64,000 nt of DNA from Neiella litorisoli (lineage in GTDB: Bacteria > Pseudomonadota > Gammaproteobacteria > Enterobacterales > Neiellaceae): contig NZ_JACXAF010000004.1 of assembly GCF_014773395.1 (NCBI RefSeq), positions 1 to 64,000 of the forward strand, in the 5' to 3' direction. Positions 1 through 64,000 of the stretch are shown here, piece after piece (position 1 is the stretch's first letter; every line of letters starts with the position of its first letter). The notes under the pieces were generated by a model. It saw only the letters and a program-made list of their open reading frames with translations. It had not been told where the DNA came from and did no database searches. The position numbers and the translations under genes were made by a program.

Positions 1-5
1 AAGAA

Positions 6-36
6 AAAGGTCCTAACTGAAGAAGTTAAGACCTTT
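6..36. terminator. Imperfect hairpin, possible bidirectional terminator
   Basis: A stem of about 12 pairs with one C-A mismatch joins positions 6-18 to 24-36. It is A-rich on its left side and ends CCTTT on its right. It could end a rightward gene lying off the left edge, or a leftward antisense transcript. No gene inside the window clearly needs it. Confidence 0.4.
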
Positions 37-51
37 ATATAGCCTGCGGAA

Positions 52-88
52 GATCGGTCAACCGATCAGTTTGTCGTTAACTGATCGG
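52..88 (+). repeat. Overlapping inverted repeats (mutually exclusive hairpins)
   Basis: GATCGGT at 52-58 pairs with ACCGATC at 61-67. CCGATCAGTT at 62-71 pairs with AACTGATCGG at 79-88 around a 7-base loop. The two stems share bases 62-67, so only one can form at a time. They lie 115-150 bases upstream of the diguanylate cyclase gene. Whether they act in RNA or as a protein-binding palindrome cannot be told from sequence. Confidence 0.45.
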
Positions 89-202
89 CATTAGCCGCAA
101 GGCGCCTTTATTGTTTATCCTTCAATCACTAACCGTCACCTTTTCAATTTGCGCCGGCTGTGTAACTATGGCGGCCTGTGTCGCTACCAGCAAGACTAAA
201 GC

Positions 203-1423
203 ATGTTGCAGTTGTCCCCGTTAATTTGGCCATTCATTGTTGTCATTAGCCTTATATGGGCCAGCCAGTTACCAAGCCTTTGGTCAGACGAATATTTATC
301 TGTGTATCAAGCCGTGCCTTATGCTCTTGGCGGTTTGTTAATTGCACTATCAATTCCCTTTCGTCAAGGCAGAGTCGCCGTTCTAGCGGCCATGTATATG
401 GCGGTTTACGCCATCATCCAAATTTGGCTGCAACAGCCAATGGAAATACTGTTCAGTCAGAAAGTATTTGTCCTGCTAGCCATTGCCTTGCCGATCAACC
501 TAGCACTGATGAGTTTTTGTTCAGAACAGCCTTTGCTTTCTCCTCTAGGCATGATGTCGGTGGCGATTGCCTTGTCGCAACTATTAGTCGCCTATTTACT
601 GATTCAACATGAGGCAAGTTTTGATCTGTGGCTCAACTCTTGGTTACAGGTTCGGCCGGTCAGTTGGTTGTGGCAACCCGTCAGTTGTGTATTACTCGCC
701 CTCGCCTGCACCATTACCCTTGTATGGCGCTATCTCAAACATCAACAATCCTTTGATTTAGACCTAGCAGTTAGTATTTTACTGGCCAGTTGGATGCTCG
801 CGATGTTTGAACAAGCCTATGTGTCGGCCAGCGGGATTATCGCGATGCTGCTGATTCTATGTCGGTCGTTCCTAAGCAGCAGTTACCGCATGGCGTTTTA
901 CGATGAACTCACGCAGCTGCCAGGGCGCAGAGCATTAGTATCGGATTTAAAACACGCCAGCCGTGGCTATTGTATGGCCATGACCGACGTCGATCATTTT
1001 AAGAAGTTCAATGACACCTACGGGCATGATACTGGCGATGATGTGTTAAAACTGGTTGCGGCCAAGCTGGCTAAAGTCACTGGTGGTGGCCGTGCTTATC
1101 GTTTTGGCGGTGAGGAATTTGCGGTGGTGTTTCGCAACACTGAACCAGCAGCCTGTGTGCCTCACCTTGAAGCCTTACGTGAAGCAATTGGTAGTTACGA
1201 TTTGGTAGTTCGCGATGCGTCAGCACGCCCCGACAGTAATAAATTGGGCCGCCAGCAGCGCGGGCAAAAGCCCAAGAAGATGAAGACCACCCATGTCACC
1301 ATTAGCCTCGGGTTAGCTCAACGGCAGACCGGCGAAGACTATGAAGCAGTAATGAAACGCGCTGATCAGGCACTTTATAAAGCCAAAGAAAACGGCCGTA
1401 ATCGCCTAGAATTGGCCGATTAA
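203..1423 (+). CDS. Membrane-bound diguanylate cyclase (GGDEF)
   Basis: The protein (406 aa) makes the second messenger cyclic di-GMP from two GTP. Residues 1 to about 225 are hydrophobic with roughly seven or eight membrane segments and no recognisable sensor domain. A GGDEF domain follows. It opens with FYDELTQLPGRR, has the metal/substrate motif TDVDHFKKFN near residue 262, and the active-site signature GGEEF at residues 302-306. The RxxD inhibitory site normally found just before the signature is absent, so product inhibition through that site is unlikely. A basic insertion (RQQRGQKPKKMK) sits in the second half of the domain. The start ATG has only a weak ribosome-binding site. The gene converges with the EamA gene and their stop codons overlap. 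The signal that controls it is unknown. Confidence 0.9.
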   Translation: MLQLSPLIWPFIVVISLIWASQLPSLWSDEYLSVYQAVPYALGGLLIALSIPFRQGRVAVLAAMYMAVYAIIQIWLQQPMEILFSQKVFVLLAIALPINLALMSFCSEQPLLSPLGMMSVAIALSQLLVAYLLIQHEASFDLWLNSWLQVRPVSWLWQPVSCVLLALACTITLVWRYLKHQQSFDLDLAVSILLASWMLAMFEQAYVSASGIIAMLLILCRSFLSSSYRMAFYDELTQLPGRRALVSDLKHASRGYCMAMTDVDHFKKFNDTYGHDTGDDVLKLVAAKLAKVTGGGRAYRFGGEEFAVVFRNTEPAACVPHLEALREAIGSYDLVVRDASARPDSNKLGRQQRGQKPKKMKTTHVTISLGLAQRQTGEDYEAVMKRADQALYKAKENGRNRLELAD

Positions 1424-2343
1424 GCGCGCTTATCGAGCGCCGCGACAATTGAACCTAAAATCACCATGCCAGCACCAATCATCGCCAGTAGGTTAAATTG
1501 CTCCGCCTGATAATACTGCGGCAACCACCAAGCCAAAATATCGATCATGACGATTGTGATTAACGGCGTTATCGCCAGCACCGCACTCACCTTCGAAGCC
1601 TGCCAATGATTCATTGCCTCGGCAAAAGCGCCGTAGGCAATGACCGTATTCAAGCAACAAAAAATCAGCATGGCCCACTGCCATGGAGTCAGCACCAGCA
1701 CTTGCGATGGTGTTGCTAAAAACCAAAAGGTAATGCCACCAAACAAGTTGAACACCATGAGCAACTGAACCGAAGTGAAATGGCGTAATAAGCCTTTTTG
1801 GATGAGCGCATAAATCGCCCACGTCAAGGCGGCAAAAACTATCCATAACACGCCAACAGTGTAACTTCCCAATCCGGCAATTAGCTCTGCTGCGCGCTGA
1901 TTAAAGAACAACATTAAACCGAGTAACAAGGTGACCGCACCGAGCGATTGCCACACTGAAAATTGCTCTTTGAACCAAATTACACTGCCAATTAACAACA
2001 GAAATGGCGCTAGTTGAATAATCACTTGGGCCGCTTTGGGCTCCAAGTAATCGAGCCCGACAAGATAGCTGCCGTAGTTTAACGACAAGCATAAAGCGGC
2101 AACAAACAAGCTAATGAAGATCGGTTTAGTCAGCTGCCTTGAGGTGGGTAAACCACCGCGAAGAGTAAGCCAAAAAGCGAGAATTAATCCCGATGATAAA
2201 AAGCGAAAAAAAGTGATGGTGTACGGGTCAACATCAGTCAGCACGTCTTTTAGCGCAATCGGCAGCATGCCCCACATCACGCTAGTTAACAAGGCAAGCG
2301 AAAAGCCAAACATCGAACGGCCGGAAACAGTGTGCATGGTCAC
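1420..2343 (-). CDS. EamA/DMT-family transporter
   Basis: A 307-residue inner-membrane protein with about ten hydrophobic helices arranged as two EamA repeats, typical of the drug/metabolite transporter superfamily. The N-terminal repeat begins with a stretch ending in VMWGMLP and has the FFRFLSSG pattern of these proteins. Family members export amino acids or other small metabolites; the substrate cannot be inferred here. The ATG is preceded by a good AAGGAG site. The gene stands alone, tail to tail with the diguanylate cyclase gene. Confidence 0.85.
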   Translation of the reverse strand: MTMHTVSGRSMFGFSLALLTSVMWGMLPIALKDVLTDVDPYTITFFRFLSSGLILAFWLTLRGGLPTSRQLTKPIFISLFVAALCLSLNYGSYLVGLDYLEPKAAQVIIQLAPFLLLIGSVIWFKEQFSVWQSLGAVTLLLGLMLFFNQRAAELIAGLGSYTVGVLWIVFAALTWAIYALIQKGLLRHFTSVQLLMVFNLFGGITFWFLATPSQVLVLTPWQWAMLIFCCLNTVIAYGAFAEAMNHWQASKVSAVLAITPLITIVMIDILAWWLPQYYQAEQFNLLAMIGAGMVILGSIVAALDKRA

Positions 2344-2439
2344 TCCTTTGTGGAGGCGATAGTCTACTCCGATCGGCTAAATAGCCAAGCAAAAACGCTG
2401 ACTCGATCGAAGCCTAGTCGTCAACCAAGCGACACATGC

Positions 2440-2466
2440 AAAAAAACCGGCCCTACAAGGGCCGGC
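2440..2466 (-). terminator. Rho-independent terminator of the psrA-fadE operon
   Basis: Read on the minus strand, GCCGGCCCT, a short loop and AGGGCCGGT are followed by seven T. It lies 28 bases beyond the fadE stop codon. Confidence 0.85.
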
Positions 2467-2493
2467 ATTGTCATTGAACCATTACCTTATGGC

Positions 2494-4812
2494 TTAAGCG
2501 GCATCATGGGTGTGTTGTGCCTGCCCTGCCAAGCTTCTTTCGGTGTCAAACTCATCGACGCCAATTGCCTCTGCGGCAAGCCCATAGGCATGGCTCAATT
2601 GCTCGGCCTCGGCATCAGTGATGACTTGGTGTTGCAAGCCTTGCTCAATCAGCTCTGCCGGCGACAGTTTTGTCGCTAACTGACCACTGCGTTGAGCCGC
2701 TTTGAGCTTGCACTCCAACCCTTTGACGTTATACATGGCGACAAACGCTTGCTCCATTAATCCAGTTGGATCCGTTTGACTGTCACCCACAAAGCACAAA
2801 TGGGTCAACCGCTCTCTAACCACACTCGGAGTCATCAACGTGTTAGCGACCTCATTGACGACCTTATCTGTTGCTGGCGAGAAGTGGTTACCAAGTGGAA
2901 ACACACACAACTTCATGACTCGCGCAACAAAACGGTTTGGGAAGTTGTTGAATAAACCGTCAAACGCCTTACCGATTTCCGCTAAGTGCCATTGCATGGC
3001 GTAGTGTACCAATGGCAAATCACCTTGCTGGCGGCCGTCATCTTCATAATGTTTCAGCACCGCCGAAGCCATATATAGATGACTGAGAACATCGCCAAGG
3101 CGAGCCGAAATCATCTCTTTGCGTTTCAAGTCGCCACCAAGAACTAACATGGCGAAGTCAGCGCACATCGCCAAACCGCGGCTGAAGCGACTCAGGTGTT
3201 GATAGTAGCGTTTGGTTTCGCCACTGACTGGCGCCGAGGCGAAATGTGAGCCGGTTAGCCCCATGAACAATGAATTCGCTACATTGCCAGCTGCAAACAG
3301 CACATGCTGTGATAACAACTGGTCGAATTGACGCAAGCCTTCATCGGGATTCGGGTTGGCCGCCGCCTCCATTTCTTTCAAAACAAACGGATGGCAGCGT
3401 GTCGCGCCTTGCCCAAAGATCATTAAATTACGGGTCAGAATATTGGCCCCTTCAACCGTAATTGAGATAGGTATCCCCATGTAGTGATGACCAAGGTAAT
3501 TCTTCGGACCAAGCTGAATGCCGCGACCTGCGTGGATATCCATGGCATCATTGATCACCTGCCGGCCCATTTCGGTCATGTGATATTTAGCAATGGCGGT
3601 CACAACCGATGGACTGGTCCCCAAATCGAGCGCGCCTGCTGTCATTTTGCGAACGGCTTCAAGTACATAGGTGTAGCCACCAATTCGCGCCATGGCTTCT
3701 TGAACACCTTCGAACTGACCAATCGGTAAACCAAACTGACGTCGAACATAGCTGTAAGCACCAGTCATCCGCGCTGCCAAATGACCGGTCGCAGTGCTCA
3801 ACGCCGGCAGCGAAATGCCCCGCCCTGCCGACAAACATTCGACCAGCATGCGCCAGCCACGGCCGGCATATTCAGGGCCGCCAATGATCCAATCGGCTGG
3901 AATAAATACGTCATTGCCGTAAACCGTACCATTCATAAAAGCCAAGCTTAATGGATTGTGGCGCTTGCCAATTTCAATCCCAGGATGGTCCGCTGGGATC
4001 AAGGCGCAAGTGATACCAGGGTTAGCATCATCACCAATCAAACCATCTGGATCGGACAGTTTAAACGCTAATCCAACGACGGTAGCGACGGGTGCCAAGG
4101 TGATGTAGCGCTTGGCAAAGTTAAGCTTGATGCCAATGACTTCTTCGCCGTTGTAAAGTCCTTTGCAGACCACGCCAGTATCCGGAATTGCGCCTGCATC
4201 CGATCCTGCTTGGGGACCCGTTAGGGCAAAACAAGGAACTTCGGCACCGTTGGCTAGCCCAGGCAACCAGCGCTGCTTTTGCTCCTCAGTGCCGTAATGC
4301 ATCAACAATTCACCTGGCCCGAGCGAGTTTGGCACCATGACAGTCACCGCGGCACTCAGGCTACGACTGGCAATTGCGCTAACAATGGCACTGTTGGCGA
4401 TGGCGGAAAACTCAAGGCCACCATATTGCTTAGGAATGATTAGCGAGAAAAAGCCTTCTTTGCCAAGGTAATCCCAAACCGGTTTTGGTAAGTCATTATG
4501 CTCATGGACGATTTCATAATCATCGAGCATGGCTAGCAGAGTCTTCACCTGATTGTCCATGAATGCTTGTTCATCAGCACTGAGAGCCGGCTTCGAAATG
4601 CTGTGCAGCTTTTGCCAGTCAGGTTTGCCACTGAACAAGTCGCCATCCCACCAGGTATCACCCGCTTCCATTGCCTCACGTTCAGTATTCGATAACGGCG
4701 GTAAGACTTTTTTGAACATGCTAAAGATTGGTTTAATGATCAACGTTCGGCGAATGTCGCCAACCAAAAGCACCACTGCTAGCAATACCAGCAGCAACAT
4801 GAATATAGTCAT
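2494..4812 (-). CDS. fadE: Acyl-CoA dehydrogenase FadE
   Basis: FAD-dependent acyl-CoA dehydrogenase (772 aa; E. coli FadE is 814), which performs the first step of fatty-acid beta-oxidation by making trans-2-enoyl-CoA. An N-terminal hydrophobic segment (residues 1-20) probably anchors it to the inner membrane. The central acyl-CoA dehydrogenase fold is clear: the FAD/substrate region near residue 195 reads ALTGPQAGSDAG, and EGANILTRNLMIFGQG near residue 455 is the FadE-type C-terminal core. The long C-terminal extension is typical of FadE and absent from small ACADs. The ATG overlaps the stop of the upstream TetR gene by 4 bases, so the two are translationally coupled. Regulation by that TetR protein is likely. 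Confidence 0.95.
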   Translation of the reverse strand: MTIFMLLLVLLAVVLLVGDIRRTLIIKPIFSMFKKVLPPLSNTEREAMEAGDTWWDGDLFSGKPDWQKLHSISKPALSADEQAFMDNQVKTLLAMLDDYEIVHEHNDLPKPVWDYLGKEGFFSLIIPKQYGGLEFSAIANSAIVSAIASRSLSAAVTVMVPNSLGPGELLMHYGTEEQKQRWLPGLANGAEVPCFALTGPQAGSDAGAIPDTGVVCKGLYNGEEVIGIKLNFAKRYITLAPVATVVGLAFKLSDPDGLIGDDANPGITCALIPADHPGIEIGKRHNPLSLAFMNGTVYGNDVFIPADWIIGGPEYAGRGWRMLVECLSAGRGISLPALSTATGHLAARMTGAYSYVRRQFGLPIGQFEGVQEAMARIGGYTYVLEAVRKMTAGALDLGTSPSVVTAIAKYHMTEMGRQVINDAMDIHAGRGIQLGPKNYLGHHYMGIPISITVEGANILTRNLMIFGQGATRCHPFVLKEMEAAANPNPDEGLRQFDQLLSQHVLFAAGNVANSLFMGLTGSHFASAPVSGETKRYYQHLSRFSRGLAMCADFAMLVLGGDLKRKEMISARLGDVLSHLYMASAVLKHYEDDGRQQGDLPLVHYAMQWHLAEIGKAFDGLFNNFPNRFVARVMKLCVFPLGNHFSPATDKVVNEVANTLMTPSVVRERLTHLCFVGDSQTDPTGLMEQAFVAMYNVKGLECKLKAAQRSGQLATKLSPAELIEQGLQHQVITDAEAEQLSHAYGLAAEAIGVDEFDTERSLAGQAQHTHDAA

Positions 4813-5471
4813 TTACTCACCCCATCATTCAGGCTATTTGCGGCAACAGGCGCTCCAACACCGGCGGCCAAAAAAGGTACTAAGCGACGAACTAATCCCT
4901 CGACGTCTAAGTTTTCGTTAAATTCACTGCGAGCGATATCCCGAAGCGCTTCGTTGGAAGCCAAGGTAAATACAACGGTTCCCAGCGTGAAGTGCATCCG
5001 CCAGAAGAATTCTCCGGGCGATAGTTCAGGATTAGCGCGTTTAACTGCTGCAGTGATTTTGGTCAGGACATCACCATATTGAGTGGTTAAAAACCACCGT
5101 AAATGACCTTGGCTGTCGCTATATCCGCGCCCCAACAGCTGCATAAAAATATTGGTGCCGCTCGAGCGAAAGTTATTGAGCGCCAGCATGGGCTCAACAA
5201 AACTATCGAACACTTGATGAAGTGTTGGTTGTTGCTCGGCTGCTAGAAGTTCATCGAGCGCATTACTTAAACGCGGCATAAATTGTTCTAGATAACGCGC
5301 TAAAACGGCTTTAATGAGGGCTTTTTTCGAGCCGAAGTGATAATTAACAGAAGCCAAATTAACATCGGCCTCACTGGTGATTAATCGCAGTGACGTATCA
5401 GCAAAGCCCCGCTCAGCAAACAGTCGTTCCGCCGCATCGAGAATTTTGTTTTGGGTAGTTTGTCGACTCAT
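4809..5471 (-). CDS. psrA: TetR-family regulator, PsrA-like fatty-acid regulator
   Basis: A 220-residue TetR repressor. The N-terminal helix-turn-helix covers about residues 8-55 (KILDAAERLFAERGF, then NLASVNYHFGSKKAL). The larger C-terminal half has the ligand-binding shape expected of PsrA, which senses long-chain acyl-CoA and represses fad genes in Pseudomonas and Shewanella. The identification rests on the N-terminal sequence, the overlap with fadE and a near-palindromic operator candidate just before its start. A different acyl-CoA-responsive TetR protein is possible. Autoregulation of the psrA-fadE operon is inferred. Confidence 0.75.
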   Translation of the reverse strand: MSRQTTQNKILDAAERLFAERGFADTSLRLITSEADVNLASVNYHFGSKKALIKAVLARYLEQFMPRLSNALDELLAAEQQPTLHQVFDSFVEPMLALNNFRSSGTNIFMQLLGRGYSDSQGHLRWFLTTQYGDVLTKITAAVKRANPELSPGEFFWRMHFTLGTVVFTLASNEALRDIARSEFNENLDVEGLVRRLVPFLAAGVGAPVAANSLNDGVSK

Positions 5472-5484
5472 AGATAAGTTCTAA

Positions 5485-5502
5485 TTCAAACAGGTGTTTC
5501 AA
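5485..5502. promoter_or_regulatory. PsrA-type operator candidate
   Basis: TTCAAAC, four bases, then GTTTCAA forms an imperfect palindrome (one mismatch per half). It resembles the TTCAAAC/GTTTGAA half-sites I recall for gammaproteobacterial PsrA. It ends 14 bases upstream of the psrA-like start codon, a position suited to autorepression. Confidence 0.6.
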
Positions 5503-5663
5503 ATCTATGTTTGTTTTTTTTTAGTGTCAAGCCAGTACCCAGTCGACCATCCCCCTCGGTTACTTAACAAAAAAGTAATTAAAAACAATTAATAAAAACG
5601 AAAAAGGCGCCTCAACTCAGTGCCTAATCGACGTCTGAAATGGCACCTCAAAGAGCAAAATTT

Positions 5664-5691
5664 TTGCATATGTGTGACTGAGCTCTAATCA
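5664..5691 (+). promoter_or_regulatory. Weak sigma-70-like promoter candidate
   Basis: TTGCAT at 5664-5669 and TAATCA at 5686-5691 are separated by 16 bases. It would transcribe rightward toward the hairpin at 5794-5836 and the M2 peptidase gene. It lies in a 479-base gene-free stretch (5472-5950) that otherwise shows only A/T-rich sequence and the two palindromic elements listed. Confidence 0.25.
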
Positions 5692-5793
5692 CTGCACGCC
5701 AACCGCGTATTCGGCCAAATAAAATGAACTTTGGTAAACAATCTGAGTCATAGACGTTAGCAAGAGGTAAAAAGCCTATTTCTTCATTCCCTG

Positions 5794-5836
5794 ACCCAGC
5801 GACCTGATCTGTCACCTTAGCGCTGGGTTTTTTTTA
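5794..5836 (+). terminator. Orphan rightward terminator or leader attenuator
   Basis: ACCCAGC pairs with GCTGGGT across a loop holding a small GAC/GTC stem, and eight T follow. No rightward gene ends nearby (the last ends at 1423). It therefore either ends a small RNA transcribed from this intergenic region or attenuates the leader of the peptidase gene 114 bases downstream. Confidence 0.65.
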
Positions 5837-5950
5837 TGTTTTTTCCTGCTTTTTCCCGCCCACTTTAGGCTTTCACTTTAAATTCATCACTGCATTCATT
5901 AGCATGCCAGCGGAACTACCGAAGACTGATAATAAAATATAGGAATAATC

Positions 5951-7771
5951 ATGAAACTATTCGCCGCAGCCAAGCCGGTCGCTTTCGCGGTTACCGCTTC
6001 GCTCGCTGTTGCTGCTTGTAGTGAGCAAGCAAGCAGCACCCCGCCAGTGACTGAACAAGATGCCATTCAATTTGTTGCAAAAGCTGAAGCGACACTGGCT
6101 GAGTTAAGCGTCGAAGTCAGCCGCGCGGAATGGATCTACCAAACTAACATCACCGAAGACACGGCTTCTTTAGCCGCAGACGCCGGCGAGAGCTTCACTG
6201 CAACGACTGTCGATTTAGCCCATCAGGCTGCGCAATTTGATGACATCGAATTGCCCACCGAGGTACGCCGTAAACTTGACAAGCTAAAACTAGCGCTGGT
6301 TTTACCATCACCGTTAGACAGTGCTAAAAACGCCGAGTTGGCTAAGATTGCCGCTGACTTGGGCGGTATGTATGGCAAGGGTAAATACACCACCAACGCT
6401 GGTAAGTTATTGTCGCTACCTGAAATGGGCCAGATCATGGCCAATTCTCGTGATGCCGATGAACTGCTTGAGCTTTGGCAAGGTTGGCGCCAAATCGCAC
6501 CGCCGATGCGGCCATTGTACGAACGTCAGGTAGAGCTCGCCAATGAAGGTGCGCAAGGTCTAGGCTTTGCCGATCTGGGACAAATGTGGCGATCAAACTA
6601 TGACATGCCAGCCGATGACTTTGCTGCCGAGTTAGATCGACTATGGGGTCAGGTGAAGCCATTGTATGACGCTCTGCACTGCCATGTCCGAGCTGAGTTG
6701 GGTGAACATTACGGCACCGATGTCGTGCCTCAGGACCAACCGATTCCTGCTCATTTGCTTGGCAATATGTGGGCTCAAAGCTGGGGCAATATTTATGATT
6801 TGGTCGGTCCGGAAAACGCCGATCCAGGCTTTGATTTAACCAAGCAGCTAGCGGTTCACCAATACGACGAGCGCGATATGGTCAAAGCCGCTGAAGGCTT
6901 TTTCACCTCGCTGGGTTTTGAACCGTTACCAGATACCTTCTGGCAGCGCAGTCAGTTCGTGCAACCGCGCGATCGCGATGTCGTCTGTCATGCTTCGGCT
7001 TGGGACTTAGATAACAAAGACGATATCCGCATCAAAATGTGTATCCAACGTACCGGTGAAGAATTTGCCGTGATCCACCACGAACTGGGGCACAACATTT
7101 ACCAACGCGCTTATAAAGAACAACCTTACTTGTTCCAAGGCAGTGCCAATGATGGCTTTCACGAAGCTCTCGGCGATACAGTTGCGTTGTCCGTCACTCC
7201 CAAATACCTGAAACAAATGGGCTTGATTGATGATGTGCCAGATGAGTCAGCCGACCTAGGCTTGTTGATGAAAATGGCGCTGGATAAAGTCGCCTTTATT
7301 CCGTTTGGCTTACTTGTCGATCAGTGGCGTTGGCAGGTATTCTCCGGCCAAATCACGCCGGAGCAATACAACCAAGCTTGGTGGCAATTAAGAGAAAAGT
7401 ACCAAGGTGTGCAAGCGCCAGTTGCGCGCACTGAGGCCGATTTCGACCCAGGTGCTAAGTACCATGTACCGGGTAACACGCCTTATACACGGTACTTCCT
7501 TGCCCACATTTTGCAGTTCCAGCTGCATCGCTCATTGTGTCAAACCGCTGGTGACACCGGCAGTATTCATCGCTGCTCCATATTCGGTAGCGATGAGGCA
7601 GGTAAAGTTCTTGCTGAAGGGCTTGAGCTGGGCGCAAGCCAACCTTGGCAGCAAACGCTGGCGGTGATGACTGGCTCGGAACAAATGGATGCCACGGCAA
7701 TCCTCGATTACTTTGCGCCATTAAAAGTATGGCTGGATGAGCAGAATCAAGGTCGCCAATGTGGCTGGTGA
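5951..7771 (+). CDS. M2-family (ACE-like) zinc metallopeptidase lipoprotein
   Basis: A 606-residue exported dipeptidyl carboxypeptidase of the angiotensin-converting-enzyme family (peptidase M2). The N-terminal signal ends in the lipobox AVAAC (Cys near residue 23), so the protein should be lipid-anchored, probably to the outer membrane. The zinc site is visible as HHELGH, with the third ligand region GFHEALGD about 25 residues later, the order normal for M2 enzymes. The C-terminal part contains conserved DPGAKYHVPG and RYFLAHILQFQ segments. Such enzymes trim dipeptides from peptide C-termini, here presumably for peptide nutrition. AGGA lies 9 bases before the ATG. A terminator follows, so it is a single-gene unit. 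Confidence 0.9.
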   Translation: MKLFAAAKPVAFAVTASLAVAACSEQASSTPPVTEQDAIQFVAKAEATLAELSVEVSRAEWIYQTNITEDTASLAADAGESFTATTVDLAHQAAQFDDIELPTEVRRKLDKLKLALVLPSPLDSAKNAELAKIAADLGGMYGKGKYTTNAGKLLSLPEMGQIMANSRDADELLELWQGWRQIAPPMRPLYERQVELANEGAQGLGFADLGQMWRSNYDMPADDFAAELDRLWGQVKPLYDALHCHVRAELGEHYGTDVVPQDQPIPAHLLGNMWAQSWGNIYDLVGPENADPGFDLTKQLAVHQYDERDMVKAAEGFFTSLGFEPLPDTFWQRSQFVQPRDRDVVCHASAWDLDNKDDIRIKMCIQRTGEEFAVIHHELGHNIYQRAYKEQPYLFQGSANDGFHEALGDTVALSVTPKYLKQMGLIDDVPDESADLGLLMKMALDKVAFIPFGLLVDQWRWQVFSGQITPEQYNQAWWQLREKYQGVQAPVARTEADFDPGAKYHVPGNTPYTRYFLAHILQFQLHRSLCQTAGDTGSIHRCSIFGSDEAGKVLAEGLELGASQPWQQTLAVMTGSEQMDATAILDYFAPLKVWLDEQNQGRQCGW

Positions 7772-7796
7772 TCGCCAGTAACTCGCATCATCAAAT

Positions 7797-7823
7797 AACC
7801 CGGCAAATGCCGGGTTGTTTTTT
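7797..7823 (+). terminator. Rho-independent terminator of the M2 peptidase gene
   Basis: AACCCGGC, loop AAAT, GCCGGGTT, then GTTTTTT. It begins 25 bases after the stop codon and lies between convergent genes. Confidence 0.9.
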
Positions 7824-7844
7824 GTTCGAATTGAAACGGAATAA

Positions 7845-9170
7845 TCAGTCCGAAATATCCATCAGCAATACTTTCGAACGTCGCTGTAGGTTGTAGAGGT
7901 CTTGCTTACTTGGCGGCAAATCGCTGACATCCCCCATGACAAAACCATGCTCCAAAAACCAGTGAATACTGGTGGTAGTCAGCGCAAAAATGCGCTCACA
8001 GCCCATGTGCTTAGCTCGCTGAACGGCAGCTTTCAGTAGCACTTCGCCTCGCTGAGCGGCGCGATAAGTGGGGTGAATGGCCAGGCAGGCGAATTCAGCG
8101 CAGTTGTGTTCCAAAAACGGGTATAGGGCAACGCAACCGATTACCAAACCGTCGCGTTCAACAACATTAAAGTGTTCGATTTCGGTCTCTAATTGCTCTC
8201 TTGAACGACGCACCAAAATACCCTGCTGCTCTAACGGCCGAATCAAATCAAGGATCCCGCCGATGTGAGAAATATCCGCAGAAATCATGCGCTCAGCGCT
8301 TTCAATGACTAACTGAGTACCAATACCATCGCGCGAAAACAGCTCTTGCAGCAATGCGCCATCATCTTTGTAACTCACCAAATGACAGCGGTTCACGCCA
8401 CTTCGGCAAGCGCGAATGGCGGCATTTAAAAAGTTGTGGGCAGCAGGACAGGCATAAACCTGATGCTCGGGTTGTCGCAAAACGGTCTCGGCTTGTCTTG
8501 GCAGTAATTCGGCGATGACCTGTTGCTGTTCATCGAGGATCCCTGGCAACTCAGAAAAACCAATCATCTTTTCGGCTTTTAAACGAATCGCGATCTGGGT
8601 GGCAATTTCTTCCGCGGTTAGGTTAAAACTTTCGCCAGTAACGGATGCCGCAATGGGGCCATGCAGCACGATGTTATTGCTTTGTAACAGCTGGTCGATA
8701 CATTCAACGTCAATTCTTCTGACACGACCACTATGACAATGGTCGATACCGTCGATCACACCAATCGGTTGCGCAATCACAAAGTTGCCCGTAATGACGT
8801 TAATGTCTGAGCCTTGCATTGGCGTATTGCTCAGGCTCATCGACAACCGCGCCATAATGTCGAGTTGCATACTACCGGTAACTTGTTTGACCTGCTCCAA
8901 GACATCGTTGTCAGTGATCCTGACGCCGTTATGGTATTGCGCTTCAATGCCCTGCTTGGCCAATGCTCGATTAATCTGCGGTCTGGCACCAAACACCAAC
9001 ACCAACTTGATACCTAAAGTATTCAGTAAGGCGATGTCATTGAGAATATTGCGAAAATTAGGATGATCAACAGCTTCGCCGCCGAGCATAACCACAAAGG
9101 TTTTGCCTCGGTGGGCATTAACATAAGGCGCTGAATGGCGAACGCCGCCAACGAGATCTGTGGTGCGCAC
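7845..9170 (-). CDS. argA: Amino-acid N-acetyltransferase (N-acetylglutamate synthase)
   Basis: Catalyses the first step of arginine synthesis, acetylating glutamate with acetyl-CoA. The N-terminal two thirds is an amino-acid-kinase-like domain ([10 protein letters not shown] near residue 25, [10 protein letters not shown] near 55) that carries arginine feedback. The C-terminal third is a GNAT domain ([18 protein letters not shown]). I place the start at the GTG at 9170 because CAGGA lies just before it, the protein then begins like E. coli ArgA ([13 protein letters not shown]), and its length is 441 aa against 443. The open frame extends to a TTG at 9245, but that extension has no support in the family. 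The gene converges with the M2 peptidase gene. Confidence 0.92.
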
Positions 9171-9365
9171 AATCGGTTCCTGTGTCGTGCTATAGCGATA
9201 GGGGCTTAGTATGCCTGTCAGCACTAATAAAGCAATCGCCGACAAACGTTATCTCGCTAGCAAGTTACTGATCCAACCAATGATTATTGCCGTTATTGGC
9301 AATACAATGACGCCTATACGGAGTCACCGCTGAATGAATTGCACACGCCCAAATGGTTGGTAAAC

Positions 9366-9923
9366 ATGATTGAATCGGTACGACAGGAAGTCGAGCAATG
9401 GCTTAAAGACGTGGTTATCGGGTTGAACCTGTGCCCTTTTGCCGCGCGCCCGCACCGCATGAGCTTAATTGATATTGTGGTTTCCACAGCAACCGACGAA
9501 GAGGCGCTGTTGTTGCAACTACAAGATGAAACGCAGCGCTTATTGGCCGCCCCAGTGGACGAGTTAGAAACCACTATTATTGCAGTGCCGGATATGCTCC
9601 AGCAGTTCGACCATTACAATGACTTTTTAGATTTGGCTGATGCGCTACTTGAGCAACAAGGTTTTAGTGGCCACTTGCAAATCGCCAGCTTTCACCCCCA
9701 GTATCAGTTTGTTGACACTGAACCTGATGACACCAGCAATTTGACCAATTGCTCGCCCTATCCATTGTTGCACTTAATCCGCGAACAAAGCCTGACCGAT
9801 GCATTGATGAATTACGCCGATCCGGACAAAATTCCAGAGCGCAATATTGCCAGACTGGAGCGGCTCAGCTGGGAGCAATTACAACACTATTTTCCTTACA
9901 TTTTTAAACAGCCACCAAAGTAG
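9366..9923 (+). CDS. DUF1415 family protein
   Basis: A 185-residue cytoplasmic protein of the DUF1415 family. Its mark is GLNLCPFA near the N-terminus and a C-terminal NIARLERLSWEQL segment. Function is unknown in the family. The start is uncertain. ATG 9366 gives a protein opening a few residues before the conserved core but has no clear ribosome-binding site. An in-frame TTG at 9339 has GGAG 11 bases upstream and would add nine residues. It lies divergent from argA across about 190 bases. Confidence 0.8.
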   Translation: MIESVRQEVEQWLKDVVIGLNLCPFAARPHRMSLIDIVVSTATDEEALLLQLQDETQRLLAAPVDELETTIIAVPDMLQQFDHYNDFLDLADALLEQQGFSGHLQIASFHPQYQFVDTEPDDTSNLTNCSPYPLLHLIREQSLTDALMNYADPDKIPERNIARLERLSWEQLQHYFPYIFKQPPK

Positions 9924-10057
9924 TCTATAGCTCCGATCATGGCAGGCTGAACGGTCCAACTGGAACTTGCTCAGATGGATTCGGCACAAACGGCTTGAAT
10001 ACTCAATTCAATGTGTTACAAACCTAGTCAATTTTGTAGCAGATACAGTGAACAGCA

Positions 10058-11239
10058 ATGAGCAGCAAGCACAAGGCGACCACAGTCGTTTCCGCCGGTC
10101 GCGATCCGAAGTGGACCAAGGGCGTGGTCAACCCGCCAGTAATGCGCGGTTCAACCGTGGTATTCGAATCAGTAGCACAAATGAAACAAGCGACGGGCAA
10201 CCGCGCGAATCAAACACTGTTCTACGGCCGTCGCGGCACTGAGACCACCTTTGCCTTTGCCGATGCCATGACAGCACTTGAAGGCGGCGCTGGCTGCGCA
10301 GTCTATCCATGTGGTACTGCCGCCATTTCAGGAGCGCTACTGTCGTTTTTAAAAGCCGGTGATCATTTACTCATGGTTGATACCGTGTACGAGCCAACAC
10401 GGGACTTCTGCGACAAAATGTTAGCCAACCTCGGCATTACCACCACCTATTATGATCCCATGTTGGGCGCAGACATCGAATCGCTGATGCAGCCTAACAC
10501 CAAGGTGGTGTTTACCGAGTCACCGGGCTCAATCACCATGGAAGTGCAAGATGTACCGGCAATTGCAGCGGTGGCGCATCGCCATGGCGCCATCGTCATG
10601 CTCGACAATACTTGGGGCGCCGGCGTGTTGTTAGACGCTTTCTCACTTGGCGTCGATGTTAGTATTCAGGCCGCCACCAAATATGTTGTCGGCCACTCCG
10701 ATGTCATGTTGGGCACAGCCGTAGCAACCAAAGCGCTATGGCCGCAGCTTCGAGAAAACAGTTATTTATTGGGTCAGTGCACATCGCCCGATGACTTGTA
10801 TCTGGCATTGCGGGGCCTGCGCACGCTGAATGTGCGGATGCAACAACACCAAGAAAATGCTCTGAAACTGGCAAACTGGTTAGCACAGCGTCCCGAAGTT
10901 GATCATATTCGGCACCCTGCGTTTGCCACTTGCCCCGGGCACGATGTCTGGCAGCGCGATTTTAGTGGCTCAAATGGCTTGTTTTCATTTGTACTCAAAC
11001 AAGGCCACCAACAAGCGACCACCGCCATGCTCGATGGCATGCAACACTTTAAGATGGGTTATTCGTGGGGCGGCTACGAATCACTGATTCTGGCAGTTTA
11101 TGGCATCGAACGACTACGTACCGCAACACAGTGGCAGGCTAGCGGGCCGTTGATCCGTTTACATGTAGGCCTTGAACATATCGATGATCTGATTGCCGAT
11201 CTCGAAGCGGGTTTTGCGCGTTTTAACGCCGCGCTTTAA
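10058..11239 (+). CDS. metC: Cystathionine beta-lyase
   Basis: PLP enzyme (393 aa) that splits cystathionine into homocysteine, pyruvate and ammonia, the step before MetH in methionine synthesis. It belongs to the Cys/Met-metabolism PLP family. The cofactor lysine is in AATKYVVGHSD, the tyrosine-containing YGRRGTETT segment lies near residue 56, and VMLDNTWGAG holds the cofactor aspartate. The WGGYES motif near the C-terminus is typical of MetC rather than MetB. The protein begins MSSKHKATT; no strong ribosome-binding site is seen. Other methionine genes (metA, metH, metG) lie elsewhere in the window, but I found no convincing Met box here. Confidence 0.9.
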   Translation: MSSKHKATTVVSAGRDPKWTKGVVNPPVMRGSTVVFESVAQMKQATGNRANQTLFYGRRGTETTFAFADAMTALEGGAGCAVYPCGTAAISGALLSFLKAGDHLLMVDTVYEPTRDFCDKMLANLGITTTYYDPMLGADIESLMQPNTKVVFTESPGSITMEVQDVPAIAAVAHRHGAIVMLDNTWGAGVLLDAFSLGVDVSIQAATKYVVGHSDVMLGTAVATKALWPQLRENSYLLGQCTSPDDLYLALRGLRTLNVRMQQHQENALKLANWLAQRPEVDHIRHPAFATCPGHDVWQRDFSGSNGLFSFVLKQGHQQATTAMLDGMQHFKMGYSWGGYESLILAVYGIERLRTATQWQASGPLIRLHVGLEHIDDLIADLEAGFARFNAAL

Positions 11240-11263
11240 CCTGCAACTTGCATAAAATACAGT

Positions 11264-11291
11264 GCACGGCCCACCACATGGTGGGCCGTGC
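11264..11291. terminator. Perfect 13-bp inverted repeat between convergent genes
   Basis: GCACGGCCCACCA, a 2-base centre, then TGGTGGGCCGTGC. The stem is very stable but lacks a T run on either side. Its position between the convergent metC and cinA suggests bidirectional termination or 3'-end protection. Confidence 0.6.
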
Positions 11292-11305
11292 TACAGAAGT
11301 AGCGA

Positions 11306-12586
11306 TTAAATTAAATCTCTGGCGATACGCTGGATCCCCGAATAATTAGCAAATACCTCGGCTCCTGTTAGGTGGCGCCGCAACATATCCAAAGCAATCG
11401 CCGAACTTTGTTTGCGGATCATCGAGCGGCCACGGTTTTGTAACAGCAACAATTGGCGATACGTGCCTTGTGGCGTTTTTAAGGCAAAAGCGACAGTGCC
11501 AACGGGTTTGTCGTCGCTACCGCCAGAAGGGCCGGCAACGCCACTAGTGGCCACGGCATAATCACTATTACTGGTACTTGCAGCGCCGATCGCCATGGCT
11601 CCTGCGACTTCCTTAGACACTGCTCCATATTGCTCCAATAAGTCGGCTGGCACCTTTAGATCTGCCATCTTGGCAGCATTACTGTAGGTCACATAGCCAC
11701 GATCGAAGTAAGCCGATGAACCGGCTTCTGCCACCAACCAATCAGCGATCATACCGCCGGTGCAAGATTCTGCCGCCGCGAGTCGTAATTGTTTCGCTAA
11801 CATCAGCTCTTGTACCCGTTGTGCTAACGACGTTTTGCTCGCCACAAAGACATAGTCGCCTAATTTATCGGCAATGGTTTGGCGTGTTGCATCGACTTGC
11901 TGAGCGCAGCAATCTGCCGGCACACTCAATTTCACTTCGATGGTTGGCATCGACGAACGATAACCAAGAATAGCGCCATCGGGCAGCGTCACATCATCCA
12001 GCAAATCAGCCAGTAGTGATTCGCTCAAACCCACCGTTAGCCAACGATGCAAATTTGCCGAAGCCTGCTGAGCTTGGGCCAATAATGCAGGGATCACTTG
12101 GTCATCGATCATTCGCTTAAATTCATGGGGTACGCCGGGAGTGAACATCAGCCGACAGCCATCATGGTTAATGGCAAAACCACAAGCAGTACCGACTGGG
12201 TTATCAATCATCTGAGCGGATTCTGGGATCATCGCCTGCTTTAGATTCGACACGGGCATTTGGCGATTAAGGCGGGCGTAATACTGCTCAAGCTTATCGC
12301 GCCATTCTGGTATTTCACGCAGCCCTTCGTCATTGAGTTTAGCTGCAGCTTCGGCGCTCAAATCGTCGGTGGTCGGGCCAAGGCCGCCATTAACGATACA
12401 GGCATCACTGCGCTTGGCGGCAAGTCGAAACGCATCCAGTAGCGATTCCATGTCATCACCGACGGTAATGTGCCAGTTGAGCTTCAAGCCTTTGTCATGA
12501 AGTTGTTGGGCGAGCCAGGCAGAATTGGTATCAACAATATCGCCATTTAAGATTTCTTCCCCGGTACTGATCAGGGCAATTCTCAT
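11306..12586 (-). CDS. cinA: CinA-like protein with nicotinamide-nucleotide amidase domain
   Basis: A 426-residue two-domain protein. Residues 1 to about 170 form the molybdopterin-binding-like CinA domain (ISTGEEILNGDIVDTN, NGGLGPTTDDL), linked to ADP-ribose pyrophosphatase activity in the family. The C-terminal 160 residues are the PncC-type domain (AAAESCTGGMIADWL, VATSGVAGPSGG, KPVGTVAFA), which deamidates nicotinamide mononucleotide in pyridine-nucleotide recycling. The ATG has a GGAG site 7 bases upstream. It is the last gene of a sixA-cinA pair, with rlmA just upstream on the same strand. Confidence 0.9.
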   Translation of the reverse strand: MRIALISTGEEILNGDIVDTNSAWLAQQLHDKGLKLNWHITVGDDMESLLDAFRLAAKRSDACIVNGGLGPTTDDLSAEAAAKLNDEGLREIPEWRDKLEQYYARLNRQMPVSNLKQAMIPESAQMIDNPVGTACGFAINHDGCRLMFTPGVPHEFKRMIDDQVIPALLAQAQQASANLHRWLTVGLSESLLADLLDDVTLPDGAILGYRSSMPTIEVKLSVPADCCAQQVDATRQTIADKLGDYVFVASKTSLAQRVQELMLAKQLRLAAAESCTGGMIADWLVAEAGSSAYFDRGYVTYSNAAKMADLKVPADLLEQYGAVSKEVAGAMAIGAASTSNSDYAVATSGVAGPSGGSDDKPVGTVAFALKTPQGTYRQLLLLQNRGRSMIRKQSSAIALDMLRRHLTGAEVFANYSGIQRIARDLI

Positions 12587-12605
12587 GGTGTTACTCCGTT
12601 AAAAA

Positions 12606-13073
12606 CTATAATTCCGTATTTTTGGGGTAATCAAACGCGATCAATCGATGGCTGTCTTGGCTAATCTCAAAGGTCGCTACCGCCAAAGTTGGAAATGCTT
12701 CAATGGCTTCACCGGCTAGCAGCTCTGCTAATTCATGCATCGCTGGGTTATGACCAACCAGCCAAATCCGAGATTCGCGACGTTGCTTGATCAGCGCCAG
12801 TAACGCTTTGGCATCGCCAGGATACAAACTCGGTTCGACCACTAACAGGCCGGATTCTAGTTGTAACTCCGCAATCAAGCTACTTGCCGTGGTGTAAGCT
12901 CTGACCGCTGGCGAGCTTAAAATGATATCGGGCATCGCATCACGCAAAATATGCCGTTGAGCCATGATTTCAGCGGCTTGATAGCCTCTGAGCTTGAGTG
13001 GTCGCAAATGATCAGCAACATCATGACGCCAACTGGATTTTGCATGCCTGATCAGCACAACTTGTTGACTCAT
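12606..13073 (-). CDS. sixA: Phosphohistidine phosphatase SixA
   Basis: A 155-residue histidine-phosphatase-superfamily protein. The catalytic histidine is in LIRHAKSSW near the N-terminus and the second histidine in WLVGHNPAMHEL. SixA proteins remove phosphate from histidine residues; in E. coli the target is the nitrogen-related phosphotransferase protein NPr. The short length without extra domains fits SixA rather than phosphoglycerate mutase. It lies 18 bases after rlmA and 19 before cinA, so the three genes probably form one transcription unit. Confidence 0.88.
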   Translation of the reverse strand: MSQQVVLIRHAKSSWRHDVADHLRPLKLRGYQAAEIMAQRHILRDAMPDIILSSPAVRAYTTASSLIAELQLESGLLVVEPSLYPGDAKALLALIKQRRESRIWLVGHNPAMHELAELLAGEAIEAFPTLAVATFEISQDSHRLIAFDYPKNTEL

Positions 13074-13091
13074 CGGTTTCCCCTAGTGACT

Positions 13092-13943
13092 TTAACGCAA
13101 GGTTAACTCACGAAATTCAACGTCGATTGTCACGTCCAATTGCGCCAACGCCGCTAATTTAATCTTGTTCGCTGCGGGCGCTCTAAAGAAATGCGGCGTC
13201 ATCAGCGCCAGCGTTTCAATTTGTTGCTTGTTTAGTTCAACTTGATATGGAGGCAATCGCTTGCATGTGCTCTGCTCGAAGCCCGCTTGCTCCGCTGACG
13301 CTGATTGCCATTCTTTGTGCGGCTTAATTTCATCGTAAAGAATCGTTCTGAGTTCAATCAGGTGCTGAGGCCCAGCATCAACCAAGATTACCTTACCGCC
13401 CGGCGCTAACACACGAGCAAATTCTGACCACACAGGAAAACCAAACATGCAAAACATGACATCAAGGTAGTCGTTGGCGATGGGAATGTTTTTGCTGCTC
13501 GCAACCAACCAGCGGATCGCTTTGCTGCGCTTGGTTGCGGCCTGCACTGCCCACTTGGAAATATCATAACCGATCAGCTGAGCCGTATCGGCTGCGCCCT
13601 GCTGACTGTCAATCAATAATTTGATTTGGTTGAGATAGTAGCCTTCACCGCAACCGGCATCGGCAATCCGCAGCGCACCGGTGCTTTGATTTGTCACCAT
13701 TTGTAGTAATTCAGCAACCAACGGCCGATAAGCGCCGCTATCGAGTAATTCCCGGCGAGCTTGAACCATGGCTTTGCTATCCCCCGGATCGGCGGAGCGC
13801 TTTTGTTGCACCGGCAACAGATGGCAGTAACCCTGTTTGGCCAAGTCGTAGCTGTGGCCGTTGTCGCAATGCAATCGCCCTTGCGCGGACGACAATGGTC
13901 GCCCATCGAGGGGGCAGACTAAACCGTCAGATTTCACGTGCAT
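13092..13943 (-). CDS. rlmA: 23S rRNA (guanine-745 N1) methyltransferase
   Basis: SAM-dependent enzyme (283 aa) that methylates G745 of 23S rRNA. An N-terminal zinc-binding segment is followed by the family signature YDLAKQGYCHLLPVQQKRS-ADPGDS and the SAM site ADAGCGEGYYL near residue 105. In E. coli RlmA the zinc is held by four ligands (CxxC...CxxxH). Here the second ligand position is Asp (CPLDG, residues 10-14), while C26 and H30 are kept. So one ligand is changed, and zinc may be held differently or more weakly. The start ATG has a poor ribosome-binding site but fits homologues. Confidence 0.88.
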   Translation of the reverse strand: MHVKSDGLVCPLDGRPLSSAQGRLHCDNGHSYDLAKQGYCHLLPVQQKRSADPGDSKAMVQARRELLDSGAYRPLVAELLQMVTNQSTGALRIADAGCGEGYYLNQIKLLIDSQQGAADTAQLIGYDISKWAVQAATKRSKAIRWLVASSKNIPIANDYLDVMFCMFGFPVWSEFARVLAPGGKVILVDAGPQHLIELRTILYDEIKPHKEWQSASAEQAGFEQSTCKRLPPYQVELNKQQIETLALMTPHFFRAPAANKIKLAALAQLDVTIDVEFRELTLR

Positions 13944-14057
13944 TTAATCCAAAAATAAAACCCAACTAGTGTAGCCGCAGCAGTGGATCCAAAGCAAAAC
14001 AATGACTTCATGGCGAAAAGTGATATATTTCACAGTAATTTTGATGGAGTAAATACA

Positions 14058-14465
14058 ATGACGGCGAACAATAACCCGCAAGGCGAACTACTACTACGTA
14101 CGTTGGCCATGCCTGCCGACACCAACGCCAATGGCGATATTTTTGGTGGCTGGATCATGTCGCAGATGGATATCGCTGGCGGCATCATGGCTAAAGAAGT
14201 CGCCAAGGGGCGAACGGCAACCATTGCAGTCAATAGCATGAAGTTTATTCAACCGGTGAAAGTCGGCGACGTGGTTTGCTGTTACGGCCAAATCCAAAAA
14301 GTCGGCAATACCTCAATGACGTTAGCTTTGGAAGTGTGGGTAAAACCAGTACTTCGAGAGCATGGCGTGAATGAGCATTTCCTGGTCACTGAGGCATGTT
14401 TTACCTACGTTGCTATCGATTCAAACGGCAACAAACGCGAGATCCCCAAGGATTACTCCATCTAA
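14058..14465 (+). CDS. yciA: Acyl-CoA thioesterase YciA
   Basis: Hotdog-fold thioesterase (135 aa; E. coli YciA 132) that hydrolyses acyl-CoA esters. The family motif near the N-terminus (LAMPADTNANGDIFGGWI) contains the catalytic Asp. The start ATG at 14058 is preceded by GGAG 8 bases upstream. An in-frame upstream ATG at 13983 would add 25 residues not found in the family and lacks a ribosome-binding site. The gene is divergent from rlmA. Confidence 0.92.
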   Translation: MTANNNPQGELLLRTLAMPADTNANGDIFGGWIMSQMDIAGGIMAKEVAKGRTATIAVNSMKFIQPVKVGDVVCCYGQIQKVGNTSMTLALEVWVKPVLREHGVNEHFLVTEACFTYVAIDSNGNKREIPKDYSI

Positions 14466-14603
14466 TTGGTGTTTTTTAACCACATTCTTAAGCGTAAACA
14501 AAAAACTCTCGGTTAGATCGCAATAATAGGCTTGTACCAAACTAAAAACTCATTAACCTATGGGCCGATTGTTTTAGCAACTAGTAAATGGACTTGACCA
14601 CTC

Positions 14604-15062
14604 ATGTCTGAGCTTCGCTTTGAAGTATCTGATCCCTCATCGAAGTTAGCAACGGAGCTGCTGCGTCAATTTAAGACTGAGGTGAATGATCGTTATCCCG
14701 ATGAACTGGTCCGAGATATTGATATCGACGACTTTATCCATCGCGGCGGTGTTTTCTTAATTATCTACAACGGCCAGGAAGTGGCTGCTTGTGGCGCGTT
14801 TTACCCGCTGAGCAAATCAGAAATCGAACTCAAGCGCATGTATGTGTTGCCCGACTATCGTGGCAAAGGTATTGCGCGCCGTTTAGTTGCCCATCTTGAG
14901 GATATTGGCCGCAAGCAAGGTTATAGCAAAATGCTGCTAGAAACCGGTCGCCGCCAACCCGAGGCTATTGGTCTGTATTTAAGTGAGGCGTACCATGAGA
15001 TCGATCCGTTCGGCCAGTACGTCAACGACCCCAACAGCATCTGTTTCGAAAAACATCTGTAA
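14604..15062 (+). CDS. GNAT-family N-acetyltransferase
   Basis: A 152-residue GNAT protein with the acetyl-CoA-binding motif VLPDYRGKGIARRLV near residue 78 and a C-terminal beta strand ending in CFEKHL. The acceptor substrate is not predictable. Three bases separate it from the following small membrane-protein gene, so they are probably cotranscribed. The 138-base stretch before it holds no clear element. Confidence 0.85.
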   Translation: MSELRFEVSDPSSKLATELLRQFKTEVNDRYPDELVRDIDIDDFIHRGGVFLIIYNGQEVAACGAFYPLSKSEIELKRMYVLPDYRGKGIARRLVAHLEDIGRKQGYSKMLLETGRRQPEAIGLYLSEAYHEIDPFGQYVNDPNSICFEKHL

Positions 15063-15065
15063 TTA

Positions 15066-15467
15066 ATGCGCCCGCTCGCTAACTTAATCCTGATCATCGT
15101 CACGGCTGGCGCCCTTCAGGCATTCGCCGCAATGCTCACTAATCACACGGTTGATGTGGCCATGCCAGCTTGGCTGTTTGATCAATTTGGCTTTGATTTT
15201 GGCAATTTCATCGCAGAGTTGGCGACCTACCTCATCCCGTGGCTTGTGCTTTCAGCCTTGATCACTATTCCTTTGGTAATGTTTACCAATAGTTTTGCGC
15301 TGAGCGCGGGCGTTTTGGTCTTTCTCTGCCTCATTGGGCTGGACTACATAGGGCCGCAACAACTCGACATTCTAGCTGACAGCATCTGGCACAGTATCCC
15401 GACATTACTCGCGTGGGCTTGCCCCATTCTAACCTGCTGGCTTCACCGGCTTTGGTTAAAAAGTTAA
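15066..15467 (+). CDS. Small membrane protein of unknown function
   Basis: 133 residues with three or four hydrophobic helices (about 5-25, 50-70, 75-100 and 110-128). I recognise no family. It follows the GNAT gene by 3 bases on the same strand and converges with the next gene across only 3 bases. The tight spacing is the main evidence that it is real. Confidence 0.6.
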   Translation: MRPLANLILIIVTAGALQAFAAMLTNHTVDVAMPAWLFDQFGFDFGNFIAELATYLIPWLVLSALITIPLVMFTNSFALSAGVLVFLCLIGLDYIGPQQLDILADSIWHSIPTLLAWACPILTCWLHRLWLKS

Positions 15468-15470
15468 CCC

Positions 15471-15776
15471 TCATTGCTTCGCAACTAAATCCTGCAACGC
15501 TTCGTTGCTTTCAAGTTTCTTAGCGATATAGCTGCATGTTGGATTGATTTTCCACTGTTGCTCCCTTGCTAACGATACCAATGCCTTAAACAACAGCCCA
15601 GCAATACCTTTGCCCTGATGATTAGGAGAAACAACAGTGTGGTTCGCATCAATCACGCCGTTATGTGGGCCAATAAACGTTAGTTCACCAACACCTTCTA
15701 TCACCAAACGCCCGTGCGTTTGTGCTAATTCTGTTTTTACGTCTGAAACAGAAAACACGTTTTGCTGATCGGTCAT
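15471..15776 (-). CDS. YjdJ/YidJ-like GNAT-related protein (Acetyltransf_CG)
   Basis: A 101-residue minimal GNAT-like protein. The acetyl-CoA loop is seen in HTVVSPNHQGKGIAGLLFKAL, followed by KINPTCSYIAKKL, the C-terminal signature of the small Gcn5-related group (CSY motif). Substrate is unknown. A perfect AGGAGG lies 7 bases before the ATG, the strongest ribosome-binding site seen in the window. Confidence 0.8.
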   Translation of the reverse strand: MTDQQNVFSVSDVKTELAQTHGRLVIEGVGELTFIGPHNGVIDANHTVVSPNHQGKGIAGLLFKALVSLAREQQWKINPTCSYIAKKLESNEALQDLVAKQ

Positions 15777-15813
15777 GACAACCTCCTACCCTTTTGTTAT
15801 TGCCGAAAAAACA

Positions 15814-15846
15814 AAAAGCCCCGAAGGAAACCTTCAGGGCTTTTTA
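15814..15846 (-). terminator. Rho-independent terminator of fusA2
   Basis: On the minus strand a near-perfect 15-bp stem, AAAAAGCCCTGAAGG with CCTTCGGGGCTTTTT around a 3-base loop, starts 20 bases after the elongation factor gene. Confidence 0.92.
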
Positions 15847-15865
15847 ATTCAGTTAAGAAGTTAGC

Positions 15866-17953
15866 TTACTTCTTCGCTTTCTTTTCTTTCTCTGCAGCAA
15901 TGACAGCTTCAGCTACGTTCGCAGGACATGCGGCGTAGTGGCTGAATTCCATTGAGAACTGACCACGACCAGAAGTCATGGTACGCAGGTGGCCGATGTA
16001 ACCGAACATTTCAGACAGCGGTACGTCACCTTTAATGCGAACGCCAGTAGCGCCAGCTTCTTGGTCTTTAATCATGCCGCGACGACGGTTCAAGTCACCG
16101 ATTACGTCACCAACGTGGTCTTCTGGAGTGAACACGTCAACTTTCATGATTGGCTCAAGAAGTTGTGGGCCAGCTTTTGGCATTGACTGACGGTATGCAC
16201 CTTTTGCTGCAATTTCAAACGCTACAGCAGAGGAGTCAACGGCGTGGAAGCCACCATCAAACAGTTCGATTTCAACGTCCAACAATGGGAAACCAGCCAG
16301 CGGGCCTTCTTCCATCATGACCTTGAAGCCTTTCTCAATTGCTGGGAAGAATTCCTTAGGAACGTTACCACCAACAACAGTAGACTCGAACTTGAAGCCA
16401 GAGTTTTGCTCACCTGGCTTGATGCGGTAGTCAATCTTACCGAACTGACCAGAACCACCAGACTGCTTCTTGTGGGTGTAGCTGTCTTCGACAGCTTGAG
16501 TGATGGTTTCACGGTAAGCAACCTGCGGCTGACCAACAACCAACTCAACACCATAAGTACGCTTCAAGATGTCGACTTTAATGTCTAAGTGAAGTTCACC
16601 CATACCTTTCAGGATGGTTTCACCAGAATCTTCGTCAGTTTCAACCTGGAATGATGGATCTTCTGCAACCATCTTACCGATCGCGATACCCATCTTCTCA
16701 ACAGAACCTTTGTCCTTCGGCGCAACAGCAATCGAGATTACTGGCTCTGGGAAGATCATTGGCTCGAGAGTACAAGGGTTCTTCGGATCACACAGCGTGT
16801 GACCAGTTTGAACGTTCTTCATACCAACGATTGCGATGATGTCACCGGCTTGAGCTGTGGTCAGCTCAGTACGGTCATCGGCGTGCATCTCAACCATACG
16901 GCCAACACGCTCAGTTTTACCCGTTGCAGCGTTAAGGATGGTGTCACCCTTATTCAATACACCTGAGTAAATGCGGATAAAGGTCAATGCACCGAAGCGG
17001 TCGTCCATAATTTTGAACGCCAACGCACGTAGCGGCTCATCAGCAGATACGATCGCTTTCTCGCCAGTCGGCTCACCAGTTTCTTCGTCAGTCAGATCTT
17101 GAGGATCAACTTCTGTTGGGCTTGGCAGGTAATCAACAACTGCATCCAGAACCAACTGAATACCTTTGTTCTTAAACGCAGAACCACAGTAAGTTGGGAA
17201 GAACGCCATGGTACGTGTACCTTCACGGATACAACGCTTGATGTCTTCCAAAGAAGGCTCTTCACCTTCCATGTACGCCATCATCAACTCGTCGTCCATC
17301 TCAACCGCAGTTTCGATCAACTCTTCGCGGTAAGCGGCAGCATCGTCAACCAAGTCCGCTGGGATATCAGTGATTTCATAGTTTTCTGGCTGGCCAGAAT
17401 CATCCCATACATAAGCTTTTTGGCTTAGTACATCAACAACACCAACGAAATCGTCTTCTTCACCGATTGGCAAGGTCATCACCAATGGGTTTGCACCCAA
17501 AACGTTTTTGACTTGGTCAACAACGCGGTAGAAGTTTGCACCTAAGCGGTCCAACTTGTTTACGAAGATCAAACGAGCAACTTCTGATTCGTTCGCGTAA
17601 CGCCAGTTGGTTTCTGACTGAGGCTCAACACCACCAGAACCACAGAATACACCGACACCGCCGTCAAGAACTTTCAGAGAACGATAAACTTCAACAGTGA
17701 AGTCAACGTGACCTGGGGTGTCGATGATGTTTAAACGGTGGTCTTTCCAGAAACAGGTAGTCGCAGCTGACTGAATGGTAATACCACGCTCAGCTTCCTG
17801 TTCCATGAAGTCAGTAGTTGCTGCACCGTCGTGCACTTCACCGGTTTTGTGGATCTTACCGGTTAGTTTCAAAATACGTTCTGTAGAAGTAGTTTTACCC
17901 GCATCTACGTGGGCAAAAATACCGATGTTTCTGTACTTTTCTAAATCAGCCAT
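15866..17953 (-). CDS. fusA2: Elongation factor G, second paralogue (EF-G2 type)
   Basis: GTPase (695 aa) of the translocation-factor family: G1 motif [10 protein letters not shown]3 DTPGHVD, G4 NKLD, then EF-G domains II-V ([43 protein letters not shown]). The sequence and its length match the extra EF-G of Vibrio and Shewanella (695 aa) better than the canonical one. There are no rpsL, rpsG or tuf genes beside it. Such paralogues may act in translocation or ribosome recycling. It is transcribed alone, with a terminator behind it and about 270 gene-free bases in front. Confidence 0.88.
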
Positions 17954-18222
17954 TGTCTTACTCAGTTGGTCATGAGCCTAAATTTGCGCGCAAGTATACA
18001 GGAATTCAGGCAAAGAATGCCAAGCTTGTTTTGCTAAACAACGACATTCCTTTATTCGCGCGGGTTGTAAGGGATTAGTTACAGCTTTGCTGCACTGTTC
18101 CAGCGGTGTCTATACCGATTTCGCCGTGCAATATGTAGCGTTCACGCTCAATATTCAAGTGTATAGATTAGCTTGGTTCAGAATATTCGCTGGCAATTGG
18201 TTAATTTGCGTGTTCCATCGCC

Positions 18223-18696
18223 TTACCAAGGATTAAATGGCTTGTCCTGATCCGCTTCGAAGTTCGCCGCCATTTGTTCGATGCTAGCCAATGTCACCCC
18301 ATGTCGGTTGACTCTAGCGCACTGTTGCTGTTGCGCTGCACTAAGTGGATCGCCAACCAAAATCCGCTTGACCCGATAGCCAAGCGCTGCCGCAGCACGC
18401 TGATAAGGCAAGTACTCCCAGCACGCCATGTTGGTGTTGTCGCAAATCATTAAGGGCAAGCGAGCCTCGAGGCCGTCAATAAAGCGGACCAAATTTAAGG
18501 CGTGGTATTTGGGTAATAGTTCCGGTTGGAATAGGTATTGAGTACCGCGGCGAAAATAATCATCGGTGCTGCAGATAATTTGTTCACTTCGGTATTGGGG
18601 CGCATGTTGCTGCCACCATTGTCGAGCGAGTCGCGACTTACCCGAACCGGGCAAGCCGCGCATAATGACGGCTAATTTCGCCTTAGTCTTTGCCAT
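18223..18696 (-). CDS. P-loop kinase-like ATPase (AAA_33 type)
   Basis: About 157 residues with a Walker A motif ([15 protein letters not shown]) at the N-terminus, STDDYFRR and ICDNTN motifs typical of the polynucleotide-kinase-like AAA_33 group, and an [11 protein letters not shown] segment near the C-terminus. The phosphate acceptor is unknown. I place the start at ATG 18696, shortly before the P-loop, overlapping the end of dcd by 14 bases. The longer open frame (to 18780) would overlap dcd by nearly 100 bases and add a low-complexity leader. Coupling to dcd suggests nucleic-acid or nucleotide metabolism, by context only. Confidence 0.75.
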
Positions 18697-19273
18697 CTTG
18701 GCTAATGCGGCTGCCAATGGCCGATTGCTGATCTTTGTATTTGGCGTCAATGCGTTTGTTATATGGCCGCTCGGCGGCAAACTCTAGCTGCTCAAAGTTC
18801 AACGCCCCAATCTTCATTTTTGGACGCAGCGCTAATGGCAACTTACCACTATTCATAAACTCCAACACGATGCGGCCCGACCAGCCCGGATCGATTCGGT
18901 GGGCAGTCACATGCACCATCAAACCAAGGCGCGCCAACGACGAACGGCCATCGAGCCAACCGACAACGTCTGCAGGCAACGTCACCGACTCATGAGTCAC
19001 AGCCAATGCCAACTCACCAGGATGCAAGAAAAATGCATCACCATCGGCAATCACGATTTCATCGCTCATTACTGCATTGAGGGCAGCTTCAACATCTTCG
19101 CGTTGGCCACTGAGGTCAATAAAGGGGGCGGTATGATCTTGGAACACCCGAAAGGTATTACCGAGTCGGACATCAAGACTAACACCGCTAATCATTTCTC
19201 GAGCAGGCCGCGGCTCGATGATGATTCTACCGCTATCCAGTGCTTGTTCGATTTGGACGTCATTCAGTCTCAT
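18683..19273 (-). CDS. dcd: dCTP deaminase
   Basis: Deaminates dCTP to dUTP, the main source of dUMP for thymidylate synthesis in enteric-type bacteria (196 aa; E. coli 193). The catalytic region [19 protein letters not shown] and the nucleotide-binding [11 protein letters not shown] are intact. The C-terminus carries the [12 protein letters not shown] tail seen in trimeric Dcd. It lies between mrp and the P-loop kinase gene on the same strand, about 100 bases after mrp. Confidence 0.95.
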
Positions 19274-19304
19274 GGGATGTTCTCAATAATAAAAGCTAAG
19301 GGTG

Positions 19305-19367
19305 GTAATTTTGCCGCGTAGTGTAAGCCCATGTTGCATTAAGATCATCTACCTGCAGCAAAATTAC
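19305..19367. repeat. Spaced 10-bp inverted repeat between mrp and dcd
   Basis: GTAATTTTGC at 19305-19314 and GCAAAATTAC at 19358-19367 form perfect arms 43 bases apart, filling most of the mrp-dcd gap. This could be a long-loop hairpin in the transcript or a protein-binding pair. Confidence 0.35.
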
Positions 19368-19376
19368 TAATTTGGA

Positions 19377-20453
19377 TCAATCATCCGAGATATCAATGGC
19401 GACCGGTTCTGGTTGCTCGCTGTTGCCAACCCATAGCTGAAATGCGGTGGCGACGGCTGCCTGGCGGTAACTTTGAGCCAGTAATGAATCCGGCTGAGCC
19501 ACCACGGTTGGGACACCTGCATCAACATCATCACCAATCTGCCGATCAAGGGGCAGCGCGCCTAACAATGGCACTTCATACATTTGGGCGATGCGTTTGC
19601 CACCATCTTGGCCAAATAAGTAGTCATGATGGCCACAGTTGCTGCAGGCATGAAAGCTCATATTTTCAATAACGCCAGCCACTGGCACATCGACCTTCTG
19701 ATACATGGCGATGCCCTTGACCGCATCAGCAAGGGCAATGGTCTGCGGTGTGGTGACAATCACGGCACCAGAGACGGGCACCACTTGCGCCAGTGTTAAC
19801 TGGATATCACCGGTGCCAGGCGGCATATCAACCACCAAATAATCAACTTCTCCCCAGATCGTATCTCGCAACAATTGTTGCAGTACGCCCGCTGCCATCG
19901 GCCCGCGCCATACCGTTGCAGTATCGGCAGCTACCAAAAATCCAACCGAATTAACCACCAAACCATGGGCGCTGATTGGAATCATCATTTTCTGGCCATC
20001 AGGCAAGCCTGGAGTCTGGCCTTCACAGCCAAGCATCAATGGCAATGACGGGCCGTAAATGTCAGCATCCAACAGCGCCACCTTGGCACCTTCTTGTTGC
20101 AGCGCTAGTGCCAAGTTAACAGCTGTGGTCGATTTACCCACCCCACCTTTACCACTCGACACCGCAATAATGTGTTTGACCTGTTGCAGGCTTGGCAATC
20201 GCTCGCCGGATTTGGCTTCAATTTCATGACGGACGGCCAGATTGATCGCCTTGCCATTGGCGAGCTGCTCAAGCCTTGCTCGGTCTTGTTCCGATAAGCG
20301 CTGCCACAGGCCCTGATTGGGAAATGGCAGCAGCAAATCGATATCAATTGCTGCTGGCGTTTCTTTGACATCAAGCGACAAACATAACTGAGCCAACGGC
20401 AGCTCTGAGATTGGCTCAATTACAGCCAATAAAGCATTTTGAAAATCAGACAT
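19377..20453 (-). CDS. mrp: Iron-sulfur cluster carrier ATPase Mrp/ApbC
   Basis: MinD/Mrp-type P-loop ATPase (358 aa) that binds and transfers Fe-S clusters. An N-terminal MIP18-like region (about residues 1-80) precedes the deviant Walker A SSGKGGVGKSTTAVNL near residue 97. DADIYGPSLPLML follows, and the cluster-binding CxxC is in HACSNCGHH near residue 270. It is divergent from metG, an arrangement shared with E. coli. The 215-base intergenic region should hold both promoters, though none is obvious by eye. Confidence 0.95.
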   Translation of the reverse strand: MSDFQNALLAVIEPISELPLAQLCLSLDVKETPAAIDIDLLLPFPNQGLWQRLSEQDRARLEQLANGKAINLAVRHEIEAKSGERLPSLQQVKHIIAVSSGKGGVGKSTTAVNLALALQQEGAKVALLDADIYGPSLPLMLGCEGQTPGLPDGQKMMIPISAHGLVVNSVGFLVAADTATVWRGPMAAGVLQQLLRDTIWGEVDYLVVDMPPGTGDIQLTLAQVVPVSGAVIVTTPQTIALADAVKGIAMYQKVDVPVAGVIENMSFHACSNCGHHDYLFGQDGGKRIAQMYEVPLLGALPLDRQIGDDVDAGVPTVVAQPDSLLAQSYRQAAVATAFQLWVGNSEQPEPVAIDISDD

Positions 20454-20668
20454 TTAAAAGACCACACAAGGCAAATGAACAGCGGTTACCGCGAATAGTG
20501 GCACACCGATGAGTAATACGCCAAGCGCCGATAACCAGTTCAGCGCTCAGCTCGACAATGCAAGTTGTGCCTTAATCAGCCAATTGTTGGCTTACTGTGG
20601 TGTTGCAGGGCTAACCTGAGTTACCATTCGCCTTCTTTCGTTTAACTCATGATTAAGTCCCAATTACG

Positions 20669-22711
20669 ATGACAAATACTGTTCGCGACATCTTGGTCAC
20701 TTCCGCGCTGCCGTATGCAAATGGCCCCATTCACTTAGGTCACATGCTGGAATATATTCAAACCGACATTTGGGTACGTTTCCAAAACTTACGTGGTCAC
20801 AATTGCACTTATGTTTGTGCTGACGATGCTCACGGCACGCCAATCATGTTAAAAGCGCAACAAATGGGGATCACGCCCGAGCAGTTAATCGCCGATACCG
20901 CCAAAGAGCATCAGCAAGATTTCGCTGATTTTATGGTCGGCTTCCATCACTACCACAGTACCCATAGCGACGAAAACCGCGAACTTGCACAAGGGATTTA
21001 CTTGGCGCTGCGCGATGGCGGCCACATTAAAACGAAGACCATCAGTCAGTTGTTCGATCCCGAAAAACAAATGTTTTTGCCCGATCGATTCGTTAAAGGT
21101 GAATGCCCTAAATGCGGCGCAGAAGACCAAAATGGCGATAACTGTGACAACTGCGGTGCAACTTATAGCCCCACCGATTTGAAAAATCCTGTTTCCGCAG
21201 TATCTGGTGCAACCCCAGAGCTGCGTGATTCAGAGCACTATTTCTTTGATTTGCCGGCTTTTGCCGACATGTTGCAGCAATGGACCCAATCTGGCCATCT
21301 GCAAAATGAAATGTCCAACAAACTGGCCGAATGGTTTGAGCAAGGTTTGCAGCAGTGGGACATCAGCCGTGATGCACCCTACTTTGGCTTTGAGATCCCT
21401 GATGCGCCGGGCAAGTATTTCTACGTTTGGCTGGATGCGCCAATTGGTTATCTAGCTAGCTTCAAAGCCCTTTGTGAGAAAACCGAAGGGCTCAACTTTG
21501 ATGACTACTGGGCGCCAAGCTCAGATGCCGAGGTCTATCACTTCATTGGCAAAGACATCATCTACTTCCACAGCTTGTTTTGGCCTGCCATGCTCGAAGG
21601 TGCCGGTTACCGCAAACCGAATGCAGTCTATGCCCACGGCTATGTCACGGTAAATGGCGCGAAGATGTCAAAGTCGCGCGGTACCTTCATCAAAGCGCGC
21701 ACCTATTTAGATCACCTCAATCCCGAGTATCTGCGTTATTACTACGCGGCCAAGCTATCTAGCCGCATTGATGATTTGGACTTAAACCTGGAAGATTTTG
21801 CCCAACGGGTAAACTCTGATTTGGTCGGTAAAGTCATCAACATTGCCTCTCGCTGTGCTGGTTTTATCACCAAGCGTTTTGACGGCAAGTTGAGTGATAC
21901 GGTGTTAGATGCTGATTTAGCAGCAGAATTCACATCCGCAGGCGACAACATTGCGAGCTTGTATGAACAACGTGAATTCGGCAAGGCAATTCGCGAAATC
22001 ATGGCGTTGGCCGATAAAGCCAATGCTTACATTGCGGATATGGCCCCTTGGCAGCTCGTCAAAGAAGACGGCAAACAAGAGCTAGCCCACCATGTGTGCT
22101 CCATGGGGATCAACCTGTTCCGCATTTTGATGGTGTACTTGAAACCTGTACTGCCAGCGACAGCGGCCAATTCTGAAGCTTTCCTCAATGACACATTGAC
22201 TTGGGATAGCCACAAAGCACTGCTGACCGGGCATGAAATCAGCAAGTTCAAAGCCCTGATGCAGCGTGTCGAAATGGACAAGATCAACGCCATGGTTGAC
22301 GCCTCAAAACATAATTTGGTGGCAGCTGAGCCAGCCAAACAAGCGGCAGACACCGAAGATAGTCAGGAATTCGACCCAATTGCCGATGAAATTCAGTTTG
22401 ATGATTTTGCCAAAGTCGATTTGCGCGTTGCCAAAATTGTCACAGCCGAACATGTTGAAGGCGCCAAAAAGCTACTGAAACTCACTCTTGATATTGGCAT
22501 CGAAAACCGCCAAGTCTTTGCTGGGATCAAATCAGCCTATGCGCCAGAAGATCTCGAAGGTCGACTGACAGTCATGGTGGCAAACTTAGCGCCGCGCAAG
22601 ATGAAGTTTGGTATGTCCGAAGGCATGGTCTGTGCGGCAGGTCCAGGTGGCAAAGACATTTGGATTTTAAGCCCGGATAGTGGTGCTACCCCAGGCATGC
22701 GCATCTTCTAA
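20669..22711 (+). CDS. metG: Methionyl-tRNA synthetase
   Basis: Class I synthetase (680 aa) charging tRNA-Met. The HIGH-type motif is HLGH in [12 protein letters not shown]. The zinc knuckle has four Cys ([18 protein letters not shown]) near residue 148, and KMSKSRGTF lies near residue 333. A C-terminal EMAP/Trbp-like tRNA-binding domain (about residues 570-680; [24 protein letters not shown]) gives the dimeric E. coli type. menA follows after 16 bases and may be cotranscribed. Confidence 0.97.
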
Positions 22712-22727
22712 TTAGTCTTCTTAGTTT

Positions 22728-23630
22728 ATGCCCAACGACTCAACGCCTTCTCAATTCAACGCATGGCTACTCGCCATGCGCCCTAAAACACTGCCAGCAG
22801 CGTTAGCGCCGATTGCAGTGGCGGCGGCGATTGCGGTTAGTCACAGTGCGAGCCCACGTTACGATTTAATCGCCTTGGCATTTATTTGTGCCCTCGCACT
22901 ACAAATTCTTGTCAACTTCGCCAACGATTACTTTGACGCCAAATCGGGCGTCGATACCGTTGAGCGCAAAGGTCCTGTTCGCGCAACTCAGTCGGGCTTG
23001 ATTAGCGAGCGCGAAATGGTTGTTGGCATTGTCATCGCAAGCCTAGTCAGCATTGTCACGGGGTTGCCGTTGATGTGGGCTGGCGGTGTAACATTTGTCG
23101 GCCTTGGGCTGTTATGTATCGTCGCCGCCTTAGCCTATAGCGGCGGTCCATTCCCGCTGGCCAGTCATGGCCTTGGTGAAGCCACGGTGTTTGTTTTCTT
23201 TGGGTTGGTTGCTGTCGTTGGCGGTAGCTATTTGTTTACTGGGCAGTTACTAGACATCGCTTGGTGGCAAGCGTTCATCGTTGGCGGACCAATCAGTGCG
23301 ATTATGCTGGTCAATAACACCCGCGATATCGAAACCGACCGCAAGGCGAATAAGCTCACGCTGGCGGTTCGCCTCGGTCGGCGCCACAGCGAGCAACTGT
23401 TTAGTTTGTTGGTGATGACGCCAGCAATCGCAAGTTGCATCGCTTGGGGGTTATCGCTTGCGCCATGGCATTGGCTATTGGCCAGTGTCGCCACCATTCC
23501 ATTGGCGATGCGTCTCACTCGCTCATTCCATAGCAGCGATGCCAGCGAACTCAACTCAGTATTAGCTGCAACGGCGCAATATTCTTTGCTCACGGCAATC
23601 GCTTTTGCCATTGCAATCTTGTGGTCATAA
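22728..23630 (+). CDS. menA: 1,4-dihydroxy-2-naphthoate polyprenyltransferase
   Basis: Integral-membrane UbiA-family prenyltransferase (300 aa, about eight or nine helices) that attaches the polyprenyl tail in menaquinone synthesis. The first Asp-rich motif is NDYFDAKSGVD with RKGPVRATQSG after it, and the second is NNTRDIETDRKANK, as in MenA. It implies menaquinone and so some anaerobic or low-oxygen respiration. It closely follows metG, with no terminator between. Confidence 0.92.
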   Translation: MPNDSTPSQFNAWLLAMRPKTLPAALAPIAVAAAIAVSHSASPRYDLIALAFICALALQILVNFANDYFDAKSGVDTVERKGPVRATQSGLISEREMVVGIVIASLVSIVTGLPLMWAGGVTFVGLGLLCIVAALAYSGGPFPLASHGLGEATVFVFFGLVAVVGGSYLFTGQLLDIAWWQAFIVGGPISAIMLVNNTRDIETDRKANKLTLAVRLGRRHSEQLFSLLVMTPAIASCIAWGLSLAPWHWLLASVATIPLAMRLTRSFHSSDASELNSVLAATAQYSLLTAIAFAIAILWS

Positions 23631-23718
23631 CAACTCAGACGCGGATCAACTTTTCCAATATTGTTCACAATCTGCTAGCATACGCGCCAAAATGTGACCC
23701 CCATCAAAATTTGAAGCC

Positions 23719-25290
23719 ATGTTATTTCAACTTGTTTTAAAGCATCAGGCCAACGCTAAGTCAGATATTTTGTCTGGTTTAACCGTTGCTCTGGCGCTCG
23801 TTCCGGAAGCCGTCGCTTTCGCTTTTATCGCCGGTGTTCACCCGCTGGTTGGTCTATACGCGGCCTTTATGGTCGGCTTGGTCACGGCTGTGTTTGGTGG
23901 CCGGCCTGGTATGATCAGTGGCGCAACAGGTGCCCTAGCCGTCGTTATGGTAGCGCTTGTTGCCCAAGCTGAGCGCCAATTTGGCGATGGCGCAGGTGTC
24001 CAATACCTGTTTGCCGCCGTGATTTTGATGGGCTTCATTCAGTTTGCCGCCGGCGCTTTAAAGCTGGGTAAATTCATTCGTATCGTGCCGCATCCGGTCA
24101 TGCTCGGCTTTGTTAACGGCCTTGCGATTGTGATCTTCTTGGCCCAGTTGCCGCAGTTGCAAAACTTCACCCCAGAAGGCAAATGGGGCTGGGTTTCAGG
24201 GGACTGGCTCAGCGGCATGGCAATGTTCTGGATGGCCGGCTTAATTGGTTTAACCATGCTCATCACTTGGGGCTTGCCGAAACTGACCAAAACGATTCCA
24301 TCGGCACTGGCTGCCATTGTGGTGTGTAGCTTATTGGTGATCGGCCTTGATATTGACACTAAGCGCGTCGGTGACTTGGCCTCTATTGCCGGCGGTTTGC
24401 CAGACTTCTCCGTGCCTTTGGTTGCCTTTAACCTTGAGACCTTGCTGTTCATCGCGCCTTATTCAATTATCTTTGCTGCGATTGGTCTGATTGAGTCCTT
24501 GCTGACTTTGACTGTTATCGATGAAATGACCGAAACCCGCGGCCGCGGTAACAAAGAATGTATGGCTCAGGGTGCCGCAAACATCGTCACTGGTTTCTTC
24601 GGCGGTATGGGTGGCTGCGCCATGATTGGCCAGTCGATGATCAACGTCAACTCTGGCGGCCGTGGACGCCTCTCCGGTATTGCCGCAGCGCTGTTCTTGT
24701 TGTCATTTATTCTATTTGCCTCACCATTGATTGAGCAGATCCCCATTGCGGCATTAACCGGTGTCATGTTCATGGTCGTGATCGGCACTTTTGAGTGGTC
24801 AAGCTTCCGCATTATGCGACGGATCCCTCGCCACGATGCGTTTGTGTTGGTGCTGGTCTCCGGCGTAACTGTAGTCACCGATCTGGCGGTTGCCGTCGTC
24901 GTTGGCGTCATTGTTTCGGCATTGGTATTTGCTTGGGAGCACGCCAAGCACATTCGCGCCAGTACCTATACCGACAACAATGGCTGGAAAGTTTACGAAC
25001 TCAGCGGCCCACTGTTCTTCAGTTCCGTAACCGATTTTAAAGATCTGTTTGATACCAAATCAGATCCGAACGATGTGGTGATCGAGTTTAAAAATTCCCG
25101 CGTGTGTGACCATTCAGCCATCGAGGCGATCGATACTGTCGCAGAGCGTTACTCTGCCGCCGGCAAAACATTGCACTTACGCCACGTATCGCCTGAATGC
25201 CGCAAACTTCTAAAACGCGCCGGTACTTTGGTAGAAGTGAACTTACTCGAAGATCCAAACTACAAAGTAGCGGTCGACGAACTGGCTTAA
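23719..25290 (+). CDS. SulP-family anion transporter with STAS domain
   Basis: A 523-residue inner-membrane carrier of the SLC26/SulP family. Residues 1 to about 410 form the transport core ([20 protein letters not shown] near the start; [20 protein letters not shown] near residue 295). A C-terminal STAS domain follows (about 430-520; [17 protein letters not shown]). Members carry sulfate, bicarbonate or dicarboxylates; the substrate is not clear. A good terminator follows. Confidence 0.9.
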
Positions 25291-25312
25291 TGACTTCGCT
25301 TTTTATCGCTTT

Positions 25313-25340
25313 AAAAAGCTCCCTTCGCGGAGCTTTTTTT
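25313..25340 (+). terminator. Rho-independent terminator of the SulP gene
   Basis: AAAAAGCTCC, loop CTTCGC, GGAGCTTTTTTT, beginning 23 bases after the stop codon. Confidence 0.92.
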
Positions 25341-25439
25341 ATTCTTCATGTCCCAACTCCTTAGACCAGTATTTAAGCAAGCTCACATACAATCACAAAC
25401 TCAAACTCTACCCAATAAACAACCTAACGGCGCTAGCGA

Positions 25440-25838
25440 ATGAAGTTTCAAGCACATGGCCACTACTCGATTTATGTTGAATCAAATTTGCTTCATATCG
25501 ACGGCAAAGGTCCATTCAATAAAGAGCTCGTCACCGAGTATACAGAGGCGCTTGAAACCTGCGTTGCCGAACTCGAACGGCAAGGCCCTTGGTATCAGTT
25601 GGTTATTCTGTATCAACTGAGCTTGATGACGCCCGATTCTGAAACTGTATTTATAGAATCATTGAAGCAACGCAAATCGCGAGGTTTGGCCGGTTGTGCG
25701 GTGGTGCTGTCTAACCCAGAAGGGCAATCTCTCATCACCGAGCAATTTGGCAAAGCTTACTTGGCTGCCGGTGTTCCACACCAATTCTTTGATGACGTTG
25801 AGCAGGCCAAGTGCTGGCTTGATGGTATGGGCGAATAA
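25440..25838 (+). CDS. Conserved hypothetical protein (STAS/SpoIIAA-like size and pattern)
   Basis: A 132-residue soluble protein without membrane segments. It resembles a group of conserved hypothetical proteins in Shewanella and Pseudomonas that open with a KFQAHG-like strand, have a central LMTPDSETVFIESLKQRK helix and end in a VPHQFFDDVEQAKCWL segment. The alternating strand/helix pattern suggests a STAS-like fold, but that is inference. It converges with cobO and stands alone. Confidence 0.7.
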   Translation: MKFQAHGHYSIYVESNLLHIDGKGPFNKELVTEYTEALETCVAELERQGPWYQLVILYQLSLMTPDSETVFIESLKQRKSRGLAGCAVVLSNPEGQSLITEQFGKAYLAAGVPHQFFDDVEQAKCWLDGMGE

Positions 25839-25849
25839 CGACAGCCGCG

Positions 25850-26446
25850 CTACCAGTCAACACCGCGCTGAACCCGAATACCGGCATCAAAGGCATGCTT
25901 AATCGATTGCACTTCACTAACCGTGTCTGCCATTTCAATAATGCGTCGATGGCAAGCTCGGCCGGTGATCACCACATGTTGATGTTCAGGGCGTTGCTCA
26001 AGCGCGGCAATGACCTGGTTCAAATCAAGGTATTTGTAGGTCAACATGTAAGTCAGTTCGTCAAGTAACACCACTTCTATCGACGGATCAGCTAACCACT
26101 GTTTTGCCGCTTGCCAAGCACTTTCAGCATGCTTGATGTCTTCGTCGCGGTTTTGTGTTTCCCAGGTAAAGCCCGATGCCATGACATGAAAGTCAACGCC
26201 ATGCTGTTTGAGCAGGTTGCGCTCACCACACTCCCACTGGCCCTTGATAAATTGCACCACAGCAGCGGTCATGCCATGACCAACAGCTCGCGTGACCACG
26301 CCAAAACCTGCGGTTGATTTGCCCTTTCCATTGCCGGTGATCACCAGCAATAAACCTTTGTCATCCGTTGCTGCGGCAATCCGCGAATCAACTTTCTCTT
26401 TGAGCTTTTGCTGTCGTTGCTGATGTTTGCTGTTATCTGTCGTCAT
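25850..26446 (-). CDS. cobO: Cob(I)alamin adenosyltransferase, CobA/BtuR type
   Basis: Transfers the adenosyl group of ATP to cob(I)alamin or cobinamide (198 aa), making adenosylcobalamin. The P-loop VITGNGKGKSTAGFG near residue 35 and VVLLDELTYML are family marks. It is the last gene of the B12 operon, 12 bases after btuC, and so falls under the same riboswitch. It works on corrinoids brought in by BtuCD; no cobalamin synthesis genes are in the window, so scavenging is the likely use. Confidence 0.93.
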   Translation of the reverse strand: MTTDNSKHQQRQQKLKEKVDSRIAAATDDKGLLLVITGNGKGKSTAGFGVVTRAVGHGMTAAVVQFIKGQWECGERNLLKQHGVDFHVMASGFTWETQNRDEDIKHAESAWQAAKQWLADPSIEVVLLDELTYMLTYKYLDLNQVIAALEQRPEHQHVVITGRACHRRIIEMADTVSEVQSIKHAFDAGIRVQRGVDW

Positions 26447-26458
26447 CGTTTGTTTATG

Positions 26459-27451
26459 TTATCCGTTTTTGCCACGACTCATCATGGCGATAAAAAAGAT
26501 GCTACCGATCGCCGCTGTGACAACGCCAATCGGAACTTCCTGATATGGCAGCGCTGTGCGGGCTATGGCATCAACTAATACCAAATAACTACCACCAATC
26601 AGCACGCAACCCAGTATTTGCAACATGGTGTTGTTACCCAGCATGGCTCTGACCAGATGTGGGATCATCAAACCAACAAAACCAATGCCACCGCAAAAGG
26701 CCACAATCATTGCTGTGACCAAAGCCACCAATGCCATAAGCATCAGCCGCAGCCGTTGCAACCGAATACCCAACGCATGGACGGCATCATCATTGAGCTG
26801 CACCGCATCGAGCAAGCGCGTAGCAGCGAGGCAGATCAGCGTCGCGAGCAACACCAGCGGCGCAATTAATGACACCGCCTGCCAGTCCGCCGTCGCCAGT
26901 GATCCCATCAACCAAAACAGTACCCGATTGGCCGCATGTGGACTTTGCAAATAGAGCAAAAAACTAGTAATCGCAGTGCACAAAAAAGACATTGCCACAC
27001 CGGCCAGCAACATCCGTTCAATGTATTGCCAGCCTTGCCAATGCATCAGCGCAAAGACACTTAAAGTCACTACCAAGGCACCAGCGAATGCCATCAGCTG
27101 AATGGCTACTTCAAGTCCAATCCATGCTGCCACAATATGGCCAATGACAGCACCTAACCCTGCCCCTGCAACAATTCCGAACAAGTAAGGATCGGCCAAC
27201 GGGTTGCGACTGATACGCTGCAGCACGCTGCCACTTAATGCCAAACCACCACCAACAACAAATGCCATTAGTACTCGCGGCAGCCGAACTTCGCTCAGAA
27301 TTAACCAGCCACTGGCGTTCGCCTCACAATGATCGTTCGCCATGGCACAAGCTAATGCCGATTGAAGATCAACGGGACTTGCGCCAACCATCGCCGCCCC
27401 GACAATAATGGTTAGGCTTATCGTTACGAGAGCAAGGCATTTATTGATCAT
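26459..27451 (-). CDS. btuC: Vitamin B12 ABC transporter permease
   Basis: FecCD-family permease (330 aa, about ten helices), forming the membrane channel for B12 import from the periplasm. The conserved ESEV-type stretch reads SEVRLPRVLMAFVVGGGLALSG; GRNPLADPYLFGI-like and FCGGIGFVGLMIPHLVR motifs follow. It overlaps btuD by 11 bases. Identification as the B12 rather than a heme or siderophore permease comes from the riboswitch upstream and cobO downstream. No BtuF or BtuB is visible in the window. Confidence 0.9.
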   Translation of the reverse strand: MINKCLALVTISLTIIVGAAMVGASPVDLQSALACAMANDHCEANASGWLILSEVRLPRVLMAFVVGGGLALSGSVLQRISRNPLADPYLFGIVAGAGLGAVIGHIVAAWIGLEVAIQLMAFAGALVVTLSVFALMHWQGWQYIERMLLAGVAMSFLCTAITSFLLYLQSPHAANRVLFWLMGSLATADWQAVSLIAPLVLLATLICLAATRLLDAVQLNDDAVHALGIRLQRLRLMLMALVALVTAMIVAFCGGIGFVGLMIPHLVRAMLGNNTMLQILGCVLIGGSYLVLVDAIARTALPYQEVPIGVVTAAIGSIFFIAMMSRGKNG

Positions 27452-28244
27452 GATGACGCTCCTGCTCTAAAAAATTCATCCATAAGCAATCATGGTATGG
27501 GTGGCGGTCGACTCGCACTGGATGGTCAAATAGATGCTCCAAATTGGCTACCGTAAACACTTCAGAAACAGGGCCGTGGGCGAGCAACTTACCCTGTTTA
27601 AACAGCAGCAGGTCGTCGCAAAATCGCGCAGCCATATTGATGTCATGGACACTTGCCACCACCGAGATACCTAATCGCTTAATCCATTTCATCAGAGTCA
27701 ATTGGTATTGTGAATCAAGGTGATTGGTTGGCTCGTCGAGCAGCAAACACTCGGGTTGTTGCACCAAGGCTTTGGCGATAAGCGCGCGCTGTAATTCGCC
27801 GCCGCTGAGTGTCGCTAAATGGCGCTGGCGCTTATCGGCAAGCCCCACTTGATTCAGCACCGCGGTCAATAAGTCTTGGTCCTGCTGATTGTTCACTTGA
27901 AACCAGCGTTTGTAAGGGATTAAACCGGTCGCTAGAAGTTGTTCAACCGACCAGCTTCGATCAACATCAGTGTGCTGGGTGACAACGGCTAATCGCTGTG
28001 CCCGCTCATTAAAAGGCCAGTTAGCAAGTGGTTTATTCAGAAACGACACGCCACCAGAAACTGGCGAATAAAAGCCGCTGAGGCAACGGAGAAATGTTGT
28101 CTTGCCGGCACCATTGGGGCCAATAATGCCGGTAAAGCGGTGGCTGGCTATATTGGCATTGATGTTAGCTAAAATCGCCTGGCCACCCTCGCCCCAGCTG
28201 AGATTATCAACTTCGAATACTGGTGTTGCAGTGTGTCGTGACAT
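27441..28244 (-). CDS. btuD: Vitamin B12 ABC transporter ATPase
   Basis: ABC ATPase (267 aa) that powers BtuC. Walker A is IGPNGAGKTTFLR near residue 40, the signature is LSGGELQRALIAKAL, Walker B is CLLLDEPTNHLD, and the switch histidine is in ASVHDINMAARF. It is the first gene of the operon, about 105 bases after the end of the cobalamin aptamer. Confidence 0.92.
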   Translation of the reverse strand: MSRHTATPVFEVDNLSWGEGGQAILANINANIASHRFTGIIGPNGAGKTTFLRCLSGFYSPVSGGVSFLNKPLANWPFNERAQRLAVVTQHTDVDRSWSVEQLLATGLIPYKRWFQVNNQQDQDLLTAVLNQVGLADKRQRHLATLSGGELQRALIAKALVQQPECLLLDEPTNHLDSQYQLTLMKWIKRLGISVVASVHDINMAARFCDDLLLFKQGKLLAHGPVSEVFTVANLEHLFDHPVRVDRHPYHDCLWMNFLEQERHHDQ

Positions 28245-28344
28245 AACTTCTCTCGTGTCACTGCAGGTTGATTGGACGCTAAAGCGCCATCAAAAGCTCA
28301 TCGAGGATGAACCAAGTGTTCCCGCTTGGACAATGAATTGGAGG

Positions 28345-28450
28345 ATTCGGCAAAGGCGATCTGACTGAGTATTGAAGCCAAGTGATGACTAGATCAATAC
28401 AACACAGTTGCGGGTACAGTTGCGGATTTTCACCACATTCAGCCTTTAAA
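28345..28450 (-). promoter_or_regulatory. Cobalamin riboswitch aptamer
   Basis: On the minus strand the conserved core GGTGAAAATCC-GCAACTGTACCCGCAACTGTG is present (+ positions 28403-28433). The B12-box AGTCAGATCGCCTTTGCC follows (about 28349-28366). A closing stem can form between AAAGGC (28442-28447) and GCCTTT (28352-28357). The aptamer is compact, about 100 nt; the usual P2 helix sequence upstream of the core is hard to find. The expression platform is probably the following 100 nt, which has a CCAAG/CTTGG hairpin (28312-28329) and a GGCGCT/AGCGTC stem (about 28274-28289). B12 should lower expression of btuD-btuC-cobO. Confidence 0.88.
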
Positions 28451-28453
28451 AAG

Positions 28454-28483
28454 TTTATACACTAGGGGCCTGCTCAGCCGCAA
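28454..28483 (-). promoter_or_regulatory. Sigma-70 promoter of the riboswitch-btuDC-cobO transcript
   Basis: TTGCGG at 28478-28483 and TATAAA at 28454-28459 are separated by 18 bases on the minus strand. Transcription would begin just before the aptamer closing stem, as expected. The -35 box is close to the ybaB terminator. Confidence 0.65.
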
Positions 28484-28484
28484 T

Positions 28485-28510
28485 AAAAAAGGCCGCCAAG
28501 CGACCTTTTT
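28485..28510 (-). terminator. Rho-independent terminator of dnaX-ybaB
   Basis: On the minus strand AAAAAGGTCGC, loop TTG, GCGGCCTTTTTT (one G-T pair). It lies 19 bases after the ybaB stop, directly before the B12 promoter. Confidence 0.88.
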
Positions 28511-28528
28511 CATCGAAATATGAGCGCC

Positions 28529-28855
28529 TTAAAACGGCATCTTCATACCCGGAGGCAATTGCATACCGCCGGTGACATCAGCCATGCGCTTTTTAGATTC
28601 ATCTTCAACACGGCGCGCAGCATCGTTACAAGCGGCGGCAATTAAATCTTCCAACATGTCCTTATCGTCGTCCATCAGGCTATCGTCGATCTCAACGCGA
28701 CGAACACCGTGGCTGCCGGTCATGGTCACTTTAACCAAACCCGCGCCAGCTTCTCCTGTGACTTCCATTTGAGCAATTTCTTCTTGAGCCTTTTGCATGC
28801 GCTCTTGCATCTGCTGCGCCTGCTTCATGATATTGCCCATTCCACCTTTAAACAT
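28529..28855 (-). CDS. ybaB: YbaB/EbfC nucleoid-associated protein
   Basis: A 108-residue DNA-binding dimer of the YbaB/EbfC family. The N-terminal long helix is rich in Met, Gln and Glu ([15 protein letters not shown]); the beta core contains [19 protein letters not shown] and the C-terminus [11 protein letters not shown]. The position straight after dnaX is the classical one. recR, which follows in E. coli, is missing here and the B12 operon lies there instead. Confidence 0.95.
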
Positions 28856-28909
28856 ATTAACTCTCGCTATGTGAAAACTTTACTAATGAAGACAGCGAAT
28901 ACCGGTCTG

Positions 28910-31681
28910 TCAAATTGGCCTAATTGTATCTTGGTCAACGGTGGCGTCAAAGGTATCTTGCAGCTGCCGTACGATCGGATCGTTGGCAATGGTCTGCTCT
29001 GCTTCTTTTTGCCGCTCCTCTGCGCGACGGCCCTGCGCCTGACGCGGCGTTTCTGAGTCGATACTCGCTTCATGAACGACTTCGATCACGGTGCTAAGAC
29101 CAACATAACTATGAATTCGTTCAAGCAAAATGCTGATATTGGCATCCGTTGCTAAGTGCTTTGCCTTGGTTGGAACCCGCAAACAATAGCCATCAGCGAC
29201 TGGCTCTAAAACACAATCTAATGCCAGCTGACGTTTCAGCGCGTCAAAGCCAAGCGTATCGATTAATTGCTCCCACCAACTTTTCACCTGGCCCTTCCCA
29301 GCCTCGCCCGGCGCAGCAGTAACAACGGGCACTTCAGGTTCGGCGCTGGCAGGTTGCTCAGCCACAGCATCGGTTGGCGGTTCTGTGGTTGGTTGCTCTG
29401 TTAACCACGGCGGCGGATCATCGTCAGTTGCAGGCGGCGTTGATTCTGGCAACGAGTCTGGCGCTGATTGTTCCTGAGAAACCACAGCTTGCGACGCAGG
29501 CTCAACCACTTCCGCTATCGTCGAAGAGGGAGCGTCGTTTGCTTCGGTGGCTTCGGTGGTTTGAGTGGCTTGGGTTGCATTGGCAACATCAACAGCATCA
29601 TCAACTGGCTCAGCAACCGATTGCCCATCTTGTTCAATTGGCTGCGCCGATGATTGTTGGTCATCGGCCGATGGCGCCGCAGCTTCAGGCTTTTTTACGG
29701 GAGTTGCGGCCCCCGAAGCGCGATCGGATTCCAACTTTTTGATTTGGCTGCGTAACTGGTTACGCGCCGATAACATGGCGCTAATGCCAGAAGGCGGTGC
29801 TTGTAAGCTGTTCTGTGGTGCTACTGTTTCAGTCGCCTCAGCACTTGGTTCTATATTGGTCTCAACGTTCTGCTCAGTCTTCTGTTCACTGCTCTGCTCG
29901 ACACGCGGCTCTACTGGAGAATCTTCGGCCTGCGGCGCCAAAATTGGCGCTTGAGCTGGCGTTTCGGCTAAACCAAAGTTTGCCTCAACGGGGTTAGCTT
30001 GGGGTTCAAACGAGGAGTTAAAGCCCTGATCTTCCGCCATTTCCATCACGTAAGCTTGCTGTGCTTCCAAACTCGCTAAGTCAGCAGGCTCGGCGGCGAA
30101 CATATCAGCCAAATCATCGGCCGGGTATTGCTCAGGCATTACATGTTCGGGCGGTGCCGGCGGACTGATGCTCTCGTCACTTTTGCTATCCACCTCAGCC
30201 GCCTGTGTCGCAACAGAATTCTGCTCAGGGGTAACGTCAGCCGACTCCGATGTGACTTTTTGTGCTGGAGGCAAAGCTGAATCATGACTGCCATTGGTCG
30301 ACGATTGCTCAGCTTGATTAGCAACATTGATTTCATCTGTGCTGGCTTCGGCAGTGCTCGGCTGTTGCGCAGGCTTATCAGCATCTGCTGTATCAACGCT
30401 GGCTAGCGGCGATGGTGCAGAAGAATTTTGCTCATTGCTATCGCTAACCTCAGGCACTTGTTCGACCGTTTCGCTCGTCTCAGGCGCACTACTTGCTGCA
30501 TTGGCAATTGGATGCTCAACGCGATCGGCTGAGTTAGAAACTGGAGCGACTGCAACCGCTGGCGAGACCAGCTGATGTTTGGGCAAATCAATTTGCTGCA
30601 TTGGCCGGAACATCAAGATCCGTAACAGGATCATCTCCAGAGCACTGCGGCCATCGGGTGAAAATGGTAAGTCGCGACGGCCCTGAACCAAGATCTGATA
30701 AGCCAATTGCAATTGTTCAGGCGCCCAGTGTGTCGCTAATTGCTGCAATAGTTCACGCTCAGGCTCATGATCGGCAATCGCCGCTGGCGCCAGCGCCACG
30801 AGCGATGCTCGATGAACAAGGCTTTGCAATGAACTGAGTAACTTATCGTAGTCAGGAGCAAAACCCGCGACAACGGCAACTTGCGCCATCAAGCTCTCGG
30901 CATCACCACTAAGCAAGCCTTGCACCAAAGCGCGAACATAGTCGCGATCAATCAGGCCTAACATGGCCGTGACTTGTGCATCGGTTAGCTGGCCCTGACC
31001 ATGCGCAATTGCCTGATCTGTTAGGCTCAGCGCATCACGCATACTGCCTTGCGCTGCGCGAGCAATTTGCTCAACCGCTAGCATTTCATAGCGGATGTTT
31101 TCCTCACCAAGAATAAACTGCAGCTGGCCGATGATTTGCTCGACCGTCATCGCTTTCAAGTTGAATTGCAAGCAACGCGATAAAATCGTCACCGGCAGCT
31201 TTTGCGGATCGGTAGTCGCCAGCAGGAATTTTACGTGCGGCGGCGGCTCTTCCAGAGTCTTTAATAAGGCATTAAATGAATGACGAGATAACATGTGCAC
31301 CTCGTCAATTAAGTACACCTTATATTGGCCTCGGGTCGGCCGATATTGAACGTTATCAAGGATTTCTCGGGTATCTTCGACCTTAGTGCGTGATGCGGCA
31401 TCAATTTCGATCAGATCGACAAAACGGCCCTGATCAATTTCCTGACATGCACTACACACGCCGCAAGGCTCTGCTGACTGACCTTGTTCGCAGTTTAAAC
31501 TCTTGGCCAGAATACGCCCGAGCGTTGTCTTACCAACACCGCGCGTGCCCGTTAATAAGTAAGCATGGTGTAGCCGCCCTGACTCCATGGCATTGGTTAA
31601 TGCCTGAACCACATGCTGCTGGCCAACTACCTCAGAAAACTTTGCAGGCCGCCATTTACGAGCCAACACCTGATAACTCAT
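28910..31681 (-). CDS. dnaX: DNA polymerase III subunit tau (gamma by frameshift)
   Basis: Clamp-loader ATPase (923 aa, long compared with E. coli tau at 643). Domains I-III occupy about residues 1-370: Walker A GTRGVGKTTLGR near 45, the zinc module with CEQGQSAEPCGVCSAC near 64-79, DEVHMLSRHSFNALL and SRCLQF. Residues about 380-800 are a low-complexity linker rich in Ala, Gln, Glu and Ser, which explains the extra length. The C-terminal domain, which binds polymerase core and DnaB, starts near KSWWEQLIDTLGFDALKRQL. An A AAA AAG heptamer at codons 662-664 would yield a gamma form of about 665 aa. The gene lies in the conserved order apt-dnaX-ybaB. Confidence 0.96.
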   Translation of the reverse strand: MSYQVLARKWRPAKFSEVVGQQHVVQALTNAMESGRLHHAYLLTGTRGVGKTTLGRILAKSLNCEQGQSAEPCGVCSACQEIDQGRFVDLIEIDAASRTKVEDTREILDNVQYRPTRGQYKVYLIDEVHMLSRHSFNALLKTLEEPPPHVKFLLATTDPQKLPVTILSRCLQFNLKAMTVEQIIGQLQFILGEENIRYEMLAVEQIARAAQGSMRDALSLTDQAIAHGQGQLTDAQVTAMLGLIDRDYVRALVQGLLSGDAESLMAQVAVVAGFAPDYDKLLSSLQSLVHRASLVALAPAAIADHEPERELLQQLATHWAPEQLQLAYQILVQGRRDLPFSPDGRSALEMILLRILMFRPMQQIDLPKHQLVSPAVAVAPVSNSADRVEHPIANAASSAPETSETVEQVPEVSDSNEQNSSAPSPLASVDTADADKPAQQPSTAEASTDEINVANQAEQSSTNGSHDSALPPAQKVTSESADVTPEQNSVATQAAEVDSKSDESISPPAPPEHVMPEQYPADDLADMFAAEPADLASLEAQQAYVMEMAEDQGFNSSFEPQANPVEANFGLAETPAQAPILAPQAEDSPVEPRVEQSSEQKTEQNVETNIEPSAEATETVAPQNSLQAPPSGISAMLSARNQLRSQIKKLESDRASGAATPVKKPEAAAPSADDQQSSAQPIEQDGQSVAEPVDDAVDVANATQATQTTEATEANDAPSSTIAEVVEPASQAVVSQEQSAPDSLPESTPPATDDDPPPWLTEQPTTEPPTDAVAEQPASAEPEVPVVTAAPGEAGKGQVKSWWEQLIDTLGFDALKRQLALDCVLEPVADGYCLRVPTKAKHLATDANISILLERIHSYVGLSTVIEVVHEASIDSETPRQAQGRRAEERQKEAEQTIANDPIVRQLQDTFDATVDQDTIRPI
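29641..29696 (-). other. Programmed -1 frameshift site of dnaX
   Basis: On the minus strand the in-frame codons GTA AAA AAG hold the slippery heptamer A AAA AAG (29690-29696). A one-base backward slip reads GCC and then TGA (29685-29687), ending the gamma protein two codons later, as in E. coli. Six bases after the heptamer GCTGC begins a hairpin: the inner stem GCCGATGA/TCATCGGC closes around a 7-base loop and an outer GCTGC/GCAGC can form. The position matches the E. coli site: upstream SARNQLRSQ resembles its ARQQLQR, and VKKPEAAA resembles AKKSEPAA. Confidence 0.88.
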
Positions 31682-31698
31682 GACTTGTCCTTTAGTCG

Positions 31699-32241
31699 TT
31701 ATTCGCCGTCAAACGAACACAAGTAGTGAGATTTAACGCCGATCTTTTGTAATCGTTCGATGCCGCCTAACTCTGGCAGAGCAATGACAAATGCCGCTTC
31801 GCTCACTTCTGCACCCAACTCTCGGGCTAATTGCGTGGTCGCTTCAATAGTACCGCCGGTCGCTAATAAATCATCAACCAGCAAAACCTTATCGCCGGGG
31901 CCAACAGCGCCACGATGAATTTCCAACGTGTCTTCGCCATATTCCAGCTGATAACTCTGACTGATGGTTTCGCAAGGCAACTTGCCGGGCTTACGGACAG
32001 GCACAAAGCCAAGCCCCAGGGCTAGCGCAACCGGCGCACCGAATAGGAAACCACGGGCTTCGGTGCCAATGACCTTGGTATAACCTTTATCGCGAAAAGG
32101 TTGTGCCAGCAATTCAACGGACTGATGAAATGCCGTGGGGTTTTCGAGTAACGAGGTGACATCGCGAAACAGGATGCCAGGTTTTGGGTAGTCAGGAATG
32201 GCGCGGATCGTTGCTTTGATAAAAGAATATTGTTCGCTCAT
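31699..32241 (-). CDS. apt: Adenine phosphoribosyltransferase
   Basis: Purine-salvage enzyme (180 aa; E. coli 183) joining adenine to PRPP to give AMP. The PRPP-binding motif is [17 protein letters not shown] near residue 120, and the adenine-side segment is [15 protein letters not shown] near the N-terminus. I place the start at ATG 32241 (MSEQYSFIK); the open frame begins 12 codons earlier without family support. It lies 17 bases before dnaX on the same strand, the usual arrangement. Confidence 0.95.
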
Positions 32242-32347
32242 CGCGTTATTGAGTCTGTTTAAGCAGGAAAAAATCAAGCGCCAATGGTGTCATAGATTGG
32301 CAATATCGCCAAGGGAAGCTGCTGCAATTTGCGCAGCGAACAATGTA

Positions 32348-32373
32348 ATAAGGCGCTCATCTGAGCGCCTTAT
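32348..32373 (-). terminator. Hairpin behind the 44-residue gene
   Basis: AAGGCGCTCA, centre TC, TGAGCGCCTT is a perfect 10-bp stem. On the minus strand it is followed by ATTACATTG, so the T run is poor. It lies about 25 bases after the small gene's stop and just upstream of the apt promoter region. Confidence 0.6.
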
Positions 32374-32396
32374 TCAAACAAATTGCGGGCTTGTGA

Positions 32397-32531
32397 TTAG
32401 CTTTGCCAATCCCAGCCACCGATGACCCGAACCCAAGTCAATGTTGCTACCAGCGTCGGCATTGCCAGTACAGCAACAAACGCCAAGAAGTACTTCAGGT
32501 TATACGGATCTTTGTAGTTTTCTTCAGACAT
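32397..32531 (-). CDS. Small single-helix membrane protein (44 aa)
   Basis: The reading frame begins MSEENYKDPYNLKYF, has one hydrophobic helix (about residues 15-33) and ends in VRVIGGWDWQS. GGAA lies about 8 bases before the ATG and a hairpin follows the stop. I do not recognise the family. It sits 88 bases after hvfC on the same strand, so it could be the last gene of the Hvf operon. A TATAAG box with a weak -35 in the gap would instead allow independent transcription. The balanced gene structure makes it more likely real than not. Confidence 0.6.
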   Translation of the reverse strand: MSEENYKDPYNLKYFLAFVAVLAMPTLVATLTWVRVIGGWDWQS

Positions 32532-32619
32532 AGCGAAATTCCAGCTAGTAAATAAGAATGCTTATAATTTTGAGTGCGCATCCTACCTGAAGGGCAACTA
32601 CATTGCTAGGGCCTATTAA

Positions 32620-33384
32620 CTAAGGCTGAACACGTTGTTTAACAATGCCCCGAGAACCAAGCTCAACAAGAATATCTAACAAACCCGCTTGAACATGGTC
32701 CGGTTCAACATCCGGCATCAGTGCAATTAACTGGCTACCGAGCTCAGCCACCGATAGACCTGGTGTCTCGCTAACAAACTGCAGCAAACGCGCGGTCACG
32801 GCATTAATTTCCATGAACTTTACATCGTCATCGGCATTACGATAAACCACCAAAAACACCGGTTGTGGCGCTGGCGTCTGGGGTTGGAAATCACGGCGGA
32901 TTTGATGAACTGGAAACTGGTACTGCAACACCCGAGCGGTGTCGGCAACGGCCAACGCTAAGTCATCGGCGGGTCGCCCTTGTGGTAATGGCTTGTGGAG
33001 CTGAGATGGACGGCAAAAAGCAACTTCAAATTCGATCCACTCATAGTGCGCCAACTCGACAAGAAAAGATGGATCATCTGGTTGAGGCTGACGTTCTTGA
33101 ACAAGGTAATTTAAAAACTCTTCGGCAATATCGATAAAATAGGGTGATTCAGCACGATGGTTCACCATAAAGTGACTGACTTCTCGCTCTAGCTTATCGT
33201 CGCCCCACAATCCCCACAACACCGGAAATGCTTCTTCAACAAAACCTTTGATATTGTTGAACACCAAACGCCGATAAACCGCTATCCGACGGCTTTCTAT
33301 GCCAGCTGGGGCAGGCTGATTCGGATCGCGAATGTGGGCTGCTAAGGCTTGCTGGTGCTGTTGATAATCCATGGTGTCGGTCAT
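32620..33384 (-). CDS. hvfC: HvfC/BufC-type RiPP maturation partner (DUF2063)
   Basis: A 254-residue protein. The N-terminal 100 residues are the DUF2063 putative DNA-binding-like domain (HIRDPNQPAPAGIESRRIAVYRRL is characteristic; EAFPVLWGL follows). The C-terminal part resembles the recognition module that binds the leader or signal peptide of the precursor and hands it to the MNIO enzyme. The ATG overlaps the stop of hvfB by 4 bases, consistent with a stable HvfB-HvfC complex. Function is assigned from the family (Haemophilus HvfC, Caulobacter BufC) and from gene order. Confidence 0.85.
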   Translation of the reverse strand: MTDTMDYQQHQQALAAHIRDPNQPAPAGIESRRIAVYRRLVFNNIKGFVEEAFPVLWGLWGDDKLEREVSHFMVNHRAESPYFIDIAEEFLNYLVQERQPQPDDPSFLVELAHYEWIEFEVAFCRPSQLHKPLPQGRPADDLALAVADTARVLQYQFPVHQIRRDFQPQTPAPQPVFLVVYRNADDDVKFMEINAVTARLLQFVSETPGLSVAELGSQLIALMPDVEPDHVQAGLLDILVELGSRGIVKQRVQP

Positions 33385-34250
33385 GCTGGTAACTTCCCAT
33401 ATGCTGCTGTCCCAGTTGCACTGCTCGCCAATGCTTGCTGTTGGTGTTGTTTAATCTGCGCCACTTCAGCGCATAATTCAGGCAACGGCGGAATATTGAA
33501 ATCGCGCTCCAATAAAGTCGGGAATACACCATGGTGCGCATACGCTTGCTGCAATAACTGCCAGACTGGGTCAATCACGTCTGCGCCGTGGGTATCAACA
33601 ATTAAATCAACGTCTTCATTATAGTGGCCAGCAATGTGACCATATACGATACGATTCGATGGTAAGCCTTTCAGGTACGTCAACGCATCATAGCCATGGT
33701 TCACTGAGTTGACGTAGATGTTATTGACATCAAGCAGCAAGCCACAATCAGCCTCTTCGAGCACTGTATTGATGAAGGTCAGTTCATCAAGCTGCTGGCC
33801 AGGCGCTGCGTAATAGGAAACATTTTCCAGTACAAAAGGCCGCTCAGTGATCTCCTGTACCTGTTTGATTCGGCCGACCACATGCTTAATCGCTTCCTCG
33901 GTAAATGGAATTGGCATCAAGTCATACAAGTGGCCGTCAGCACTGCAATAGCTCAAGTGCTCTGAGTAAATTTGAATATTGTGCTCATCGAGAAACCATT
34001 TGACCTGTTTGACGAAGTCAACATCTAACGGATCTAGACTACCAATGGACAATGACAAGCCATGGCAAATAAACGGGTGTTGTTCAGTTAGCTGTTTGAA
34101 CTTTTTGTTCACTTTGCCACCGAAGGGGATCCAGTTTTCAGGAGCTACTTCGAAAAAATCGATCTCCGCTGGCTTTTTGGCAATGACTTCGTCGAGCATA
34201 CGGCGCTTAAAGCCCAGCCCTGCTCCCATTGGCATTTCAAATTTGCTCAC
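33381..34250 (-). CDS. hvfB: MNIO-family RiPP maturase (DUF692)
   Basis: A 289-residue multinuclear non-heme iron oxidative enzyme with a TIM-barrel fold. Likely metal ligands are visible in CHGLSLSIG, SEHLSYC, LENVSYY, DVNNIYVN, YGHIAGH and DTHGADV, the usual order in DUF692 proteins. Family enzymes oxidise precursor cysteines with O2. HvfB of Haemophilus turns EGKCG cysteines into oxazolone/thioamide pairs that bind copper. The start is GTG at 34250 with GAGGG upstream. It lies 90 bases after the precursor gene behind a strong stem-loop, and overlaps hvfC. That it modifies the neighbouring precursor is a strong inference. Confidence 0.9.
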   Translation of the reverse strand: MSKFEMPMGAGLGFKRRMLDEVIAKKPAEIDFFEVAPENWIPFGGKVNKKFKQLTEQHPFICHGLSLSIGSLDPLDVDFVKQVKWFLDEHNIQIYSEHLSYCSADGHLYDLMPIPFTEEAIKHVVGRIKQVQEITERPFVLENVSYYAAPGQQLDELTFINTVLEEADCGLLLDVNNIYVNSVNHGYDALTYLKGLPSNRIVYGHIAGHYNEDVDLIVDTHGADVIDPVWQLLQQAYAHHGVFPTLLERDFNIPPLPELCAEVAQIKQHQQQALASSATGTAAYGKLPA

Positions 34251-34279
34251 TGCACCCTCTCTTGTTCTCTTAGTGTTGC

Positions 34280-34315
34280 TAACAATATAGCCAGCAATAT
34301 GCTGGCTATATGTTA
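34280..34315 (-). repeat. Stem-loop between hvfA and hvfB
   Basis: A 15-bp stem with one bulged A (arms 34280-34295 and 34301-34315; inner perfect part ATATAGCCAGC/GCTGGCTATAT) and a 5-base loop. No T run follows on the minus strand. Its place between precursor and maturase fits partial termination or 3'-end protection, giving more precursor than enzyme. Confidence 0.7.
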
Positions 34316-34340
34316 ACGCCCCTACTGTTATTCGGGGTTA

Positions 34341-34730
34341 TTATTTGCCGCCACAAGCACCTTCGCCGCAGCTACCTTCTTTTTTATCTTTGCCGCCACA
34401 GGCACCTTCGCCGCAGCTACCTTCTTTTTTGTCTTTGCCGCCACAGGCACCTTCGCCACAGCTACCTTCTTTCTTGTCTTTGCCGCCACAAGCACCTTCG
34501 CCACAGCTAGCTTCTTTCTTATCTTTGCCGCCACACGCACCTTCACCACAGCTGCCCTCTTTCTTGTCTTTACCGCCACAAGAGCCTTCAGGGGCCGCCA
34601 CTTGATAACCTGCAACCAAGTCGGTCAGGCCAAATGGCGATGTTTCAGCCTGCGCTGGCATCATCATTGACGAGCCGACCGCAACAGCACCAACGGCAGC
34701 AGCAACAGAAGTTTTGTTTAGTTGTTTCAT
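34341..34730 (-). CDS. hvfA: HvfA-type copper-RiPP precursor with variant EGSCG/EGACG repeats
   Basis: A 129-residue exported precursor. Residues 1-28 are a Sec signal (hydrophobic VAAAVGAVAVG, cleavage after PAQA). The SPFGLTDLVAGYQVA segment at 31-45 matches the conserved spacer of HvfA proteins. From residue 48 to the end there are six tandem units of EGSCGEGACGGKDKK. The first is shortened and the last stops after GGK, giving eleven cysteines. Known HvfA cores use EGKCG; here the middle residue is Ser or Ala. Unit 3 reads EASCG. The ATG at 34730 is chosen for the signal peptide and the TAGGTA upstream; the open frame runs 25 codons further. The mature peptide should chelate copper after modification by HvfB/HvfC. 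Confidence 0.88.
   Translation of the reverse strand: MKQLNKTSVAAAVGAVAVGSSMMMPAQAETSPFGLTDLVAGYQVAAPEGSCGGKDKKEGSCGEGACGGKDKKEASCGEGACGGKDKKEGSCGEGACGGKDKKEGSCGEGACGGKDKKEGSCGEGACGGK
34344..34589 (-). repeat. Tandem 45-bp coding repeat in hvfA
   Basis: Five 45-base units and one shortened unit encode the cysteine motifs. Copies differ at few bases, mostly third positions, which suggests recent expansion or homogenisation and possible length variation between strains. Confidence 0.9.
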
Positions 34731-34983
34731 AACAGTACCTACGTATTTTTCTTTATGTTTAATTATGGCGCCAGCTGCATGTGCCGTTGCCTCTCCAGTT
34801 ATCAAAGAAGACCCTAGCTATCGCCAAGAAATTTCACGGACAGCTAAAAAACTTCAAAATAATCTTAATCGCGAACAACAAAACTTCAATTTCAACTCGC
34901 TAGTTGGCCAGCAATTGATATGCGTCATAAGTCTGGGCAGATCGGCTTTCTATACTCGGCGCGATTGGCTGAGGCGGGTAATA

Positions 34984-35382
34984 ATGGTGACAAAACAACA
35001 TTCAGCGCAGTTAGAGCGCTTTAAAAAGACGCTTGAGAGCGAGCATCAATTGCTGATCGCTGATTTAGCGATGGCATTGAATACGATCGATACAGATAAC
35101 AGCCGCAATGTCCTTGCGACTATCAAATCACTGTCTTGCGACGATTTGGTCGAGCTGTTGGCAGATGAAGAGTGCCCCGAGGTAAATCGTACGCTAAAAC
35201 GCCTGCGTGCTGTTGATGCTTCATTGTGCCAGACTGAGCTTGGTTTATATGGCTTTTGTGCCGATTGTGAAAAACCGATCGAGCTAGAAATGTTACAGCG
35301 CGACGCAACGGTTCAGCGCTGTTATGCCTGTGATCAAATCCATCGCCATGTGCTAAAAAACAACAAGCGGATCTTACTCTGA
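34984..35382 (+). CDS. DksA/TraR-type C4 zinc-finger protein
   Basis: A 132-residue protein with a probable helical hairpin (about residues 5-85) followed by a C4 zinc finger: C92-x2-C95, 17 residues, C113-x2-C116. This is the layout of DksA-like factors that enter the RNA polymerase secondary channel. The acidic tip typical of DksA is not obvious, so the functional analogy is limited. I start at ATG 34984 with GAGGCGGG upstream; the open frame to 34714 would overlap hvfA and adds unrelated sequence. It is divergent from hvfA across 253 bases and its stop overlaps the end of the DUF885 gene. Confidence 0.75.
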   Translation: MVTKQHSAQLERFKKTLESEHQLLIADLAMALNTIDTDNSRNVLATIKSLSCDDLVELLADEECPEVNRTLKRLRAVDASLCQTELGLYGFCADCEKPIELEMLQRDATVQRCYACDQIHRHVLKNNKRILL

Positions 35383-37203
35383 TCCGCTTTGCTTCTGCTG
35401 TAACCACAACGCCACTTGTTTGCGCAGCGTCGGTAAACTGACCGAGCCGTTGCGCAGCAAGACATCGTGAAATTCACGGATATCAAACTGTTCGCCGAGC
35501 TGTTGCTCTGCCTGCGCGCGCAACTCCAGAATCGTTTGTTCACCCAATTTGTAGCTGACCGCCTGCCCTGGCCAAGCCATGTACCGCTCTACCTCAGCAA
35601 CAATATCGGATTTTGCCAGCGGCGAGCTGTCCACCATGTATTGAATAGCCTGCTCTCGACTCCAGCCTTTGTCATGCAAACCGGTGTCCACCACCAAGCG
35701 CATGGCGCGCAATAGCTCATCGCTGAGCTTGCCGAAATAGTCATAAGGATCAGTAAACAAGCCCATTTCAATCCCCAAATGTTCGGCATAAAGGGCCCAA
35801 CCTTCTTCGAAGGCGCCGTTACTCTGATAATTTTGGTAATCGGACAGCACTGGCAAGCTCAACTTGGTGGCAATCTGGAAGTGATGACCCGGCGACGCTT
35901 CGTGGAGTGATAGTGTCACCATGCCCCACTTCGGCTGCGCTCGCAGGTTGTGGGTATTGATATAAAAAATCCCTGGTCGGCTGCCGTCTCGACTTCCCAT
36001 CAAATAGCTTGCGCCTGCCTCGTTTGCTGCGCGGTAAGCTGGGACTTGGTGAATTTCATAATCTTGCGCCGGCTGACTGGCAAAATAGTCATCCAATAAC
36101 GGATTAATGCGCTGTTTAATGCCTTCGTAGGCGGCAACCAGCTCGCTGCCCTCGTTAAAGTACTGGTCGTCATCAGATGTCATGGCGGCAAAAATTGCCG
36201 CCAAATCGGAGCCAATCTCAAGTTGCTCACCCACTTTACGCATCTCGCTATGGATACGCGCCACTTCAGCCAAGCCCAACTGATGTATTTGCTCAACAGA
36301 ACGGCTGTCATCGGCAAAGACATTGACTTTGTGTTTGTACCACAAGCGCCCGTTGGGCAGGCCCCAATAGCCATCCGAGGCCCGAGTTTGCGGCAGGTAG
36401 TCATGCTCCAAGTAATCGGCTAATCGGGTTAAGCCCGGCACAATATTGTCGTCAATTGCTTCACTAAAGCTGGCGCGAATTTGCTGACGCTGATTGTCGG
36501 TCCAAATCTGGGTGGTCAGCGCTGACGGTAACGCCCCCCATAACGGGCTTTCAGACTTAGGTATTTGCAATGTTCGGCGAATTTGCTCGATTGCTCGCAA
36601 TGCCAGCACTTGCGGCAAGGTAACATTACTGTCGATGCCTTCATTCATTCGCTCAATGGCTAAATCGACCCAGCCTCGAAACGATTTAGCTCGAGCGAGA
36701 AAATTGTCAAAATCGGCGACCGTTTCAAAGGGCTGGGCAGCATTGCCAGAGGCGTATTGAATCAAGCTCGAATAAGGATTATTAAATTGATCCAATGGCA
36801 AGAAGCGACCGGGGAATGTCTCTCCGACCAGATTCATTTGTCGCAGTCGAATAAATTCATCCAGCGCCAATTGTTGAGATTGCGGCCAACAGCTGACATC
36901 AAGACTTTGCGCTCGCGCTAACGACGTCTCATTCAGTTGATGGCGCTTGGCCAGCCATTGGTCAGACAAGCCATCAGAAAACTGGTCATTAAAGCGATGA
37001 TCACCGATCGCTGTCGCCCACATCGGATAGAGCGCTTTAGACGCTTCAAAATAATCGTCGAGTAATGGCTTTAGGGCTGCCGGATCGCACGCTTGTCCCG
37101 TGTTGCCATGCCCTGTTTTCATTTCGTTGCCAGCTTGACCACAACCACTCAGACCAGCAACCAACAGTGCTAAACAACTGAATCGACCGACATTAACAAG
37201 CAT
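35374..37203 (-). CDS. DUF885 family lipoprotein, putative zinc metallopeptidase
   Basis: A 609-residue exported protein. The signal peptide ends in the lipobox LSGC (Cys near residue 21), indicating a lipid anchor. The DUF885 fold is recognised by LHEASPGHHFQIA near residue 430, which holds an HExxxGHH-like metal site, and by GWALYAEHLGIEMG about 40 residues later with the further Glu. The family is related to thermolysin-like peptidases, and substrates are mostly unknown. With the M2 enzyme at 6-7.8 kb it makes a second lipid-anchored peptidase in this window. It is a single-gene unit. Confidence 0.85.
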   Translation of the reverse strand: MLVNVGRFSCLALLVAGLSGCGQAGNEMKTGHGNTGQACDPAALKPLLDDYFEASKALYPMWATAIGDHRFNDQFSDGLSDQWLAKRHQLNETSLARAQSLDVSCWPQSQQLALDEFIRLRQMNLVGETFPGRFLPLDQFNNPYSSLIQYASGNAAQPFETVADFDNFLARAKSFRGWVDLAIERMNEGIDSNVTLPQVLALRAIEQIRRTLQIPKSESPLWGALPSALTTQIWTDNQRQQIRASFSEAIDDNIVPGLTRLADYLEHDYLPQTRASDGYWGLPNGRLWYKHKVNVFADDSRSVEQIHQLGLAEVARIHSEMRKVGEQLEIGSDLAAIFAAMTSDDDQYFNEGSELVAAYEGIKQRINPLLDDYFASQPAQDYEIHQVPAYRAANEAGASYLMGSRDGSRPGIFYINTHNLRAQPKWGMVTLSLHEASPGHHFQIATKLSLPVLSDYQNYQSNGAFEEGWALYAEHLGIEMGLFTDPYDYFGKLSDELLRAMRLVVDTGLHDKGWSREQAIQYMVDSSPLAKSDIVAEVERYMAWPGQAVSYKLGEQTILELRAQAEQQLGEQFDIREFHDVLLRNGSVSLPTLRKQVALWLQQKQSGSE

Positions 37204-37336
37204 CTGTTTATCCTTAATTTAATTAACTGGGCGATTGTACTCCGCCACTGCGCCGATGGCGACCATTGCGCGGTGCAATTGACATCGGCTCGCAGACGCT
37301 TATGCTGAGACCATCATTTTCCAGTTCGACAATCGT

Positions 37337-37720
37337 GTGAAAAAAAACCTATGCCCGTGTGGCAGCAACTTGAAAGCCAAAGATTGCTGCGCTGCTGTCC
37401 ACCTGAATCCCAAACTCGCCCGCCACCCTGAGCAATTGATGCGCGCTCGTTACAGTGCTCATGCCATGAATAATCTCAATTTTATTATGGCGAGCTGGCA
37501 CCCAACGACGCGTCCGCAGGACACCGGCCCCATTCAACAATGGAACGATGAATGCACTTGGTTGGCACTGAACGTGGCCCAATCACGCAAGCTGGGCAGC
37601 AAAGGCGTTGTCGAGTTTGTCGCCCTTTATCGACAGGCAGGCCAATTAAAACAGCATCACGAAGTGGCTAATTTCAAGTTTGAAAAGGGCCAATGGTGGT
37701 ATCTAGACCGCAGCGATTAA
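37337..37720 (+). CDS. YchJ/UPF0225-type SEC-C protein
   Basis: A 127-residue protein with an N-terminal SEC-C zinc motif (CPCGSNLKAKDCC, residues 6-18) and the YchJ-like NTF2-type domain after it (LMRARYSAHAMNN; HHEVANFKFEKGQWWYLD). It lacks the second SEC-C motif that some YchJ proteins carry at the C-terminus. Function is unknown. The start is GTG at 37337, followed by an A-rich stretch. Confidence 0.85.
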   Translation: MKKNLCPCGSNLKAKDCCAAVHLNPKLARHPEQLMRARYSAHAMNNLNFIMASWHPTTRPQDTGPIQQWNDECTWLALNVAQSRKLGSKGVVEFVALYRQAGQLKQHHEVANFKFEKGQWWYLDRSD

Positions 37721-37731
37721 ACCGAACAAAC

Positions 37732-37772
37732 AAAAGCGGCGCAGTGACCTCTCACCGCGCCGCTCGCTTTTA
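37732..37772. terminator. Bidirectional terminator between the YchJ-like gene and fadD
   Basis: AGCGGCGC, A, GTGA, loop CCTC, TCAC, C, GCGCCGCT. A short T-containing tail lies on the right and an A-rich tail on the left, so it can serve both convergent genes. Confidence 0.75.
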
Positions 37773-37778
37773 ACGATG

Positions 37779-39449
37779 TTAGTTGTCCTCGTGCTTACGC
37801 AATTCCCGACGCAAAATCTTTCCAACATTCGACTTAGGCAGCTCATCGCGGAACTCAACCAACTTCGGCACCTTGTAGGCCGTTAAATGCTTGCGACAAT
37901 GCTGGATCAAGGCGGAGTCGGTCAAATTCGGATTTTTTCGCACCACAAAGATCTTCACCGATTCGCCAGTCACATCATTCGGCACGCCAATGGCAGCACT
38001 TTCCACCACATCTGGGTGCATCGCTACGACATCTTCGATTTCATTCGGGAACACGTTAAAGCCACTCACTAAAATCATGTCTTTCTTGCGATCAACGATA
38101 TAGAAGTAGCCCTGCTCGTCGACCTTAGCGACATCACCGGTGCGCAGCCAGCCATCTTCGACGATGACTTCGGCTGTGGCATCTTCTCGCCCCCAATAGC
38201 CTTGCATCACCTGCGGGCCTTTCACCCATAACTCACCCGACTCGCCGGGGCCGACATCAACGCCATCATCATTGACCAAGCGCATATCAGTTGATGGCGC
38301 AGGCAGACCGATGCTGCCGTTGTACGCGGGCTGATTCATTGGCGACACCGTGACCAACGGACAACATTCAGTCAGGCCATAGCCTTCAAGCAACACAGTA
38401 CCGGTGACCTCATGCCATTTTTCTGCAACAGCGCGCTGCACCGCGGCACCGCCGCCCAATGCGAGTTTGTATTGGCTAAAATCGAGCGCGCAAAACTCTT
38501 CGTTATTGAGTAGCGCGTTAAATAAGGTGTTTACCCCGGTCATGATGGTAAAGGGGTAACGGCTCAGCTCTTTGACAAAACCGGGAATATCGCGCGGATT
38601 GGTAATCAATAAGTTGGCACAGCCATACTTCATGAAAGTCAGGCAGTTCGCGGTTAGCGCAAAGATGTGATACAGCGGCAACGCGGTAACGACAAACTCC
38701 TTACCAGGAGTAATTACTGGGCCAACAATGGCAGCGACCTGCTCTAAGTTACCGACCATATTGCTATGGCTCAGCATGGCACCTTTAGCCACCCCAGTGG
38801 TGCCGCCGGTGTATTGCAAAAAGGCTAAATCGTCAGGCGCCATATGCGGCTTGACGTAGGTTAGGTAGCGCCCTTTTGCCAATGCTTTGCGCATTGATAT
38901 GGCATCCGGCAAATCATATTTGGGCACCATCTTTTTGACGTATTGAACGACAAAGTTGACCAAGGTGCGTTTAGCCGTCGCTAGCTGATCGCCAAGCTTG
39001 GTCAGAATAACGTGCTTCACTGGGGTTTCGCGTACCACTTTTTCAAGGGTATGGGCGAAATTTGACACAATGACAATCGCTTTAGCGCCAGAATCGTTAA
39101 GCTGATGCTTTAATTCCCTTGGCGTATACAACGGATTGACGTTGACCACCACAAGGCCAGCTCGCAGCACGCCAAACAAGGCAATGGGGTATTGCAGCAA
39201 GTTGGGCATCATGATCGCCACCCGATCGCCTTTTTGCAGTTTCAACTCTTGTTGCAGGTAGGCAGCAAAAATACGGCTTTTTTCTTCTAAACTGCGAAAC
39301 GTCAGTGTTGCACCCATATTGATGAATGCGGGCTGATCGGGGTACTTGTGTACCGATTCCTCAAATATGTCGATCAGCGATGTGTAGTGTTCAGGGTCGA
39401 TGAATTCGGGCACACCTTCTGGATATTGCTCCAGCCAGATCTTCTCCAC
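37779..39449 (-). CDS. fadD: Long-chain fatty acid-CoA ligase
   Basis: Activates fatty acids with ATP and CoA, feeding FadE and beta-oxidation (556 aa; E. coli 561). The AMP-binding motif is [17 protein letters not shown] near residue 220. The FACS signature is [17 protein letters not shown], with the catalytic Lys in [10 protein letters not shown] near the C-terminus. I choose the GTG at 39449: AGGAG lies 6 bases upstream and the protein then begins [14 protein letters not shown], like E. coli FadD. The open frame extends 25 codons to 39524 without family support. The substrate range cannot be told. Confidence 0.93.
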
Positions 39450-39630
39450 GGCGCTCTCCTGCGTTTTTGTTTTGTTTGTTATGTTTTTATCGAGTGTAGC
39501 GACAAAGTCAGTTGTTATATTCAACTTTGATGTATTTAGACTAGAGCTAACACTCTAACCACCAAATCGTGACACAAAATTGAGCGATCACCTCAGTCGA
39601 CTTGCTCATCATGAGAGCTAGCGCATATTT

Positions 39631-40512
39631 TCAATCACTTGTTTGAATTGTGTCGGCGACAAATTGTTCGATTAAAGACGCTACTTTTTTCGGTTGTGTC
39701 ATATGGACATGATGGCCACCGGGAAGTTCCGCAACTTGCAATTGACGAAAGCAATCACGGCGCGATGCCAACATGGTTTTCATCTCCGGATAGCCGCTTT
39801 TCGCCATGATAATTTGCACCGGGCACTCAATCGCTCGCAAGATGGCCCGCACCTGCGGCTCGGTCATGCGCGTTGCTGAAAATGCACGAACTCTCGGATC
39901 ATAGCCCCACTGGACACCGTCTTGGCTGGCGCGAATGTTACGTTTAATCAGCAGTTCAACCAGCGTTGGCGTTAGATCCGTTGAGACGGCATGACGGGCC
40001 GCAACGGCTTGGTGAATATCATCATAGCGAGTGGTGGTTTGCTTGCGGCTGCGTTTACGGCTCAATAAACCCTTGCGCAACATAGCCGCCGCTTGCTCTG
40101 GCTCTGACGCTAACGGCCCAGCGCCCTCAATCATCACCAAATGAGATACTTTTTCAGGAAAGGCTGCAGCAACCATGGCATTCACCAAAGCTCCCATTGA
40201 ATGGCCAACCAGTACCACCGGCTGTTTCAATTGCTCCAAGACTTGCAGCAGGACATCGGCCCAATCGACAAAATGGTAATTACCCGCCGCAGGTAGATGC
40301 TGGGATAACCCATGACCCGGCCAGTCAAAGGCGAGCAATGAATGGTTGCGAATTCGTTTAGCCAGCGGCAACAGCGAATTGGCATTATCTAGCCAACCAT
40401 GGGTAGCAACGATGAAAGGCCCTTGCGGGCCTTTCTCGTCAGGTTCAATTTGCCAGCCGTCGAGTGTCATTCCAGTAAGCTGGCATTGCCAATCCTGATA
40501 CATGGCAGTCAC
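39631..40512 (-). CDS. Alpha/beta-fold hydrolase
   Basis: A 293-residue serine hydrolase. HGWLDNANS holds the oxyanion region, the nucleophile is in VLVGHSMGALV near residue 103, and the catalytic His is near the C-terminus in GGHHVHM. This resembles the broad esterase/haloperoxidase group found near fadD in related genomes. The substrate is unknown. It lies 15 bases after the exported methyltransferase-like gene on the same strand. Confidence 0.85.
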   Translation of the reverse strand: MTAMYQDWQCQLTGMTLDGWQIEPDEKGPQGPFIVATHGWLDNANSLLPLAKRIRNHSLLAFDWPGHGLSQHLPAAGNYHFVDWADVLLQVLEQLKQPVVLVGHSMGALVNAMVAAAFPEKVSHLVMIEGAGPLASEPEQAAAMLRKGLLSRKRSRKQTTTRYDDIHQAVAARHAVSTDLTPTLVELLIKRNIRASQDGVQWGYDPRVRAFSATRMTEPQVRAILRAIECPVQIIMAKSGYPEMKTMLASRRDCFRQLQVAELPGGHHVHMTQPKKVASLIEQFVADTIQTSD

Positions 40513-40527
40513 CCTACACCGGTATGA

Positions 40528-41373
40528 TTACTTGGCTGGTTTGATGAATTTCAGGGTCATGCGATCACTTTCACCAATCGCCATGTATTTGGCTTTATCC
40601 TGATCTTTCAATCGCAACACTGGCGGCAAGGTCCAAACACCTTTTGGATGGTCTTTGGTGTCTTTCGCGTTGGCATTAACTTCACTGGTGGCGTCCAGTT
40701 TAAAACCCGCACGCTCAATAACGCCGATCAATTCCGCTTGATTCAAATAGCCTGAGCCTTTGAGTTGTTCGTTGGTTTTGTTGTCTGGGCCACGATGTTG
40801 AACCACGCCGAGCACCCCGCCAGGCTTGAGCACTGCAAATGCGGCGGCCAATACATCAGCTTCAAAACCGTCACGATGCCAACCATGAAGGTTACGGAAT
40901 GTCAGAACCATATCCACCGAATTGTCAGCACCTAAGTTGGTCGTCGCTGGCGGTTGAAACTCAACAACGGCGACATCACCCCACCAATCTTTGTTGCTAT
41001 CCAGTTTGCTCAGAAACTTGCTGCCGCTTTTGTAGTAGTAACTGTTTTCATCGACATCGGTGACCTTAAAATTGGCAGCAATGAACTTGCCCTCGGCCTT
41101 CAAATAAGGCGCCAAAATACTGCTGTACCAAGCACCACTGCCCGGCCATAGCTCGATCACTGTGTCAGTTGGTTTAATTCCGAAAAACGTCAGTGTTTCA
41201 TAGGGGTGACGATAGACATCACGCTGCGCCATTGCGCCTCGACGTTCATCAGCAATTGATTTTGCTAAAGCATCATCAGCAAGCGATGGTGTGGCGATCA
41301 CGGCGGCAGATAGGGTTAAGCCTGCCAACACCGTTTTTAGTGCAGCGGTTGTTCTCAAAGCTCTCAGTAGCAT
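40528..41373 (-). CDS. Exported methyltransferase-like protein
   Basis: About 281 residues. It has a signal peptide (AALKTVLAGLTLSAAVI, cleavage after SLA) and then a class I SAM-methyltransferase fold: motif I is degenerate (VIELWPGSGAWYSSIL), with LTFRNLHGWH and LKPGGVLGVVQHR in the usual places. A COG4798-like group of such exported proteins exists. SAM is not expected in the periplasm, so the real activity is unclear. AAAGGA lies before the ATG at 41373; the open frame to 41442 has no signal-like start. Confidence 0.8.
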   Translation of the reverse strand: MLLRALRTTAALKTVLAGLTLSAAVIATPSLADDALAKSIADERRGAMAQRDVYRHPYETLTFFGIKPTDTVIELWPGSGAWYSSILAPYLKAEGKFIAANFKVTDVDENSYYYKSGSKFLSKLDSNKDWWGDVAVVEFQPPATTNLGADNSVDMVLTFRNLHGWHRDGFEADVLAAAFAVLKPGGVLGVVQHRGPDNKTNEQLKGSGYLNQAELIGVIERAGFKLDATSEVNANAKDTKDHPKGVWTLPPVLRLKDQDKAKYMAIGESDRMTLKFIKPAK

Positions 41374-41437
41374 GCGATTTGTTCCTTTATTGTGCTGTGC
41401 TTTATACGGAAATTTATCGGTCAAGTCGTAGGGTTTA

Positions 41438-41463
41438 ACCAATCGATGTCGACATCGATTGGT
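41438..41463. repeat. Perfect 26-bp palindrome
   Basis: ACCAATCGATGTC followed by its exact reverse complement, without a spacer. It lies 65-90 bases upstream of the exported methyltransferase-like gene, in a promoter-like position. A dimeric regulator could bind it. The 126 bases between this gene's open frame and tsaB hold no other clear element. Confidence 0.7.
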
Positions 41464-41568
41464 ATTACAGACTGGCCATTAACTTAATGCTTTCAACGAT
41501 AAAATAGCCAGCCCCTAACACAATTTGAAACAAGATTTCCGAGCCGATGGATCACTAAAAAACGGCCA

Positions 41569-42270
41569 TTAACGGCCCGGTAGTTTTTTCCACGTCACCG
41601 TATCGCGCAGATAAACCGGTTGTGCTTCGGCTGCGTCCACCGCTTCGCCCCGCTGCCAAGCGAATTGGCTCAAATAGACCATATCTTCAGCCAGTGGAAA
41701 CAGATCAACCTCATGGCAAGTGACCTGAGATGGCAACGGTGCCATTTGTTGGTGATACGCCAACCAGCCGCTGCCGGTGGCGAAATATGTCGCATCGGCA
41801 TCCGTGATCGCGTCTTGCCATTGCTGTGGTGGGCACACGCGCTCGCTGACTTGTGGCACCAAGTCACCATCAAGGTGGCGGTAGCTGCCAAGATAAATTT
41901 CGTTCATGCGCGCATCAATCGCGGCTAATTGCAGCGGGCATTTGCTCAAGCGATAGCCCTGTCGCGCCAGCGCTTGTAGAGTCGACATGGGTAACAACGG
42001 CAAATCAGCACCATAAGCCAACCCTTGCGCGGTGGCGGTTCCGATCCGCACGCCGGTAAAGCTGCCCGGTCCGCGACCAAAAGCTATGGCATCCAATTGC
42101 GACAAACTCAGCCCCGCCTCGGCTAATAACGCCTTGGCCATCGGCAAAGCTAATTGGGCATGTTCGCGCGGCGCTATTTTGCTGTTGGCAATAATTTCAT
42201 CGCCAACCAACAAGGCTGCTGAGCAGGTTTCAGTACAAGTATCAATCGCTAACAGTTGGAGCTTTTTCAT
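41569..42270 (-). CDS. tsaB: tRNA threonylcarbamoyladenosine synthesis protein TsaB
   Basis: ASKHA-fold partner of TsaD (233 aa) needed to make t6A at tRNA position 37. The N-terminus LLAIDTCTETCSAALL and FGRGPGSFTGVRIGTATAQGLA near residue 66 are diagnostic. It starts 2 bases after yoaA on the same strand, the same pair as in E. coli. Confidence 0.95.
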   Translation of the reverse strand: MKKLQLLAIDTCTETCSAALLVGDEIIANSKIAPREHAQLALPMAKALLAEAGLSLSQLDAIAFGRGPGSFTGVRIGTATAQGLAYGADLPLLPMSTLQALARQGYRLSKCPLQLAAIDARMNEIYLGSYRHLDGDLVPQVSERVCPPQQWQDAITDADATYFATGSGWLAYHQQMAPLPSQVTCHEVDLFPLAEDMVYLSQFAWQRGEAVDAAEAQPVYLRDTVTWKKLPGR

Positions 42271-42272
42271 GG

Positions 42273-44207
42273 TTAATCGGTTTTCAATTCTGTCGATGGT
42301 TGTTGCAAGAATGCCACCGCCTTGTCTTGTCGACGGGTTCTTGGCATGTCCGGCAGGCTTTGCAAAAACGTTTTGCCGTAGGCTCGGGAAGCCAGCCGAG
42401 AATCACAGATCGCGAGTAAGCCCTGATCAGTGACCGAACGGATCAGGCGGCCCGCGCCCTGCTTTAAAGTGATCACCGCTTTCGGGATCTGAATGGCTGA
42501 AAACGGGTCGCCACCACTACGCCGGCAATCTTCGATGCGGGCACTTAATAACGGATCATCGGGTGCGCCGAATGGCAATTTGTCGATGATAACACAGCTA
42601 AGCGCGTCGCCACGGACGTCAACGCCTTCCCAAAAGCTGCCGGTTGCCAATAACACCGCATCGCCAGCGGCAACAAACTGGTCGAGCAAAATTCGCTTGG
42701 AGCTTTTGCCCTGAACCAGAATTTGGCGCGTCAAATGCTCGCCAATTTCGGCGGCCACCTGCTGCATCATTCGATGACTGGTAAACAGCACAAAGACACC
42801 GCCCTGACTGGCTTCAATTAACGGCAATATGGTATCGATAAATTGCCCAGCTGACGGTTGGCCGGCAACTGGCTCAGGCAATGACGCCGGCACAAACAAT
42901 AAGCTTTGCTGTTGATAGTTAAATGGGCTCGGTAAGCTTAACTCGGCGGTACGTTGAATGCCCATTTGCGAAGAAAAGTGACTGAAGCCGTCACCGACTC
43001 GCAAAGTTGCCGAAGTGAAGACCCAAGAGGCATGTTGCTGCGCCATAAAATCTGCGAACCGATTGGCAATATCCAACGGCGTTAAATGCATAATGAGATG
43101 CCGCGGGGTGGTTTCAAACCAATAGCTATTACCTAGCTCATCAATCTGACAAATCGCCTTCAGTTGATTGATGTATTGGCTGCATCGCTCCCAGCATTGA
43201 TCGATCAACTTGCCGCGACCGAGCGCTAATTTCAGGACATCAAATAAGAAACTCAAGTCATCGCTGAGCCGTTTCACCGCTTGTTGAACATTGGCCTGCT
43301 GAAGCTGTTCGCGCCAATTACCTTTGCTTGGATCGCGGCCAAAACATAATCGCAGATCCTGACCGGCCTGTGACAACCTTGCGGCGGCCTTACCCAACTG
43401 CGCCTGATCGGCCGCTTCAGAACGATAAGCGGCTTCAACATCTTTGCTCAAATCAACAATTTGGCGGGTCGACAATGAGGTACCAAAATACATGGTGGCA
43501 ATATCGGGTAACTGATGCGCTTCATCGAAAATAAAGCTATCCGCCTGCGGTAACAACTCGCCAAAACCCGTGTCTTTTATCGCCATATCGGCAAAAAACA
43601 AGTGATGATTAATCACCACCAGCTCAGCTTCTTGCGCCTTCTTACGGGCTTTCAATAAATAACAATCTTCATAATCGGGGCAGTCTCGGCCTAGGCAATT
43701 ATCCTGACTAGAGGTCACGTAAGGGTAAATCCGGCTATCTTCGCCCAGCTCAGTCAACTCGCCAATATCGCCCGTATCGGTGCGATTGGACCAGCGTTTA
43801 ACGATAACCAAGTCTGCCTGTAAATCCTTTTCCAGCAATTTGTCGGCTTGCTTGAGGTGCAAATCCATTCGGTAACGGCACAAATAGTTGGCGCGACCTT
43901 TAAGGAGTGCTACTGGACGACCACAGCCAAGGGCCTTAATAACCGTGGGTAAATCACGATGGAATAACTGCTCTTGCAGTGCTTTGGTGCCGGTGCTGAC
44001 AATGGTTTTACCTTTATTCAGCAACGCCGGTATCAAATAGGCAAAGGTTTTACCGGTGCCGGTGCCGGCTTCGACCACTAAGTTGGTCTTTTGCTTCATC
44101 GCTTTTTCAACCGCTAGGGCCATATCGAGCTGGGCTTGGCGCGGCTTAAATTGCGGAATCGCTTTGGCTAGCGCGCCTTTGTCGCCAAAACAACTGGATA
44201 CTTTCAT
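42273..44207 (-). CDS. yoaA: ATP-dependent DNA helicase YoaA (DinG/XPD family)
   Basis: Superfamily 2 helicase with a 4Fe-4S cluster (644 aa; E. coli 636). Walker A is EAGTGTGKTFAYL near residue 45. The cluster cysteines are C-x-n in YLCRYRMDL, CLGRDCPDYEDCY, and the DEAH box is FDEAHQLPDI near residue 225. The C-terminal helicase motifs include ATGSFWEGVDVRGD and QGAGRLIRSVTDQG. In E. coli YoaA works with the Pol III chi subunit HolC at blocked forks. Overlap and spacing with tsaB suggest cotranscription. Confidence 0.93.
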   Translation of the reverse strand: MKVSSCFGDKGALAKAIPQFKPRQAQLDMALAVEKAMKQKTNLVVEAGTGTGKTFAYLIPALLNKGKTIVSTGTKALQEQLFHRDLPTVIKALGCGRPVALLKGRANYLCRYRMDLHLKQADKLLEKDLQADLVIVKRWSNRTDTGDIGELTELGEDSRIYPYVTSSQDNCLGRDCPDYEDCYLLKARKKAQEAELVVINHHLFFADMAIKDTGFGELLPQADSFIFDEAHQLPDIATMYFGTSLSTRQIVDLSKDVEAAYRSEAADQAQLGKAAARLSQAGQDLRLCFGRDPSKGNWREQLQQANVQQAVKRLSDDLSFLFDVLKLALGRGKLIDQCWERCSQYINQLKAICQIDELGNSYWFETTPRHLIMHLTPLDIANRFADFMAQQHASWVFTSATLRVGDGFSHFSSQMGIQRTAELSLPSPFNYQQQSLLFVPASLPEPVAGQPSAGQFIDTILPLIEASQGGVFVLFTSHRMMQQVAAEIGEHLTRQILVQGKSSKRILLDQFVAAGDAVLLATGSFWEGVDVRGDALSCVIIDKLPFGAPDDPLLSARIEDCRRSGGDPFSAIQIPKAVITLKQGAGRLIRSVTDQGLLAICDSRLASRAYGKTFLQSLPDMPRTRRQDKAVAFLQQPSTELKTD

Positions 44208-44253
44208 TGTCGAGTGGTTGATTCACATTTGTGGTTAACGAAGCAACGGTTGA

Positions 44254-44280
44254 TAAAAAAAGCTGGCCTGAGGCCAGCTT
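44254..44280 (-). terminator. Rho-independent terminator of the beta-barrel gene
   Basis: On the minus strand AGCTGGCC, loop TCA, GGCCAGCT, then seven T. It lies 20 bases after the stop. Confidence 0.92.
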
Positions 44281-44299
44281 CGTTGCCACTTCAGCAGGA

Positions 44300-45493
44300 T
44301 TACAGCGCCGCCCGCAGGGTCAGCCAGTAGGTGCTTTTATCGTAGCTCAGGCTGTCAATGTTGGAGTCCTGGTCGCTGTATTGATAATTCAAATCGGTAC
44401 GCAGCCAACGACGCCAGTCATAACGAAGTCCCAGTTGGCCAGCGACATAGTCATCATCGCGGTCCAAACCAGTAAACTCTTCATCAATATATTTGGCGCC
44501 AATGATAGTGGTTAAGCGTTCGCTCCAACCATGCTCCCAGCGCAATGCCGCATTGGTTTCCTTTACATAGTCGCCAAGGGTATCGGGATCTTTTGCGCGG
44601 CGGCCACTTTCTATGATGAACTTGGAGTAGCTTTTGGGTAACCATTCGGCACCAACAGACCAGGTTAAACCTGAGAAGTCAGCGCGAGCGGCATCATCAT
44701 AATCGCGATCGGAATAACCAAGCTTAACGATGCCAGTGGTTTTGCCTGTCGCTTGCCAGCGCACACCTAGATGGTAGGTTTGATCGGTGCTGTCGCGATT
44801 GCTTTCGCCACTTGCCTGCCGATCGTATTCGGTCTCAGATCGACTTAAATCGAGCAACAAGGATGTTTTAGGACCTAACCGCCAATATAAAGTAGAGCCA
44901 CCAGTGACCGTATCAAAATCTCGAAACATGCTTTGTTGGCGGTAATTGCGATACTCTTTGCTGTCATAAACCAGTCGCAAGTCAACATTAAAACGGGCAT
45001 CGCTGACGCCAAAGCCGTAGACCAAGCTGGCATTTCGTAATTCCCGTTCCACCACCTCGTCAAGGCTATTGCCCTGGCCTTCGCTAATACCCGTTCCGCG
45101 ATCTTCGTGATCGCGAATATAGTCATAGTTGAGAGTCAACCGATGTTGGCTGGTTAATTCATGATGCCACTTACTAGTGAACTTGTGATCGGTGTAATCG
45201 TCTTCGTCGCTGGAATGATAGCGAGCGTGGTTCAGTTGGTAACTCAGGGCAAAGTGACTCAGCGGATCGCCGGCTTTGAGTGACAACTGCGGATTGACCA
45301 CTGTAAACCAGCTATCAACTTCATCGTTGGCGCTGTGAGCCGTGTTGTCATCATAACCATTGATGATGCTTAGCTGAGGCTGAAATTTTAAACCTTCAGC
45401 AATATCAAATGATGCGGGTTGGTAGTCCGCTGTGGCGCTGATACTGCAAAAAGCCAGCGATAACGCCAGCGCAGGAGTGATTCCGAGTCGCAT
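44300..45493 (-). CDS. Outer-membrane beta-barrel protein (BBP2_2-like)
   Basis: A 397-residue exported protein with a signal peptide ending in SATA. It then shows a long series of alternating amphipathic strands rich in Tyr, Asp and Arg (for example HRLTLNYDYIRD, STLYWRLGPKTSLLLDLSR, LGLRYDWRRWLRTDLNYQYS). The pattern matches the putative beta-barrel porin 2 group, whose members often lie in exopolysaccharide loci. No polysaccharide genes are near, so the role is open. The C-terminus ends in LTLRAAL, an outer-membrane insertion-like end. Divergent from the next gene. Confidence 0.75.
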   Translation of the reverse strand: MRLGITPALALSLAFCSISATADYQPASFDIAEGLKFQPQLSIINGYDDNTAHSANDEVDSWFTVVNPQLSLKAGDPLSHFALSYQLNHARYHSSDEDDYTDHKFTSKWHHELTSQHRLTLNYDYIRDHEDRGTGISEGQGNSLDEVVERELRNASLVYGFGVSDARFNVDLRLVYDSKEYRNYRQQSMFRDFDTVTGGSTLYWRLGPKTSLLLDLSRSETEYDRQASGESNRDSTDQTYHLGVRWQATGKTTGIVKLGYSDRDYDDAARADFSGLTWSVGAEWLPKSYSKFIIESGRRAKDPDTLGDYVKETNAALRWEHGWSERLTTIIGAKYIDEEFTGLDRDDDYVAGQLGLRYDWRRWLRTDLNYQYSDQDSNIDSLSYDKSTYWLTLRAAL

Positions 45494-45749
45494 GCCCTAA
45501 TTCCCTCAACAAACCCGCTAATGACTGAACGGCTTGTCAGCACGAGTCACTAGTGGTGAATCCAACATGGTTGTTTTGATTATGATTGCAGATAATACAG
45601 AGAAAACGGCCGAACGAAACCTTCAACACTTTAATTTCGCCGCGCGTTACAGAAATCGAATAAAGTTCAGTCAACTTCCGGTTTAGTCGTGACATGATTG
45701 CAAAATGCAACGACTCGTTCACAAATTTGTTCGACGTCAAAAGAATTGG

Positions 45750-45779
45750 TTGATTTTTGCTCTATCGTACTGGTACTTT
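45750..45779 (+). promoter_or_regulatory. Promoter candidate for the exported protein gene at 45832
   Basis: TTGATT at 45750-45755 and TACTTT at 45774-45779 are 18 bases apart. It lies in the 338-base gene-free stretch 45494-45831, which shows only moderately A/T-rich sequence besides this and the two start regions. Confidence 0.3.
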
Positions 45780-45831
45780 CTTAACCGCTATTAACGCACA
45801 GTCCGTTGTTGTACGTTACCTAAAGGTGATT

Positions 45832-46437
45832 ATGAAGTACCTGATTGGTTCGATTATCGTTGCTGGAACCCTATCGCTCTGTTCACTGACTCCTTGTCAG
45901 GCCATTGAACGGAATGATGTCGATGTTGCTGTCGAAGTGCCATCCGATCTGGCCACTGGCAGTGTTAGCTTCGTTCATTTCAATCAAAAGTTCCCGCTTG
46001 ATTTCCAATCGCTCAGTTCTGCTTCTGATTTTGCAAAACATACCTACAACGCGGTTTACCAATCGCTGGTTAACTACAGCCACAAAATTGAAATCTTACC
46101 GACGGCAACCGATCAGTTTTATGATGCCGAAGCAGTCGCCTACCAATACATTGCCTTGCCTTTGGTTGCGCTGCCCCATGACAATGTCCGCTTTGAAGTA
46201 TTTAGCCAAGCCTATGATCCTAGCTACTATGCGTTAAGTCATCGTAGCCAAGATGATCCGCTGCATGGCTATATGCCTTATGCTGATTTGCAGTTTAATG
46301 AGGCTAAATTTGCCGTTGGTGTCGGCGCCAGTTTGCCCCTCGATGACCGCTCTAGCCTGCGAGCGCTATATACCTCAGGTACCCTACCTGGCCTTGGCGA
46401 TAGTAAACTTGGGCTATCCTACCAAGTTAAATTCTAA
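45832..46437 (+). CDS. Exported protein of unknown function, probable outer-membrane-associated
   Basis: 201 residues with a signal peptide (LIGSIIVAGTLSLCSLTP, cleavage after CQA). The sequence is rich in alternating strands and ends in GLSYQVKF, a C-terminal Phe pattern common in beta-barrel proteins. I recognise no family. ATG 45832 is preceded by AAGGTG; the open frame to 45757 has no such support. It converges with the alpha-galactosidase gene across 6 bases. Confidence 0.65.
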   Translation: MKYLIGSIIVAGTLSLCSLTPCQAIERNDVDVAVEVPSDLATGSVSFVHFNQKFPLDFQSLSSASDFAKHTYNAVYQSLVNYSHKIEILPTATDQFYDAEAVAYQYIALPLVALPHDNVRFEVFSQAYDPSYYALSHRSQDDPLHGYMPYADLQFNEAKFAVGVGASLPLDDRSSLRALYTSGTLPGLGDSKLGLSYQVKF

Positions 46438-46443
46438 GCCCGA

Positions 46444-48183
46444 TTACACTCGCTTTTTAGTTAAAATTGCCCGCGCTTGATGAGGCCCTACCTCACAGGT
46501 AAATTCGCGCTGCTGATCGGCCAATGGCATTTGCTGCCAAAAATCAAACCAATCCACTGCTTGTGGCTGAGCCAACCGATAGCTTAACGCGACTTCTCGC
46601 TGCGGATTAAACAACAAGTACAAATCGCACTCTTGGTTTAGCTGCAAATGAGCCTGATTAAAATTCAAATCGCGATAATCAGCGCTTCGCTCGCTGTATT
46701 GCCAACGCGTTAACAAACGTTCAATCATACTGCGTTGCAATGGTGGAATATCGAGCATGGCATCGCCAAGCATGAGGTTGCCGCCATGAGCCAATATTGA
46801 AGTGGCATGGAACAAGTACTCATCGTGACTTGCTTGCTGTTGTTGATATGGCGTATTGAGATCGGCCAATGTGACGCAATCTTGATCCAACAGCCATAGT
46901 TTCTGATGCTGCCAACTGCGGGCGGCATTTTCTTGATGCAGTTGATGAAAACGATGCATGTGACGGTGGATATCGTCGCTAGTCCGCATCGCATCGACCA
47001 GCCCCAATGACGGCCACATTGGCGCATTGCAACCAAGCACCATGGCATCGCCCGCGCCTTCTTGGATCGCCGCTAAGCCCCGCCGATAAGCCGCCACGCT
47101 GGTCATTGGCTGAGCGCGGGCAACATTGAGCGCGCCCCAATAAAGCGCATCGAGTTTGAATAACACGATGCCCCAACGCTTGCGCATGGTAGCGACCGTC
47201 TGTTTTAGGTATTGGCACGGACCATCTTGCGATGTATCGAGCAAATACCACGGCGTGCAACGCCAGCCACCGTAAGTAATGTCATCGGCCCGGAGTAATT
47301 CGCCGTGCTGATCGCGTACGAACCAATCTGGATGCTGTTGCAACAATTGCGACGACTGCTCTGCAATAAACGGCGCCAACCAAATCCCTGGTCGGCAGTT
47401 GGCTTGTTTTATGGCGGAAATGGCCGATTCGACGCCACCGGCAAACTTGTCCGATGGCACTAACCAATCCCCCATTGCTTGCTGGTAGCCATCATCAATC
47501 AACACCACATCGGCTTGCGGAAATTGCTCATTCAACGCCTGACTGTTGGCAGCAATAATATCGGTGGTGATGTGCTCGTAGTAGTGATACCACGAGCACC
47601 AACCTTTGACCGACTCAGTAAACCGCGGTTGCCCGTGATGCTGTTGAATCGCGGCAGCAAATTGGCTTGTTACGTCACTGATCGACACACCTGAAAAGCA
47701 CACCGGCATTGGCAGCACGAACTCTTCGTTGCATTGCAGCGTCATTTGTTCCGTTTCGACCACGGCGACCAACAAGCCCGATTGACGATATTCAAAATAG
47801 CCGTTGAATTGTTGGCACTGCGGAAAACCACAAAGCCAGTACGCTTGGTTGGGCTCTATTTCGACGATTAAGTAGTTGTAGTAACGAACTTGCTCGGGCG
47901 AATAGCGCCGGTAGTCGCGGTCATTATCAGCACAGCGGCTAACCTGCTGGGGTTGGCGCAAAGTTCCCCGCCATTGGCAAAGCATTTGATAGCCATCACC
48001 AAGGACCGGTAGATCTTGCCACAAGCTCAAATCCCAACTGGCGACGATGACATCTTGCAATTGCGAAATGGCGGCGCCATTTGCCCGCACCACCACACAA
48101 TTGTCAGATAAGATCAACTGACCAGTGCTACGGCGGTCAAAACATGGGGTAGCCAAGGTTGATTGCGGAGGCTGAATAGGCAT
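46444..48183 (-). CDS. GH36-type alpha-galactosidase
   Basis: A 579-residue glycoside hydrolase of family 36. The N-terminal beta domain precedes the catalytic barrel: GWCSWYHYYEHIT near residue 195, and the probable nucleophile Asp in FKLDALYWGAL near 345. The general acid Asp lies in MRTSDDIHRHMH. No signal peptide is seen, so it acts in the cytoplasm on imported galactosides. No sugar transporter or regulator gene adjoins it. A related GH36 specificity (such as alpha-N-acetylgalactosaminidase) cannot be excluded. Confidence 0.85.
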   Translation of the reverse strand: MPIQPPQSTLATPCFDRRSTGQLILSDNCVVVRANGAAISQLQDVIVASWDLSLWQDLPVLGDGYQMLCQWRGTLRQPQQVSRCADNDRDYRRYSPEQVRYYNYLIVEIEPNQAYWLCGFPQCQQFNGYFEYRQSGLLVAVVETEQMTLQCNEEFVLPMPVCFSGVSISDVTSQFAAAIQQHHGQPRFTESVKGWCSWYHYYEHITTDIIAANSQALNEQFPQADVVLIDDGYQQAMGDWLVPSDKFAGGVESAISAIKQANCRPGIWLAPFIAEQSSQLLQQHPDWFVRDQHGELLRADDITYGGWRCTPWYLLDTSQDGPCQYLKQTVATMRKRWGIVLFKLDALYWGALNVARAQPMTSVAAYRRGLAAIQEGAGDAMVLGCNAPMWPSLGLVDAMRTSDDIHRHMHRFHQLHQENAARSWQHQKLWLLDQDCVTLADLNTPYQQQQASHDEYLFHATSILAHGGNLMLGDAMLDIPPLQRSMIERLLTRWQYSERSADYRDLNFNQAHLQLNQECDLYLLFNPQREVALSYRLAQPQAVDWFDFWQQMPLADQQREFTCEVGPHQARAILTKKRV

Positions 48184-48239
48184 ACTGAAGCTTATGGTGA
48201 TCGTTGTTTGACGTTAGTCTAGTGTAATTGGAGACCGAA

Positions 48240-49136
48240 GTGGTGCGGAAATTAATCGTCTCGCTGGCATTAATCTTACTGGCCCCCACTAGCTATGCTC
48301 AGACTCATGTGGTCTATTTCCAAAGTCACGACAGATTCAGCTATGAAGTTGAATTACTGCAACATTTACTGACAATCACCGAGCCAGAATACGGTCAAGC
48401 AACCACGGTTGCACATCAGTCGTCGATGACAGAGCAACAAGGGCTACGGGCACTTACCAAAGGCGAAGTTGACATCGCATTTCTGCCCACCAGCAAAAGA
48501 CGTGAAGCAAATTACCTCGCGGTGAAACAACCTTTATTGCAAGGCATGCTTGGCTTTAGGCTTCTGCTAACCAACCGAACTTCCGATGCTAAATTTGCCG
48601 ATATCCAATCGGTTCAGCAACTGCGCGACAATGTAATTGCAGGCTTTGGCCTGCACTGGGAAGATTTGCGGATCTTGTATCGAAACCGGCTGCCAGTGAT
48701 GACCTCGCCGCAATATCAAGAATTGTTTGCCATGTTGGGCACCGGCCAAATTGATTACCTGCCGCGCGGTCTCAATGAAGTAGAAGCCGAATTAAAAGAA
48801 CAAACAAAGCACTACCCAGATATCGCGCTCAACGAAGACATTGCGCTGTACTACGCATTTCCGCGTTATTTTTTCGTCAACCGTGGTAACAAACAACTGG
48901 CGGAGCGATTAACCGCAGGACTGGCGATTGCCAAACTAGATGGTAGTTTTAAAGCGCTGTTTGACAAACATTTCGGCGCGATTAGCGAGCGCTTGATGAG
49001 TAAACCAAGGATACTGATCGAACTGAAAAATCCATTCCTACCGGATGATGTGCCACCAATGGAAACCGACTGGTGGCTGAAGCCAGAGGCCGTGACTAAC
49101 GTCGCTGGCACACGTAGTGCACGTAGCGGGCAATAG
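48240..49136 (+). CDS. Periplasmic solute-binding protein, SBP_bac_3-like
   Basis: About 298 residues with a signal peptide (SLALILLAPTSYAQ). The layout resembles amino-acid-type family 3 binding proteins: TKGEVDIAFLPTSKRRE near residue 85 and LAIAKLDGSFKALFDKHF near the C-terminus. Without ABC partners nearby it may be sensory or a scavenger of unknown ligands. I choose GTG 48240, 7 bases after GGAG; a TTG at 48228 would add four residues. Its 3' end overlaps the tail of cmoM by 41 bases. Confidence 0.75.
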   Translation: MVRKLIVSLALILLAPTSYAQTHVVYFQSHDRFSYEVELLQHLLTITEPEYGQATTVAHQSSMTEQQGLRALTKGEVDIAFLPTSKRREANYLAVKQPLLQGMLGFRLLLTNRTSDAKFADIQSVQQLRDNVIAGFGLHWEDLRILYRNRLPVMTSPQYQELFAMLGTGQIDYLPRGLNEVEAELKEQTKHYPDIALNEDIALYYAFPRYFFVNRGNKQLAERLTAGLAIAKLDGSFKALFDKHFGAISERLMSKPRILIELKNPFLPDDVPPMETDWWLKPEAVTNVAGTRSARSGQ

Positions 49137-49878
49137 CACACAACTCCTGATCATCGGCATAACTCAACTCAAGCTCAATCAATTGTTGCTCATTGGCCGC
49201 AGCCTGCTCTCTATCTCTGACATAATCACTAAAAACCCGCACGCCAGAGCGTTTTAACTGACAAAACTCGTTATCAACTAGGGTTTGCTGTAACGCTTGC
49301 AGATCGACCGGCCATTGCGGGCTCAAGCGTTGCCGACTGCGGCGTTTCATGCCGCTGGCGACATGATCAAAATTACCAGCAACAAGGTTATGAAACAGTT
49401 TTGACTTGGCATTGTAGGCCATCAGACTCAAATGACCTTGGGGTTTGAGAAACTCGCCAAGTTTGGCAACAAATGCGGCTTGTTGCTCGACCCATTCAAT
49501 CACCGCGTGACATAAAATAAGATCAAACGGCGCCGTCGGCGGCAAAGCAAAAAGATCGGAATGAATAAACTCAAGTTGCTGCTCAAGCTGACGCTCGCGC
49601 GCATTAATCTTAGCTTCAGCTAACATGTCCGCCGAAATATCACATAACGTCACCTGATGACCGGCTTCGGCGAACCACAGCGCCATTTGCCCCATGCCAG
49701 CGCCAATATCCAATATTCGCAGCGGCGCGCCATTGCGCAGCTCAGCCAAATCACGCTGCAATACCGCTAAGCGGACTTTACCTTTGGGCGTGGAATAGAT
49801 GCTGCGGGCGAATTTGCCCGCAGCACCATCAAAATTGGATTTAGTGACCGTCGCCTGACGTGCTTTAGATTTTGCCAC
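49096..49878 (-). CDS. cmoM: tRNA cmo5U carboxymethyl methyltransferase CmoM
   Basis: SAM enzyme (260 aa; E. coli 261) that methylates 5-carboxymethoxyuridine at tRNA position 34. SAM motif I is RILDIGAGMGQMA, and SNFDGAAGKFARSIY, CHAVIEWV, MAYNAKSKLFHNLVAGNFDHV and GVRVFSDYVRD match E. coli CmoM closely. The start is taken as GTG 49878 because the length then fits; the open frame extends to TTG 49908 into the upstream gene. It follows the NIF3 gene by 7 bases. Confidence 0.92.
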   Translation of the reverse strand: MAKSKARQATVTKSNFDGAAGKFARSIYSTPKGKVRLAVLQRDLAELRNGAPLRILDIGAGMGQMALWFAEAGHQVTLCDISADMLAEAKINARERQLEQQLEFIHSDLFALPPTAPFDLILCHAVIEWVEQQAAFVAKLGEFLKPQGHLSLMAYNAKSKLFHNLVAGNFDHVASGMKRRSRQRLSPQWPVDLQALQQTLVDNEFCQLKRSGVRVFSDYVRDREQAAANEQQLIELELSYADDQELCAIARYVHYVCQRR

Positions 49879-49885
49879 GCGCAGA

Positions 49886-50641
49886 TCACACCGGATTGTC
49901 GATATCAATGAATTCCACGCTCAAGCCCTGCACTTCAGCAAGATGCTGACCCAAAGCCTGAACACCATAACGCTCAGTGGCGTGGTGGCCTGCAGCGAAA
50001 TAATCGATCGCCAGCTCCTTGGCGATGTGAAAGGTTTGTTCCGATACCTCGCCACTGATAAAGGCATCGCAGCCAGCCAGCGCCGCTTGTTCAATAAACG
50101 ATTGACCACCGCCAGTACACCAACCAACAGTGCGAATCGGTCGATCGCCACCAGTAATATGCAATGGCGCTCGTCCCAATACGTTGCTGAGCCGCTGCGC
50201 TAAATCAGCCCCCGACAGCGGTTTGTTAAACTGCCCTTTCATCGCGACCGAAAACGGATCGGCAGGCTCTAATCCGCCGGTCACTTCAATCTCGAGTAAC
50301 TTGGCTAACTGGGCATTGTTGCCCAGTTGCGGATGGACATCGAGTGGCAAATGGTAGCCAATCAAATTGATATCAGCACCGAGCAATGCCTTTAAACGCC
50401 GGTGCTTCATGCCTGTGATCGTCGGTGATTCGCTTTTCCAAAAGTATCCATGGTGAACCAGAATCGCATCAGCATTGCGTTCAATCGCGGCATCGACCAG
50501 CGCCTGACTTGCAGTAACCCCCGTCACAATACGTTCAATGGCATCTCGGCCTTGTACCTGCAGGCCATTGGGACAGTAATCGCGGATCTTATCGGCTTGC
50601 AACAACTCATCTAAATAGCGCACCAGATCGACAGTCAACAT
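49886..50641 (-). CDS. NIF3/YbgI-type dinuclear metal protein
   Basis: A 251-residue member of the NIF3 family (E. coli YbgI). Metal-binding residues are in ILVHHGYFWKSE near residue 63, DVHPQLGNN near 100, and the C-terminal HHATERYG. It forms toroidal hexamers in the family and may act in hydrolytic metabolism; the function is not settled. It is upstream of cmoM in the same transcription unit. Confidence 0.92.
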   Translation of the reverse strand: MLTVDLVRYLDELLQADKIRDYCPNGLQVQGRDAIERIVTGVTASQALVDAAIERNADAILVHHGYFWKSESPTITGMKHRRLKALLGADINLIGYHLPLDVHPQLGNNAQLAKLLEIEVTGGLEPADPFSVAMKGQFNKPLSGADLAQRLSNVLGRAPLHITGGDRPIRTVGWCTGGGQSFIEQAALAGCDAFISGEVSEQTFHIAKELAIDYFAAGHHATERYGVQALGQHLAEVQGLSVEFIDIDNPV

Positions 50642-50733
50642 AGAGAAAATTTCCTGATATCAAATTCACGAATGGGCAATCACGTGGCCGGCATTCTATA
50701 CCAATCGGTGATCAGCGCGCTGCAATTATTGCA

Positions 50734-51963
50734 TCAACCATAGAACCAATAGGCAATAAAAATTGCTGCAATAATGCCAACTAAATCGGCGAACAAACCA
50801 CACCAAAGGGCATACCGGCTATTACGGATGCCGACCGCACCAAAATACACCGCCAAGACATAGAAGGTGGTTTCGGTGCTGCCCTGAAAGATACTGGCGA
50901 GACGACCAACAAAACTGTCTGCGCCGTGGACATGCATGGTGTCGATCAATAGTGCTCGCGCTGCTGAGCCGGAAAATGGTTTAGCAAAGGCGACCGGCAT
51001 CGCATCAACAAATTGAGTATCACCGCCCGCAACAGCTACCAGCCAAGCGAGACCATCGACCAACATGCCGAGCAGCCCGCTCGCGCGTAACATGGCCAAC
51101 GCCACTAGCATCGCCACCAGAAACGGAATTAACCGTATCGCAGTTTCAAAGCCCTGTTTGGCACCTTCAATAAACTCATCATAAACCGCGACTTGACGCC
51201 GCTGCGCCAATAGCAGCACAGTGGCGATAAAGCCGATAAGCAGCAAATTCGCCATTAGCGTCGACTGCTCACTGATAGCACTAGCACTGAGTTGCATCAA
51301 ATAGCCGACCAGCGCCAGCATCGCCGCGCCGATGACGGCAAATGCAATCAGAATTTGGCGCTGCAACAGGTTGATTCGCTGGACCAAGGCGACCATTAAC
51401 AAACCGGCTAACGTCGACGCTGTGGTCGCCATTAAAATTGGTAAGAACACATCGGCCGGCGCTTGCGCCCCTTGTTGCGCCCGATACAAAAACACCGTGA
51501 TTGGGATCAGGGTGACAGACGAGGTATTGAGTACCAAGAATAAGATCTGGGCGTCACTGGCGGTATCAGGCGTGGGATTGTGCTTTTGCAAATCTTGCAT
51601 GGCCCGAATGCCAAGTGGCGTTGCCGCGTTGTCGAGGCCCAGCGCATTGGCGGCCAAATTCATGGTGACACTACCAAACGCCGGATCGCCTTTAGGAATA
51701 CCGGGCATCAATAACTGGAATAATGGCGTCACTTTGGTCGCCAACCAGTTCACTACACCGCATTTCTCGGCAATGGCAAATAGCCCCTGCCACAAGCACA
51801 GCACACCAATCAGTCCTAGGGCAATTTCAACCGCGAGGCTGGCACTGTCAAACATCGCCGCGACCAGTCCATTGATACTGTCTAAGTCGCCAGCCAACAA
51901 CCATTGCGCCAAGGCGGTCAGGAAACTGGCCAATATCATCACCAGCCAAACTCGATTTAACAC
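50734..51963 (-). CDS. SpmA/SpmB-type fused membrane protein (nucleoside-recognition/Gate domains)
   Basis: A 409-residue inner-membrane protein with about nine helices. Its first half resembles SpmA (TMNLAANALGLDNAATPLGIRAM; NTSSVTLIPI) and its second half SpmB (FETAIRLIPFLVAMLVALAMLR; GSTETTFYVLAVYFGAVG). The two are separate spore-maturation genes in Bacillus and fused in many non-sporulating proteobacteria, where the role is unknown; transport is suspected. It is divergent from rsmF. Confidence 0.88.
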   Translation of the reverse strand: MLNRVWLVMILASFLTALAQWLLAGDLDSINGLVAAMFDSASLAVEIALGLIGVLCLWQGLFAIAEKCGVVNWLATKVTPLFQLLMPGIPKGDPAFGSVTMNLAANALGLDNAATPLGIRAMQDLQKHNPTPDTASDAQILFLVLNTSSVTLIPITVFLYRAQQGAQAPADVFLPILMATTASTLAGLLMVALVQRINLLQRQILIAFAVIGAAMLALVGYLMQLSASAISEQSTLMANLLLIGFIATVLLLAQRRQVAVYDEFIEGAKQGFETAIRLIPFLVAMLVALAMLRASGLLGMLVDGLAWLVAVAGGDTQFVDAMPVAFAKPFSGSAARALLIDTMHVHGADSFVGRLASIFQGSTETTFYVLAVYFGAVGIRNSRYALWCGLFADLVGIIAAIFIAYWFYG

Positions 51964-52029
51964 GCTACGTCCTTTTTATCGTTATGTTAGAATCTGCCGC
52001 TGTTCTGGCCTCTTACCTAACTTTGCATC

Positions 52030-53445
52030 ATGACGAAAGTGGAATTTCCTCAAGAGTTTATTGAAAACACTAAGTCGATACTACCGCCAAATTTGACCAT
52101 TGAGTCATTGTTGGAAATAAGTCAACAGCCGCTGCGAAAGAGTATCCGTTTAAACACTTTAAAAGCACCAGCTGGTGAAAGTCTGCAGCCGCTGCTTGCC
52201 GAAACCAACGCCATTCCGTGGTGCCCACAGGGTTATTGGTTAACGAACCCGCCTGATTACCAGTTGGGCAATCATGTTAGCCACTTAAACGGTCAGTTTT
52301 ATATTCAAGAAGCGAGCTCGATGCTGCCGCCAATGGCCCTTGCTCACCTCTGCAACCAGCCACAATTGGTGTTGGATATGGCGGCGGCACCTGGCTCCAA
52401 GACCACCCAAATCGCTGCGCTGATGAATAATAGCGGCGGCTTGGTGGCCAATGAGTTATCAGGGTCCAGACTAAAAGGCCTATTTACCAATATTCAGCGT
52501 TGCGGGGTACGCAATAGCGCCCTCACCCATTTTGATGCCAGCGTGTTTGGCGCAGCGTTACCGCAAACCTTCGATGCGGTGCTGCTTGACGCCCCTTGTA
52601 GCGGTGAAGGCACTGTCAGAAAAGACCCAGAGGTAATGAAGAAATGGTCAATGGCCTCAATCGAAGAGCTGGCGGCCTTGCAAAAGCAGCTAATTGTGAG
52701 CGCATTTCATGCCCTCAAACCCGGTGGCGTGTTGATTTACTCAACCTGCACTCTTAATCCACAAGAAAATCAGCAGGTGTGCCAGCACCTGCTTGAACAA
52801 TTTTCCGGCGCCGTTGAATGCCGCTCATTGGGTAACTTGTTTGCAGGCGCAGAACGAGCACTGACGCCAGAAGGTTATTTGCATATCTGGCCACAGATAT
52901 ACGATTCAGAAGGCTTTTTTATTGCTGCATTTGAGAAAACAGCAGCGGTCGAGGCACCACCTACGAGCGACTTTCGACTGGGTCAATTTCCCTATCAGGC
53001 CATGTCGCACAACGAACAGAGCGCCATTGAGACGCACCTGCAACAGTTTGGCCTAAAAGCGCCGAGCGACATGAGTTGGTACCAGCGTGACAACGTCTGT
53101 TGGCTGTTTCCCAAAGCTATCGAGCCGCTCATTGATAAAGTCAGATTTAATCGTATCGGCATCCGAGTGGCAGAGCGCCACAAAAAGGATTACCGGCTAT
53201 GCCATGAATTTGCCATTGCGTTCGGCGCAGAAGCGTCCGCTCGAACCGTCCAGTTAAATGCCGAGCAAGCGCAGCAGTTCCTGCAGGGTAAAGACGTCAG
53301 AGAGGTGGCTGAATTGCCGAAAAAAGGCGAAGTGTTGGTCCAGTTCGAGCACCAGGTATTGGGTTTAGGAAAAGTAATCAATCAACGAATTAAAAATTCT
53401 TTGCCACGGGATCTCGTACGGGATCAACCAGTTACCCAGTTTTAA
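52030..53445 (+). CDS. rsmF: 16S rRNA (cytosine-1407 C5) methyltransferase
   Basis: RNA m5C methyltransferase (471 aa; E. coli RsmF/YebU 479). SAM site DMAAAPGSKTTQIA near residue 118. The two catalytic cysteines are in LLDAPCSGEGTVRKDP near 200 and IYSTCTLNPQENQ near 248. The C-terminal region carries the extra PUA-like part of RsmF. The start ATG is close after the divergent SpmAB promoter region. Confidence 0.95.
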   Translation: MTKVEFPQEFIENTKSILPPNLTIESLLEISQQPLRKSIRLNTLKAPAGESLQPLLAETNAIPWCPQGYWLTNPPDYQLGNHVSHLNGQFYIQEASSMLPPMALAHLCNQPQLVLDMAAAPGSKTTQIAALMNNSGGLVANELSGSRLKGLFTNIQRCGVRNSALTHFDASVFGAALPQTFDAVLLDAPCSGEGTVRKDPEVMKKWSMASIEELAALQKQLIVSAFHALKPGGVLIYSTCTLNPQENQQVCQHLLEQFSGAVECRSLGNLFAGAERALTPEGYLHIWPQIYDSEGFFIAAFEKTAAVEAPPTSDFRLGQFPYQAMSHNEQSAIETHLQQFGLKAPSDMSWYQRDNVCWLFPKAIEPLIDKVRFNRIGIRVAERHKKDYRLCHEFAIAFGAEASARTVQLNAEQAQQFLQGKDVREVAELPKKGEVLVQFEHQVLGLGKVINQRIKNSLPRDLVRDQPVTQF

Positions 53446-53516
53446 ACACTTTCAAGGCTAAAAAATAGGCGAAATAGTGGCGTTATCGGCAATCTGGCCT
53501 ACACTAATTTTATCTG

Positions 53517-53625
53517 GACAGTTCATCCCCCCTCGGGTGGCTTCCATGAAACAGTTAGTTAGCGCACGGCTCAACAAGAGCCATTCCCCTACGCTCGGAA
53601 CAGGAATCGTTCCGAGCTTTTTTTT
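53517..53625 (+). ncRNA. Candidate small RNA or long rsmF 3' end
   Basis: Between rsmF and ydjA is a 269-base gap. It holds a TACACT -10-like box at about 53502-53507 without a good -35, then about 100 bases, then a strong terminator. A transcript from near 53517 would be about 105 nt. No known small-RNA family is recognised, so it may only be the 3' UTR of rsmF. Confidence 0.3.
53593..53625 (+). terminator. Rho-independent terminator
   Basis: GCTCGGAAC, a 7-base loop, GTTCCGAGC, then eight T. It lies 148 bases after rsmF. Confidence 0.93.
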
Positions 53626-53714
53626 GCCTATAGCAGGCAGGCAAAAACGCCAACTCAAGCCCTCCGCCCTTTGTCTAGACAAGCAATAAGCCAATCACGC
53701 TATCAATAGATGAA

Positions 53715-54272
53715 TTAATCACCAATAAACTCAACATACTTTTCCATTAGCGGCATTGCCGCTACCCGTGTTTCGCCCTGCGCCGTGCCCAAATACAGGA
53801 AGCCAACGATTTCATCATCGTCAGCCAGTTGATAAGCGTCACGCACATATGGGTCGGTGGCATAGACGCCACTGCGCCAAATGCCGCCATAGCCAAGAAC
53901 CAATGCCGCTTGCTGCATTGCCATCACCGCACAGCCAGCGCTCAAATGCTGCTCTAGCGGTGGCACTTTGGGGTGGGCAGATACTTTGGCAATGACAGTG
54001 ATCACAACCGGTGCTCGGAATGGCATCTTCGGTGCTTTATCAATGGCGGCTTGATCAAGATCGGGATTGTTGATGGCCGCGCGCTCCAGCACGTCAGCTA
54101 ACTCTTGTCGCCCCTCGCCGCGGTAGACAATAAACCGCCATGGTCGCAAGTGGGCATGATCCGGCGCTCGCAGCCCCGCTTGGACGATAATATCCAGCTC
54201 GTCTTTGTTTGGCGCAGGCTCAGCTAAATTGGCGTGAGAATGGCGATTCAGTAGCAAGTCAATAGCGTCCAT
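53715..54272 (-). CDS. ydjA: YdjA-type nitroreductase
   Basis: FMN-dependent nitroreductase (185 aa; E. coli YdjA 183). RAPDHAHLRPWRF near residue 35 and AGCAVMAMQQAALVLGYGGIW near 120 match YdjA. NADPH and FMN site residues are spread as in the family. The physiological substrate is unknown. GAGGAC lies before the ATG at 54272; an in-frame TTG one codon upstream is ignored. Confidence 0.92.
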   Translation of the reverse strand: MDAIDLLLNRHSHANLAEPAPNKDELDIIVQAGLRAPDHAHLRPWRFIVYRGEGRQELADVLERAAINNPDLDQAAIDKAPKMPFRAPVVITVIAKVSAHPKVPPLEQHLSAGCAVMAMQQAALVLGYGGIWRSGVYATDPYVRDAYQLADDDEIVGFLYLGTAQGETRVAAMPLMEKYVEFIGD

Positions 54273-54298
54273 CAATGTCCTCTGTTAATCATCAATAC

Positions 54299-54325
54299 AA
54301 AAACCCACCGCTCTGGGCAGTGGGT
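54299..54325 (-). terminator. Rho-independent terminator of the HvfX-like gene
   Basis: On the minus strand ACCCACTGC, loop CAGA region, GCGGTGGGT, then TTTTTG. It is 62 bases beyond the DoxX-type stop codon and just before ydjA. Confidence 0.75.
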
Positions 54326-54387
54326 CAAAATAATAAGTTGAGCTTAGCACGATGATCCAGCTATTCGCTCACATTGGCCATCACGCC

Positions 54388-55077
54388 TTAAGTTTTTGCA
54401 GGCTCGATTTGTCGTGCCAACCAATAATCCAGACTCAACCAACGTCCGGCGCCGGTAAATAACAAACTCAACAACATGGCAAAATAAATCGCCGCAAACT
54501 GAATACCATTGTTGAGGATCACCACAGGCCCTGTGGCATAGAGATAACTGGGCTTGCCATTGGCTTCAATAATGCCGCGAATACGCTCCAGCCGATCAGA
54601 AACTTCATTGCTATTGTGCAGGCTTTCGGCTGCCCCCGGAAAACCAAACCAATCGAAAAATGTCGCGACACTAGTGGCGCCATTCGCTGGCGCAATGGCA
54701 TGCCACCCATTGACCCAGTGAACCGACAGTGCTGCGACCAACATGGTAATAAGTAACGGGATCACCACCAATCGTGTCAATAAACCGAACAACAGCAGCC
54801 AGCCGCCGCCAAACTCAGCCCAACCGGCTAAAAATGCCAGTAAATCTGGGGCTGGCAACCCTAAGCCCCATTCCGGATTGCCAAACCAGGCGACGATGTT
54901 TGGCTTTGCTAAAAACTGCTCGAACATGCCTGCATCGGCATCACCAATGCGCAGCTTATTGTAGCCCGCGATGATCATCACTGGCGCCAAGATTAAGCGA
55001 AACACCAAAGGTGCCAAGAAATCAGCCAGATTCACTTTTTCTATGGTTTTCTGAGCAACTGCATACACGCTATTCAT
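54388..55077 (-). CDS. hvfX: DoxX-family membrane protein, HvfX-like
   Basis: A 229-residue inner-membrane protein, longer than ordinary DoxX proteins. Four hydrophobic segments are separated by a central hydrophilic insert (about residues 120-190; WVNGWHAIAPANGA, ERIRGIIEANG), then VVILNNGIQFAAIYFAMLLSLLFTGAGRWLSLDYW. This layout fits the HvfX group that accompanies HvfABC in Haemophilus-type copper-RiPP loci; HvfX probably acts in export, redox or copper handling of the peptide. Here it is 20 kb away from hvfABC, beside ydjA and metA. An ordinary DoxX role cannot be excluded. Confidence 0.75.
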   Translation of the reverse strand: MNSVYAVAQKTIEKVNLADFLAPLVFRLILAPVMIIAGYNKLRIGDADAGMFEQFLAKPNIVAWFGNPEWGLGLPAPDLLAFLAGWAEFGGGWLLLFGLLTRLVVIPLLITMLVAALSVHWVNGWHAIAPANGATSVATFFDWFGFPGAAESLHNSNEVSDRLERIRGIIEANGKPSYLYATGPVVILNNGIQFAAIYFAMLLSLLFTGAGRWLSLDYWLARQIEPAKT

Positions 55078-55160
55078 TGTTCATTCTCTATGGTTAGTCA
55101 GCGGCACTGATGCCGTTTTTAATATAGAAATGCAATCAGCAAAAAAAATTTCACTGGATC

Positions 55161-55184
55161 AGACTTCTAGACGTCTAGACGTTG
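55161..55184 (+). promoter_or_regulatory. Three tandem Met boxes (MetJ operator)
   Basis: AGACTTCT, AGACGTCT and AGACGTTG lie end to end (matches to AGACGTCT of 7, 8 and 6 out of 8). Tandem 8-bp boxes are the binding pattern of MetJ with S-adenosylmethionine. They lie 45-69 bases before the metA start and so should control metA and, by readthrough, metH. Confidence 0.92.
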
Positions 55185-55229
55185 ATGATTTATCATTTCG
55201 CCACTTTGGTTCGTCGCAGGAACAACAGC

Positions 55230-56174
55230 ATGCCTATTAACATTCCCGACCGGTTACCGGCCGCTCAGGTATTAACCACAGAAAACATCTTTGTGATGGG
55301 CCACGAGCGCGCCTCATCACAGAATATTAGGCCGTTGAAAGTCCTGCTGTTGAACCTGATGCCGAAAAAGATTGAAACTGAAATCCAAATCATGCGGATG
55401 CTATCCAATACACCATTGCAAGTGGATGTTGATTTACTTCGCATTGACAACCGGCCGTCGAAAAACACCCCAGAAGAACATCTCAATGCCTTCTACCGGA
55501 CTTTTGAAGAAGTTGAGCAGCAAAATTACGATGGCATGATCATCACTGGCGCTCCGCTGGGCTTGGTGGAATGGAATGACGTGGTATTTTGGGAGCGGAT
55601 GAAAACCATTATTGATTGGGCCAACCAGCATGTCACATCAACCATGTACTTGTGTTGGGCTGCCCATGCTGCGCTCTACACCCTGTATGGCATTGACCGA
55701 AAAATCCGTAAAGAAAAGTATTCCGGCGTTTACCCACACCAAGTGCTGTATCGCAATCACCCGTTGATGCGCGGCTTTGATGATGTGTTTTGGGTGCCTC
55801 ACTCGCGCTACGCTGAGATCAACGCCGACGAGGTTGAAGAGAAAACCAACTTGCAGATTTTGGCGGCCTCGCCGCAAACTGGCGTTCATTTGGTAGCCTC
55901 TCCCGATGGCCGGCAACTGTTTATTACCGGACACCCAGAGTACGATCCTGAAACCTTGCACAACGAATTTGTTCGCGATTCGAGTGCCGGACTCAATCCA
56001 GCGGTGCCTGAAAACTATTACCGCGACAATGATCCAAGCAAAGAACCGCTGGTACGCTGGCGCAGCCATGGTAATCTGCTGTTCTCCAATTGGCTGAACT
56101 ACTTTGTTTACCAGACAACACCATACGATTTGCAGCAGCTGACGCCGGTCGCGCTGGCTTCTAAATTGTCATAA
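55230..56174 (+). CDS. metA: Homoserine O-succinyltransferase
   Basis: Activates homoserine for methionine synthesis (314 aa; E. coli 309). The nucleophile Cys is in [15 protein letters not shown] and the catalytic His in [23 protein letters not shown] has Gly at the position that marks succinyl-CoA use, where acetyl-CoA enzymes have Glu. The start is ATG 55230 ([11 protein letters not shown]) with AGGA upstream; an open frame from 55182 would start inside the Met boxes. metH follows after 45 bases on the same strand. Confidence 0.95.
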
Positions 56175-56219
56175 TAATCAGATTTCCGTTGTACGGTTTT
56201 CCGCTGAAGAGGTTAATAA

Positions 56220-59200
56220 GTGAGTCACAACAACAATCGCCAGACGTCCCTTGAGCAAGCATTTGAACACCGCATCCTGATTTTAGATGGCGGCATGGGC
56301 ACCATGATTCAGGCGTATAAGCTCGAAGAGCAAGACTATCGTGGTGAGCGCTATGCTGATTGGCATTGTGATGTGAAAGGCAATAATGACCTGTTGGTGC
56401 TAACCCAGCCACAAATCATTCGTGACATCCATGCCGAGTATTTTGCAGCTGGCGCCGATATTATTGAAACCAATACCTTCAATAGCACCAGCATTGCCAT
56501 GGCCGACTATGACATGCAGGCGCTGTGTCATGAGCTCAATCTCGAAGCGGCCAAATTAGCGCGCTCCGTTGCCGATGAGTTCACTGCCAAAGAGCCCCAC
56601 AAGCCGCGCTATGTGGCGGGTGTTCTTGGCCCAACCAACCGAACCTGTTCGATCAGTCCCGATGTGAACGATCCTGGCTTCCGCAACGTCACTTTTGATG
56701 GTTTGGTTGAATCCTATCTAGAAGCAACGTTAGCGCTGATTGAAGGCGGTTCTGATCTGATCCTGATTGAAACCATCTTCGACACCCTCAATGCCAAAGC
56801 GGCCATCGTCGCAGTTGAGCAAGCCTACGAGCAAATTGGCCGACGCCTGCCGATTATGATTTCCGGTACTATTACCGATGCCTCCGGCCGAACCCTGTCG
56901 GGTCAAACTACAGAAGCATTTTATAATTCGGTGCGTCACGCCAAACCACTGACCATGGGCCTGAACTGTGCCCTTGGCCCTGCCGAGCTGCGTCAATACG
57001 TCGAAGAGCTTTCGAGGGTCAGCGAAGGGTATGTCGCGGTGCATCCAAATGCCGGCTTACCGAACGCCTTTGGTGAGTATGATCTTGGCCCAGAAGAAAT
57101 GGCCGATCATATCGTTGAGTGGGCCCATGCTGGCTTTTTGAATATGGTCGGCGGTTGCTGTGGTACCACGCCAGAGCACATCCGCCAGTTCGCCGAACGA
57201 CTGGAAGGGATTGCCCCTCGGCAAAAGCCAACACTGCCAGTTGCCAGCCGCTTGGCAGGCTTAGAACCATTCAACATTCATGCGGATGATCTGTTCGTGA
57301 ATGTTGGTGAGCGCACTAATGTCACCGGCTCCGCCCGCTTTAAGCGGCTTATCCTCGAAGAAAACTACGACGAAGCACTTGAAGTGGCACGTCAGCAAGT
57401 CGATAACGGCGCCCAAATCATCGACATCAACATGGACGAAGGCATGCTCGATGCCAAAAAGGCCATGGTTCGTTTTCTCAACTTAATTGCTGCCGAGCCT
57501 GATATTTCCCGCGTTCCCATCATGATTGATTCCTCCAAATGGGAAGTCCTTGAAGCTGGCTTGAAGTGCATTCAGGGCAAAGGTGTGGTCAACTCCATTT
57601 CGCTGAAAGAAGGCGAAGAGAACTTCATCAAACAAGCGGAGACCATTCGTCGCTATGGCGCTGCCGTTATTGTTATGGCCTTTGACGAAACCGGCCAAGC
57701 GGATACCCGTGAGCGCAAGTTTGAGATCTGTAAGCGCTCCTACGATGTGCTCGTCAACAAGGTCGGCTTCCCGCCAGAAGACATTATTTTTGACCCCAAC
57801 ATCTTTGCTGTTGCCACCGGCATTGATGAACACAACAATTATGCTGTGGACTTTATTGAAGCGGTCAAAGACATCAAACAGCACCTGCCCCATGCCATGA
57901 TCTCAGGCGGTGTGTCGAATGTGTCGTTCTCGTTCCGCGGTAACAATCCGGTGCGTGAAGCCATTCACTGCGTATTCCTCTACTACGCCATTCAAAATGG
58001 CATGGACATGGGCATCGTTAACGCCGGTCAGCTGGCCATTTACGAAGATATTCCGCAAGAGTTACGCGACGCCGTTGAGGCGGTCGTCCTGAATAGCAAT
58101 GATGAGGCCACTGAAACCTTATTGGCAATTGCCGATAAATACCGTGACAGCGGCGCCGCCCAAGACGATGCCCAAGATGCCGAATGGCGCAGTTGGGACG
58201 TCAACAAGCGCCTCGAACATGCACTAGTCAAAGGCATTACCGACTTTATTGAAGAAGATACTGAAGCGGCGCGACAAGCAGCAGATCGACCTCTTCATGT
58301 CATTGAAGGGCCATTGATGGATGGCATGAACGTGGTTGGTGATCTATTCGGCGCCGGCAAAATGTTCCTACCACAGGTCGTCAAGTCCGCACGGGTAATG
58401 AAACGCGCGGTGGCCTACCTTGAGCCTTACATTGAGGCAGAAAAACAAGCCGGTACCAGCAACGGTAAAGTGTTAATGGCGACGGTAAAAGGCGATGTTC
58501 ACGATATCGGTAAGAACATTGTTGGCGTGGTGTTGCAATGCAACAACTACGAGATCGTTGATCTCGGTGTGATGGTCCCTTGCGAGAAGATTCTGCAGGT
58601 TGCTCGGGAAGAAAAAGTCGACATCATTGGCTTGTCCGGTTTAATCACGCCGTCACTCGACGAAATGGTCCATGTCGCTAAAGAAATGCAGCGCCAAGGC
58701 TTCACATTGCCGCTAATGATTGGTGGTGCCACCACCTCAAAAGCTCATACCGCAGTGAAAATAGAGCAGAATTACGATCAGCCAGTGGTTTACGTGCCCA
58801 ACGCGTCGCGCGCCGTTGGCGTGACCGCGGCGCTGCTATCTGATGAACAACGTCCGGCGTTTGTGGAACGGCTCAATCATGAATATCAGGTTGCCCGCGA
58901 TCAACACGCCCGCAAAGTGCCGCGCGGGCAAGCCATCGATATGACCGAAGCCCGCGGCAATGGCTATGTGATCGCCGATGACTACATACCGCCGGTGCCG
59001 CAGCAGCTCGGTGTGCAGGTGATTGAAGAAATGGACATCAGTGTGCTTGAAAAGTACATCGACTGGACCCCGTTTTTCATGACCTGGCAGCTTAAAGGCT
59101 CTTATCCTCGGATCTTTGACAACGCCACCGTCGGTGAAGAAGCGAAGAAGCTATTTGCCGAAGCCAATGACATGCTTGCTCGCATCAAGGAGCAAGGCTC

Positions 59201-59909
59201 AATTACAGCAAAAGGTGTGTTTGGATTGTTCCCTGCCAACCGAGATGGTGATGACACCATTGTCTACCGTGATGAATCACGCACCGAAGTGCTGACCACC
59301 CTGCACCATTTACGTCAGCAAACTCGCAAGCCAAAAGGTAAGCTCAACCACTGTTTGGCCGACTATGTTGCTAAATCTGGAAAAGCTGATTACATCGGCG
59401 CGTTTGCCGTCACTGGTGGCGTTGGCGAAGAACAAATCGCCGAAGCGTTTAAAGCTGCTGGTGACGATTACAACGCTATCATGGTGCAGGCCGTTTGTGA
59501 CCGCTTGGCCGAAGCCTTTGCCGAGTACCTTCACGAGCAGGTGCGCAAGCTTCATTGGGGCTATGCGGCAGATGAAGATTTAGCAAACGATGATCTGATC
59601 CGAGAGAAGTATCAGGGCATCCGCCCTGCGCCGGGTTATGCCGCTTGTCCTGAGCATACTGAGAAAGGCAAAATCTGGCAGATGCTGGATGTTGAGGGCA
59701 AGATTGGCATGAAGCTTACGGAAAGCTACGCCATGTGGCCGGGCGCCTCGGTGTCTGGTTTCTACTTTAGTCACCCGGATGCCAAGTACTTTGCTGTAGC
59801 CGGTATTCAGCGTGATCAAGTGGAACAATACGCTGCCAAGAAAGGCTGGGACATGGCCACAGCTGAACGCTGGCTGGCGCCTAATATCGCCTACGACACT
59901 GACAGCTAA
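56220..59909 (+). CDS. metH: Cobalamin-dependent methionine synthase
   Basis: Transfers methyl from 5-methyltetrahydrofolate to homocysteine through B12 (1229 aa; E. coli 1227). Modules in order: homocysteine domain with the zinc motif [11 protein letters not shown] near 315, pterin domain ([14 protein letters not shown]), B12 domain with the lower-ligand His in [13 protein letters not shown] near residue 765, and the reactivation domain ([32 protein letters not shown]). The start is GTG at 56220 with AAGAGG upstream. It depends on the B12 imported by the btuDC-cobO system and is likely repressed with metA by MetJ. No metE is seen here. Confidence 0.97.
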
Positions 59910-59918
59910 GTCTAGCTG

Positions 59919-59951
59919 ACTGCGTTGCCCATCGCTAGCGCAACGCAGTTT
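59919..59951 (+). terminator. Hairpin after metH
   Basis: ACTGCGTTGC, an 11-base loop, GCAACGCAGT, then TTTGC. The stem is strong but the T run is short. It starts 10 bases after the stop. Confidence 0.7.
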
Positions 59952-60109
59952 GCTGCACTTCCAGGCGTATTAGGGCCATCACTGACCTCGCCTATTGTGC
60001 TAACTCAAACTCTGAGCAATTAACTGGCCACTATGCGCAACTAATCGATATGGATTTTTGCAACTTAGGCTAAGTTAAAGGAATGGCAGTTGATCAGAGG
60101 GACGTTTCA

Positions 60110-61840
60110 ATGAACAGACGGCGCGCGAAGCGTTTACTGTTGTTGCCAATCATTACTCTGATCGTGCTGCAAGCCGCCGAAGCAACGCCATCCTCAACCC
60201 AGGCGATTGAGTACTGGCTAACACAGCACTTCGTTCATTCCACCCTCAGCAAAGAGCAACAGCAAGCGGAGTTAAAGTGGTTTCATCAAGCTGCTGCGCC
60301 TTATCGCGATCTCACTATTCACGTGGTATCCGAGGACATTCCAACCCACAGGTACGAGTCACAAGTGTTGGCGCGGGCCTTTTATGATCTGACTGGCATT
60401 CATGTCATTCACGAAGTCACCAAAGAAGACGATGTGGTGCGCAAACTACAGGTGCAAATGGAATTGGCTTTGCCGATTTATGATGCATATGTCAACGATA
60501 CCGATTTTATTGGCACCCATTCGCGCTACCCAGAAACCCTTGCGATTTCAGCAATGATGCAAAACGAGTGGCAGCACATTTCACTGCCAACGCTTGATTT
60601 AGATGATTTCATTGGCCTGCAGTTTGCCACTGGTATCGACGGCCAACTTTACCAACTCCCCACCCAGCAATTTGCCAACCTGTACTGGTACCGCCATGAC
60701 TGGTTTAGCGATCCGCAGCTGCAACAGCGATTTCAAGCGCACTACGGTTACCCCTTAGGCGTACCACAAAACTGGGCGGCCTATCAGGATATTGCCAACT
60801 TTTTCACCAATATCGTCAAGACAATCGATGGCCAGCGGGTTTGGGGCCATATGGATTACGGTCACTTTGATCCATCCTTAGGTTGGCGGATCTCTGATTC
60901 TTGGTTAAGCCTCGCTGGTGCCAATGACATCCTGCCGGACAATGGCCAACCCTACGCCGAGCAACAAGGTGTCGGCGATTGGGGCATTCGAGTAGAGCAT
61001 TGTCACCCTGTTGGCGCTTCTGTTAGCCGCGGGGGCGCGCTGGATAGTCCTGCAGCTATTTATGCAGTAGAAAGTTACATCAGTTGGCTTAACCAGTATG
61101 CGCCACCAGAAGCCCGCGATCTGACTTTTTCAACATCTTCGGCCTATTTGGGCCGCGGCAATATTGCCCAGCAGATCTTTTGGTACACCGCATTTTTACC
61201 CGACCTACTGACCGACCAACTGCTCGATAGCGACGGCAATCCGAAATGGCGGGTCGCGCCCAGCCCTCGTGGTAAATATTGGCAAAAAGGCATGAAGTCG
61301 GGTTATCAAGACGTCAGCGGCTGGACCTTTTTACGCTCAACCCCAAAGCATCGCGCCGCAGCGGCTTGGCTATACGCGCAGTTTGTTGTATCTAAAACCG
61401 TCTCCATGACCAAATTTCTCAACGGCTTTACGCCGATCCGCCAATCCGACATACACTCCCGCTATTTGACGGCCAATTCAGATAAGTGGGGCGGGCTGCT
61501 GGAGTTCTATCAAAGTAAGGCGCGTCATTATTGGACCCCAACAGGGCTAAGCGTGGCCAATTATGCGGCCTTATCCGATGCTTGGTGGCGTCATATCGGG
61601 CCTGCCGTTCAAGGTAAACAAACCGTCACCGACAGCATGAAACAACTTGCCAACACTGTTGAGCAGCGCCTGCTTGCAATCAGCAAAACAGATGATTTGC
61701 GCTGCGCACCAACACTAAGGGAAGCAAAGCCCGAGAGCTACTGGCTCAGTCAACCGGGCGCCCCGTGGCCGCAGCAACAGGCACCGGATAAACCAGCAAC
61801 CTTACCCTATCAACAGGCGCTACAGCTATGGCAAGACTAG
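60110..61840 (+). CDS. GlpV-like ABC solute-binding protein without transporter partners
   Basis: A 576-residue periplasmic binding protein. After a signal peptide (LLLLPIITLIVLQAAEA), the sequence matches the long GlpV glycerol/polyol-binding group: YDAYVNDTDFIGTHSRY, QLPTQQFANLYWYRHDWF, GHMDYGHFDPSLGWR, NIAQQIFWYTAFLPD and AAWLYAQFVVSKTV are characteristic. In alphaproteobacteria GlpV works with GlpSTPQ; no ATPase or permease is visible in the window. The start is ATG 60110 (GAGGGAC upstream, straight into the signal peptide); an ATG at 60083 is nine codons earlier. Ligand is unproven. Confidence 0.85.
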   Translation: MNRRRAKRLLLLPIITLIVLQAAEATPSSTQAIEYWLTQHFVHSTLSKEQQQAELKWFHQAAAPYRDLTIHVVSEDIPTHRYESQVLARAFYDLTGIHVIHEVTKEDDVVRKLQVQMELALPIYDAYVNDTDFIGTHSRYPETLAISAMMQNEWQHISLPTLDLDDFIGLQFATGIDGQLYQLPTQQFANLYWYRHDWFSDPQLQQRFQAHYGYPLGVPQNWAAYQDIANFFTNIVKTIDGQRVWGHMDYGHFDPSLGWRISDSWLSLAGANDILPDNGQPYAEQQGVGDWGIRVEHCHPVGASVSRGGALDSPAAIYAVESYISWLNQYAPPEARDLTFSTSSAYLGRGNIAQQIFWYTAFLPDLLTDQLLDSDGNPKWRVAPSPRGKYWQKGMKSGYQDVSGWTFLRSTPKHRAAAAWLYAQFVVSKTVSMTKFLNGFTPIRQSDIHSRYLTANSDKWGGLLEFYQSKARHYWTPTGLSVANYAALSDAWWRHIGPAVQGKQTVTDSMKQLANTVEQRLLAISKTDDLRCAPTLREAKPESYWLSQPGAPWPQQQAPDKPATLPYQQALQLWQD

Positions 61841-62535
61841 TGCCACTCATTCTCTGCCTGTTGCTCGTTACACCAGCGTCGGCCACCATCAAGTTATTGG
61901 TGTATGACTACCCGCCATTGGTACAAATTAATCGGCAAGCTAAACCAACTGGCCATGCTATTGACTTGGTTACACCGCTGTTTTTGCAAGCTGGCGTCCA
62001 ATACCAATTCGTCAAATTGCCGCTCAAGCGAGCGATTCAACAAGCGGCGCAGCACAAAAACACCTGCACGTTTCCGGTGTTCCGAACCCAGCGGCGCGAA
62101 GCAGATTTTCGTTGGATTGGCCCCATATCAGTGAATCGTTTTGGGCTCTATTCGCTCGCTGAAAACAACCACCAGCTAGTTACTTTAAATGACGCCAAAG
62201 CCCATAAAATTGGTGTCTATGCTGGCTCTGCAGTGGCCAACTATCTTACTGACAACGGCTTCAGCACCTACGAAACCAGCAGCATCGCCCAAGGCTTGCA
62301 GATGTTGAAACATGGTCGCATTGAATTTTGGGTAGCAGACATCCAATCGATACAGCAAGCTTCGAGTTTAGTCGGCGAACAACAGTTGACGCCGAGCCTA
62401 AGTTTTTACACCAGCATGAGTTTTATGGCGTGTAACTTGAGCAGCGATGCACAGGATTTAGATGCCCTGGAAGCCCAGTTGAAAACCATGTACCTGACCG
62501 GCCAGGCACAACAACTGCTCCACTTAAGCTTTTAG
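61828..62535 (+). CDS. Periplasmic solute-binding protein, SBP_bac_3-like
   Basis: A 235-residue exported protein (signal VPLILCLLLVTPASA). The family 3 layout is seen in YDYPPLVQINRQAKPTGHAIDLV and ISVNRFGLYSLAE, with KIGVYAGSAVANYL and FWVADIQSIQQA later. It overlaps the GlpV-like gene by 13 bases, so the two binding proteins are coexpressed. Without ABC components both may serve in sensing or deliver ligands to a distant transporter. The ligand is not predictable. Confidence 0.78.
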   Translation: MARLVPLILCLLLVTPASATIKLLVYDYPPLVQINRQAKPTGHAIDLVTPLFLQAGVQYQFVKLPLKRAIQQAAQHKNTCTFPVFRTQRREADFRWIGPISVNRFGLYSLAENNHQLVTLNDAKAHKIGVYAGSAVANYLTDNGFSTYETSSIAQGLQMLKHGRIEFWVADIQSIQQASSLVGEQQLTPSLSFYTSMSFMACNLSSDAQDLDALEAQLKTMYLTGQAQQLLHLSF

Positions 62536-62639
62536 CGCTAAAATCACAACTTGGTTCGTGCTGGCTCGCTCTGGCAGTCATTAACATTCTGTGCCACCAT
62601 TGCCCATACCTTTGCCCTTGAGCACTAAATGCCACATCA

Positions 62640-63326
62640 ATGCCTGCTGCTAAGTATAACAGTATTAAACAATTTTTATTTAATGAGATCGCCTCGGGGC
62701 GGTGGCCGGAACATCACCGCGTGCCATCGGAAAATGAGTTGGCTAATCAATTTCAGGTCAGCCGGATGACCGCCAGACGAGCGTTGCAGGAACTAGCTGA
62801 TGAGGGAGTGCTGCTACGCACGAAAGGCTTGGGTAGTTTTGTTGCACCATTTAAAAGCCAAAGCTCGCTGGTGCAGGTCCAGAACATTGAACATGAAATT
62901 ACCCAACGGGGCCAACGCCACCATACTGAACTCATTACGCTAGAGTCGCGCGAGTCGGATCAGGAAGTCTCCATTGCGCTGAGCTTGCCCATTGCCAGCC
63001 CGGTATTTTTTGCCGCCATCGTTCACTATCAGGACGACTTGCCAATTCAACTTGAGGCGCGTTATGTCAATGCCAGACTGGTGCCTGGCTTTATTGAACA
63101 GGATTTCAGCCAAATCACCCCCCATGACTACTTGAGTAAAATACTGCCCTTAACCGAAGCTGACCATTTGGTTGAAGCCGTATTGGCCGACCGTCAGACA
63201 TTGCACTATTTAAAGCTCAATCCACCACAGGCTTGTCTGCAATTAACTTGTCGCAGTTGGACCGCCTTGGGCGTGGTCAGCTACACCCGTCTCACTCATC
63301 CCGGCCAACACTTTCGACTCGGCTAA
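62640..63326 (+). CDS. hutC: GntR/UTRA regulator, HutC-like
   Basis: A 228-residue GntR-family regulator. The winged helix lies at about residues 8-70 (ASGRWPEHHRVPSENELA; VSRMTARRALQELADEGV). The UTRA ligand domain follows (about 95-225; PIQLEARYVNARLVPGF, LTEADHLVEAVLADRQT, TRLTHPGQHFRLG). These segments match HutC, the urocanate-responsive repressor of histidine catabolism. No hut genes are in the window, so the identity is by sequence alone. It lies 104 bases after the binding-protein pair on the same strand, and might regulate them. Confidence 0.8.
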   Translation: MPAAKYNSIKQFLFNEIASGRWPEHHRVPSENELANQFQVSRMTARRALQELADEGVLLRTKGLGSFVAPFKSQSSLVQVQNIEHEITQRGQRHHTELITLESRESDQEVSIALSLPIASPVFFAAIVHYQDDLPIQLEARYVNARLVPGFIEQDFSQITPHDYLSKILPLTEADHLVEAVLADRQTLHYLKLNPPQACLQLTCRSWTALGVVSYTRLTHPGQHFRLG

Positions 63327-63429
63327 TACCAGCAACAAATTAGTTGGCAGCAATGCCATGGAACTGTCATTAACTCATGGTTAATTAGACACTTTAGAGT
63401 CGAACCATTGTGAGTAACTGCCGCTAAAT

Positions 63430-63705
63430 ATGAAGCGCATGATGTTGTCAGTAACCGGTGCGTTACTGTTAGTGATCGGGTTGGTGTTGATCCCAATGCC
63501 AGTGCCTATTGGTCTGGCGATTGCCATTACTGGATTGGCGCTGCTGATCCACAATAACGAGGCGGTACGCCAGCTAATCCGCCGCTGGCGCCAGCGTTAC
63601 CCCGCCATCAATGACAAACTGCGACGAGCCGGTGCCGCGCTGCCAAAACCGTTGCGCCGCATCGTCAGTCGCACCAAGCCTCCAGTGCAACAGCGCAGTA
63701 AATAA
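63430..63705 (+). CDS. Small two-helix membrane protein, unknown function
   Basis: 91 residues. Two hydrophobic segments (about 4-22 and 26-40) with a proline-rich turn (IPMPVPIGL) precede a strongly basic tail (IRRWRQRYP, KPLRRIVSRTKPP). It loosely resembles PGPGW-type membrane proteins, but the PGPGW motif itself is absent. It converges with the L,D-transpeptidase gene across 7 bases. Confidence 0.6.
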   Translation: MKRMMLSVTGALLLVIGLVLIPMPVPIGLAIAITGLALLIHNNEAVRQLIRRWRQRYPAINDKLRRAGAALPKPLRRIVSRTKPPVQQRSK

Positions 63706-63712
63706 GCGGCCC

Positions 63713-64000
63713 TTAGTACAACGCCCGCTCTACGGCCGGTTGCATGATTTGTTCTGCAGTCATGCCCAGCTCTTTCAGTAAACGGGCGTCATGGCCATAA
63801 ATGTCGTCATGGACAATCAGGTGATCGTCATCATCGACAACGGCGGTGAGATAAATAATACCCACGGTAATCGCGGTCTTGAGCGGCACCACTTTCGCCG
63901 CGTCCTCATCAAACTCCTGATTAATGGCTTGTTCATCCCAACCTTCAGGGTTAAGCACCCAATTGGCTAAGCCCGGCACATCGCCAACCCGAATACAGCC
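63713..64000 (-). CDS. ldtD: L,D-transpeptidase, LdtD/YcbB type (3' end only)
   Basis: The last 95 codons of a YkuD-domain enzyme; the gene runs off the right edge. The catalytic Cys is the second visible codon, in GCIRV, and TVGIIYLTAVVDDDDHLIVHDDIYGHD is the C-terminal signature of LdtD (E. coli YcbB). The full enzyme makes 3-3 cross-links in periplasmic peptidoglycan. The name is based on this C-terminus only; LdtF or LdtE types look different here. Confidence 0.85.
   Translation of the reverse strand, partial: GCIRVGDVPGLANWVLNPEGWDEQAINQEFDEDAAKVVPLKTAITVGIIYLTAVVDDDDHLIVHDDIYGHDARLLKELGMTAEQIMQPAVERALY

Follow-up and report, generated by a model that had tools for sequence, protein, structure and literature searches.

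An Hvf-type copper-RiPP operon with a core motif that lacks lysine throughout the genus Neiella

Introduction

For the peptides FonA, HvfA, gonophorin and bulbicupramide, thiooxazole modifications with loss of four hydrogens or binding of copper have been described (PMC13097082, PMC12538549, PMC13419390). The HvfA/HvfB/HvfC system of Haemophilus influenzae (oxazolin) combines an exported precursor, in which five-residue motifs are arranged in tandem (three AEGKCGEGKCG), with an MNIO maturase and an RRE partner, and its operon includes a DoxX-like gene, HvfX (PMC13419390). Doublets of the form E-G-x-C-G are also found in the Lys-Cys captophorins (fontiphorin, FonABC; gonophorin) and in the Buf_EGKCG/oxazolin precursors, and both are accompanied by a DUF2063 partner and an MNIO with an Asp-Phe pair and an Arg-rich loop (PMC13097082, PMC12452194). 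The MmrA/bulbicupramide system of Microbulbifer, a marine gammaproteobacterium, likewise includes MNIO and DUF2063 proteins; its two-Cys EGKCG cassettes, with five to eight Cys, are separated by Lys-rich spacers (PMC12538549).

Here we analyse an operon of this kind from the marine gammaproteobacterium Neiella litorisoli, located in a stretch of 64,000 nucleotides (assembly GCF_014773395.1, contig NZ_JACXAF010000004.1, positions 1 to 64,000), referred to below as the window. Although the operon type itself is already known, its core motif is Lys-less throughout a genus, which is what is new here. Neiella represents a natural experiment, being a Lys-free genus whose family also includes close relatives with all-Lys arrays, from which it differs at one near-invariant maturase residue while leader and partner are still similar.

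The hvf operon of Neiella litorisoli

The operon consists of three genes, all of them intact:

34341-34730, minus strand: hvfA-like precursor with a signal peptide, a leader and an array of 11 cysteines (NF050137, above cut-off)
33381-34250, minus strand: hvfB-like MNIO maturase (DUF692; HvfB model, Pfam MbnB_TglH_ChrH)
32620-33384, minus strand: hvfC-like partner (DUF2063 and NGO1945 C-terminal domain; HvfC model, Pfam)

The initial annotation had recognised an Hvf-type copper-RiPP operon, and this identification is borne out by the NCBIfam models, the same three as for the Haemophilus proteins: HvfA scores 23.9 bits against a cut-off of 19.5 with the domain model NF050137, HvfB 440.4 bits against 360 and HvfC 278.2 bits against 142. 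HvfA is thus a marginal family member by sequence model, and no Pfam family matched it; a whole-genome search with NF050137 returned zero matches anywhere, the window HvfA included, and is uninformative on absence. Also in line with the initial annotation, Pfam and NCBIfam agree on the DUF692 (MNIO) and DUF2063 genes, with MbnB_TglH_ChrH in HvfB and DUF2063 and NGO1945_C in HvfC, and the two genes do overlap, by ATGA. The start codon of hvfB is GTG, 4 nt downstream of AGAGGG. A scan for promoters and terminators gave no excess over shuffled sequences. By sequence, HvfB is closest to the solved structure 3BWW (E 1.6e-73) and HvfC to 3DEE (E 3e-11), and the HvfB of Neiella marina J221 is 88% identical to that of the window.

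A precursor array without lysine before cysteine

The precursor is 129 aa long. Its signal is of the Sec type and ends at PAQA/E (judged by eye), its leader reads SPFGLTDLVAGYQVA, and the array that follows is built on a 15-residue repeat, with one single unit, EGSCGGKDKK, and then five double units, E(G/A)SCGEGACGG(KDKK). When recounted, the residue preceding Cys is Ser in six of the 11 motifs, Ala in five and Lys in none. This agrees with the earlier description of an exported precursor with 11 Cys in six tandem units and Ser or Ala in place of Lys in every unit, with the corrections that the first unit has a single Cys and that the six Ser motifs include one EASCG. Since Lys is absent from all 11 motifs, we class the array as a Lys-less variant rather than as a Lys-Cys member. 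It differs in this respect from the Lys-bearing motifs of Haemophilus HvfA, of the Lys-Cys captophorins and of the Microbulbifer cassettes, the first and last of which also have fewer motifs or Cys. Compared over its full length with an all-Lys HvfA from the same family, the window protein shows 76% identity.

The array is under strong purifying selection. Comparison of its five double units gives a pN/pS of 0.03 (34 synonymous versus 4 nonsynonymous differences in total across the 10 unit pairs), and the Ser and Ala codons vary between units while the encoded residue is constant. The low pN/pS implies that the array did not arise by chance and that its Ser/Ala form is maintained. A search at E up to 10 yielded a single HvfA-like match in each of three Neiella genomes, and the window maturase is the one PF05114 match in its genome; the Lys-less array is therefore the likely substrate of the window HvfB.

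Distribution of lysine in related maturase–precursor pairs

The rarity of this core was assessed in a survey of 285 loci, comprising the best 80 hits of a named-genome scan together with relatives and samples of the order and class (for the latter two, a subset of the hits), so that the sample is weighted towards relatives. After removal of duplicates and of fragments shorter than 230 aa, 275 distinct maturases were retained, 229 with a precursor and 46 without; the latter belong to other MNIO subfamilies, lie at contig ends or have other precursor types. A precursor had to contain at least three Cys-Gly and at least two [EDQK]xxCG motifs, a rule that favours the motif class and not Lys. Looser rules (183/222 loci) admitted false precursors at L031, L157 and L220, which were rejected.

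Lys precedes every CG cysteine in 167 of the 229 pairs, 60% to <100% of them in 42, and <60% but more than zero in 14. The six Lys-free pairs are those of the window, L003 and L004, all from Neiella, and L181, L219 and L270. Enzymes whose arrays have less than 60% Lys (n = 20) are called Lys-poor below and the remaining 209 Lys-rich. Such retention of Lys in most of the family suggests that this residue does something; in vitro an enzyme tolerates its loss (PMC13097082), yet most natural arrays keep it.

Lys loss extends to all three Neiella species, and none of 26 doublet and three solitary cysteines in the genus is preceded by Lys. The window species has Ser or Ala in its place, N. marina has Ser, and the third species has mostly Gly; the irregular array of the latter has 7 Cys preceded by a mixture of Gly, Asp, Asn and Ser. 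The precursor of L003 is identical in sequence to that of N. marina J221 (L032). All seven family genomes examined contain hvfB, and in the four from outside Neiella (L005, L006, L019 and L020) every detected motif contains Lys, which places the loss most likely on the branch leading to the genus.

The initial annotation took EGSCG/EGACG to be an unusual core, and the homologue search supports this: among 2046 motifs outside Neiella, EGSCG occurs 36 times, EGACG three times and EASCG six times. The Lys-less variant is thus real and uncommon, but Ser before Cys is not unique to Neiella. A case in point is the gammaproteobacterial precursor at L181 (genome G196), which like that of the window lacks Lys, with Ser in 6/6 motifs, EGSCGEGSCGEGSCG. 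The maturase at this locus is only 59% identical to that of the window and has Arg15 and Ala17, so that its Lys loss appears to be independent. Mapped on the maturase tree of the 229 pairs, the <60%-Lys label requires 17 parsimony changes, indicating that Lys-poor arrays are of multiple origin. Further Lys-poor or Lys-free gammaproteobacterial arrays, with Ser, Asn or a mixture before Cys, are L181, L202, L176, L171, L173 and L270. Among the papers listed by a search of main texts for these motifs, and judged by titles and the beginnings of abstracts, only one concerns MNIO RiPPs, and EGACG is an engineered variant there (PMC12668002, preprint of PMC13097082). Judged by titles and the beginnings of abstracts, the one literature match for Neiella with copper concerns a sea-urchin disease.

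Outside Neiella, Lys precedes the first Cys of doublets in 793/823 cases, the last Cys in 806/823 and solitary Cys in 259/340. Lys is thus kept in 96-98% of doublet versus 76% of solitary motifs, and this better retention may point to the doublet as the favoured unit.

Residues 15 to 17 of the maturase and substrate specificity

In an alignment of the 229 maturases, conservation among the 209 Lys-rich enzymes reaches at least 97% in 74 columns. The three Neiella maturases match 73 of these, including the catalytic-base Asp (Asp250 in the window HvfB, where the next residue, Phe251, is also kept). The sole departure is at column 15, where Arg is replaced by Lys; column 16 remains Arg, and Arg at column 17 is confined, among the 229, to the three Neiella maturases. 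Columns 15 and 16 form an Arg pair in the Lys-rich enzymes (205/209 and 206/209, respectively), and in the alignment with 3BWW the Lys15-Arg16-Arg17 of Neiella HvfB stands opposite Arg-Arg-Asp. Relative to the Lys-Cys captophorins, Lys stands in place of the first Arg of the loop, and Arg is found at residue 17. The conservation of columns 15 and 16 as an Arg pair leads us to infer that column 15 corresponds to Arg15 of FonB. In the published model of FonB, Arg15 and Arg16 flank Glu1 of the substrate and Phe250 contacts its Lys3 and Gly5; Asp249 is required for modification, and replacement of Arg15 by Ala widens the tolerance at substrate position 1 (PMC13097082).

The absence of Lys had led the initial annotation to expect a maturase of relaxed or shifted specificity. 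Such an enzyme is not required: FonBC, the natural substrate of which is EGKCG, processes the double Ala variant EAACGEGACG in vitro and accepts Arg and Thr at position 3, while Phe or Glu variants severely impair processing (PMC13097082). Small residues should accordingly suit an ordinary enzyme, Ser by extension from the variants named in that source. What remains of the expectation is that Neiella HvfB is indeed changed, at Arg15 and at residue 17, and it is possible that these changes alter specificity. One could envisage that replacement of Arg15 by Lys and of Glu/Asp17 by Arg re-tuned the loop holding the motif, such that the enzyme prefers a small residue at position 3, perhaps with poor processing of EGKCG; a co-evolutionary adjustment of this sort we regard as doubtful, and the same reserve attaches to the broader proposal that Neiella made a natural, genus-wide switch away from Lys-Cys recognition, with the changed loop favouring Lys-free EGSCG/EGACG.

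Several observations are consistent with such re-tuning. Arg15 is the sole near-invariant column altered, and it is altered in all three species; Lys15 is present in 5/20 Lys-poor versus 4/209 Lys-rich maturases, and an acidic residue 17 in 3/20 versus 152/209, with Arg17 confined to Neiella. When the Lys-poor trait was simulated on the tree, P was 0.0025 for Lys15 and 0.0005 for non-acidic residue 17, the latter being the floor of 2000 simulations; the location of FonB Arg15 and Arg16 beside the substrate points the same way. However, in a scan of 1673 splits the top association, 0.392, was close to the median of the null maximum, 0.373, and not significant scan-wide. Among seven supported independent pairs, about one changed in the same direction for Lys15 and about four for non-acidic residue 17 (median p 1 and 0.125, respectively). 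Moreover, Arg15 is retained in 15/20 Lys-poor maturases, and Lys15 is seen alongside Lys-rich arrays as well (L126, L197, L269 and L280). The part assigned to FonB Arg15 relates to position 1 and not 3, and the equation of column 15 with that residue is itself drawn from conservation. The covariation of residue 17 with Lys, although strong in raw counts, mostly tracks an order-level split and is no more than suggestive. The maturases of L171 and L173 also have Lys15.

Alternatively, the ordinary enzyme may simply tolerate change at position 3, such that a substitution arising in one repeat was carried across the others by unequal exchange or conversion, neutral drift and homogenisation leaving an equivalent product. 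We give this account about an even chance. It fits the in vitro tolerance of FonBC, the repeated origin of Lys-poor arrays, the weaker retention of Lys in solitary than in doublet motifs outside Neiella, and the coexistence of four different residues in the array of the third Neiella species. It is less easily reconciled with the general retention of Lys, with its loss from 26/26 doublet cysteines in Neiella, precisely where Lys is most conserved elsewhere, and with the constancy of Ser and Ala across units despite differing codons (pN/pS 0.03).

Proposed function of the operon

By analogy with characterised relatives, we consider it quite probable that the operon, of the Hvf/captophorin type, gives rise to a modified, exported Cu(I)-binding peptide. 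HvfA would be synthesised with its Sec signal and leader, and the leader would be bound by the RRE domain of HvfC. HvfB, a predicted multinuclear iron enzyme, would then act with HvfC to convert Cys of the repeats to 5-thiooxazoles, with four hydrogens lost at each; all 11 Cys are expected to be modified. Once exported, the peptide would bind Cu(I) and buffer excess copper outside the cytoplasm. In Neiella small residues have replaced the Lys that precedes each of these Cys, with leader, Glu at position 1, Cys-Gly, spacing and operon retained. Loss of Lys could lower turnover or copper affinity, or alter the fate of the peptide.

A quite different possibility is that the operon is decaying or that its Cys are unmodified, the array binding metal as plain thiols, as the irregular 7-Cys array of the third Neiella species might be taken to indicate. 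This we judge very improbable, given the three intact genes in the window, the strong purifying selection inside the array, the retention of the conserved maturase columns and the presence of hvfB in every one of the seven family genomes. The modified copper-binding peptide is accordingly our preferred reading.

Genomic neighbourhood

The operon is flanked by the following features:

28910-31681: dnaX, downstream of hvf
31699-32277: phosphoribosyltransferase (apt by similarity), downstream of hvf
32397-32531, minus strand: 44-aa ORF with a single TM segment, downstream of hvfC
34714-35382, plus strand: ORF with a DksA/TraR C4 zinc finger, divergent and adjoining hvfA; its true start is probably further in
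beyond the zinc-finger ORF, upstream of hvfA: DUF885 protein
54715-55011, minus strand: DoxX-family match on the same contig, at a distance of roughly 20 kb from hvf

DoxX proteins are frequent, though not universal, companions of Hvf-type operons. The operon of the window contains no DoxX gene; of two DoxX matches genome-wide, one is on another contig and the other is the distant match at 54715-55011, in contrast to Haemophilus, where HvfX is part of the operon (PMC13419390).

By setting the start of the interval at 32397, the initial annotation had taken in the 44-aa ORF, which it left undescribed. No Pfam or NCBIfam family matched this ORF. It belongs to a family of one-helix membrane proteins of 38-44 aa with the consensus FKDPFN..YF, spread through the order and usually found beside apt-dnaX or carA-carB. 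In 206 loci the sequence extends at least 350 nt past hvfC; 78 of these have a homologue after hvfC in the same orientation, and apt is present in 72 of the 78. Across 394 genomes of the order, the ORF was matched in 142 (E up to 0.01, the weakest being chance hits inside larger ORFs) and a close hvfB in 92. In 16 chosen loci from genomes without a close hvfB, the ORF is present and hvfB absent from the locus; an apt homologue occurs in 11 of the 16 and carA/carB-like genes in four (carA Pfam-checked in one). Being commoner than close hvfB, found without it and accompanying apt, the ORF is not part of hvf, and we rejected it as a fourth gene of the operon, assigning it to the apt/dnaX block. 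Among 340 genomes of the class, the convincing matches were those of the window and of genome G012. Between the window and N. marina the ORF shows 14 synonymous and two nonsynonymous differences, indicative of strong purifying selection, but over 430 more distant pairs the median pN/pS is 0.56.
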